NCBI GenBank assembly: GCA_030655145.1
Contig: JAURWD010000203.1
Span: 1 to 33,650, forward strand
Reading direction: 5' to 3'
Length of the DNA stretch: 33,650 nucleotides
Source of the DNA: Ferruginibacter sp.
GTDB lineage: Bacteria; Bacteroidota; Bacteroidia; Chitinophagales; Chitinophagaceae
Shown here: in pieces, positions 1 through 33,650 of the stretch
Layout: each line of letters opens with the position of its first letter
How positions within the stretch are numbered: the stretch's first letter is position 1
The notes under the pieces: generated by a model
What the model saw: the letters and a program-made list of their open reading frames with translations, nothing else
Told to the model about the DNA's origin: nothing
Database searches by the model: none
Translations under genes and position numbers: made by a program

Positions 1-271
1 TGTCAATTTTTTGCTGGAGGGATTCGGTCATTTTTCCCTGCTCCGTGATCGTTTTCTCGATGAAGGTTTTTCGTTCTGTAAACTCTTTTAAAAATTTTGC
101 TTCATCCTGTATGTGCTGGATCTGCACTTCATCCAGCGCACCCGTTTTATCTTTCCGGTAACGGGCGATAAATGGGATGGTAGCGCCTTCTGCTAACAAG
201 GACAGTACTGCTTCAACTTGTTGCAGTTTTATATTGAGTTTCTGCGCAATTGGTTGTACGAATTCAGACAT
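1..271 (-). CDS. tex: Tex-family S1 RNA-binding transcription accessory protein, N-terminal part (partial)
   Basis: The reading frame starts at the ATG at 271 and runs off the left edge, so only about 90 N-terminal residues are present. The translation carries the Tex N-terminal signature: an opening helix (SEFVQPIAQKLNIK), then IPFIARYRKDKTGALDE followed by a charged helical stretch. In the family, Tex is a roughly 700-residue cytoplasmic nucleic-acid-binding protein with an N-terminal helical region, a YqgF-like domain, HhH motifs and a C-terminal S1 domain, linked to transcription and RNA handling. Only the N-terminal region can be checked here. A TATTTTCG box (289-296, minus) lies 17 bases before the start and may be its -7 element. 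Confidence 0.88.
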   Translation of the reverse strand, partial: MSEFVQPIAQKLNIKLQQVEAVLSLLAEGATIPFIARYRKDKTGALDEVQIQHIQDEAKFLKEFTERKTFIEKTITEQGKMTESLQQKID

Positions 272-628
272 AATTTATAATTGGGCTGCGAAAATAACGG
301 TGTTGGATGAAAGAAATATTTGGAAGTAAAGTTTTCCACCTCGTAGAAAAGGTTGCTCTCTTGATGCTTCGTTTACAAACTTCTATACATATTATTTATT
401 CGGAATTTTTAACCGGCTGCGCCGGGATGGTTGTTGGCAGCGACAACGATCAAATAAAACAGGTTTCAGGAATGTTTAAAAGGGTCAAATAATTAGTCAG
501 TCAGCTCCTTGATATTGCCGTTCAAATGGTTTGCGTATTTGATTGCTCCATGATTGATGATTAATAGTAAAAAGCTGGATGAACTTTACTTCTGTGACGC
601 AGCTTAATAAATCTGTCAGAGAAGGTTG
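272..628. other. Gene-poor intergenic region between tex and the exonuclease gene
   Basis: This gap separates the start of tex from the 3' end of the minus-strand exonuclease gene. It contains a 61-codon plus-strand open frame (307-492) with no recognisable motif, no -7 box and no neighbour relation, which I treat as chance. I see no strong hairpin terminator, tRNA or repeat. Confidence 0.5.
289..296 (-). promoter_or_regulatory. Possible -7 promoter box for tex
   Basis: Read on the minus strand this is TATTTTCG, one base off the Bacteroidota consensus TAnnTTTG, and 17 bases upstream of the tex ATG. No convincing -33 TTTG was found. Confidence 0.3.
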
Positions 629-1978
629 CTAAGCAACACTGAGTTGAACTTTTTTGGTTGGATTGGCTGCCACAAACGCGTAAATGCTATTGCGGATGGT
701 ATCGTTATCCGCGTATGGTACCAGCAATTCTTTGAGGTTTGCGCTATTGGTAATTTGAATAGAAGCAGGCAGGTAGCCCATGCCCCAGAAACTACCACGT
801 TCTACCAGCAGGCAAAGCTGCTCCTCTTTTTTTATGCCTTTATCCATCACGGCAAACGTCGGTAGTTTTTCTTCGAGCGCATTGATCGCTCTTTGTACTT
901 TTTCATTATAAATTTCCGGCAGTTCCAGTTGCAACAGATCTTGTTCTGTAAATGGTGTTTTATCGAGGAAACACAGTTTGTCGTTCAATTCAAATTCGTC
1001 GATGATCTTGCGCAGCATGACGAGTCCTTCGTGCAATAAATTAAAACTGTACAGGTGCGCAATGTTCTTTTTTTTCTTGTCGATGGCGATGCGTTGATAG
1101 CCGCGGTTATCCTCGAAATGATACAGCGCAAATTTTCGCTCCGGCTGTTTCTGGCTGTAATTATATTTTGGCCAGAGCCGCTTGATCTCGGTGCTTTCCA
1201 ATACCAACGCCTCCAGCTCGGTTGCACATTCTTTGCAGCTGATCTTGGTGATGGTGCGCAGGTAATGCTGGCGGCGCCGGTCTCCATCATTGTGTGTAAA
1301 GTGACTGCTCACACGCTTGCGGATATTGATCGCCTTACCGACATAAATAACGCGATCTTTTTCGCCATGAAAATAATATACGCCGGGGCCGGATGGTAAT
1401 TTGAGAATATCAGTTTTTGTGAGGTGGAGCGGTAGCCATTGATCAGCCGAAGATTTGCGCAACATTTGCTCAACATGTACCTCCCCGCCGTTGGCAAGAT
1501 AATGCTCAAATAATTTCACGGTGGCTGTTGCATCCCCACCGGCGCGGTGACGATTCTCTACCGGAAGTGCCAAAGAGCGGCACAGGTTACCCAAACTATA
1601 AGAAGGCAGGCCCGGGAAAATTTTCCTGCCCAGGCGCACGGTGCAAAGCTTTCTTACATTCAGTTCAAAGCCTGCAGCTTTTAAATGGTGATGAATAAAC
1701 GAATGATCAAAATTTACATTATGGGCTATGAATATCTGCCCGTTCAGCAGGTCGTACAATGTTTCCGCGATCTCGTCGAATCCCGGCGCCGTGGCCACCA
1801 TATCATTATCGATCCCGGTGAGGGCGGTAATATAGCGGGGGACCAACTGGTAAGGATTTACCAGTGTTTCAAAATGCTTCGTTACCCGGGTTCCATCATG
1901 GATGAATACTGCAATTTCAGTAATTCCAAAGGCGGCCGCGTGGCCACCCGTAGTTTCAATATCGACGATTGCATACAT
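629..1978 (-). CDS. DnaQ-like 3'-5' exonuclease fused to a GIY-YIG (UvrC/Cho-like) nuclease domain
   Basis: A 449-residue protein. Residues 1-165 form a DEDDh exonuclease domain: Asp6 and Glu8 in VDIETTGG, Asp91 in HNVNFDHSF, and His144/Asp149 in HRAGGDATAT. After a linker, residues ~195-290 form a GIY-YIG domain (GPGVYYF, VIYVGKA, then an arginine in NIRKR and a downstream ESTEIKRLWPKYN block) as in the N-terminal half of UvrC and in Cho. The C-terminal ~160 residues are unassigned. The fusion suggests a repair nuclease that incises and then trims DNA, a known architecture in several phyla. I chose the ATG at 1978 rather than an in-frame start at 1996, because a TATATTTG promoter box (1985-1992) lies between them and would be inside the longer form. 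Confidence 0.85.
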   Translation of the reverse strand: MYAIVDIETTGGHAAAFGITEIAVFIHDGTRVTKHFETLVNPYQLVPRYITALTGIDNDMVATAPGFDEIAETLYDLLNGQIFIAHNVNFDHSFIHHHLKAAGFELNVRKLCTVRLGRKIFPGLPSYSLGNLCRSLALPVENRHRAGGDATATVKLFEHYLANGGEVHVEQMLRKSSADQWLPLHLTKTDILKLPSGPGVYYFHGEKDRVIYVGKAINIRKRVSSHFTHNDGDRRRQHYLRTITKISCKECATELEALVLESTEIKRLWPKYNYSQKQPERKFALYHFEDNRGYQRIAIDKKKKNIAHLYSFNLLHEGLVMLRKIIDEFELNDKLCFLDKTPFTEQDLLQLELPEIYNEKVQRAINALEEKLPTFAVMDKGIKKEEQLCLLVERGSFWGMGYLPASIQITNSANLKELLVPYADNDTIRNSIYAFVAANPTKKVQLSVA

Positions 1979-1984
1979 GAAGTT

Positions 1985-1992
1985 CAAATATA
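1985..1992 (-). promoter_or_regulatory. -7 promoter box (TATATTTG) of the exonuclease gene
   Basis: A perfect TAnnTTTG match on the minus strand, 6 bases upstream of the chosen ATG. Such a position implies a leaderless or nearly leaderless transcript and supports the start at 1978. Confidence 0.5.
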
Positions 1993-2187
1993 CCAATACT
2001 AAAGTAATTAGTATTTAAAATTGCTGACGATTTTTTAGATCCATACCCATTTTTTACAAACCAGTTTTGTTATCACTTTACGAAGTCGCTGGTTAATTGG
2101 CCTTGCCGCCAGCTGCTCTACTGCCGAACGGAGCGTCGCCACTGAAGTTGATCCACGTTACTATTGCCGGCATCCAAATAATTTATA

Positions 2188-2209
2188 AAAACTAACGGTC
2201 ATTAGTTTT
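2188..2209. promoter_or_regulatory. Inverted repeat, candidate operator for the acyl-CoA dehydrogenase gene
   Basis: AAAACTAA (2188-2195) and TTAGTTTT (2202-2209) are perfect 8-base arms around a 6-base centre CGGTCA. The repeat covers the -33 region relative to the TATTTTTG box at 2217-2224. Its ACTAA-N6-TTAGT form resembles operators of TetR-type regulators of fatty-acid genes, but no regulator gene is adjacent in this window. Confidence 0.45.
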
Positions 2210-2216
2210 GAACCCT

Positions 2217-2224
2217 TATTTTTG
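2217..2224 (+). promoter_or_regulatory. -7 promoter box (TATTTTTG) of the acyl-CoA dehydrogenase gene
   Basis: A TAnnTTTG match 19 bases upstream of the ATG at 2244. The same spacing is seen before yggS. It argues against the in-frame start at 2208, which would precede the promoter. Confidence 0.45.
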
Positions 2225-2243
2225 TCCCTTAACAAAAAATTTT

Positions 2244-3398
2244 ATGCAGTTCCAGTTTTCAGAAGAGCATTTGATGATACAGCAGGCGGCGCGTGATTTC
2301 GCGATCAATGAGTGCCTGCCCGGAGTGATTGAAAGAGATGAATTACAGAAGTTTCCACAGGAACAAATTGAAAAGCTGGCCGACCTCGGTTTTATGGGCA
2401 TGATGGTGAAGCCGGAGTATGGCGGCAGCGGCATGGACACCATCAGTTACGTGCTGGCGATGGAAGAAGTGAGCAAGGTGGATGCCAGTGTGAGTGTGTG
2501 CATGAGCGTGAACAATAGCCTGGTGTGTTACGGGTTACAGGAGTATGGCAACGAAGAACAGAAACAAAAATACCTGGTGCCGTTGGCGCAGGGAAAAAAA
2601 GATGGCGTCCTGCATATCGGGGCTTTTTTATTGAGCGAACCCGAGGCCGGTAGCGACGCCACTTCCCAGCAAACCACGGCCGAAGACAAAGGCGATCATT
2701 ACCTGCTCAATGGCACAAAAAACTGGATCACCAACGGGAACAGCGCGAGCACTTACCTGGTGATTGCACAAACGGATGTGAGCAAGGGGAGCCGCGGCAT
2801 CAATGCCTTTATTGTTGAAAAAAACTGGCCCGGCGTTATCGTCGGCGCAAAAGAAAATAAACTAGGCATTCGCGGAAGTGATACCCATACCATATTGTTC
2901 AATGATGTAATAGTGCCGAAGGAAAACCGGATCGGTGAAGATGGCTTTGGCTTTAAGTTCGCGATGAAAACCCTGGCCGGTGGCCGGATCGGCATCGCTT
3001 CGCAGGCGCTCGGCATCGCGAGTGGCGCCTACGAACGTTCCCTGGCTTACAGCAAACAGCGGAAAGCGTTTGGGAAGGAGATCATGCATCACCAGATCAT
3101 TCAGTTTAAACTGGCAGACATGGCTACAAAGATCGAATGTGCCCGCCTGCTTTGCCTTAAAGCTGCCTGGGAAAAAGATCAGCGGCTAGACTATACCGTT
3201 AGTGGAAGCATGGCCAAGGTGTACTCCTCCGAAACAGCCATGTGGGCGGCAACTGAAGCGGTGCAAATTCATGGCGGGTATGGGTTCGTAAAAGAATACC
3301 ATGTGGAACGCATGATGCGTGATGCGAAGATCACCCAGATTTATGAGGGCACCAGCGAAGTACAGCGGATCGTTATAAGCAGAAGTCTTTTAAAATAA
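2244..3398 (+). CDS. Acyl-CoA dehydrogenase (short-chain/butyryl type)
   Basis: FAD-dependent cytoplasmic enzyme that makes the alpha-beta double bond in acyl-CoA thioesters, the first step of beta-oxidation or branched-chain acid breakdown. The 384-residue length is typical of short-chain enzymes. Family landmarks are present: LSEPEAGSDA and WITNG in the middle beta domain, RKAFGKEI, the QIHGGYGF flavin-binding stretch, and near the C-terminus IYEGTSEVQ with the glutamate (about residue 368) that serves as catalytic base in short-chain members. The start MQFQFSEEHL is preferred to the upstream TTG-type start at 2208, since family proteins begin near this point and the promoter box lies between. 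The gene appears monocistronic, with an inverted repeat before it and a strong terminator after it. Exact chain-length specificity cannot be read from sequence. Confidence 0.93.
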   Translation: MQFQFSEEHLMIQQAARDFAINECLPGVIERDELQKFPQEQIEKLADLGFMGMMVKPEYGGSGMDTISYVLAMEEVSKVDASVSVCMSVNNSLVCYGLQEYGNEEQKQKYLVPLAQGKKDGVLHIGAFLLSEPEAGSDATSQQTTAEDKGDHYLLNGTKNWITNGNSASTYLVIAQTDVSKGSRGINAFIVEKNWPGVIVGAKENKLGIRGSDTHTILFNDVIVPKENRIGEDGFGFKFAMKTLAGGRIGIASQALGIASGAYERSLAYSKQRKAFGKEIMHHQIIQFKLADMATKIECARLLCLKAAWEKDQRLDYTVSGSMAKVYSSETAMWAATEAVQIHGGYGFVKEYHVERMMRDAKITQIYEGTSEVQRIVISRSLLK

Positions 3399-3420
3399 GT
3401 GAGTTTTGTATTGTTTGAAG

Positions 3421-3449
3421 GGTGCAGGGGTTTGGCCTGCACCTTTTTT
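3421..3449 (+). terminator. Rho-independent terminator of the acyl-CoA dehydrogenase gene
   Basis: GGTGCAGG (3421-3428) pairs perfectly with CCTGCACC (3436-3443) around a 7-base loop and is followed by six T. It begins 22 bases after the stop codon. Confidence 0.9.
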
Positions 3450-3469
3450 ATTGGCTGAATGCTTTGTGA

Positions 3470-3477
3470 TACCTTTG
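3470..3477 (+). promoter_or_regulatory. -7 promoter box (TACCTTTG) of yggS
   Basis: A TAnnTTTG match placed 19 bases upstream of the yggS ATG and downstream of the preceding terminator, so it probably drives yggS and the overlapping permease gene. Confidence 0.55.
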
Positions 3478-3496
3478 CCTTCCTGAAAATTTCATC

Positions 3497-4159
3497 ATGA
3501 GTGTTAACAAAGAAAAATACCTGGAGTTGCTGAAGGAACTCGGTGACCGGGCAGTGTTGGTGGCAGTAAGCAAGACAAAACCGGCAACAGACATCCAGGA
3601 ATTGTATGACCTTGGCCAGCGGGATTTCGGCGAAAACTATGTGCAGGAACTCGTGGATAAAGCGGCAGAATTGCCACAGGATATTCGCTGGCATTTTATT
3701 GGGCACCTTCAAAGCAACAAGGTAAAATACCTGGCTCCCTTTGTACACCTGGTGCATGGCGTAGACAGCGCAAGCTTATTGAAAGAGATCGACAAACAGG
3801 GAGCAAAAACAAATCGCGTCATCGACTGCCTGTTGCAGGTACATATCGCACAGGAAGAGACAAAGTTTGGTTTCGATCAGCAAGAGTTGGAGCAGTTACA
3901 TGTAACAGGCTTGAACAATATTGCTATCCGCGGCATGATGGGTATGGCGTCGTTTTCTAACCACACTGAAGTAGTGCGGCAGGAGTTCAACATCCTGAAA
4001 CAATTGTTTGACAAGTACAATGGTAAATTCGGCGAGCGCCATGCGTTCACCACTTTGTCGATGGGCATGAGCGGCGATTACCCGGTGGCGTTAGCAGAGG
4101 GTAGTACGATGATCCGGGTGGGAAGTTTATTATTTGGCGAACGAAACATGAAGCATTGA
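3497..4159 (+). CDS. yggS: YggS/PROSC-family pyridoxal-phosphate homeostasis protein
   Basis: A 220-residue PLP-binding single-domain protein of the YggS family, which handles free pyridoxal phosphate rather than carrying out a dedicated reaction. The PLP lysine is Lys26 in VAVSKTKP. Other family blocks are FGENYVQEL, WHFIGHLQSNKVK, the GMMGMAS segment, and the C-terminal LSMGMSGDYPVAL and GSTMIRVGSLLFGER phosphate-binding region. Length and start match the family. Its TGA shares an A with the ATG of the next gene (TGATG), which suggests translational coupling to the permease. In many bacteria yggS sits near cell-division or proC genes; that context is absent here. Confidence 0.93.
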   Translation: MSVNKEKYLELLKELGDRAVLVAVSKTKPATDIQELYDLGQRDFGENYVQELVDKAAELPQDIRWHFIGHLQSNKVKYLAPFVHLVHGVDSASLLKEIDKQGAKTNRVIDCLLQVHIAQEETKFGFDQQELEQLHVTGLNNIAIRGMMGMASFSNHTEVVRQEFNILKQLFDKYNGKFGERHAFTTLSMGMSGDYPVALAEGSTMIRVGSLLFGERNMKH

Positions 4160-4923
4160 TGGCCGATGAACTCATTGTTCTTTGCATCGCTGCATTTGCA
4201 GCCGGTTTTATTGATGCGATCGTCGGCGGCGGCGGACTTGTTCAAACCCCGGCTACCCTGGTGGTACTTCCACAGTACCCCGTTGCTACCTTACTCGGTA
4301 CTACGAAAATTCCTTCCTTTCTTGGAACAGCGATCGCCGCGATCCAGTATGCAAAACGGGTTCCCCTCAACCGCAAGTTATTACTGACGATGTGCAGCAT
4401 CGCCTTCGCCGCTGCCTATGCCGGTTCAAAAGTCGTTACCCTCGTCAGCAACAGCTTTATGAAACCCATCATATTTGGCGTACTCATTTTAGTTGCTCTC
4501 TACACTTACACCAAAAAAGATTTTGGCAATAATGCGCAAGTAAAACGAACTCCAAAACATGAACTGCTCATCGGTGCCGTATTCGCTTTATTGGTCGGCT
4601 TTTATGACGGCTTCATAGGTCCGGGTGCGGGAAGCTTTCTTGTATTGTTTTTTATTAGTTTGTTGGGCTTTGATTTTTTGCGTGCATCGGCCCATGCAAA
4701 GTTTGTCAACATGGCCACGAACGTGGGCTCCATCGTGTTCTTCAGCGGCAGCGGGCATGTCCTTTACCAGTATGCTTTACCCATGGCCGTGTGCAATTTT
4801 ACCGGCGCCTTTTTCGGGGCGAGGCTTGCCATCCTCAAAGGCAATGCATTCATCCGGATTTTTTTTCTCATTGTTGTGATCGGCACCATCATTCGCTTTG
4901 GCTATGTTATTTTTTTCAAATGA
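4159..4923 (+). CDS. TSUP-family (TauE/SafE) membrane permease
   Basis: A hydrophobic protein of 254 residues with about eight predicted membrane segments. It has the repeated TSUP pattern: an N-terminal half with IDAIVGGGGLVQTPATL and LLGTTKIPSFLGT, and a second half with GFYDGFIGPGAGSFL and SAHAKFVNMATN. TSUP proteins move small sulfur- or carbon-containing organic anions such as sulfite, sulfoacetate or taurine; the substrate here is unknown. An ATG at 4159 is used; the frame also has a TTG at 4156 that would overlap the yggS stop further. It is coupled to yggS by a one-base overlap. No sulfur-metabolism gene is nearby to hint at substrate. Confidence 0.88.
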   Translation: MADELIVLCIAAFAAGFIDAIVGGGGLVQTPATLVVLPQYPVATLLGTTKIPSFLGTAIAAIQYAKRVPLNRKLLLTMCSIAFAAAYAGSKVVTLVSNSFMKPIIFGVLILVALYTYTKKDFGNNAQVKRTPKHELLIGAVFALLVGFYDGFIGPGAGSFLVLFFISLLGFDFLRASAHAKFVNMATNVGSIVFFSGSGHVLYQYALPMAVCNFTGAFFGARLAILKGNAFIRIFFLIVVIGTIIRFGYVIFFK

Positions 4924-4982
4924 GTGGTGGATTTTCGCGCCGGTTTTATTTGTAAATCCCCCGCATTTTCAACTCAACAATT

Positions 4983-4998
4983 TGTTAAAGCTTTAACA
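4983..4998. promoter_or_regulatory. 16-base perfect palindrome upstream of tonB, candidate operator
   Basis: TGTTAAAG followed at once by CTTTAACA, a perfect dyad with no spacer. It lies in the 150-base gap between the permease gene and tonB, about 50 bases upstream of the TAACTTTG box. There is no T-tract, so an operator is likelier than a terminator. Confidence 0.4.
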
Positions 4999-5046
4999 GG
5001 AGTTATGTAATGTGGCATGGTATTCCATCGTTTAATTTTAATCTGA

Positions 5047-5054
5047 TAACTTTG
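5047..5054 (+). promoter_or_regulatory. -7 promoter box (TAACTTTG) of tonB
   Basis: A TAnnTTTG match 20 bases before the ATG at 5075 but only 2 bases before the alternative ATG at 5057. It favours the downstream start. Confidence 0.5.
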
Positions 5055-5074
5055 GTATGACATACACAACGCAT

Positions 5075-5929
5075 ATGCACTCCACGTTCGAAGCAGAAAA
5101 GAACAAAAAAGCTTTTACGTACACCGCTCTTATTTGCGGCGTTATGTTGCTGCTTGCTTTTTTTATTACCTGGCCGATCCTTGCGCCAACTGCGCCTGTT
5201 GCCCAGGACTTGCTTGAGATCAACCTCGGTAATAATAATGAAGGCTACGGTGAAGAGCAGCCCTTGATCAAGGGTGAAATGGCTTCACGCCAGGAGCAAC
5301 CAGCACCGCAACCTCAGCAATCAGCAGCAAAAGCAGAACCAGCGAAAGACGTACAGGCAGAAGATGATGCAGAGGAAGATGCAGCCCCGGTAACGAAAGC
5401 TGTTAAATCAGTAAAACAACCGACAGAGATCGTAAAGCAGGCCGTTACAAAACCGGTGACAACTACTGCTACAGCCCCGGTAACTGCACCTGCTCCTAAA
5501 CCACAAAAACCGAAAGTCACCTATGCCGGTCCTGGTAATGGGTCGGGCAACGGCGCCACCGAAGATAACGGTTATAAATACCAGGGCAACAAACCCGGCG
5601 GCACGGGTGATGCAGGCGATCCGTCAGGTAAGCCTGATAGTTATGGTAGCACACCGGGAGGCAAGGTTGGCGGCTTGCGGGTGTCGAAAGGAGACCGGAC
5701 GATCAGGAACAATTATATTTTTATGGCTGATCTGCCAAAAGCGACGATCAATGCGATCATACGTGTTACACCAGACGGCAAAGGAAGTTATGTTAGCATG
5801 GACAAAGGCTCTACCAGTTCAGATTCCCGGTATGTAGATCGTATCCGTAGTTATTTACCAAACATTCAGTTCAGTAAATCGGATCATACCTCGCTGGTGA
5901 CCGTTCCATTTAATTTCAAAGTACAATAA
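5075..5929 (+). CDS. TonB-like energy transducer
   Basis: A 284-residue inner-membrane protein with a short cytoplasmic N-terminus, one membrane segment at about residues 14-34 (ending FFITWPILAP), a long Ala/Pro/Lys/Gln/Glu-rich periplasmic linker, a Gly/Asn-rich stretch, and a compact C-terminal region (last ~70 residues, with INAIIRVTPDGKGSYVSM and VPFNFKVQ) that fits the TonB C-terminal fold. It would couple an ExbB/ExbD proton channel to outer-membrane TonB-dependent receptors. No exbB, exbD or receptor gene is in the window, so it must use partners encoded elsewhere. The ATG at 5057 would add six residues; the promoter position argues for 5075. A strong terminator follows, separating it from folC. 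Confidence 0.78.
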   Translation: MHSTFEAEKNKKAFTYTALICGVMLLLAFFITWPILAPTAPVAQDLLEINLGNNNEGYGEEQPLIKGEMASRQEQPAPQPQQSAAKAEPAKDVQAEDDAEEDAAPVTKAVKSVKQPTEIVKQAVTKPVTTTATAPVTAPAPKPQKPKVTYAGPGNGSGNGATEDNGYKYQGNKPGGTGDAGDPSGKPDSYGSTPGGKVGGLRVSKGDRTIRNNYIFMADLPKATINAIIRVTPDGKGSYVSMDKGSTSSDSRYVDRIRSYLPNIQFSKSDHTSLVTVPFNFKVQ

Positions 5930-5950
5930 ACGTTGCTCATAGTATTTCGA

Positions 5951-5981
5951 AGCTACCAGGTAAATGCCTGGTAGCTTTTTT
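5951..5981 (+). terminator. Rho-independent terminator of tonB
   Basis: AGCTACCAGG (5951-5960) pairs perfectly with CCTGGTAGCT (5967-5976) around TAAATG and is followed by a T-run to 5981. It sits 21 bases past the tonB stop. The last T of the tract is also the first base of the next promoter box. Confidence 0.93.
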
Positions 5982-5988
5982 ATATTTG
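5981..5988 (+). promoter_or_regulatory. -7 promoter box (TATATTTG) of folC
   Basis: A TAnnTTTG match that starts in the T-tract of the tonB terminator and ends 5 bases before the folC ATG, implying a leaderless message. Confidence 0.5.
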
Positions 5989-5993
5989 CACCC

Positions 5994-7301
5994 ATGACCT
6001 ACCAGCAAACGATCGATTACCTATATGCACACCTGCCCATGTTTAGCAGGGTAGGCGCCATTGCTTACAAGGAAGATCTGCACAATACGATTGCACTTTG
6101 TGCAGCGGTTGGGAATCCTCACCAGGCCTTTAAAACCATCCATATCGCGGGAACCAATGGTAAGGGCAGTACGAGTCACATGCTTGCCGCGATCCTGCAA
6201 CAGGCTGGCTACAAGACAGGCCTGTACACCTCCCCGCATTTGAAAGATTTTCGGGAGCGGATCAAGATAAATGGCGAGATGGTTGCCGAGCAATTCGTTG
6301 TTGATTTTGTAAAAAGAACGAAGACAGTTTCGCAGCGAATTGAACCATCGTTTTTTGAACTGACGGTCGCGATGGCTTTTGAATATTTTAAGTCGGAGCA
6401 GGTAGACATTGCCGTTATTGAAACCGGCCTCGGCGGCAGGTTAGACAGCACGAATATTATTACACCAGTATTATCGGTGATCACCAACATCGGGTACGAT
6501 CACATGAACATTCTCGGGGATACGCTGCAAAAGATCGCTGGTGAAAAAGCGGGGATCATTAAGGAAGGTGTGCCGGTGGTTATCGGTGAAACTGTGACGG
6601 AAACCAGGCCAGTCTTCCTGGAAAAGGCCGCGGCTCTAAATGCGCCCGTTTTTTTTCCGTCAGAAATATTGCAGTTAGAGAACCTGCAATCAACTATCGA
6701 TCAACTGGTATGCACCATTAGTAATAAGCAAGATAAAAGCGTTGCTACCTACGAATTAGATTTGACAGGTTTGTACCAGGCACAAAACCTGCAGACTGTT
6801 TTATGCGCCTGCTCGGTTCTCGCTTCGAAAGGGTTCAATCTGCCCACGGCAGGCATCCAAACCGCCCTTGGGTCGGTGAAGAAACTCACAGGGCTTCATG
6901 GTCGCTGGGAAGTCATTCGGAAGGATCCAACCGTGGTGTTGGATGTAGCGCACAACGAGGATGGGATGAAACAAGTTTTGCGCCAGGTGAATGTTTTCCT
7001 CGGTAAAGATGCCGGGAATAAAGCGCACATTGTTATTGGAATGGTAAAGGATAAGGAAGTAGAAAAGGTATTGTCAATGTTGCCCCAATCGGCGCACTAT
7101 TATTTTACCAATGCTCATATCCCGCGGGCGCTCCCAGCGGAAGAATTACAACAGCGGGCTGCCGCATTTGGGTTAATCGGTAACGTGTATGCGCAGGTAA
7201 ACGAAGCAATTTCCGCGGCAACAACTGTTGCGGCATCCACCGACCTGGTCATCGTATGTGGCAGCGTGTTCCTGATAGGAGAGGTTGACTTTGAAATGTA
7301 G
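5994..7301 (+). CDS. folC: Bifunctional folylpolyglutamate synthase/dihydrofolate synthase
   Basis: A 435-residue Mur-ligase-type enzyme that adds glutamate to dihydropteroate and to reduced folates in the cytoplasm. The P-loop is HIAGTNGKGSTSHM; then TSPHLKDFRERI, the Mg/ATP region VIETGLGGRLDSTN, NIGYDHMNILG, and GEKAGIIKEG, which carries the lysine carbamylated in this family. The C-terminal domain contains LHGRWE and LDVAHNEDG. Length is normal. A start at 5964 would lie inside the preceding terminator, so the ATG at 5994 is used. The gene converges with the Nudix gene, whose stop lies 25 bases away. Confidence 0.95.
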   Translation: MTYQQTIDYLYAHLPMFSRVGAIAYKEDLHNTIALCAAVGNPHQAFKTIHIAGTNGKGSTSHMLAAILQQAGYKTGLYTSPHLKDFRERIKINGEMVAEQFVVDFVKRTKTVSQRIEPSFFELTVAMAFEYFKSEQVDIAVIETGLGGRLDSTNIITPVLSVITNIGYDHMNILGDTLQKIAGEKAGIIKEGVPVVIGETVTETRPVFLEKAAALNAPVFFPSEILQLENLQSTIDQLVCTISNKQDKSVATYELDLTGLYQAQNLQTVLCACSVLASKGFNLPTAGIQTALGSVKKLTGLHGRWEVIRKDPTVVLDVAHNEDGMKQVLRQVNVFLGKDAGNKAHIVIGMVKDKEVEKVLSMLPQSAHYYFTNAHIPRALPAEELQQRAAAFGLIGNVYAQVNEAISAATTVAASTDLVIVCGSVFLIGEVDFEM

Positions 7302-7326
7302 CCAGGAGGTTTGTTCGCCCGGGGAC

Positions 7327-7881
7327 TTAAGCCTTGCCGGCGTTTTCTTCATCCAATTTTTGAAAGGCATACAACATGCAGCTAACGTGAAGTGCCTGTG
7401 CAAACTCATTGCGTTTCAACATTGCCCGCACTTCTTCAAGCGGGAAATGCAACACCTCAATTTCTTCGTTATCATCCAGGCTTTGCGCCCCTTTCTTAAT
7501 TCCGCCCCGGGCGAGATATAAATGGGTGTAACCACTCAGGACACCAGGATTTCCTGCAACTTTTCCAAGGTAGTCGATGCTTGTAAATTCATAGCCTGTC
7601 TCTTCCAATAGCTCCCGCCCAATAGCATCATTGGGATCTTCTTTTGGATCAACAAAGCCACCGGGTAATTCCAGCAAGGTCTCTTCAATCGGGTGCCGGT
7701 ATTGTTTTGCAATCAGCACTTTTCCTTCTTCGGTTATGCCCAATGCACAAACAGAGGGCGGAAGTTCGACCAGGTAATACGCGGGAACGATGGTTCCATC
7801 GGGCATTTCACACCGGTCTTTGCGGGCAGTGAAATATGGATGTTTCGAGATGTATTCAGATGAGAGCTTTTTCCAATTCAT
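7327..7881 (-). CDS. Nudix hydrolase, ADP-ribose pyrophosphatase-like
   Basis: A 184-residue cytoplasmic hydrolase of nucleoside-diphosphate-linked compounds. The Nudix box is complete: G-F-V-D-P-K-E, seven residues, then REL-L-EE-T-GY, matching GX5EX7REUXEEXGU. The upstream QYRHPIEETLLELPGG and the GNPGVLSGYTHLYLA segment after the box are typical of ADP-ribose/ADP-sugar pyrophosphatases (NudF-like), where a residue pattern 15-17 after the box helps set substrate. Substrate is therefore a family inference. It is separated from the upstream yfiT gene by a terminator and probably has its own promoter (a TACTTTTA stretch lies just upstream). Confidence 0.9.
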   Translation of the reverse strand: MNWKKLSSEYISKHPYFTARKDRCEMPDGTIVPAYYLVELPPSVCALGITEEGKVLIAKQYRHPIEETLLELPGGFVDPKEDPNDAIGRELLEETGYEFTSIDYLGKVAGNPGVLSGYTHLYLARGGIKKGAQSLDDNEEIEVLHFPLEEVRAMLKRNEFAQALHVSCMLYAFQKLDEENAGKA

Positions 7882-7900
7882 GTGGAACTTGATTAAAAGT

Positions 7901-7928
7901 AAAAACGGGAAGCATTGCTTTCCCGTTT
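7901..7928 (-). terminator. Rho-independent terminator after the yfiT-like gene
   Basis: On the minus strand AAACGGGAA pairs with TTCCCGTTT around a short centre, and the stem runs into five or more T. It begins 8 bases after the yfiT-like stop codon. Confidence 0.8.
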
Positions 7929-7935
7929 AAGAAGG

Positions 7936-8460
7936 TTACCATTTCATTCTTTCCCGTAACGAAGTAATGTGAGCCGTATGATGGCGGCCGTGCCAGGCAT
8001 ACATGCCGACCAAATGCCACAAGGTCATTTCTTTTTTATGTTCGGGATGAAAGACAGTCCGGTTCCATTGATTACCGGAAATATTTTTTAGCAACTCTAC
8101 CAGGCGAACATGTAGTGCATGCAAAATGGTGAGCGATAAATTGAAGGGCAGATTTTCCGTATCCTTTAGATTAGCCCACGCGGCTTCATCATAAGGTTTG
8201 ATAGTCGGATTATCTTCTGTAAGGCCAAGCTTGAAGCGGATGAAGGCATTCATGTGGCTATCTGCAACATGATGCACCACTTGCTTAACCGACCAGCCGT
8301 CGGGGCGATACGGTGTATTAACCTGTGCCTCATCGAGGTTCACTACGGCATTCTCCAGGTGTTGCGGTAAATTTTTGATGTCGATCAGCCATTCTTCCAA
8401 TTGCTTTTCTGAAAATGGCTGTGGTACATATTTACCGATCGGGTAGCGAAGGTCGTCCAT
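7936..8460 (-). CDS. yfiT: YfiT/BstA-like DinB-fold metal-dependent protein (putative bacillithiol transferase)
   Basis: A 174-residue four-helix DinB-fold protein. The opening LRYPIGKYVPQ, then PYRPDGWSVKQVVHHVADSHMNAFIRFKL, and the late AWHGRHHTAHI closely follow Bacillus YfiT, a metal-binding protein later described as a bacillithiol S-transferase (BstA). Likely metal ligands are a histidine in HHVADSH (residues 63-69) and His160/His164 in GRHHTAH. The role in this organism depends on whether it makes bacillithiol, which the window does not show. It follows the FKBP gene by 40 bases on the same strand, so the two may be cotranscribed, and a terminator follows. Confidence 0.87.
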   Translation of the reverse strand: MDDLRYPIGKYVPQPFSEKQLEEWLIDIKNLPQHLENAVVNLDEAQVNTPYRPDGWSVKQVVHHVADSHMNAFIRFKLGLTEDNPTIKPYDEAAWANLKDTENLPFNLSLTILHALHVRLVELLKNISGNQWNRTVFHPEHKKEMTLWHLVGMYAWHGRHHTAHITSLRERMKW

Positions 8461-8500
8461 GATGTTTTTCTAAAGTTAGTAATCGTAAATGCAATTTTAT

Positions 8501-9253
8501 TTATTTCGCAGGGTCTGCAGCACCAGGTTTGATGCCCAGTAATTCCATGTCAAAAATAAGGGCTGATCCGCCAGGTATGTCCGCGCCAGCGCCCCTGTCC
8601 CCATATCCCAATTCACTTGGAATGAACACTTTGAATTTGTCGCCGATGTGCATGAGTTGCAATACTTCGGTCCAACCCCTGATCACGCCACCTACGGCAA
8701 TTGTCAACGGCTCGCCCCTGTCATAAGAATTGTCGAAAGGCTTTCCGTCGATAAGGGTTCCTTTATAATGTGCGATTACTGTATCCTGAATTTTAGGTGT
8801 TGCTGAAGAAGCATCACCCTTCATGATCACTTCATATTGCAGCCCGCTCGCGGTCGTAATTACACCTGCACGTTTTTTATTTGCCTCGAGGAAAGCGTTG
8901 CCTTTGGAACGAACAACTTCATTCTTTTTCGACATGTTAACCTGTAATTGCTGCTGGATGCACATATTGGCTTGTTGCTCATCTAACAACGATTTCCTTT
9001 TTCCAAAAATGTCGTCCAGGGCTTTTTGCAGGGCCGCGTTGCTGATCTTTTCGATGCCTTGTTGTTTCAGGTTATTAGCGATATTCATTCCAAGCGCATA
9101 GCTAAAAGAATCAATTGAATTTTTGAGGATAGGAGCCATCGGTTTTGTTACTGCGGCCTTACCGGTGCTCGTTACTTTTTTACTTTTTGTTTGTGCATCT
9201 ACAGCGCTGCTTGTCAACACTGCCAAACCCACTGCTAAAAAAAACTGCTTCAT
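8501..9253 (-). CDS. Exported FKBP-type peptidyl-prolyl cis-trans isomerase (FkpA/Mip-like)
   Basis: A 250-residue periplasmic folding factor. The signal peptide covers about residues 1-20 (MKQFFLAVGLAVLTSSAVDA, then Q). Residues ~45-130 form the helical dimerisation segment (SYALGMNIANNLKQQG onward) of FkpA/Mip proteins. The C-terminal ~110 residues are an FKBP domain with SGLQYEV, VIAHYKGTLIDGKPFDNSYDRGEPL, GVIRGWTEVLQLM, and LGYGDRGAGADIPGGSALIFDMELL, including most active-site aromatics. It sits 33 bases after the ABC ATPase gene and before yfiT, all on the minus strand, and may share their transcript. Confidence 0.93.
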   Translation of the reverse strand: MKQFFLAVGLAVLTSSAVDAQTKSKKVTSTGKAAVTKPMAPILKNSIDSFSYALGMNIANNLKQQGIEKISNAALQKALDDIFGKRKSLLDEQQANMCIQQQLQVNMSKKNEVVRSKGNAFLEANKKRAGVITTASGLQYEVIMKGDASSATPKIQDTVIAHYKGTLIDGKPFDNSYDRGEPLTIAVGGVIRGWTEVLQLMHIGDKFKVFIPSELGYGDRGAGADIPGGSALIFDMELLGIKPGAADPAK

Positions 9254-9286
9254 TTGTGTACTTTATTTGATTTATATAATTGATGT

Positions 9287-10048
9287 TTATGCTTCTCTCA
9301 TTTCCTTCCCTGTGAGGTTGATAAACACATCCTCCAGGTTAGCAGCTTTCACTTGCTTCGGTCTTTCAAACCCACCTGCCACCAGGTCGTCGATCATCTT
9401 ATCGGGTGATGCTAAAGCAATAATCCTGCCTTCATCCATAATGGCGATCCGATCACATAATTGTTCGGCTTCATCCATGTAATGCGTGGTGATAATTACG
9501 GTCGTTCCTTTTGAACGGATATCTCGGATCAGGTCCCAAAGATTGCGCCGGGCCTGTGGATCCAGTCCAGTCGTAGGCTCGTCGAGGAAAACGATCTTTG
9601 GCTGGTTGATAAGGGTGGTCGCGATGGAAAACCGTTGCTTTTGGCCTCCACTCATTTCTTTGTATTTGTTCTTTGCCTTGTCCGCGAGGTTCACCAATCT
9701 CAGCAGTTCCATGGCATCCACCGAACGGTTGTACAACCCTGCGAAAAGTTCAATGAGTTCAAGAAGATTTAAACCCGGGTAAAACCCGGAAGTCTGGAGT
9801 TGTACGCCGATGATCTTTTTGATACTGCCCGGCTCGGTATCGAGGTTTAATCCATCAACGATCACTTCTCCGCTGGTTTTGTCACGCAGGGTTTCAATGA
9901 TCTCAAGGGTAGTCGATTTTCCGGCGCCATTCGGGCCAAGCAGTCCAAATATCTCTCCCTCATACACATCAAATGAGATGCCTTTTACTGCTTCAAAATT
10001 TCCGTAATTCTTCTTTAGGTTCGTAACGGAAATGATCTTGTTCTGCAT
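9287..10048 (-). CDS. ABC transporter ATP-binding protein
   Basis: A 253-residue ATPase subunit. Walker A is GPNGAGKST (residues 38-46), the Q-loop falls in GVQLQTSGFYPGL, the signature is MSGGQKQR, Walker B is KIVFLDEPTTGLDP, and the H-loop is in ITTHYMDEAEQLCDR. The layout, with an LEDVFINLTG tail, is that of ABC-2-type (drug/daunorubicin or Nat-like) exporters. Such ATPases normally work with a membrane permease encoded beside them; none is adjacent here, since the flanking genes are a GNAT and FKBP. The partner must be elsewhere. A TAATTTCG stretch (10072-10079, minus) 23 bases before the start could be its -7 box. Confidence 0.93.
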   Translation of the reverse strand: MQNKIISVTNLKKNYGNFEAVKGISFDVYEGEIFGLLGPNGAGKSTTLEIIETLRDKTSGEVIVDGLNLDTEPGSIKKIIGVQLQTSGFYPGLNLLELIELFAGLYNRSVDAMELLRLVNLADKAKNKYKEMSGGQKQRFSIATTLINQPKIVFLDEPTTGLDPQARRNLWDLIRDIRSKGTTVIITTHYMDEAEQLCDRIAIMDEGRIIALASPDKMIDDLVAGGFERPKQVKAANLEDVFINLTGKEMREA

Positions 10049-10071
10049 ATGAGAAACGGGTTTTAAACGGC

Positions 10072-10079
10072 CGAAATTA
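10072..10079 (-). promoter_or_regulatory. Possible -7 box of the ABC ATPase gene
   Basis: TAATTTCG on the minus strand, one base off TAnnTTTG, 23 bases before the ATG. No clear -33 was found. Confidence 0.25.
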
Positions 10080-10126
10080 CGGCACTGGCGGTTCTTTTCG
10101 TTGGTTTCGTTTCCTTTTAACGAAGA

Positions 10127-10582
10127 TTATAGGAAAATCTGCATCATAATGTCAGCAGTGGCATAGTGTGAATCGGTAACCGGGATATATTCGAAGCCGG
10201 ATTTTTCATAAAGGGAAAGGGCGTTTTTCAACTGGCTGTTGGAAAGCAGGATCACCTTTTTCGCCCCGCTGGATCTGGCGGTTTCCAGGCATTTTTCCAG
10301 TAATAATTTACTAATGCCTTTTCCGCGGAAGGCTGGCGCAACGACCATCTTTGCCAGTTCAAATACCCCGTCAGTCTCTTTGATCAACGCAGCGGTACCT
10401 ACCAGTGAATCGTCGGCAATGGCAAGAAAAATAAATCCACCTGGTTGTATGATCTGCTTCCCGGGATTGTCGAGCATAAGCAGATCGTGCTCTTCGGTCA
10501 GGTTATATTGATCAAGCCATTCAAGGTTCAGGGACTTAAAAGCTGCCGCGTAGGCCTGATCGAAATTTATGATGTCTACCAT
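10127..10582 (-). CDS. GNAT-family N-acetyltransferase
   Basis: A 151-residue single-domain acetyltransferase. The acetyl-CoA-binding motif A is ELAKMVVAPAFRGKGISKLLLEKCLETA (here seen in parts: the MVVAPAFRGKGIS block is the Q/R-x-x-G-x-G/A loop region), followed by the AKKVILLSNSQLKNALSLYEKSGFEYI motif B segment. The substrate is unknown; the family acts on amines of antibiotics, amino acids, protein N-termini and more. It is co-oriented with fbp upstream and the ABC ATPase downstream with gaps of 60-80 bases, so operon membership is uncertain. Confidence 0.88.
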   Translation of the reverse strand: MVDIINFDQAYAAAFKSLNLEWLDQYNLTEEHDLLMLDNPGKQIIQPGGFIFLAIADDSLVGTAALIKETDGVFELAKMVVAPAFRGKGISKLLLEKCLETARSSGAKKVILLSNSQLKNALSLYEKSGFEYIPVTDSHYATADIMMQIFL

Positions 10583-10645
10583 GGTGGCCAGGAGTCTTTT
10601 ATGATCCCACTGCTATTAATTCGAAATGAAATTTAATTGATGCAC

Positions 10646-11665
10646 TTATGATTGATCAGGGTTGATATAGCTATTGAGTTCTTCCATCATCAACTTGCTT
10701 CCAATGTATAAGGGCGTACGTTGATGTACGTGGGTCGGTTGAATGTCGAGGATGCGTTGCTTACCGTCTGTGGCAAGGCCACCTGCAACTTCAACTATAA
10801 ATGCAAAAGGACTGCATTCGTACAGCAACCTCAGTTTGCCTCCCGGTTTATCTTTCAGTGCCGGGTACATGAAAATGCCTCCCTTGATCAGGTTGCGGTG
10901 AACATCACTCACCATACTTCCAATATATCGTTGCGTATAAGGTCCGCCCTCGCTGGCTTCTTTTTGCTGGCAAACATTTATGTATTTACGAACGCCTTCT
11001 TCATACTGGAAAAAATTGCCATGATTCACGGAATAGATCTTTCCAGCGGGCGGGCATTTTATATCAGGGTGACTAAGCGTCCATTCACCGATAGAAGGAT
11101 CGAGCGTAAAACCATTCACGCCACGGCGGGTTGCATAAACAAGTATCGTAGACGAACCGTAAATAACATAACCGGCGGCGACTTGCTTAATGCCGGGTTG
11201 CAAGAAATCAGCCAGCGTCACCGGGGTGCCCACAGGTGTAACCCGCCTGAACACACTAAAGATGGTGCCGATGGAAACATTCACATCAATGTTCGCACTA
11301 CCATCCAGCGGATCAAAAAGACAGACGTATTTGCTGTTGTTACTTATCTCATCATCAAAAACTAAAATGTCGTCCAGTTCCTCGCTTCCAATGCCCGCGC
11401 AACTGATGCCATGGCGCAGCACGCCAACAAACTGGTTGTTGGCAAATACGTCGAGCTTCTTCACTTCTTCACCCTGCACATTTACACTGCCTGCATCACC
11501 AAGGATATCGATGAGCCCCGCCTTATTCACTTCTACATTTACACGTTTGGCAGCAAGGCCCATATCACGGAGCAAGCCTGATAATTCGCCGGTGGCGTTC
11601 GGAAAATTTCTTAACTGTTGAATGGTAAACTCATCCAGCGTTTGTACTCTACGGTTAATGGTCAT
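10646..11665 (-). CDS. fbp: Fructose-1,6-bisphosphatase, class 1
   Basis: A 339-residue gluconeogenic phosphatase converting fructose-1,6-bisphosphate to fructose 6-phosphate in the cytoplasm. Metal-binding motifs are GSEELDD (residues 93-99) and DPLDGSANID (118-127); the substrate loop appears in YIGSMVSDVHRNLIKGGIFMYP and the C-terminal LYECSPFAFIVEVAGG. Length matches class 1 enzymes of 330-340 residues. It is divergent from the aspartokinase gene across a 143-base gap. A TACATTTG box (11710-11717, minus) lies 44 bases before the start. Confidence 0.96.
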   Translation of the reverse strand: MTINRRVQTLDEFTIQQLRNFPNATGELSGLLRDMGLAAKRVNVEVNKAGLIDILGDAGSVNVQGEEVKKLDVFANNQFVGVLRHGISCAGIGSEELDDILVFDDEISNNSKYVCLFDPLDGSANIDVNVSIGTIFSVFRRVTPVGTPVTLADFLQPGIKQVAAGYVIYGSSTILVYATRRGVNGFTLDPSIGEWTLSHPDIKCPPAGKIYSVNHGNFFQYEEGVRKYINVCQQKEASEGGPYTQRYIGSMVSDVHRNLIKGGIFMYPALKDKPGGKLRLLYECSPFAFIVEVAGGLATDGKQRILDIQPTHVHQRTPLYIGSKLMMEELNSYINPDQS

Positions 11666-11709
11666 AGTTAATTTTCAGATTGCAGAATTTAGATTTTAGA
11701 TTTGCGCTT

Positions 11710-11717
11710 CAAATGTA
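11710..11717 (-). promoter_or_regulatory. -7 promoter box (TACATTTG) of fbp
   Basis: A TAnnTTTG match on the minus strand inside the divergent fbp/aspartokinase gap, 44 bases upstream of the fbp ATG. Confidence 0.45.
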
Positions 11718-11808
11718 GTAAGATTAATCAAACCTGCCGGCGTTTCGCGCTATATGTGAGCGTAGGAAAAACAGGTAGAAAAGATGCTTAAAATTTAAAA
11801 AGATATTG

Positions 11809-13077
11809 ATGAAGGTTTTCAAGTTTGGTGGCGCGAGTATTAACAGTGTTGAACGGATAAAAAATGTCGCAAAAATTATCTCGGAGTTTAAAAACGAAAA
11901 GATATTGATCATCATTTCAGCCATGGGTAAGGTAACGAACGAGCTGGAAAATGTCGTGAACCTTTTTTACGCGGGCGACCGCGAAGCTGCACTTGAAGGC
12001 TTTGAAAAAATAAAGTCCCTGCACATAAATGTTTATAGCGAACTGACTGGCTTACCAGCAGAATCTTACCGCGAGATCGGCATCAATGATCTTTTCACCG
12101 AAGTAGAATGGCTGTTGCATGACCGCCCTGTTCGACCATATGATTACTACTACGACCAGATCGTATGCATTGGCGAATTGCTGAGTACCTCTATTGTTAG
12201 TAGCTACCTGAACATTACGGGGATTAAAAATAATTGGATCGATGTACGGGATATTTTTCGCACGGATGATAATTTCCGCGATGCTACCATTGATTGGGAA
12301 TTTACACAAGGTAGGGTTACTGAAAGCATCGTTCCTTTATTCGACCAGGCAGACCTGGTGATTACGCAAGGATTTATTGGCTCAACCGATGAAAACGAAA
12401 GTACCACGCTGGGGCGGGAGGGAAGTGATTTTACGGCCGCCATTTTTGCCAATATGCTCGACGCGGAAACACAAACCATCTGGAAAGATGTGGAAGGAGT
12501 GATGAATGCTGATCCGAAATTATTTCCTGATGCGCAATTTATCAGTAAGCTAAGTTTCCGGGAAGTGATCGAGATGGCGTATTACGGAGCTCAGGTGATT
12601 CATCCGAAAACCATCAAGCCACTGCAAAATAAAAGTATCCCTTTGCACGTGCGCTGTTTCTTAAAACCGGCGCTGCCAGGTACCATTATCAGTGATGAAC
12701 CCGTAACCAATCTTCCCCCGATCATTGTATTAAAAGAAAACCAGGTTTTGTTGCAACTCGAATCCCGCGATTTTTCTTTTGTAGAAGATACGCTGATCGG
12801 CAAGTTGCATGAGCTGTTTGCTGATGCACGCATACGACCGAACCTTTCCCTCAATGGTGCCATCACGCTCTTGTGTTGCCTCGATGATAAACCGGAGAAA
12901 ATTGAAAAGCTGGCACTTGCAGCCAGTGACCTGTTTGAAGTACAGGTGGAGAAGAATTGCACCCTGCTTACCATTCGACATTATACGGATGAGATCGTTG
13001 AAAAGTTGACCGCCGGTCGTGGGCAGTTGCTCAGTCAGCAGAACAAGGACACGGTTCAGATTCTTATCAGGAATTAG
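11809..13077 (+). CDS. lysC: Aspartokinase (monofunctional)
   Basis: A 422-residue enzyme that phosphorylates aspartate, the first step toward lysine, threonine, methionine and diaminopimelate. The N-terminal kinase domain opens with VFKFGGASI (family KFGGTSV), continues with IGELLSTSIVSSYL, and holds the substrate/nucleotide segment TLGREGSDFTAAIFANML and WKDVEGVMNADPK, then EMAYYGAQVIHPKTIKP. The last ~120 residues form the ACT regulatory region, where feedback by lysine or threonine is usual. No homoserine dehydrogenase domain is fused. The ATG at 11809 is preferred to the TTG just before it. A symmetric hairpin at 13181-13215 lies past the stop. Confidence 0.93.
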   Translation: MKVFKFGGASINSVERIKNVAKIISEFKNEKILIIISAMGKVTNELENVVNLFYAGDREAALEGFEKIKSLHINVYSELTGLPAESYREIGINDLFTEVEWLLHDRPVRPYDYYYDQIVCIGELLSTSIVSSYLNITGIKNNWIDVRDIFRTDDNFRDATIDWEFTQGRVTESIVPLFDQADLVITQGFIGSTDENESTTLGREGSDFTAAIFANMLDAETQTIWKDVEGVMNADPKLFPDAQFISKLSFREVIEMAYYGAQVIHPKTIKPLQNKSIPLHVRCFLKPALPGTIISDEPVTNLPPIIVLKENQVLLQLESRDFSFVEDTLIGKLHELFADARIRPNLSLNGAITLLCCLDDKPEKIEKLALAASDLFEVQVEKNCTLLTIRHYTDEIVEKLTAGRGQLLSQQNKDTVQILIRN

Positions 13078-13180
13078 TTCCCTGGATTCATCTTGTCAAC
13101 CTTTCAGTATTGCTCTTCGTTTCTTTCCCTAAGTTCGAAACATATCGAAGTCGCTTTTTTTTTCCTGCGAAAAATGCGGC

Positions 13181-13215
13181 AAAAAATCATCAACCAATAG
13201 TTGCCTTGATTTTTT
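13181..13215. terminator. Bidirectional terminator-like hairpin between lysC and the L,D-transpeptidase gene
   Basis: AAAAAATCA (13181-13189) pairs with TGATTTTTT (13207-13215), with an inner CAAC/GTTG helix around CAATA. The A- and T-runs make it usable from both strands, which suits its place between convergent genes. It lies 104 bases after the lysC stop; the rest of the 308-base gap shows nothing else I recognise. Confidence 0.5.
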
Positions 13216-13385
13216 ATCAGCCCGCGCACAATTGTTCAATCAATGGTTGCCGTGTTGCGTTCAATGTTTGAGCGCATATCAGTGACCGTTAGCTTGGTGT
13301 TCTGTGTAAACTGTGATGAGAATTGGACCGGCCGTAAACAACGGGAATAGAAGCTGATGTGGGATAAGTCCCTGGTTTACGAAAC

Positions 13386-14153
13386 TTAGTTTACAATGTA
13401 TTCCCCTCTCTTATTTACAAGAATAATGGGCAATTGCTTTTTTGATTCGAAGTGATCGAAAGCGCCTTTAAGAGTGACGGCAAATTGTTGGAGAGGCTGG
13501 TTTTCTTTTGTTGCCTGGGCTAAATAGTCGAAAGATTTTTTGATGTTATACTTCACCGGGAATACGTGGACCGGTATAAAATCCTGGCCCTGGTCTTTAA
13601 CCTGTGAAGCCAACAGGTAAAGTTCTTCAATAGGTGCATCACTGATGGCGATACAGCCGGTTGATACGCAACTGCCATGAATGTAAATGCTGTTGCCGGG
13701 CCGAAGTGAATCACTCAATAAACGATCCGAAGCATTCGGGTAATTCAGGCCAAGGGCCAGGTGATAGTTGCTATTGGGATTGAATTCATTAATGTAGTAA
13801 AAGCCTTCTGGCACCTGGTAATCGCCTTCCATTCGTTTTGGACCCATCGTCCCACTTTGCATGCAGACTTTATAGGTCTTGAAAAATTTGAACGGGCCGT
13901 TTCCGGTTTCTTTCACCCAAACTTCCAGTTGACGATCGAACTTAAAGCTGCGCAGGTACATCTGCTCGGGCGGCCATTGCAATTTTTTATCCTCAAATTG
14001 TTTCCGAAGGGAATCTTCCACACGCGAAAAAGTTTCAGCATGTTTGCCGGTTGACTTTGGATAACTGATAAAAGCGGTCTGAGAATAACCATGCAGGCTT
14101 GCAAAAAATGCGAGCAGCACTATAGATATATAGTTGATTGAGTTGCGCTTCAT
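13386..14153 (-). CDS. Exported L,D-transpeptidase-family protein (YafK type)
   Basis: A 255-residue protein with a signal peptide at residues ~1-25 (ending HGYSQ). The YkuD catalytic motif is IHGSCVSTGCIAI, with His159 and catalytic Cys167. The family either crosslinks peptidoglycan stem peptides through a 3-3 bond, joins proteins to peptidoglycan, or, in the YafK branch, cleaves such links. The MGPKRMEGDYQVPEGFYYI segment before the motif is typical of YafK-like members. Which activity this one has cannot be read from sequence. It is separated from hppD by 146 bases that contain a spaced inverted repeat. Confidence 0.88.
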   Translation of the reverse strand: MKRNSINYISIVLLAFFASLHGYSQTAFISYPKSTGKHAETFSRVEDSLRKQFEDKKLQWPPEQMYLRSFKFDRQLEVWVKETGNGPFKFFKTYKVCMQSGTMGPKRMEGDYQVPEGFYYINEFNPNSNYHLALGLNYPNASDRLLSDSLRPGNSIYIHGSCVSTGCIAISDAPIEELYLLASQVKDQGQDFIPVHVFPVKYNIKKSFDYLAQATKENQPLQQFAVTLKGAFDHFESKKQLPIILVNKRGEYIVN

Positions 14154-14159
14154 TAAAAA

Positions 14160-14242
14160 AAGAGGGATTATTAGGTGTATGAACGCAAAAATAACTTTTT
14201 TATTTACTTACGTCTTTACCCTCTTGCAAAAATATCCCTCTT
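14160..14242. repeat. Spaced inverted repeat upstream of the L,D-transpeptidase gene
   Basis: AAGAGGGAT (14160-14168) and its exact complement ATCCCTCTT (14234-14242) are 65 bases apart, and CCCTCTTG also repeats directly at 14219-14226 and 14236-14243. It fills the gap before the L,D-transpeptidase start. Function unknown; chance is possible. Confidence 0.3.
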
Positions 14243-14299
14243 GTCCAGTATGCTGCATGAAGATGCTGTTAAATTTTCCTCCACTAATTAACATGGGCA

Positions 14300-15433
14300 T
14301 TAAAGGTTACCGCGGCGTTCCTGTTCTTTTTCCAGCGCTTCAAATAATGCTTTAAAATTTCCTTTACCGAAACTTTTCGCGCCTTTGCGCTGAATGATCT
14401 CAAAAAACAGGGTTGGTCGGTCCTGCAGGGGTTTGCTAAAAATTTGAAGGAGGTAACCTTCCTCATCATGGTCAATCAAAATACCAAGACGCTGCAGTGG
14501 TTCAAGGTCTTCGTCAATCGTACCAACCCGGTCCAGGATATGGTCATAGTAGGAGGCGGGAATTGTTAAAAATTCAATACCCCGGCTTTGTAAATCAGAT
14601 ACGGTCCGCACGATATCTGCCGTCGCAATGGCAACGTGTTGTACGCCTTCGCCATTGTAGTAGTCAAGGTACTCCTCTACCTGGCTTTTCTTTTTGCCTT
14701 CGGCCGGTTCGTTGATGGGGAACTTCACATAGCCATTCCCATTGCTCATTACCTTACTCATCAGCGCCGAGTATTCGGTTGATATATCATTGTCATCAAA
14801 CGTAAGAATGTTGCGGAAGCCCATCACATCCTCGTAAAATTTTACCCAGGGATTCATCTGGTTCCAGCCAACATTACCCACGCAATGGTCTACATAGAGA
14901 AGGCCAGTTTCCGCGGGATTATAATTTGATTTCCATTCAACAAACCCCGGCATAAAGATCCCTGCATACTCTTCGCGTTCGATGAACAGGTGAATCGTTT
15001 CTCCATAAGTATGGATTCCGCTTACAATAACTGTCCCATTTTCATCCGTCAGTTTAGTTGGTTCCATGAATGATTTCGCACCCCGACTGGTCGTCTCCTG
15101 CCAGGCGGCAGTCGCATCTTTCACTTTTAACGCGAGGTGTTTCACGCCGTCACCATGTTGTTCCACATGATCCGCGATTAAATTCCCCGGACGTAGCGCA
15201 GTGGTCAATACGAATGTTAGCTTATTCTGGCGGAGCACATAACTCACTTTGTCTTTTTGCCCGGTTTCGGGACCGGCATAAGCGAGGGATTGAAAGCCAA
15301 AAGCAGTTTTATAAAAATGTGCCGCTTGTTTGGCATTTCCTACATAGAATTCTACATAGTCAGTTCCAAGTAAGGGAAGAAAATCAACGGTTGAAGGTGC
15401 AACAGTAGTCGCTGCCTGGTGAATGGTATCCAT
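14300..15433 (-). CDS. hppD: 4-hydroxyphenylpyruvate dioxygenase
   Basis: A 377-residue non-heme Fe(II) enzyme that turns 4-hydroxyphenylpyruvate into homogentisate in tyrosine breakdown. The facial triad is visible: His183 in YVDHCVGNV, His266 in GVQHVAIAT and Glu345 in LFFEIIQRKG. The two-domain vicinal-oxygen-chelate layout is complete, and the C-terminal gate helix (GNFKALFEALEKEQ) is present. Other homogentisate-pathway genes (homogentisate dioxygenase, fumarylacetoacetase) are not in the window, so this gene is apart from its usual partners. No strong promoter box was found in the ~380-base gap before it. Confidence 0.96.
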   Translation of the reverse strand: MDTIHQAATTVAPSTVDFLPLLGTDYVEFYVGNAKQAAHFYKTAFGFQSLAYAGPETGQKDKVSYVLRQNKLTFVLTTALRPGNLIADHVEQHGDGVKHLALKVKDATAAWQETTSRGAKSFMEPTKLTDENGTVIVSGIHTYGETIHLFIEREEYAGIFMPGFVEWKSNYNPAETGLLYVDHCVGNVGWNQMNPWVKFYEDVMGFRNILTFDDNDISTEYSALMSKVMSNGNGYVKFPINEPAEGKKKSQVEEYLDYYNGEGVQHVAIATADIVRTVSDLQSRGIEFLTIPASYYDHILDRVGTIDEDLEPLQRLGILIDHDEEGYLLQIFSKPLQDRPTLFFEIIQRKGAKSFGKGNFKALFEALEKEQERRGNL

Positions 15434-15601
15434 GATGATGCATTAAATAAGTGATTAAATAAAAACGGAAAATATTAATCAGCGGCATCCATAGCAAGCG
15501 CTAGCAACAGCAGAGTATAACTGCAGCGTTTATCGAAAAATCGTTTATGTGGGTAATCGGGAAGCATTCGGATACGAAGGTATCTAAATCGCTTGAATCT
15601 C

Positions 15602-15660
15602 CGTAAGGCGTGATGTTAATCCTTACGCAATTGCTGTATTGAAGGGGAATCACCTTCAAT
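15602..15660. promoter_or_regulatory. Two tandem stem-loops upstream of the sensor kinase gene
   Basis: CGTAAGG (15602-15608) pairs with CCTTACG (15621-15627); just after it ATTGAAGG (15638-15645) pairs with CCTTCAAT (15653-15660). They lie in the divergent gap (15434-15812) between hppD and the kinase. The second stem-loop has only a short T-run after it, so a leader structure or operator is as likely as a terminator. I see nothing else in this gap. Confidence 0.4.
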
Positions 15661-15812
15661 TTCAAGAAGAAAAACAACCGAATTCTTGAGGGTTATTCTT
15701 CCTGAGTTATTGTCTTTTTTCGATATCATTGTCTGGCAATCTACTTCCAGTCAGTCAATATTGCCAAAAACCAACATCCTGCTTAAATCTATTGTTGCCC
15801 ATCCTCCACGTA

Positions 15813-16616
15813 ATGAAAAAAATGCTAGAGCTTTTCCAGGAATATCCCGAGATATTTTATACAGTAATGGTTTTTTTGATCTGCATGTTTTGTTTTTTTA
15901 TCAACTACATGTCAGGTCGCTATAAAGCACGGCGATTGAAATTTTATAAGGATATTTTCGGGATGCGGAACTCGCATGAACGGGCTGTGTTAAAGGCGCA
16001 ACTTGACATGCAGGAATACACGTCCCAGATGATCTCGCGGGAAGTACACGACAACATCGGGCAAAATTTATCCCTGGCCAAACTGATCTTGAACATGCAG
16101 GCATTTGAAGACCCGGTAGAGTCGGGGGTGCAGGTAAATAATTCCATTGGGGTGATTCGCCTGGCTATGAAGGACCTGGTCCTGGTTTCGGAAGCCATCA
16201 ACTCCGATATAATGGTCCACAATGGACTTGTAAAAGCAGTCGAAGCGGAGGTAAGGAAATTAAATAATTCACAGGCCTATAAAATAACGTATGATATAAG
16301 TGGTTATGTTGTGTTCCTGGAAGGGCCTAATGAAATTTTGTTATATCGCATCGTACAGGAATCGTTGCAAAACATTATTAAACATGCCAATGCTACGTTG
16401 ATATCCATCCACCTGTATTATTACGCGACTTATTTTAAGTTAGCCATACAAGACAATGGAAATGGCTTTGCTTCGAGCGATATCAGTCGTGGCCTGGGGT
16501 TGATCAATATCCAGAACAGGTGTGCCGAACTTAAAGGGACCTGTTCTATCATCAGCAATCATGCAGGCACCCAACTTTACATAGAAATTCCTTCAAAACC
16601 ACCTGTTTATGCATAA
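15813..16616 (+). CDS. Small membrane-anchored sensor histidine kinase (NarL-type, HisKA_3)
   Basis: A 267-residue kinase with one membrane segment near residues 13-33 (FYTVMVFLICMFCFFINYMSG), no periplasmic sensor domain, then the dimerisation/phosphoacceptor helix with His79 in ISREVHDNIGQNLSLAKL, an HATPase with the N-box (QESLQNIIKHANAT), DNGNGF and RGLGLINIQNR G-boxes. It should phosphorylate the response regulator encoded next, which overlaps it by 8 bases. The upstream TTG at 15729 would extend the frame by 28 residues; the ATG at 15813 is likelier. The missing sensor domain suggests it senses the membrane, an intracellular cue, or a partner protein, perhaps the downstream membrane proteins. 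Confidence 0.88.
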   Translation: MKKMLELFQEYPEIFYTVMVFLICMFCFFINYMSGRYKARRLKFYKDIFGMRNSHERAVLKAQLDMQEYTSQMISREVHDNIGQNLSLAKLILNMQAFEDPVESGVQVNNSIGVIRLAMKDLVLVSEAINSDIMVHNGLVKAVEAEVRKLNNSQAYKITYDISGYVVFLEGPNEILLYRIVQESLQNIIKHANATLISIHLYYYATYFKLAIQDNGNGFASSDISRGLGLINIQNRCAELKGTCSIISNHAGTQLYIEIPSKPPVYA

Positions 16617-17259
16617 AACGATTATTCTTGCTGACGATCACATTTTACTTCGCGATGCTCTTGTCAATCTCATTAATACATTCCCGGAGTTTACGGTGAT
16701 CAAGGTTGCAGCCGATGGAACAGAAGTGGTAAAAGAGATACAGTCGGGGACAGTTCCGGACATGGTGGTGCTTGACCTGGCGATGCCTAAAATGGATGGT
16801 TTTGAAACAGCGGCCTGGCTCAAAATGAATCACCCACAAATAAGGATCGTGGTATTGACGATGTATGATTCGGAGATCGCCTTGATACGCTTGTTGCAAG
16901 TGGGCGTTAGAGCCTTTCTCAAAAAAGATATTCACCCAACAGATCTGAAGATCGCCCTGGTTTCAGTTGCCAGTGATGGTTATTTCTATTCTCATCAAAC
17001 TACTGCAAAACTTGGTTCCCTATTTGAAAAATCAAACGACAATCATCACTCAGTCGATAAATCACTCCTCACCGATAAAGAGATCAAATTCATCAAATAC
17101 GCCTGCAGTGAATTAACCTACAAGGAAATCGCGATGGAGATGAAACTTACACCCCGCATCATAGACAATTACCGGGATTCGCTTTTTGATAAACTGAACG
17201 TCAAGAGTAGGGTAGGCCTCGCTTTGTATGCCGTAAAAAACGGGGTAGTCTCTTTTTAG
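16609..17259 (+). CDS. NarL/FixJ-family response regulator
   Basis: A 216-residue two-domain transcription regulator. The receiver domain has the acidic pair Asp9/Asp10, phosphoacceptor Asp56 in VVLDLAMPKMDG, the conserved Thr in VLTMYDSE and Lys in FLKKDI. The C-terminal LuxR-type helix-turn-helix is LTDKEIKFIKYACSELTYK followed by EIAMEMKLTPRIIDNYRDSLFDKLNV. Its ATG lies inside the kinase gene (8-base overlap), so the pair is translationally coupled. Targets are unknown; the co-oriented membrane-protein genes 140 bases downstream are natural candidates. Confidence 0.93.
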   Translation: MHKTIILADDHILLRDALVNLINTFPEFTVIKVAADGTEVVKEIQSGTVPDMVVLDLAMPKMDGFETAAWLKMNHPQIRIVVLTMYDSEIALIRLLQVGVRAFLKKDIHPTDLKIALVSVASDGYFYSHQTTAKLGSLFEKSNDNHHSVDKSLLTDKEIKFIKYACSELTYKEIAMEMKLTPRIIDNYRDSLFDKLNVKSRVGLALYAVKNGVVSF

Positions 17260-17400
17260 CCTGCAAAAAATCTCATCAAAACATTCTTAATCAAACAGAC
17301 GTACCGGGTATCCAGCTGCAATATCACTCAGCGAAGCTGCATACATACATATGTACAACCGTGATAATATTTGATTAGTTTTAAGAAATTATTATCGCTT

Positions 17401-18375
17401 ATGGAGATGAAGCACTTTCACAGGCTACACGAGGAGGGCGCTATTTCAACCGCCTCCTATGAAAAAATATTAGCCGCGGGCAACAGCCGGCAGCTCTCAG
17501 TACATTGGGAATTAAAGACCCTACTTTACCTCGGGGTTTTACTGTTGAGTTCTGGCCTTGGTATACTTGTTTATAAGAATATTGATACCATCGGCCACCA
17601 GGTAATTCTTTTGTTCCTCGCGTTGGTTTGTGCGGGCAGTTTCTATTATTGTAACCGGAATAAAAAACCCTTCTCTTTTGCGAAAGTGAGTTCACCCAAT
17701 GCATGGTTTGACTACATCCTTTTACTCGGCTGCTGCACCTTCATCACCTTTGTGGCTTACCTCCAGTTTCAATACCAGGTATTTGGCAATCGATACGGGC
17801 TGGCAACTTTTTTTCCTACCATTATACTTTTTTTTTCCGCCTATTACTTCGATCACCTGGGTGTGTTGAGTATGGCTGTCACCAGCTTCGCCGGCTGGCT
17901 GGGCCTCACGATCACACCACTTCATGTATTGGAAGCAAACGATTTTAATAACCTGCGCATCATTTATACGGGCCTGTTTCTTGGAAGTTTATTGTTGTTG
18001 GTGGCCTGGCTTACAGCGAAAAGAAAATTCAAGGCGCACTTTGAATTTACCTATACAAATTTCGGTTTGCACCTGCTGCTGATTTCCTGCCTGGCGGCAA
18101 TGTTTTATTATTCGGGTATCTCGCTGGTTTGGTTCCTGTTGATAGCAGGCATCTGTTATGTGTACTACCTGAAAGCCACCAGGGATAAATCATTTTACCT
18201 CTTGTTAGTCATCGCGTTTTACGCGTACATTTCTTTTAGTTATGTGTTTGTGCAATTGATTAGCCTGGGTGGCAGTGATGCGGGCATCTACCTCGGGTTC
18301 CTATACTTCATCGGCTCGGCAATTGGAATGTTGGTATTCCTTATCATGTCACACAAAAAATTGAAAGCTTTATGA
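17401..18375 (+). CDS. Multi-pass membrane protein, DUF2157-like
   Basis: A 324-residue protein with about nine hydrophobic segments. The cytoplasmic N-terminus (MKHFHRLHEEGAISTASYEKI) has the short helical LxxxGxI pattern that opens DUF2157 proteins. Function is unknown. It overlaps the next gene by 4 bases (ATGA), and the two have matching layouts, so they probably form a two-part membrane complex. The ATG at 17401 is used instead of the TTG at 17371; a TAGTTTTA stretch at 17376-17383 just before it resembles a -7 box. It follows the two-component pair by 140 bases with no terminator seen. Confidence 0.7.
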   Translation: MEMKHFHRLHEEGAISTASYEKILAAGNSRQLSVHWELKTLLYLGVLLLSSGLGILVYKNIDTIGHQVILLFLALVCAGSFYYCNRNKKPFSFAKVSSPNAWFDYILLLGCCTFITFVAYLQFQYQVFGNRYGLATFFPTIILFFSAYYFDHLGVLSMAVTSFAGWLGLTITPLHVLEANDFNNLRIIYTGLFLGSLLLLVAWLTAKRKFKAHFEFTYTNFGLHLLLISCLAAMFYYSGISLVWFLLIAGICYVYYLKATRDKSFYLLLVIAFYAYISFSYVFVQLISLGGSDAGIYLGFLYFIGSAIGMLVFLIMSHKKLKAL

Positions 18376-19523
18376 TCGCCTATAACAATGAATGGCTGAA
18401 GAATATCCAGGCGATTGAATCCGTAGACGCCGCGGGCAAAGAACGCCTGATTACACCCGAAGAGACCCAGGCCATCCGACAGAAATTAACGATAGGGTTT
18501 TACACGCCGAATACCTTTATTCGCATCGGACTCTTCCTGCTGACCCTGGTGATCTGCTTGTTTTCGTATGGATTTATCAGTCTTTTTGTAATGGCCTCAT
18601 TAGAAAAAGGTTTAGCAGCGATAGCCATTTTTTTTGGACTGGTTAGTTATGGTGCCCTGGAATACCTTATCCGAACCAAGCAGCATTTTAAGTCTGGCGG
18701 CGACGACGCCCTTTTATGGCTCGCAGCTTCTTTTATCTCAGGTGGACTCTACATATTGACCGACCCAACTCCTTTACAGAACTGTTTGCTGATTCTTGTA
18801 ATTGCCGTTGGCGCAACCTTGCGATTCACCGACAGGGTGATGACGGCAGTTGCTGTGCTATCTTTTTTTGGGGCGATCTTTTACCTTTTCGGTAGTTATG
18901 GAGCTTTTTTCAGGGCGATTCTACCGTTTGTATGTATGGTCGTGGCTTTGCTGCTTTATTTCGGCACAAAACGGCTTCGTCATGTGGAAGCTACAAAGCT
19001 TTATTCAGCTAATCTTGATGTAGTAGCTGTTCTTTCTCTTGTCATTTGTTACGTTGCCGGAAACTATTTTGTTGTAAGGGAATTAAGCATCGGTTTATTC
19101 CAGCTTAATTTAGTTGAAGGTGCGCCGCTGCCTTTTGGTTGGATCTTTTGGACCGTGACCTGCATGTTGCCACTCATCTACCTCGGTGTTGGAATTAAAC
19201 AAAAAGACCGGCTGTTGATCCGTACCGGTTTACTACTGGTTGCTGTTTCGCTCGTAACCTTGAAATATTATTTATTCATCGCTTCGGTTGAAGTCCTCAT
19301 TACGTTGTTGGGCTTGCTTTTGCTTGCGACGGCTTATGGCTTGATCAAATTCCTCTCAACACCAAGATTTGGGTTTGTGTACAAAGAAACCGAAGAAGAA
19401 GAGGGTGCTCAATTGGAATCACTGGTGATTGCTGAAACATTTTCACCCGTGGTTGCTCCGGCGGATCCTGCCCGGTTTGGCGGTGGAAATTTTGGAGGAG
19501 CCGGTTCCAGCGGGGAGTTTTAA
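18372..19523 (+). CDS. Multi-pass membrane protein, DUF2157/DUF4401-like, with a Gly-rich C-terminal tail
   Basis: A 383-residue protein. A soluble N-terminal ~50 residues (ending LTIGFYTPNTF) precede about ten hydrophobic segments, then an acidic linker (YKETEEEEG) and a tail ending FGGGNFGGAGSSGEF. Such glycine-rich endings also close many small TPM-domain (YgcG-like) exported proteins; that likeness is only in composition. It is coupled to the preceding gene by an ATGA overlap. No catalytic motif was recognised. The 1.4-kb repeat region begins within about 20 bases of its stop codon. Confidence 0.68.
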   Translation: MIAYNNEWLKNIQAIESVDAAGKERLITPEETQAIRQKLTIGFYTPNTFIRIGLFLLTLVICLFSYGFISLFVMASLEKGLAAIAIFFGLVSYGALEYLIRTKQHFKSGGDDALLWLAASFISGGLYILTDPTPLQNCLLILVIAVGATLRFTDRVMTAVAVLSFFGAIFYLFGSYGAFFRAILPFVCMVVALLLYFGTKRLRHVEATKLYSANLDVVAVLSLVICYVAGNYFVVRELSIGLFQLNLVEGAPLPFGWIFWTVTCMLPLIYLGVGIKQKDRLLIRTGLLLVAVSLVTLKYYLFIASVEVLITLLGLLLLATAYGLIKFLSTPRFGFVYKETEEEEGAQLESLVIAETFSPVVAPADPARFGGGNFGGAGSSGEF

Positions 19524-19544
19524 GCACCTGGGTTACCAAAAACG

Positions 19545-19686
19545 AAAAAGCCGTTAAAATGGTGATCCAATCCACTTTAACGACTCTCGAAAACTTGACA
19601 CTGAGAACCCTATAATAAGTTGTAAAAATCTTTTTGTTTCCCCGCTCTATCACTGCTTCATTCTTCATGTTTCCTAAATTATGCCA
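19545..19686 (-). repeat. Intergenic hairpin repeat, copy 1
   Basis: First of four copies of a ~142-base element, given in the orientation in which its hairpin precedes a T-tract. The hairpin arms lie at 19552-19562 and 19572-19582, with one substitution that leaves an A-C mismatch on plus RNA but a G-U pair on minus RNA. In minus orientation an open frame beginning MKNEAVIERGNKK reads through the unit without a stop into the DUF gene. Confidence 0.85.
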
Positions 19687-19811
19687 AATCTTAACTGATT
19701 GATTTTAAAGTAGTTAGGTGTTGTTCCCATGGCCATAATTCCAAAGTTGGGACTGGTATTCCATTTTTAAGGAAAAAAATAAGCTAGATGTTTTGTTGGG
19801 TTACCACAAAC

Positions 19812-19953
19812 AAAAAAGCCGTTAAAATGGTGATCCAATCCATCTTAACGACTCTCGAAAACTTAACACTGAGAACCCTATAATAAGTTGTAAAAATCTT
19901 TTTGTTTCCCTGCTCTATCGCTGCTTCATTCTTTATGTTCCTAAACTATGCCA
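19812..19953 (-). repeat. Intergenic hairpin repeat, copy 2
   Basis: Second copy, its hairpin 268 bases from that of copy 1. Arms are 19820-19830 and 19840-19850 with one substitution that again keeps pairing only on the minus strand. The frame that starts with ATG in copies 1 and 3 starts with ATA here. Downstream flank diverges from copies 1 and 3 beyond about 19953. Confidence 0.85.
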
Positions 19954-20295
19954 ATACCTTAAGATATTGATTAGTAGCCACTTAGGATTGTTGCAGGTAG
20001 GTATTGTTCCTAATAGCAGACGTGAATTCTATTTTTGAGACAATTTGAGAAGCTCAGGAGAGGAGCACAAAAAGAACATTCAAAACTACATCCCTTCAGT
20101 GTCGGTCTTTTACAAACGAAAAGCTGGGTGCGTTATGACTCGCCAGCTTGCTTCAAGTCGATAGGTTCAAAACTGACGCAATCTGCCTGGTGCATCAAGC
20201 GTATGCAATTATGATTAAGTTCAGTCCAGGTTGAACAATTCCGTTGGTCCATCATAAGACAAGGGAGAAAGTAAGTGTGCAAAGATTACGCAAAC

Positions 20296-20438
20296 AAAAA
20301 AGCCGTTAAAATGGTGATCCAATCCATTTTAACGACTCTCGAAAACTTAACACTGAAAACCCTATAATAAGTTGTAAAAATCTTTTTGTTCCCCCGCTCT
20401 ATCGCTGCTTCATTCTTCATGTTTCCTAAATTATGCCA
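20296..20438 (-). repeat. Intergenic hairpin repeat, copy 3
   Basis: Third copy, with a perfect 11-base hairpin (20304-20314 with 20324-20334). Together with ~110 bases of flank it matches copy 1 and its flank at roughly 96% by eye, so copies 3-4 are a duplicate of block 1-2. A 44-residue minus-strand frame spans 20286-20420. Confidence 0.85.
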
Positions 20439-20563
20439 AACATTAACTGATTGATTTTGAAGTAGTTAGATGTTGTTCCCGTGGCCATAATTCCAAAGTT
20501 GGGACTGGTATTCCATTTTTAAGTAAAAAAATAACCTAGATGTTTTGTTGGGTTACCACAAAC

Positions 20564-20703
20564 AAAAAAGCCGTTAAAATGGTGATCCAATCCATCTTAA
20601 CGACTCTCTAAAAATTAACACTGAGACCTTATAATTAGTTATAATAACCTTTTTTAATACCGCTTCATTCTCCTCTTTAATTTAAAGTTCCTAAATAATG
20701 CCA
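20564..20703 (-). repeat. Intergenic hairpin repeat, copy 4 (diverged)
   Basis: Fourth copy, its hairpin 268 bases from that of copy 3. The hairpin half is intact (arms 20572-20582 and 20592-20602, same substitution as copy 2), while the other half has several short deletions and substitutions. This uneven decay points to the hairpin as the constrained part. Confidence 0.8.
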
Positions 20704-20938
20704 ATCCATAAATGATTGGTTATCAATATCAAATTTGTTCAGCCAATTAAAACCGCTCTCTTTTCGAGAAATTATTTCCCTAAAGTGGAAGTTTTTCGAA
20801 TTTTGAAATATCATTTTGCCCTTGCTTTTAGTGTGCTGCCAGCATCCAGATTAGTCACATTTTTTTCACAAGACACGTAATCGCCCAAGGGCTACCTTCA
20901 ATTTCGCTACTTTTAAAACCTAAAACCACCCAGCCAGC

Positions 20939-22087
20939 ATGCACCAAGTTTATGTACGAAAACCATCCCTCCTGGTTTTCCTTCTGCTCTTATCATTTTC
21001 TTCCCTTTTTGCCCAAGGAAAATTTAACCTGAAATTTAAAAACTCCGCTGTTTTCGCCGGTATAGAGGTTGGATCGAAGGGCGTGAAAATGTCCGTACTG
21101 GAAATCGGTAAAAATGCGCAGAAGACCGGCGCGGTCAATCCCCTCAAAGATTCTTCAGTCAACACCGACTTCATCACGTTCTCCGCCTCAACGTTTCAAC
21201 AAACCCTGGATGCCTTGCATTACCTGTTCGAAATAGCTTTGAATCAATACAATATTCCGGCTGAACATATCTTTACCGCGGTTAGCAGCGGCGTAAAAAT
21301 GCAGGCCGACAAAGAAGCAAAAGCAGATTGGATCACGACGCTTTCAGATTCCTTTTCAGTAAGGGCCAATGATCCTGCCCGTCGCCTCTCCGTGATTGAC
21401 ATTAAGGAGGAAGCACGGTTAAGCCATCTCGGCATTGTTCCCGACGCACGTCGATACACCACATTCTTAATTGACATTGGAAGTGGTAACAGTAAGGGAG
21501 GATATTTCCCAAATGGAAATACGAAAGACCTGAAATTATTTCAACTCAACTGGGGTACAAAAAGTACCACCAACGCCACTGAAAAAAGATGCGAAGAAGA
21601 CAAGAGTCTTGCCAATTTTAACAAGCAACTTTATCGCGTTTTAGCCGGCGCAGCTAACACAGAAGTGGTATATGCTGTAAATGAAAGTGGCGCCTACGCG
21701 ATGAGTGACTACATAGCTTTTAGCGGAGGCATCAGCTGGTCAGTAGCTACTTTATTATATCCAGAATTAATTGACAATGCGGTTGTGCCGGTTACTTATC
21801 CCGAAGTGGAACGCTTGTACGAAATGTTGTTCTCACGCTACAATTCTTTGTCGCCGGATGCACTGGTAAAAAGCATCGCAGATAAATCTTTGGACAAAGT
21901 GATGATCGGTAAAGAAGTAAAAAGGGTGCACCAGGTATTTGATCAGCGTTCTTTGCTGGCAGGCACGGGTTTGTTGTTGAAGATCATGCGCCAGTTTGAA
22001 GGCATCTATGAGAAGAAACAATTTTACCTCGTAAAGAATGGGCAGGTGGGTTGGATCTCGGCGTACGTAGATGAACAAGTAAAATAA
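20939..22087 (+). CDS. Exported Ppx/GppA-like (ASKHA-fold) protein of unknown function
   Basis: A 382-residue protein with a clear signal peptide (LLVFLLLLSFSSLFAQ, cleavage near residue 26). The mature part has ASKHA phosphate-loop patterns: FAGIEVGSKGVKMSVLEIG near the start, a mid-chain KEEARLSHLGI that recalls the EEAR block of exopolyphosphatases, FLIDIGSGNSKGGYF as the second phosphate loop, and AFSGGISWSVATLL where adenosine-motif glycines fall. Known Ppx/GppA enzymes are cytoplasmic and hydrolyse polyphosphate or pppGpp; an exported version would act where ATP is scarce, so substrate and activity are open. It lies 41 bases before the coiled-coil gene on the same strand and probably is cotranscribed with it. 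Fold assignment is motif reading only. Confidence 0.6.
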   Translation: MHQVYVRKPSLLVFLLLLSFSSLFAQGKFNLKFKNSAVFAGIEVGSKGVKMSVLEIGKNAQKTGAVNPLKDSSVNTDFITFSASTFQQTLDALHYLFEIALNQYNIPAEHIFTAVSSGVKMQADKEAKADWITTLSDSFSVRANDPARRLSVIDIKEEARLSHLGIVPDARRYTTFLIDIGSGNSKGGYFPNGNTKDLKLFQLNWGTKSTTNATEKRCEEDKSLANFNKQLYRVLAGAANTEVVYAVNESGAYAMSDYIAFSGGISWSVATLLYPELIDNAVVPVTYPEVERLYEMLFSRYNSLSPDALVKSIADKSLDKVMIGKEVKRVHQVFDQRSLLAGTGLLLKIMRQFEGIYEKKQFYLVKNGQVGWISAYVDEQVK

Positions 22088-22127
22088 TTTTTTTCCCACC
22101 TTTTAGAAATACTGGTACCGTTTATAG

Positions 22128-23063
22128 ATGAAGGATTTCAAAACCTCCTTGCTGTTTCTTTTGTCCTTGCTGCTCCTGCTGGCAGTGTCGCTGCTTGGTA
22201 CGGTGGTTTATCATTTTTATTATAGAACACCCACCTACAAACCAGTCCTCGAACTGAGTGCTAAAAACGATATCATCATCGCTTCTTCTTCCCGGGATTC
22301 TTTGTATCAACGCTACACCGTTGAGCTTCAAAACCTCGGCAATCGACTTGACACAACTTTTATAAAAGCGGATTCGGTCAATACGGATTTCGAATCGCGG
22401 ATCAATGATTTTTACCGGTTGAGAGAAGAGATCGCTTCCATCCTGAAAAAAGAAAATATACATCCAGACCTCGAAACCGCAGGCTTGAAAATTAAAGAGC
22501 TTCAGTCAAAATTGTCGTCGATGCAATTTGTAAACAGGGACATTGAAGCGGAGAATAAAAGATTGGTGCAGGTGATTGCTCAATTGAAAAAGCAGGAAAC
22601 GAACATTATCCCGCAGGAAGTTGCAAAGTCGCCCCGGCCAGTCATCACGAGGTTGCGGCACAACCGCTTAGAAAATTTTTCCGTTAGCGATTTGAATTTT
22701 GTGGCGATCACGACTGATGAAGTTAAAAAGCAACAGGAAACGCGGGACGCAAAACTGGCTGATAAATGGGCCGGCTCGTTTTCATTACATCATTCCCAAT
22801 CTACTAAAGACTCAGAAGTAATGTTGGTGATTGTACAGCCCAATGGAAAAGTTTTCCAGGGATCCACCTGGGATGTTGGATCATTTGCAACAGCAGAAGG
22901 CAAAAAAATTTACAGTCGAAAATTCAACGTTGATTATAAAAAAGGCGACAATAAAAAACTGGCATTCTCAATTGCAGGCGACGAGTTCCAGGCAGGCACT
23001 TATGTGATGCAGGTTTATCAAAACGGGACATTGATCGGTCGCACACAACGCATGTTATTGTAA
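22128..23063 (+). CDS. Membrane-anchored coiled-coil protein with C-terminal beta domain, unknown function
   Basis: A 311-residue protein. Residues ~7-30 form one membrane segment (LLFLLSLLLLLAVSLLGTVVY), with the rest presumably periplasmic. Residues ~50-165 are charged and helical with heptad-like spacing (LREEIASILKKE, LKIKELQSKLSSMQ, IEAENKRLVQVIAQLKKQ), a likely coiled coil. After a basic linker, the last ~100 residues alternate in a way that suggests a beta-sandwich (VMLVIVQPNGKVFQGSTWDVG, GTYVMQVYQNGTLIGRTQRMLL). No known family was recognised. It probably forms an envelope complex with the exported Ppx-like protein encoded just upstream. It ends 14 bases from the stop of the convergent next gene. 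Confidence 0.65.
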   Translation: MKDFKTSLLFLLSLLLLLAVSLLGTVVYHFYYRTPTYKPVLELSAKNDIIIASSSRDSLYQRYTVELQNLGNRLDTTFIKADSVNTDFESRINDFYRLREEIASILKKENIHPDLETAGLKIKELQSKLSSMQFVNRDIEAENKRLVQVIAQLKKQETNIIPQEVAKSPRPVITRLRHNRLENFSVSDLNFVAITTDEVKKQQETRDAKLADKWAGSFSLHHSQSTKDSEVMLVIVQPNGKVFQGSTWDVGSFATAEGKKIYSRKFNVDYKKGDNKKLAFSIAGDEFQAGTYVMQVYQNGTLIGRTQRMLL

Positions 23064-23077
23064 GGTATCTTTAAATC

Positions 23078-23635
23078 CTACTTCACATACAGTTTATAGG
23101 TTCCTTTAATTTCGCCCGCACCTTTTTTATCCCATATGCGAAAACTCACTACCAGCGGTTTACGCTTGTCTTTAATTTCCGGGATCATGGTATTGAGGGT
23201 GATATAACGGGCATCATTACCCGCAACACCGGTTTCGTCAAATGCGCTAAAAAAATCCTCCGTGATAAGAATCTCTTCACCGCTGATCGATTTTACAACC
23301 TGCTGGCTACCGGGATAAACGCGGCCTTCAATTTCGTTCCAGCCACTGTCGACGATCAGGAGCAAATTGACGTTCTGGTTGAGATTGATCTTGTTGCCTT
23401 GAGGAACGGGGGTTTCATCATCAAAGACCAGGTAAGCTTCTGACACCTGGAAGCCATTGCTTGAAAATTTTATTTCGTTCCTGATGGCATCGTCGGCATC
23501 AGGATTACCCGAATTTTTAGTTCTTTTGGAAATGCTTGGTTTACTAAGCGACTTTTTCTTTTGAGCAAGAACTGTGTCGCTGACGATAAAAAACATACAG
23601 GCAAGAGCAATGGCCCTGGTTAAAAGGTTTTTCAT
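23078..23635 (-). CDS. Exported beta-rich protein, unknown function
   Basis: A 185-residue protein with a signal peptide (MKNLLTRAIALACMFFIVSD onward, ending LAQ), a short basic linker (KKKSLSKPSISKRTK) and a ~140-residue domain of alternating polarity (EAYLVFDDETPVPQGNKI, VNLLLIVDSGWNEIEGRVYPG, PLVVSFRIWDKKG, IKGTYKLYVK) that suggests a beta-sandwich. No known family was recognised. It converges on the coiled-coil gene, whose C-terminal domain has a similar strand pattern and a comparable closing strand; this may reflect a shared fold. The ATG at 23635 is used because the signal peptide starts there; an in-frame ATG at 23647 adds four residues. Confidence 0.65.
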   Translation of the reverse strand: MKNLLTRAIALACMFFIVSDTVLAQKKKSLSKPSISKRTKNSGNPDADDAIRNEIKFSSNGFQVSEAYLVFDDETPVPQGNKINLNQNVNLLLIVDSGWNEIEGRVYPGSQQVVKSISGEEILITEDFFSAFDETGVAGNDARYITLNTMIPEIKDKRKPLVVSFRIWDKKGAGEIKGTYKLYVK

Positions 23636-23763
23636 ATTAAATAACATTAGGATAGTGTGTAAACTATTTTAACGTCGATTGCTGCAATTCATTGTACAGA
23701 CCTGGGTTTTGTCGCTTCGGGGAAAATGTGAAACAGTAATTGGTTTTCATTGAATGACATGAT

Positions 23764-24252
23764 ATGAGTTTAGATTTTACAACAAGACCGGATACAGAAA
23801 AGATTAATTTTAAAAAGCGCCTGCTGAATGCTTGTCTTGCTATAATCAGGGAAAGAATGGAGTATACCGCGGCCCAGGTTGAGAATGCGCAATTAGCAGC
23901 AAACAGCGTGGAGAAAAGTAGTGCGGGTGATAAATATGAGACCAGTCGTGCCATGAGCCACCTGGAAAAGGATATGTATGCGAAACAACTGGCCCAAACC
24001 CGCCAGGAGCTGGCATTATTGATGGAAACAAATTGTAGCCAGGTAAATTTAGAGGCTGCTAAAGGTGCTGTCGTGGTTTGTGGGCAGGATATTTTTTTCC
24101 TGGCCGCCGGCCTGGGTAAATTTCAATTTGAAGAGTCGACTATCCTGGTGCTATCGCCATTCGCACCAATGGGCCGATTGTTGGTGGGCAAAAAAGCTGG
24201 TGACGAAGTTGTTTTTAATAAGAAGAGAGTGGTGATTGAACAGGTTTTTTAA
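23764..24252 (+). CDS. Small GreA/GreB-like protein
   Basis: A 162-residue protein. Residues ~10-90 are helical with a break at SSAGDKYETSRAMSHLEKDM, resembling the two-helix coiled-coil hairpin of Gre factors with acidic residues near the tip (Asp and Glu in GDKYE). The C-terminal ~60 residues (FAPMGRLLVGKKAGDEVVFNKKRVVIEQVF) fit the Gre FKBP-like domain ending, where GDEV and a final hydrophobic strand are typical. In Gre factors this arrangement reaches into RNA polymerase and stimulates transcript cleavage. Whether this protein does so is unproven. Bacteroidota have similar small proteins, often named without good reason as an oxoacyl-ACP synthase. It is divergent from the exported beta-rich gene. 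Confidence 0.55.
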   Translation: MSLDFTTRPDTEKINFKKRLLNACLAIIRERMEYTAAQVENAQLAANSVEKSSAGDKYETSRAMSHLEKDMYAKQLAQTRQELALLMETNCSQVNLEAAKGAVVVCGQDIFFLAAGLGKFQFEESTILVLSPFAPMGRLLVGKKAGDEVVFNKKRVVIEQVF

Positions 24253-24423
24253 AAGCTGAATGTCGTCATGTAGTAATTTTTCTACACGGGTGGGTGGAAT
24301 TGAACTACAGGCTGTGTGCATGCATCCAGGCATCTTTGTACCGCCTTCGAAACCTTTATTATCCAAATCTCTGAAGCCATTATTACCCACAAAACTCCGG
24401 CAGGGCCGGGTTAAACTATAAAA

Positions 24424-24449
24424 AAGCCTCCGCCCATCAGCGGGGGCTT
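24424..24449 (-). terminator. Rho-independent terminator of the SDR/DUF2867 gene
   Basis: On the minus strand AAGCCCCCGC pairs with GCGGAGGCTT around TGATGG and is followed by six T. It starts 2 bases beyond the SDR stop. The plus-strand side also reaches CTACTTTTTT, so it might stop the GreA-like transcript too. Confidence 0.88.
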
Positions 24450-24450
24450 C

Positions 24451-25902
24451 CTACTTTTTTCGGACCATGTCTTTTACTTTGACAAGGTTGCTGATCATTC
24501 CGTTGAATATAAAATAATGAAACGGCAAAACGGAATACCAGTATAGACGTCCCCAAACTCCTTTGGGGCGGAAGGTGGCGGTCTGCCGCAGAAATTGTTT
24601 ATTGTCTTTGCGCATGATCTTAAATTCAAGCCAGGCTTCGCCAGGAACTTTCATTTCAGCGAAGAGTAGTAAACGCCGGTTTTCTTTGTCGGCAATTAAC
24701 ACCCGCCAAAAATCCAGGGCATCTCCGCTATGTAATTGTTCTGAATGGGTCCTGCCGCGGCGCAGACCAACCCCACCGAAAAATTTGTCCATCATGCCCC
24801 GTACTTTCCATAATGCGGTTCCGTAATACCATCCGCGTTCACCACCAATGCTCCAGATATTGGACAATACTTTATCTACATCCCCGGTGATTTCCCTCCA
24901 TTTCAAATCCCGGAAACAACCGAATTTTGGCACTTCCAGATTGTTCATCACTTCCTGGCGCGTACCGCTGCTGCTGAAGGCATCCTTCCAACTGCTCAAT
25001 ACCAGTTGCTGTTCAATCTTTTCAAACGCCAGCTCAACGGCACTTTTATACGGGAGCAATTCAATGGACAACCGTTCTGCAAGATCATTCTCCCGGCAAA
25101 CTACATTCACTTTCATGCTGTTCACCAGGTTCACCGCAAGCGGGTAGGAGGTTGATGTCACAAAATATAGCCAGTAGGAAGAAAGGCGAGGGGTCATCAC
25201 CGGGATGATGAAGATTTTTCGATTTAGTTTTCGCACCTCTGCAAACTTCAGCAACATGTTTTTGTAGCTCAATATTTCCGGGCCGCCAATATCAAAGTCC
25301 TGGTTAAAGGTGTCTTCTTTCAATATGACGCCCGAAAGAAACTGGATCACGTTCCTGATGGCAATTGGCTGGCACAAAGTATTGAGCCATTTTGGAGCGA
25401 TCATGACCGGCAATTTTTCCACGATGTCCCGCATAATTTCAAATGATGCACTGCCAGATCCAACAATGATCCCCGCACGCAACACCGTAGTGGGAATACG
25501 ACCGGCACGTAAAATCTTTTCCACGTTCAACCGGGATTCAAGATGTTTAGAAAGCTCTTTTTCATTTACGATCCCGCTCAGGTAAATAAGCTGTCTGCAT
25601 TTGGTTGGCTCAACCAGTTGAAGAAAACGCTTTGCAGTCTGCGCCTCCTGTTCCTCAAATTTTCCGGCCTTACCCATGGAATGCACGAGGAAATAGGCGA
25701 CGTCGATTTCTGTAGGGAAAGTCTGAGTGCTTCCTTCGTCAAGCAGATCAATTTCCAGTACCTTGATATGTTCATGCTGGTGCTCATTTTCAAACCGCTT
25801 GCGATTTCGCACACAGCAGTATAGGTGGTGACCTTCTTCAAGTAGTACGGGGAGTAACCGTTGGCCGATATATCCGTTGGCACCGGTAATAAGGATATTC
25901 AT
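24451..25902 (-). CDS. SDR-family NAD(P)-binding protein with C-terminal DUF2867
   Basis: A 483-residue protein. Residues 1-~290 are an atypical short-chain dehydrogenase/NmrA-like Rossmann domain: GANGYIGQRL (residues 7-16) binds the dinucleotide, followed by AYFLVHSMG, QLIYLSGIV and TVLRAGIIVGSGSASFE. Residues ~320-480 are the DUF2867 domain (WYYGTALWKVRGMMDKFFGG, LRRGRTHSEQLHSGDALDFWRV, RPKGVWGRLYWYSVLPFHYFIF). The two-domain order is the usual one for this family, whose reaction is unknown. A near-palindrome at 25922-25938 lies 20 bases before its start. Its own terminator follows directly. Confidence 0.87.
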   Translation of the reverse strand: MNILITGANGYIGQRLLPVLLEEGHHLYCCVRNRKRFENEHQHEHIKVLEIDLLDEGSTQTFPTEIDVAYFLVHSMGKAGKFEEQEAQTAKRFLQLVEPTKCRQLIYLSGIVNEKELSKHLESRLNVEKILRAGRIPTTVLRAGIIVGSGSASFEIMRDIVEKLPVMIAPKWLNTLCQPIAIRNVIQFLSGVILKEDTFNQDFDIGGPEILSYKNMLLKFAEVRKLNRKIFIIPVMTPRLSSYWLYFVTSTSYPLAVNLVNSMKVNVVCRENDLAERLSIELLPYKSAVELAFEKIEQQLVLSSWKDAFSSSGTRQEVMNNLEVPKFGCFRDLKWREITGDVDKVLSNIWSIGGERGWYYGTALWKVRGMMDKFFGGVGLRRGRTHSEQLHSGDALDFWRVLIADKENRRLLLFAEMKVPGEAWLEFKIMRKDNKQFLRQTATFRPKGVWGRLYWYSVLPFHYFIFNGMISNLVKVKDMVRKK

Positions 25903-25921
25903 GTGTTAGTAACAGCTTAAT

Positions 25922-25938
25922 GAACGAATGGTTTGTTC
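25922..25938. promoter_or_regulatory. Inverted repeat upstream of the SDR/DUF2867 gene, candidate operator
   Basis: GAACGAA (25922-25928) and TTTGTTC (25932-25938) match as inverted arms at six of seven positions around TGG, in the divergent gap between the SDR and EcsC genes. The form is like operators of TetR-type repressors; no such gene is adjacent. Confidence 0.35.
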
Positions 25939-26069
25939 TGTTTTTTTAGAGATGTCAAAAACCAAATTGCTAGAAGAGTGCTACATTCAATTTAAAATTA
26001 AAATATATTTAATCAAAACCAGGTGGGAACAGATAACATCTTCACCAGGTCTGCACAAAAGTATTAGTC

Positions 26070-26786
26070 ATGGACGCTTACGAAAACGAGGTATCGATTG
26101 CATTAAAAGAATGGCAAAAGAAAATGGAGAGACGCCCCGGGTTGCTCAATAATTTATCCCGCAAAGTTCAGACAAAGATCAACTCCTGGATACCCGAAAA
26201 AGTGCATAATGCGATAACCGTTACGATCAAGCAAATGATCCGCGGTGTTTTATTCGGGGCAAAACATACAACTGCAACACCATTATTAAATGCGTCTTTG
26301 CAAGTGCGGGAAGAAACAGTGTTAAAGCGGATAGAGTTCTATAAGAATACAGCTGCGGTGGAAGGTGGAATAACAGGTGCAGGTGGGTTGCTGCTGGGGC
26401 TTGCTGATTTTCCGATATTAATTGGCTTGAAGATAAAACTGCTGTTCGACATTGCTTCAATGTATGGGTTCGATGTGGATGATTACAAGGAGCGGCTATA
26501 CCTGCTTCATATTTTTGAACTGTCGTTTTCAAGTGATGTGCATCGCAAGAAAATTTTTGGCAAACTAAAAGACTGGGATATAAAGTCTAAGCAACTGCCT
26601 GATGACATCAACCAATTCGAATGGAGAAATTTTCAACAGGAGTACCGGGACTATATTGACCTGGCAAAAATGGCGCAGTTGGTGCCGGTGATCGGCGCGC
26701 CTGTAGGTGTCGTGGTAAATTATCGGCTGATAAAAAAACTTGGGAACACAGCAATGAATGCTTACCGAATGCGTTTACTGCAATAA
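26070..26786 (+). CDS. EcsC-family protein
   Basis: A 238-residue protein of the EcsC family, named after a gene in the Bacillus ecs operon; its molecular role is not settled. The pattern fits: an N-terminal helical region (ALKEWQKKMERRPGLLNNLSRKVQTKINSWIP, read here in parts), a glycine-rich hydrophobic stretch (AAVEGGITGAGGLLLGLADFPILIG), LFDIASMYGFDVDDYKERLYLL, and a C-terminal LVPVIGAPVGVVVNYRLIKKLG followed by AMNAYRMRLL. The hydrophobic stretches suggest association with the membrane. It stands alone, divergent from the SDR gene. Confidence 0.85.
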   Translation: MDAYENEVSIALKEWQKKMERRPGLLNNLSRKVQTKINSWIPEKVHNAITVTIKQMIRGVLFGAKHTTATPLLNASLQVREETVLKRIEFYKNTAAVEGGITGAGGLLLGLADFPILIGLKIKLLFDIASMYGFDVDDYKERLYLLHIFELSFSSDVHRKKIFGKLKDWDIKSKQLPDDINQFEWRNFQQEYRDYIDLAKMAQLVPVIGAPVGVVVNYRLIKKLGNTAMNAYRMRLLQ

Positions 26787-26917
26787 GGTGCCGGCGTGGC
26801 TTTGGGCGATCGCCTGCTACACAACCCGGCCAAACCTTGATATACAAGTCAAGGGCAATATCGCCAATAGGCCAACTTGCCTCAACAATTAAGTTATTAT
26901 GAAACGCCTGGTCAATT

Positions 26918-28024
26918 ATGGAAGTTAAGATGGGCTATATCAAACAGATCGATTTTTTGAGAGCTGTTGCCATCTTAGCAGTTGTAACCACCCATTGGTC
27001 CTCGCCGCACAGCCTGTTCTATGAGATATCTACGGCCATATCGGGTCCCTTCATCTTCTTCACCATCAGTGGTTTTTTGATTACACGAATCTTGATCTCA
27101 GAACGATTGCTCGCTGAAGTGTCGCATCAAAATAAGTTAACCGTTTTTAAAAATTTCTTTATCAGGAGAGGGTTGAGAATTTTCGCTATCTATTACCTGG
27201 CAATCATCATCGTTCACTTTTTAAACCAGGACAACCTATCCAACTATTACAGTTACCTCACGTACACGACTAACTTTCATCAAAATGCGACCCAATCATG
27301 GGGCGTCCTTCCTCATTTATGGACGATGGCAGTAGAGGAACAATTTTACATTTTTTGGCCATTTATCATACTATTCATTCCCCAAAAATTGTTACTTCCT
27401 ACTATCGTTTTATTTATATTAATTGGTATCGGGAGCCGGGTGATTCTTGAGACGAATGATTTTGCTTTCACCCTCCCATATACGTGTTTTGATGCTCTTG
27501 GCCTGGGTGCGTTATTAGCCTGGTTCCAACTATTTAAATTCAACTACCTGCCGAAACTGTTTAAGTTGCTCGGCATTTGTGCAATTGCCAGTACCGGCTG
27601 CTTGATCTGGTCAATTGGTCACCAGGCTCATTTGTATATTTTTCATCGAACTTTTATTGCCATTGTTACTACCTGGACCTTATTGTTCTTCATTGTGCGC
27701 AGAAATTACCTGACCTCTAAATACACCACCGGACTTGAAAACACGCTGAGTTTTATTGGTAAAATCAGTTATGGCATTTTTCTTTTTCACATTCCCCTTA
27801 TTGAACACAGTAACAAAATACTGGGACCGGTCAATAAATTAATACTGGGTAACCACCAGAGCAATACAATTTTCTTGCTGGAGAATTTTATGCTGCTGAT
27901 CCTTATCTCCTGGCTCTCCTGGAAATTTTTTGAATTACCCATTTCGAATTTGAAGAGATATTTTAAAACGGAAAAGGCACCCGCACTTCAGCCTGTTGCC
28001 ACGGTGAAGGCAGTCGGGTTGTGA
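26918..28024 (+). CDS. Acyltransferase 3 family membrane protein (OafA/YrhL-like)
   Basis: A 368-residue integral membrane O-acyltransferase with about ten membrane segments. The N-terminal signature IDFLRAVAILAVVTTHW carries the conserved His26, and FFTISGFLITRIL and LWTMAVEEQFYIFWPFIILF complete the acyltransferase-3 pattern. Members acetylate or otherwise acylate surface sugars, lipopolysaccharide or secondary metabolites using cytoplasmic acyl-CoA. The substrate cannot be told; no polysaccharide cluster is adjacent. An internal ATG at 26930 is an alternative start. The C-terminal SGNH domain found in some members is absent. Confidence 0.92.
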   Translation: MEVKMGYIKQIDFLRAVAILAVVTTHWSSPHSLFYEISTAISGPFIFFTISGFLITRILISERLLAEVSHQNKLTVFKNFFIRRGLRIFAIYYLAIIIVHFLNQDNLSNYYSYLTYTTNFHQNATQSWGVLPHLWTMAVEEQFYIFWPFIILFIPQKLLLPTIVLFILIGIGSRVILETNDFAFTLPYTCFDALGLGALLAWFQLFKFNYLPKLFKLLGICAIASTGCLIWSIGHQAHLYIFHRTFIAIVTTWTLLFFIVRRNYLTSKYTTGLENTLSFIGKISYGIFLFHIPLIEHSNKILGPVNKLILGNHQSNTIFLLENFMLLILISWLSWKFFELPISNLKRYFKTEKAPALQPVATVKAVGL

Positions 28025-28087
28025 TCACTGGCCTTCCTTCTTCCCACATCATTCTCCGCTCTCCGCATTATTCTGCCATTCAGATGA

Positions 28088-28258
28088 TTATTGATTTTTA
28101 CTTAACCAGGCAGTGCGTTTCTGCGGCCGGCTCATCGGGATCAACCAACTCGAAGCCGGGACATCGATTAAGTTTTCGACAAACCCGTACCTCGTAAAAT
28201 ATCCCTCCAATTTGTGCGTTACGTTCGCAATTATGTTTTTGCAGTTTAGATTCTTTAT
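28088..28258 (-). pseudogene. C-terminal remnant of a GNAT-like acetyltransferase
   Basis: A 56-codon minus-strand frame closed by TAA at 28088 and preceded by an in-frame TGA at 28259-28261, with no ATG, GTG or TTG where a start would be needed. It translates to a segment with IIANVTHKLEGYFTRYGF then VENLIDVPASSWLIPMSRPQ, close to the last strand and helix of GNAT enzymes (the xxYxRYGFxxx motif B region). The upstream two thirds of such a gene are missing, replaced by the lipoprotein promoter. The alternative, a chance frame, is less likely given the motif but cannot be excluded without a search. Confidence 0.45.
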
Positions 28259-28271
28259 TCATTTATTTTTG
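28238..28271 (+). promoter_or_regulatory. Promoter of the 28298 lipoprotein gene
   Basis: TTTG (28238-28241) and TATTTTTG (28264-28271) are separated by 22 bases, close to the Bacteroidota -33/-7 layout. The ATG follows 26 bases later. This is the best two-part match in the window. Confidence 0.55.
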
Positions 28272-28297
28272 CGCCATAAAATTCAAGGATCCACTTT

Positions 28298-29353
28298 ATG
28301 AAGTCAATTAAACAAATCATTCCAGCCTGGATTGTTCCTGTTTCGGTACTATTTATTGCAGTCGGTTGCAGCGATGCCGCTTCCACTAAAGTGGGCGGAT
28401 CAACGGACACCACCGGCGCAACTTCCAAAACAGATACAACAGCTCCCGGAGGTGCAGCCCGCGCTTCGGTTCAGCCAATAGATACTGCAGATTACAATAA
28501 GCGCATGCTCGCCATCAGTAATAACGATACCACCGGAAAATGGCCAGCTAAAGGGCCGTATCCTCTTGCCGGAGCCTTATTGCCTTATAATCGCATTGTT
28601 GCCTTTTACGGGAATCTTTTTTCAAAAAGAATGGGCATACTCGGAGAAATTCCAAAGCCGGAAATGTTGAAAAAACTCCAGGGTGAAGTTGCAGCCTGGC
28701 AAGCCGCGGATAGTTCAACAAAGACAATTCCTGCGCTTCATTACGTAGTAACCACCGCCCAGGGAATGCCGGGTAAAGATGGCAAACACCGGATGCGCAT
28801 GCCGTCAAACCAGGTTGATACAATTGTTAGCTGGGCAAAAGAAATTGATGCGCTTGTTTTTCTGGACATACAGGTAGGACATAGCAATGTAAAAGACGAG
28901 ACAGCTGTCTGGGAAAAATATCTTGCGCTTCCACATGTACATTTTGGGATAGACCCGGAATTTTCCATGAAAAATGGCGAACGCCCAGGATCGAAAATTG
29001 GTACGTTCAATGCAGAGGATATCAATGCCGCCATCGATTTCCTTGCTGAAGTTGTACGGAAAAATAACCTTCCACCAAAAATATTAGTGGTTCACCGTTT
29101 TACCCAGGGAATGGTAACTGGCTTTGAGAGAATTAAGAAAGTGCCCGAGGTACAGATCGTAATGGATATGGATGGCTTCGGCGATAAAATACTGAAGAGA
29201 TCAACCTATCTCCGCTACATCTACAAAGAGCCGGTTCAGTTTACCGGTTTCAAACTGTTTTATAAAAACGACACCAAAAATACTTCCGGCATGTACACTC
29301 CGGAAGAACTCCTGAAATTCGTTCCTAAACCCGCTTACATTCAATACCAATAA
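28298..29353 (+). CDS. Lipoprotein with a possible TIM-barrel domain, unknown function
   Basis: A 351-residue protein with a lipoprotein signal peptide (VLFIAVGC, lipidated Cys24), a Thr/Asp/Ser-rich linker to about residue 60, then one globular domain. Its strands (IPALHYVVTTAQG, IDALVFLDIQVG, HFGIDPEFSM, KILVVHRFTQGMVTG, VQIVMDMDGFG) recur in a way that suggests a beta/alpha barrel such as a glycoside hydrolase, with acidic residues at strand ends (FLDIQ, GIDPEF, MDMDGF). No named family was recognised. The next gene, a CE4 polysaccharide deacetylase lipoprotein, starts 16 bases downstream, so the two are very likely cotranscribed and may act on the same cell-surface polymer. Confidence 0.65.
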   Translation: MKSIKQIIPAWIVPVSVLFIAVGCSDAASTKVGGSTDTTGATSKTDTTAPGGAARASVQPIDTADYNKRMLAISNNDTTGKWPAKGPYPLAGALLPYNRIVAFYGNLFSKRMGILGEIPKPEMLKKLQGEVAAWQAADSSTKTIPALHYVVTTAQGMPGKDGKHRMRMPSNQVDTIVSWAKEIDALVFLDIQVGHSNVKDETAVWEKYLALPHVHFGIDPEFSMKNGERPGSKIGTFNAEDINAAIDFLAEVVRKNNLPPKILVVHRFTQGMVTGFERIKKVPEVQIVMDMDGFGDKILKRSTYLRYIYKEPVQFTGFKLFYKNDTKNTSGMYTPEELLKFVPKPAYIQYQ

Positions 29354-29369
29354 TTTTTTCTTTCTACCC

Positions 29370-30221
29370 ATGAAACAATACGCTTCCGGACTGCTTACCC
29401 TGCTTGTCATTTTTTTTACCGCCTGTTCAACCAACCCAGTTCAACAAACGCCAAAGGATATTGAGAAAGATTCCACTGGTGCCAAACCCGTTGTAAAGGA
29501 TACGGCACTGAATCTTGCATCAATCCTGGCGAAGCCGGAGGTTCCGGTGCTCTGTTATCATCACATCCGGAATTTCAGCAGTAGTCAGAGTGAATCCATG
29601 AAAAGCTATTCGGTTACGCCGGCTGCTTTTGCCTCCCAGATGAAAGCATTGTCAGACAGTGGTTACCAAACTATCCTGCCTGATCAGCTATACGATTATT
29701 TAGTGCATGACAAATCCCTGCCTGCAAAACCGGTGATGATCACTTTCGACGATACCGATGAAGAGCAATTTAGCATTGGCTCCAAAGAATTAGATAAGTA
29801 TGGATTTAAGGGTGTGTATTTCATAATGACCATTGCGATTAACCGCCCTCGTTACATGAGCACTGAGCAAATAAAATTACTTTCAGATAGTGGTAATGAA
29901 ATTGCTGCCCATACCTGGGATCACCACATGGTTACAAAATATGTTGGTGCCCAATGGGACACGCAGATGATTCGTCCACGCGTTAAGCTGGAAGGTATCA
30001 CTGGCAAGCCTGTACGTTATTTTGCGTATCCTTTCGGCCTATGGAACCGCGAGGCCATTCCTGAGATCAAAGCACGTAATTATGACCTTGCCTTTATATT
30101 GTCTACCAAAAGAGACTCGCTCAATCCTTTACATACCATTCGCCGGATGATCGTTCCCGGCACCTGGTCAACACCAGGGATGATGAAAGCCATGCGTACC
30201 ACCTTTAATAAGGCTTCCTAG
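29370..30221 (+). CDS. Polysaccharide deacetylase family lipoprotein (CE4/NodB fold)
   Basis: A 283-residue protein with a lipobox FFTAC (Cys19) and a NodB-homology domain from about residue 55. Motif 1 is MITFDDTDEEQ with Asp127/Asp128; motif 2 is AAHTWDHH with His181 and His185 for the metal; FAYPFGLWNREAI is motif 3. Thr replaces the usual glycine after the Asp pair, a variant I believe is common in Bacteroidota. The expected reaction is removal of N-acetyl groups from amino-sugar polymers or peptidoglycan at the cell surface. It directly follows the possible TIM-barrel lipoprotein (16 bases), a pairing that recalls the two domains of PgaB, though that link is inference. Confidence 0.88.
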   Translation: MKQYASGLLTLLVIFFTACSTNPVQQTPKDIEKDSTGAKPVVKDTALNLASILAKPEVPVLCYHHIRNFSSSQSESMKSYSVTPAAFASQMKALSDSGYQTILPDQLYDYLVHDKSLPAKPVMITFDDTDEEQFSIGSKELDKYGFKGVYFIMTIAINRPRYMSTEQIKLLSDSGNEIAAHTWDHHMVTKYVGAQWDTQMIRPRVKLEGITGKPVRYFAYPFGLWNREAIPEIKARNYDLAFILSTKRDSLNPLHTIRRMIVPGTWSTPGMMKAMRTTFNKAS

Positions 30222-30250
30222 CTTTCAAAATTGCGGGCCGGTTTTGGAAG
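30222..30250. promoter_or_regulatory. Inverted repeat between the deacetylase gene and the sugar dehydrogenase promoter
   Basis: CTTTCAAAA (30222-30230) pairs with TTTTGGAAG (30242-30250), nine pairs including one G-T, around an 11-base loop. It starts one base after the deacetylase stop and ends directly before the TATATTTG box. There is no T-tract, so an operator or weak terminator is possible. Confidence 0.35.
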
Positions 30251-30258
30251 TATATTTG
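30251..30258 (+). promoter_or_regulatory. -7 promoter box (TATATTTG) of the sugar dehydrogenase gene
   Basis: A TAnnTTTG match 38 bases before the ATG at 30297, adjacent to an inverted repeat. Confidence 0.4.
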
Positions 30259-30296
30259 TAGCAGTCTATCCTGCTTCAACTTCCTAAACAAATACT

Positions 30297-31751
30297 ATGG
30301 CCCGTCTTTTCGTTGTTAGTTTTCTGCTTGCAAACCTTGGGTTTGCTTATTTTTTATTCCCCGCGTCGGGAACAGTTTCGCCGTCTCTATTGCCACCCCA
30401 GGTCGCTCACCAGCATGTGATCGATACAGCCGCTGTTGCAGCTAACTACCGGAGTTTTTGTGGTGGTTGTCATGGAGAAAAAATGGATGCCTTTGTCGAC
30501 CGCAGTTGGAAACATGGTAGTTCCAGGGAAGATCTGTTCAAAGGCATTAAGGATGGATACCACGATGAAGGAATGCCCGCCTTTGATTCGGCTTTTAACG
30601 ATGAAGAAACTTATGCTCTTGCCGATTATATTATTGAAGGCATAAAGAACAGGAAGCGCTACGATTTCGCAAAAGAGCCTGTACGAGAAAATCTTTTTGT
30701 TTCGGAGGGTATCACCATCAAGCTTGACACTGTTGTTCGGGGCTTAACCATTCCCTGGGGTATGGCATTTCTTCCCAAAGGGGAGTTGCTCGTCACCGAG
30801 AAAAAAGGAAAATTATTTCGCGTTACCAACCGGAAAGAAATGGAAGAAGTTTCCGGCTTACCGCCAATTACCGCCGACGGGCAGGGAGGGTTGATGGATG
30901 TTATCCTGCATCCCGATTACAAAGAAAATCAACTCGTTTACTTTTCGTATTCCGCTCCCAAGAAAGAAGGAAATACAACGCTTGCAACCACGGCCATTAT
31001 GAGGGCAAAACTTGAAGGAACCGCACTCGTGAATCAACAAGTAATTTTTGAAGCCTTGCCATACTCGAAAACCCGCCATCATTATGGATCAAGAATGGTT
31101 TTCGGTCGTGACGGTTTCTTGTATTTCTCCGTTGGTGAACGCGGTAATGAAAAGGAAAATCCACAATCAACGGCGAATGATCTTGGCAAAATTCATCGCA
31201 TACGCGACGACGGTAGTATCCCTGCTGATAATCCGTTCACCAATGCACAGGGGACAAAGTCGTCAATATTTTCATACGGTAACCGCAACCCGCAAGGCTT
31301 AACGGTACATCCTGTAACCGGGGCAATTTGGTCAAACGAACATGGGCCACGGGGTGGAGACGAAGTGAATATTATTGGAAGAGGAAAAAATTACGGCTGG
31401 CCTGCCATCACTTATGGCATAAACTACAATAACCAAATCATTTCGAAAAACACTTCCATGGCTGGTATGGAGCAACCGCTCCATTATTGGATACCATCCA
31501 TCGGCCCAAGCGGGATGGCCTTTGTGCAGGGCGATCGTTACAAAGCCTGGAAGGGCGACCTGCTTGTCGGCTCCCTGCGCTTTAAATACCTGAACAGGTG
31601 TAAAATAAAAAATGGTAAGATCGTCGGTGAAGAATTACTATTTAAAAATATCGGTCGCCTGAGAGATGTACGTATGGCACCTGATGGATACATCTACATT
31701 GCTGTCGAAAACCCCGGCTATGTGTTTAGGTTAATGCCTGTCAAGAACTAA
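30297..31751 (+). CDS. Exported c-type cytochrome fused to PQQ-dependent sugar (soluble aldose) dehydrogenase
   Basis: A 484-residue protein with an N-terminal signal segment (residues ~1-25). Residues ~45-120 are a class I cytochrome c: haem site CGGCH (Cys55, Cys58, His59) and likely axial Met93 in DEGMPAFD. Residues ~135-480 are a six-bladed beta-propeller of the soluble glucose/sorbosone dehydrogenase family: GLTIPWGMAFLPKGELLVTEK, HHYGSRMVFGRDGFLYFSVGERG, YGNRNPQGLTVHP, EHGPRGGDEVN and RGKNYGWP. It would oxidise a sugar in the periplasm with PQQ and pass electrons through its own haem to the respiratory chain. PQQ synthesis genes are not in the window. The exact sugar is unknown. Confidence 0.9.
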   Translation: MARLFVVSFLLANLGFAYFLFPASGTVSPSLLPPQVAHQHVIDTAAVAANYRSFCGGCHGEKMDAFVDRSWKHGSSREDLFKGIKDGYHDEGMPAFDSAFNDEETYALADYIIEGIKNRKRYDFAKEPVRENLFVSEGITIKLDTVVRGLTIPWGMAFLPKGELLVTEKKGKLFRVTNRKEMEEVSGLPPITADGQGGLMDVILHPDYKENQLVYFSYSAPKKEGNTTLATTAIMRAKLEGTALVNQQVIFEALPYSKTRHHYGSRMVFGRDGFLYFSVGERGNEKENPQSTANDLGKIHRIRDDGSIPADNPFTNAQGTKSSIFSYGNRNPQGLTVHPVTGAIWSNEHGPRGGDEVNIIGRGKNYGWPAITYGINYNNQIISKNTSMAGMEQPLHYWIPSIGPSGMAFVQGDRYKAWKGDLLVGSLRFKYLNRCKIKNGKIVGEELLFKNIGRLRDVRMAPDGYIYIAVENPGYVFRLMPVKN

Positions 31752-31807
31752 CTACCATTTTTTTTTGAAGGCGATTTTCCCAATGATTTTTTGTTTCAAA
31801 CCAGCAT

Positions 31808-33454
31808 ATGAGAAATTTTATTTGTTTTTTTCTTGCACTCCTTCCGGCGTGTTTAATAGGGCAACAGGTGTTGGACACCACTGCGATTGCAAAAGCGATA
31901 ACTCTAGCCGATCTGAATTTTACTTCGGCCGAACTGGATTCCATGCAGGAGGGTGTTAAAGACAACCAGACCATTTACCGGGAGATGCACAAACGCCCGA
32001 TTCCGAACTCACTGGCCTTTCCTTTTGCTTTCAGTCCAGTGCCGACTGGAGTCATGGTGCCGGTAAAACAGTCAGCCATAAAGTGGAACATTCCGCTCAA
32101 CGTACAAATTCCAGCGGACACCAACCAACTTGCATTTTATTCGGTGCTGGAATTGGCTGGTCTTCTTCAATCAAAAAAAATCACCTCGGTAGCGCTCACT
32201 CAATTTTTCCTCAATCGCTTGCGTAAGTGGGGCGATACGCTCGAATGCGTCATCACCCTCACGCCTGAACTGGCCTTACAACAAGCTGCAGCCGCGGATG
32301 CGGATCTCAAAAAGGGAATCTACCGCGGGCCTTTGCATGGTATCCCATACGGACTTAAAGACCTGTTCGCCGTAAAGGGGTATAAAACAACCTGGGGATC
32401 CGTGCCATATAAAGACCAGGTGATTGACGAGGATGCATTTGTATATGAGCAATTAAGAAAAGCGGGTGCTGTGCTTTGCGCTAAACTAACCCTTGGCGAA
32501 CTTGCGTACAACGATCTTTGGTTTGGCGGCAAAACCCGGAATCCCTGGGATATCAGCCAGGGCTCCAGTGGGTCTTCTGCAGGATCAGCGTCGGCAACGG
32601 TTGCCGGCTTGTTGCCCTTTGCCATCGGAACCGAAACTCTCGGTTCGATCGTATCTCCCTCCCATACCTGCGGTGCTACGGGCTTACGTCCAACCTTTGG
32701 ATCGATCAGTCGCAGCGGTGCGATGGTGCTTTGCTGGAGCCTTGATAAAGTTGGACCAATTTGCCGCAGCGCGGAAGACGCGGCGGTTGTGTTTTATTAT
32801 TTGAAAGGAACCGATGGGAAAGATCCCGGCTCAATGGAACGATCTTTCAATTATACCGGTGTGGCGCCTTTCAAAAAATTACGGATTGCCTATGTGTCGA
32901 ATTATTTTGATCGGATCAAAAAACCGGCGCAGCAGTGGGATGTAATTGACGTGTTCAGGAAGTTGGGCGCACAGGTGGAGCCAATCGTTTTTCCAGATTC
33001 ATTGCTATACCCGGTCAATATCATTGATCCAATTTTGAGTGCGGAGTCGGCCGCGGCTTTTGACGAATTAACACGGACCAACCGCGACGACCTGATCCGT
33101 CGCCAGGACAAAAACTTTTGGCCAAATTCTTTCAGGGTGGCGAGAGTGATTCCTGCAGTGGAATACATCAATGCCAACCGTCACCGCTCGACGCTCATAC
33201 AGGCCATGCACGAATTCATGAAAAGTTATGATGTCATCATCACGCCGAGCTTTGCGGGATCACAGTTGCAAATAACGAACCTCACCGGCCACCCGGTCGT
33301 CGTTTTCCCAATCGGGTTTAACCAGCGGGGTTTGCCTAATAGCATCACTCTCATTGGTAACCTATTCGACGAAGCCACAATTCTTGCAGTCGCCAAGGCC
33401 TACCAGGATGCTACCGGGTTTAATAAATCTCATCCTGGAAAGTTCAAACGTTGA
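31808..33454 (+). CDS. Exported amidase (amidase-signature family)
   Basis: A 548-residue protein with a signal peptide (MRNFICFFLALLPACLIG, then QQ) and an amidase-signature domain. The Ser-cisSer-Lys triad is Lys184 in YGLKDLF, cis-Ser257 in the QGSSGSSAGSA stretch, and nucleophile Ser280 in GTETLGSIVSP. A ~100-residue N-terminal extension precedes the domain. Cytoplasmic relatives are GatA and amidases; the exported form suggests hydrolysis of peptide or other amides outside the cytoplasm. The substrate is unknown. It begins 56 bases after the sugar dehydrogenase gene and is followed 96 bases later by another exported hydrolase. Confidence 0.92.
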   Translation: MRNFICFFLALLPACLIGQQVLDTTAIAKAITLADLNFTSAELDSMQEGVKDNQTIYREMHKRPIPNSLAFPFAFSPVPTGVMVPVKQSAIKWNIPLNVQIPADTNQLAFYSVLELAGLLQSKKITSVALTQFFLNRLRKWGDTLECVITLTPELALQQAAAADADLKKGIYRGPLHGIPYGLKDLFAVKGYKTTWGSVPYKDQVIDEDAFVYEQLRKAGAVLCAKLTLGELAYNDLWFGGKTRNPWDISQGSSGSSAGSASATVAGLLPFAIGTETLGSIVSPSHTCGATGLRPTFGSISRSGAMVLCWSLDKVGPICRSAEDAAVVFYYLKGTDGKDPGSMERSFNYTGVAPFKKLRIAYVSNYFDRIKKPAQQWDVIDVFRKLGAQVEPIVFPDSLLYPVNIIDPILSAESAAAFDELTRTNRDDLIRRQDKNFWPNSFRVARVIPAVEYINANRHRSTLIQAMHEFMKSYDVIITPSFAGSQLQITNLTGHPVVVFPIGFNQRGLPNSITLIGNLFDEATILAVAKAYQDATGFNKSHPGKFKR

Positions 33455-33550
33455 TAAGGAGAGAATGCTTTCGATCTTTTACTCCAAGCTTTTCAGAACT
33501 ATTTTGCTTCGTACCACTATAATATTTTCATTCATCAATGCTTACATTTT

Positions 33551-33650
33551 ATGAAGAATACGCTTTGTTTCTTGCTTGTTTGTTTCACCACCATACTGCA
33601 GGCTCAAAAAAAGCCAGCGGACCTCCTCGTGTACAATGCCAGGATATATA
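33551..33650 (+). CDS. Exported amidohydrolase-family protein, N-terminus (partial)
   Basis: The frame opens at the ATG at 33551 and runs off the right edge after 33 codons. It shows a signal peptide (MKNTLCFLLVCFTTILQA, then Q) followed by KKPADLLVYNARIY, the usual first strand of amidohydrolase-superfamily enzymes, most like the YtcJ branch. Only this part is visible, so metal ligands cannot be checked. It may form a transcript with the exported amidase upstream. Confidence 0.6.
   Translation, partial: MKNTLCFLLVCFTTILQAQKKPADLLVYNARIY

Follow-up and report, generated by a model that had tools for sequence, protein, structure and literature searches.

The window analysed here, the whole stretch of 33,650 nucleotides from a Ferruginibacter sp. 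genome (designated G000), contains four tandem copies of a repeat, all on the minus strand and spaced by 268, 484 and 268 bases. Matches of a covariance model to the array were detected at 19540-19652, 19808-19920, 20292-20404 and 20560-20671 (all on the minus strand, E ≤ 5.1e-22). The array faces a convergent gene, and each copy (c1 to c4) is accompanied by putative promoter parts, as follows.

18372..19523 (+): gene convergent with the array; a homologue (44% identity) lies in the same place in another genome of the genus, G070
19540..19660 (-): predicted sRNA copy 1; model match 19540-19652, 136.9 bits; start predicted near 19660 from the box
19546-19588 (-): terminator hairpin of copy 1 and U-tract, from the fold
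19671..19687 (-): -24/-12 type box of copy 1, TTGGCATAATTTAGGAA
19692..19704 (-): IHF-like site of copy 1, AATCAATCAGTTA, no mismatch
19739..19773 (-): putative enhancer dyads of copy 1; 19759-19773 matches at 7 of 10 positions and 19739-19753 at 8 of 10; a 15-bp-spaced pair scores equally
19808..19927 (-): predicted sRNA copy 2; 142 bits; start predicted
19938..19954 (-): -24/-12 type box of copy 2
19960..19972 (-): IHF-like site of copy 2, no mismatch
20007..20041 (-): putative enhancer dyads of copy 2, weak (6 and 7 of 10)
20292..20412 (-): predicted sRNA copy 3; 139.7 bits; start predicted
20423..20439 (-): -24/-12 type box of copy 3
20444..20456 (-): IHF-like site of copy 3, no mismatch
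20491..20525 (-): putative enhancer dyads of copy 3 (7 and 8 of 10); a 15-bp-spaced pair scores equally
20560..20677 (-): predicted sRNA copy 4, a probable separate paralogue; 124.6 bits; start predicted
20688..20704 (-): -24/-12 type box of copy 4
20709..20721 (-): IHF-like site of copy 4, one mismatch
20776..20808 (-): putative enhancer dyads of copy 4; 20794-20808 at 8 of 10 and 20776-20790 at 9 of 10, spacing 18

Upstream of the neighbour genes of the array, adjacent genes at 15729-17259 of the window encode a histidine kinase (HATPase_c) and, by eye, a response regulator.

The analysis confirmed the number and spacing of the copies given in a preliminary description of this DNA, which had also proposed a duplicated two-copy block of about 96% identity. 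The two blocks were 96% identical over their first 300 bases. In a 752-base register, 40-base windows were 90-100% identical from 19540 to about 19820 and dropped thereafter; the blocks are alike throughout copy 1 and in the terminator portion of copy 2, beyond which the similarity is lost. The cores of c1, c2 and c3 were mutually 94-95% identical, and the core of copy 4 shared 75-79% identity with each of them and with two copies elsewhere in the genome (on contigs C143 and C93). The preliminary description regarded copy 4 as decayed outside its hairpin half. However, copy 4 retains the RNA core and terminator, the box, the IHF-like site (with one mismatch) and a pair of dyads, 18 bp apart, that match at 9 and 8 of 10 positions; because all of these parts are kept, we read it from its sequence as a separate, earlier-diverged paralogue. 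Further, the functional unit is about 235 bases long, from enhancer to terminator, and not about 142 bases as first described. The description had rejected a CRISPR array and an insertion sequence, and we agree on both. The repeat units exceed 100 bases at spacings of 268, 484 and 268, and short repeats with regular spacers were not found. A MITE or IS-derived repeat was set aside as well, since terminal inverted repeats are absent; three inverted pairs occur in 19000-21500, and none flanks a unit or lies at its ends.

Read along the minus strand, every array copy closes with a hairpin of 17-18 bp and then a U-rich tract, as is typical of intrinsic terminators. The preliminary description proposed looking for other genomic copies and running a covariance-model search. 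The former revealed three more copies in the same genome, one each on contigs C93, C143 and C114, so that it holds seven including the four of the array. Six of these had fold z-scores between -2.3 and -3.3; the decayed C114 copy has no TGGCAY box and does not form the hairpin. A model built from the seven, with which 150 of 986 candidates were scored, recovered those seven and, at E up to 1, no others, and a DNA comparison with 58 relatives, 35 of them from the same genus, detected no copy. Matches of covariance model R1 were obtained in five other genomes among the 93 of the genus (own included), and a second model added one copy in G100. The genus count omits G034, which has a model match without the rest of the RNA. 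Thus, the family comprises 14 copies in five of the 93 genomes, seven in G000, one in G070 and two each in G025, G002 and G100, and the covariance-model search contributed seven diverged copies in four of the 92 other genomes. In the model searches, scoring was confined to the top candidates of each genome, which makes absences soft, and the model E-values are rough.

Beyond the genus, 244 and 394 genomes drawn from the larger taxonomic family were searched, and absences there are likewise soft. Model matches in G034, G140 and G311 were rejected as they carry neither the TGGCAY box nor the UCAGUG block (by eye), and one-mismatch pattern matches in five other genomes of that family were rejected as a reversed control pattern matched seven. 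A pattern search of a genome-contig collection gave 12 matches, five of which were known carriers; the seven other contigs yielded no model match better than E 0.14. The exact pattern of the G000 type had no match in that collection, from which G000 itself is possibly absent. Viral contigs had no match to two exact patterns, and no match was found in phages or plasmids. When the window was compared with Rfam at the gathering threshold, there was no match, and the sole match among five loci at E up to 1 was a weak one to ctRNA_p42d (E 0.35).

Across the 14 copies, 94.9% of the hairpin positions were paired and six pairs were changed on both sides. None of 500 shuffles scored as high on any of five measures, and slid structures paired at 44-58%; the alignment, itself a product of the model, is biased towards the structure of the model. 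The second copy of G100 retains the loop UGGAUCACC, although much of its stem sequence has changed. The RNA also carries a conserved single-stranded block of UAUA, then GG, then UCAGUG, and its terminator loop, UGGAUCWCC, is conserved. This loop (window 19540-20671, minus strand) presumably resembles the 3' tail of 16S rRNA, and it is a possibility that it touches translation directly. The homologues elsewhere, the hairpin covariation and the shared promoter module support the reading of the repeats as a small-RNA family, which was one of three options left by the preliminary description. A second, a genome-wide repeat, held in so far as the copies are dispersed, but they appear to be so as paralogous genes. 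The third, a regulatory array for the flanking genes, was not borne out, as neighbours differ between loci, although a cis role is possible at some of them, a co-directional open frame lying downstream at six of 11. On balance, the likeliest reading of the four repeats is that of sibling genes encoding a small regulatory RNA.

The gene at 18372..19523 matched no Pfam or NCBIfam family. Its homologue occurs in 23 of the 93 genus genomes, and the RNA adjoins it only in G000 and G070. Further, genes of 950 residues that are homologous to each other (60% identity) stand opposite one copy in G025 and one in G100, and homologous large genes (67%) with IgGFc-binding, PKD and CHU_C domains lie downstream of other copies in G025 and G002. 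Three locus pairs are thus syntenic between species, a pattern indicative of vertical inheritance of the family with patchy loss. By eye, the RNA end faces a convergent gene at five of 11 loci (the array, G070, G025a, G100a and C114).

All of the 14 copies except C114, hence 13, have the TGGCAY box, which lies outside the RNA model and precedes the TATA-GG block by 62-92 nt. The promoters analysed also numbered 14, namely those of the 13 model copies other than C114 and that of a second unit on contig C13 of G100. This unit was found by the box pattern and not by the RNA model, and is counted among the promoters and not among the RNA copies; it sits 274 bases on and has the same promoter parts with a different RNA body. 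At L053:8952-9440 it comprises dyads, an IHF-like site, a TTGGCAC box, CTTATATAGG and a terminator-like hairpin, and judging from this layout the promoter type may drive further sRNAs. The -24 element has the canonical form, being TGGCAY in all 14 promoters (TGGCAC in nine, TGGCAT in five). The -12 element is mostly AGG and not TGC; its G is kept in 14 of 14, and the following C is present only in C143 and G025a (by eye). The sigma-54 consensus and examples of promoters that deviate from it are given in the available part of a published account (PMC12316311). Elsewhere, in three of the carrier genomes or species, a canonical-looking sigma-54 site, TTGGCACGTTTTT(C/G)GCA, precedes a gene for a 126-residue, probably exported protein, at L141:1213 (+) and, both on the reverse complement, at L142:1253 and L143:1278.

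A site resembling the 13-base IHF site WATCAANNNNTTR, as given in the accessible text of PMC5963220, was present without mismatch in six of the 14 promoters and with at most one mismatch in 12 (either strand). At this threshold shuffled sequences gave a mean of 1.4 and a maximum of 6, and a relaxed one-strand scan also gave 12. An IHF-like site between the activator sites and the -24 box is the usual sigma-54 layout. The paired dyads, TTCCR-N5-YGGAA, scored a mean of 16.6 of 20 versus 12.5 in shuffles (sd 0.28, maximum 13.4, 200 shuffle sets) when the pair could lie anywhere within about 100 bases and at any spacing between 15 and 30. Eight promoters had a spacing of 20 and four one of 18 or 19, while in c1 and c3 spacings of 15 and 20 scored equally; among the shuffles never more than five shared one spacing. 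When spacing was held to 20 or 21, the best pair began 85 to 88 bases before the box in all 14 promoters. These shuffle tests are generous, because the consensus was read by eye from the same promoters on which it was then tested; the sole independent test is that of the regions upstream of the regulator genes described below. Pairs were weak (13-14 at spacing 20) in c2, c4, C143 and G070. When all examined loci were scanned, boxes with pairs of 13 or 14 arose by chance, mostly with at least three IHF mismatches, so that the weaker promoters carry weight only when taken together with the others. Further, the promoters of G000 were 35-50% identical to one another over 110 bases versus 25% for shuffled sequences; they are thus related, and part of their shared geometry reflects common descent.

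The gene for sigma-54, rpoN, was detected in 87 of the 93 genus genomes. Among the carriers, G000 has two, and G070 and G100 have one each; it was not found in the draft genomes of G002 (96% complete) and G025 (65% complete). The second rpoN of G000 lies on contig C182 (match 4184-4660), with an enhancer-binding domain nearby (PF00158 match 5168-5668).

Each carrier encodes four to nine strong enhancer-binding domains. Among the genes examined, the best candidate for the activator, judged from sequence, is a group that we call group B, with a receiver and an AAA+ domain (Pfam), an assumed C-terminal HTH and a length of 449-450 residues. Group B was detected in 20 of the 93 genomes at E up to 1e-130, including all five carriers of the RNA and 15 genomes in which the RNA was not detected. 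The co-occurrence has P of about 3e-4 (0.0024 among more complete genomes), by a statistic that ignores kinship. In about 445 kb of scanned loci, dyad pairs scoring at least 17 were found outside the sRNA promoters only beside group B genes (G000 and G025). The best dyad upstream of 16 group B genes averaged 8.56 versus 7.06 in shuffles (sd 0.17); four of the 20 genes, with an unrecognised start, were left out of this set, in which G016 and G061 are nearly identical. It reached 9 or 10 of 10 in seven of the 16, and only 7 in the carrier G070. Upstream of 20 other enhancer-binding genes of the same five genomes, a set that omits six strong genes of G000 and G070, the best dyad averaged 6.9 and none reached 9.

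Signalling genes were found beside group B in the carriers. In G000 and G025 these are PAS-rich hybrid kinases with receiver and Hpt domains, and in G002 a PAS-rich hybrid kinase with a sub-threshold Hpt match; G100 has a separate Hpt protein, and G070 a hybrid kinase without an Hpt match. On contig C58 of G000, a receiver-only gene upstream of group B (L091:352-490) has a dyad pair scoring 19 of 20 and a box-like GTGGCAT, and is possibly a further regulon member.

The genomes thus contain a conserved RNA with covariation, a terminator, a recurrent promoter module and a co-occurring regulator gene that has such dyads. We consider it probable, at roughly 0.74, that the repeats are minus-strand genes for sRNAs of about 120 nt, transcribed from a sigma-54 promoter that is activated by group B through the dyads with the help of an IHF/HU bend, and that the RNAs act in trans. 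Each repeat would encode one non-coding RNA of about 120 nt (about 110-150 nt across the family, from box positions). A signal would pass from the hybrid kinase through Hpt to group B, an NtrC-type response regulator, which would bind the paired dyads upstream of the -24 element. A protein of the IHF/HU type would bend the DNA between the dyads and the -24 element, allowing looping, and the sigma-54 promoter would then transcribe the sibling sRNAs up to the conserved hairpin and U-tract, where transcription would stop. The RNA would most likely act in trans on mRNAs, and several siblings, in tandem and dispersed, could set the dose and combine input. Transcription, control by sigma-54 and group B, action in trans and the choice of targets are inferred. 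A pairing scan of 14 local regions, including the start regions of group B and of neighbouring mRNAs, was unconvincing (one at p 0.035). Surface proteins are a reasonable first guess for the targets, and no more, because adhesin genes are neighbours and sigma-54 runs an adhesin operon in Flavobacterium psychrophilum.

Other readings of the repeats were weighed. Seven copies in gene-free gaps of one genome, each typically a strong hairpin with A and T tracts, might suggest a dispersed intergenic repeat or a bidirectional terminator element without RNA function, spread by recombination or transposition. However, homologues adjoin the same neighbour genes in the three species pairs, the hairpin covaries and the promoter module recurs, and the absence of inverted pairs at the flanks of a unit also argues against it; we regard this as quite unlikely. 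A family of genes for small proteins or type I toxins, such as one defined by the MDWITILTAF frame, appears very improbable. Copies 1 and 3 contain frames of 63 and 44 codons, and four others a short MDWIT frame, but copy 4 and G100a contain no frame of at least 25 codons, copy 2 has only an antisense frame, and elsewhere frames and their ends differ. Variation also tracks base pairing, and the small-protein reading was set aside as the frames are not common to the copies.

The RNA could alternatively be a cis-acting leader or attenuator for downstream genes such as those for secreted adhesins. At six of 11 loci a co-directional open frame follows 86 to 545 nt downstream (by eye). At three of these loci (244, 434 and 545 nt) it encodes a very large protein, the two of these that were scanned having IgGFc-binding, PKD and CHU_C domains, and sigma-54 drives the adhesin operon of F. 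psychrophilum according to the available part of the report (PMC9723704). We nevertheless hold a leader to be unlikely, given that the array is among the five loci that face a convergent gene, that the genes after the RNA differ between loci and that the terminator hairpin is conserved. It is fairly unlikely, in our estimate, that the RNA and enhancer are as described but that another enhancer-binding activator, or a sigma factor other than sigma-54, is at work. The many enhancer-binding domains per carrier, six genes of which fall outside the examined set, the deviation at -12 and the failure to find rpoN in carriers G002 and G025 speak for this possibility. In contrast, strong upstream dyads occurred, among the genes examined, only at group B, and the position of the IHF-like site fits the usual sigma-54 arrangement. 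The trans-acting sRNAs under sigma-54 and group B thus remain our preferred reading. A more tentative extension, possible but on balance doubtful, is that a switch like that of Qrr arose separately in Bacteroidota, in which a PAS hybrid kinase and Hpt relay would feed an autoregulating sigma-54 activator, and sibling sRNAs would retune genes for surface adhesins or social behaviour.

To our knowledge, few regulatory sRNA circuits are known in Bacteroidota. Sigma-54 (SM4) promoters are active in this phylum, including that of the remFG-sprCDBF adhesin operon of F. psychrophilum, and the transcriptome of this species contains many sRNAs; in the available part of that report, no multicopy sRNA family under SM4 promoters, such as the present one would be, is mentioned (PMC9723704). 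The best-ranked matches in full-text literature, a search with most subscription papers outside its scope, included no such family from Bacteroidota, which hints that the family may be new to the literature. Listeria LhrC, as described in the accessible text, is a multicopy sRNA that is tied to a two-component system and regulates an adhesin (PMC4132741). The present family would share the first two of these properties, its link to a two-component system being predicted. LhrC differs from it in host and promoter type.

A design of this kind is most familiar from quorum sensing in Vibrio. The Qrr1-5 sRNAs of Vibrio are governed by the LuxU-LuxO phosphorelay and sigma-54, according to the available text (PMC2680268). 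As in that system, there are several sibling sRNAs per genome (here seven copies in G000, six with a folding terminator hairpin), promoters of the sigma-54 type with distant activator sites (here predicted from sequence) and a response regulator of the NtrC type that is accompanied by kinase and Hpt modules (here group B and its neighbours). Unlike Qrr, which we take to be among the Rfam models, the present RNA has no Rfam match, and homology to Qrr in sequence or structure was not found. Qrr also represses mRNAs in an Hfq-dependent manner, for which the local pairing scan gave no convincing counterpart here. Further, group B scored 343.5 bits on the LuxO equivalog model, of which the cut-off is 800, and the present RNA occurs in another phylum, with four copies in one tandem array. 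Thus, the plan of the predicted circuit resembles that of LuxU-LuxO-Qrr, whereas the RNA is unrelated and neither it nor the regulator belongs to those families. As promoter, enhancer, activator and signalling relay are all predicted, the circuit can be tested gene by gene. If it proves true, sibling sRNAs behind a sigma-54 phosphorelay would be a recurring design and not a peculiarity of Vibrio.
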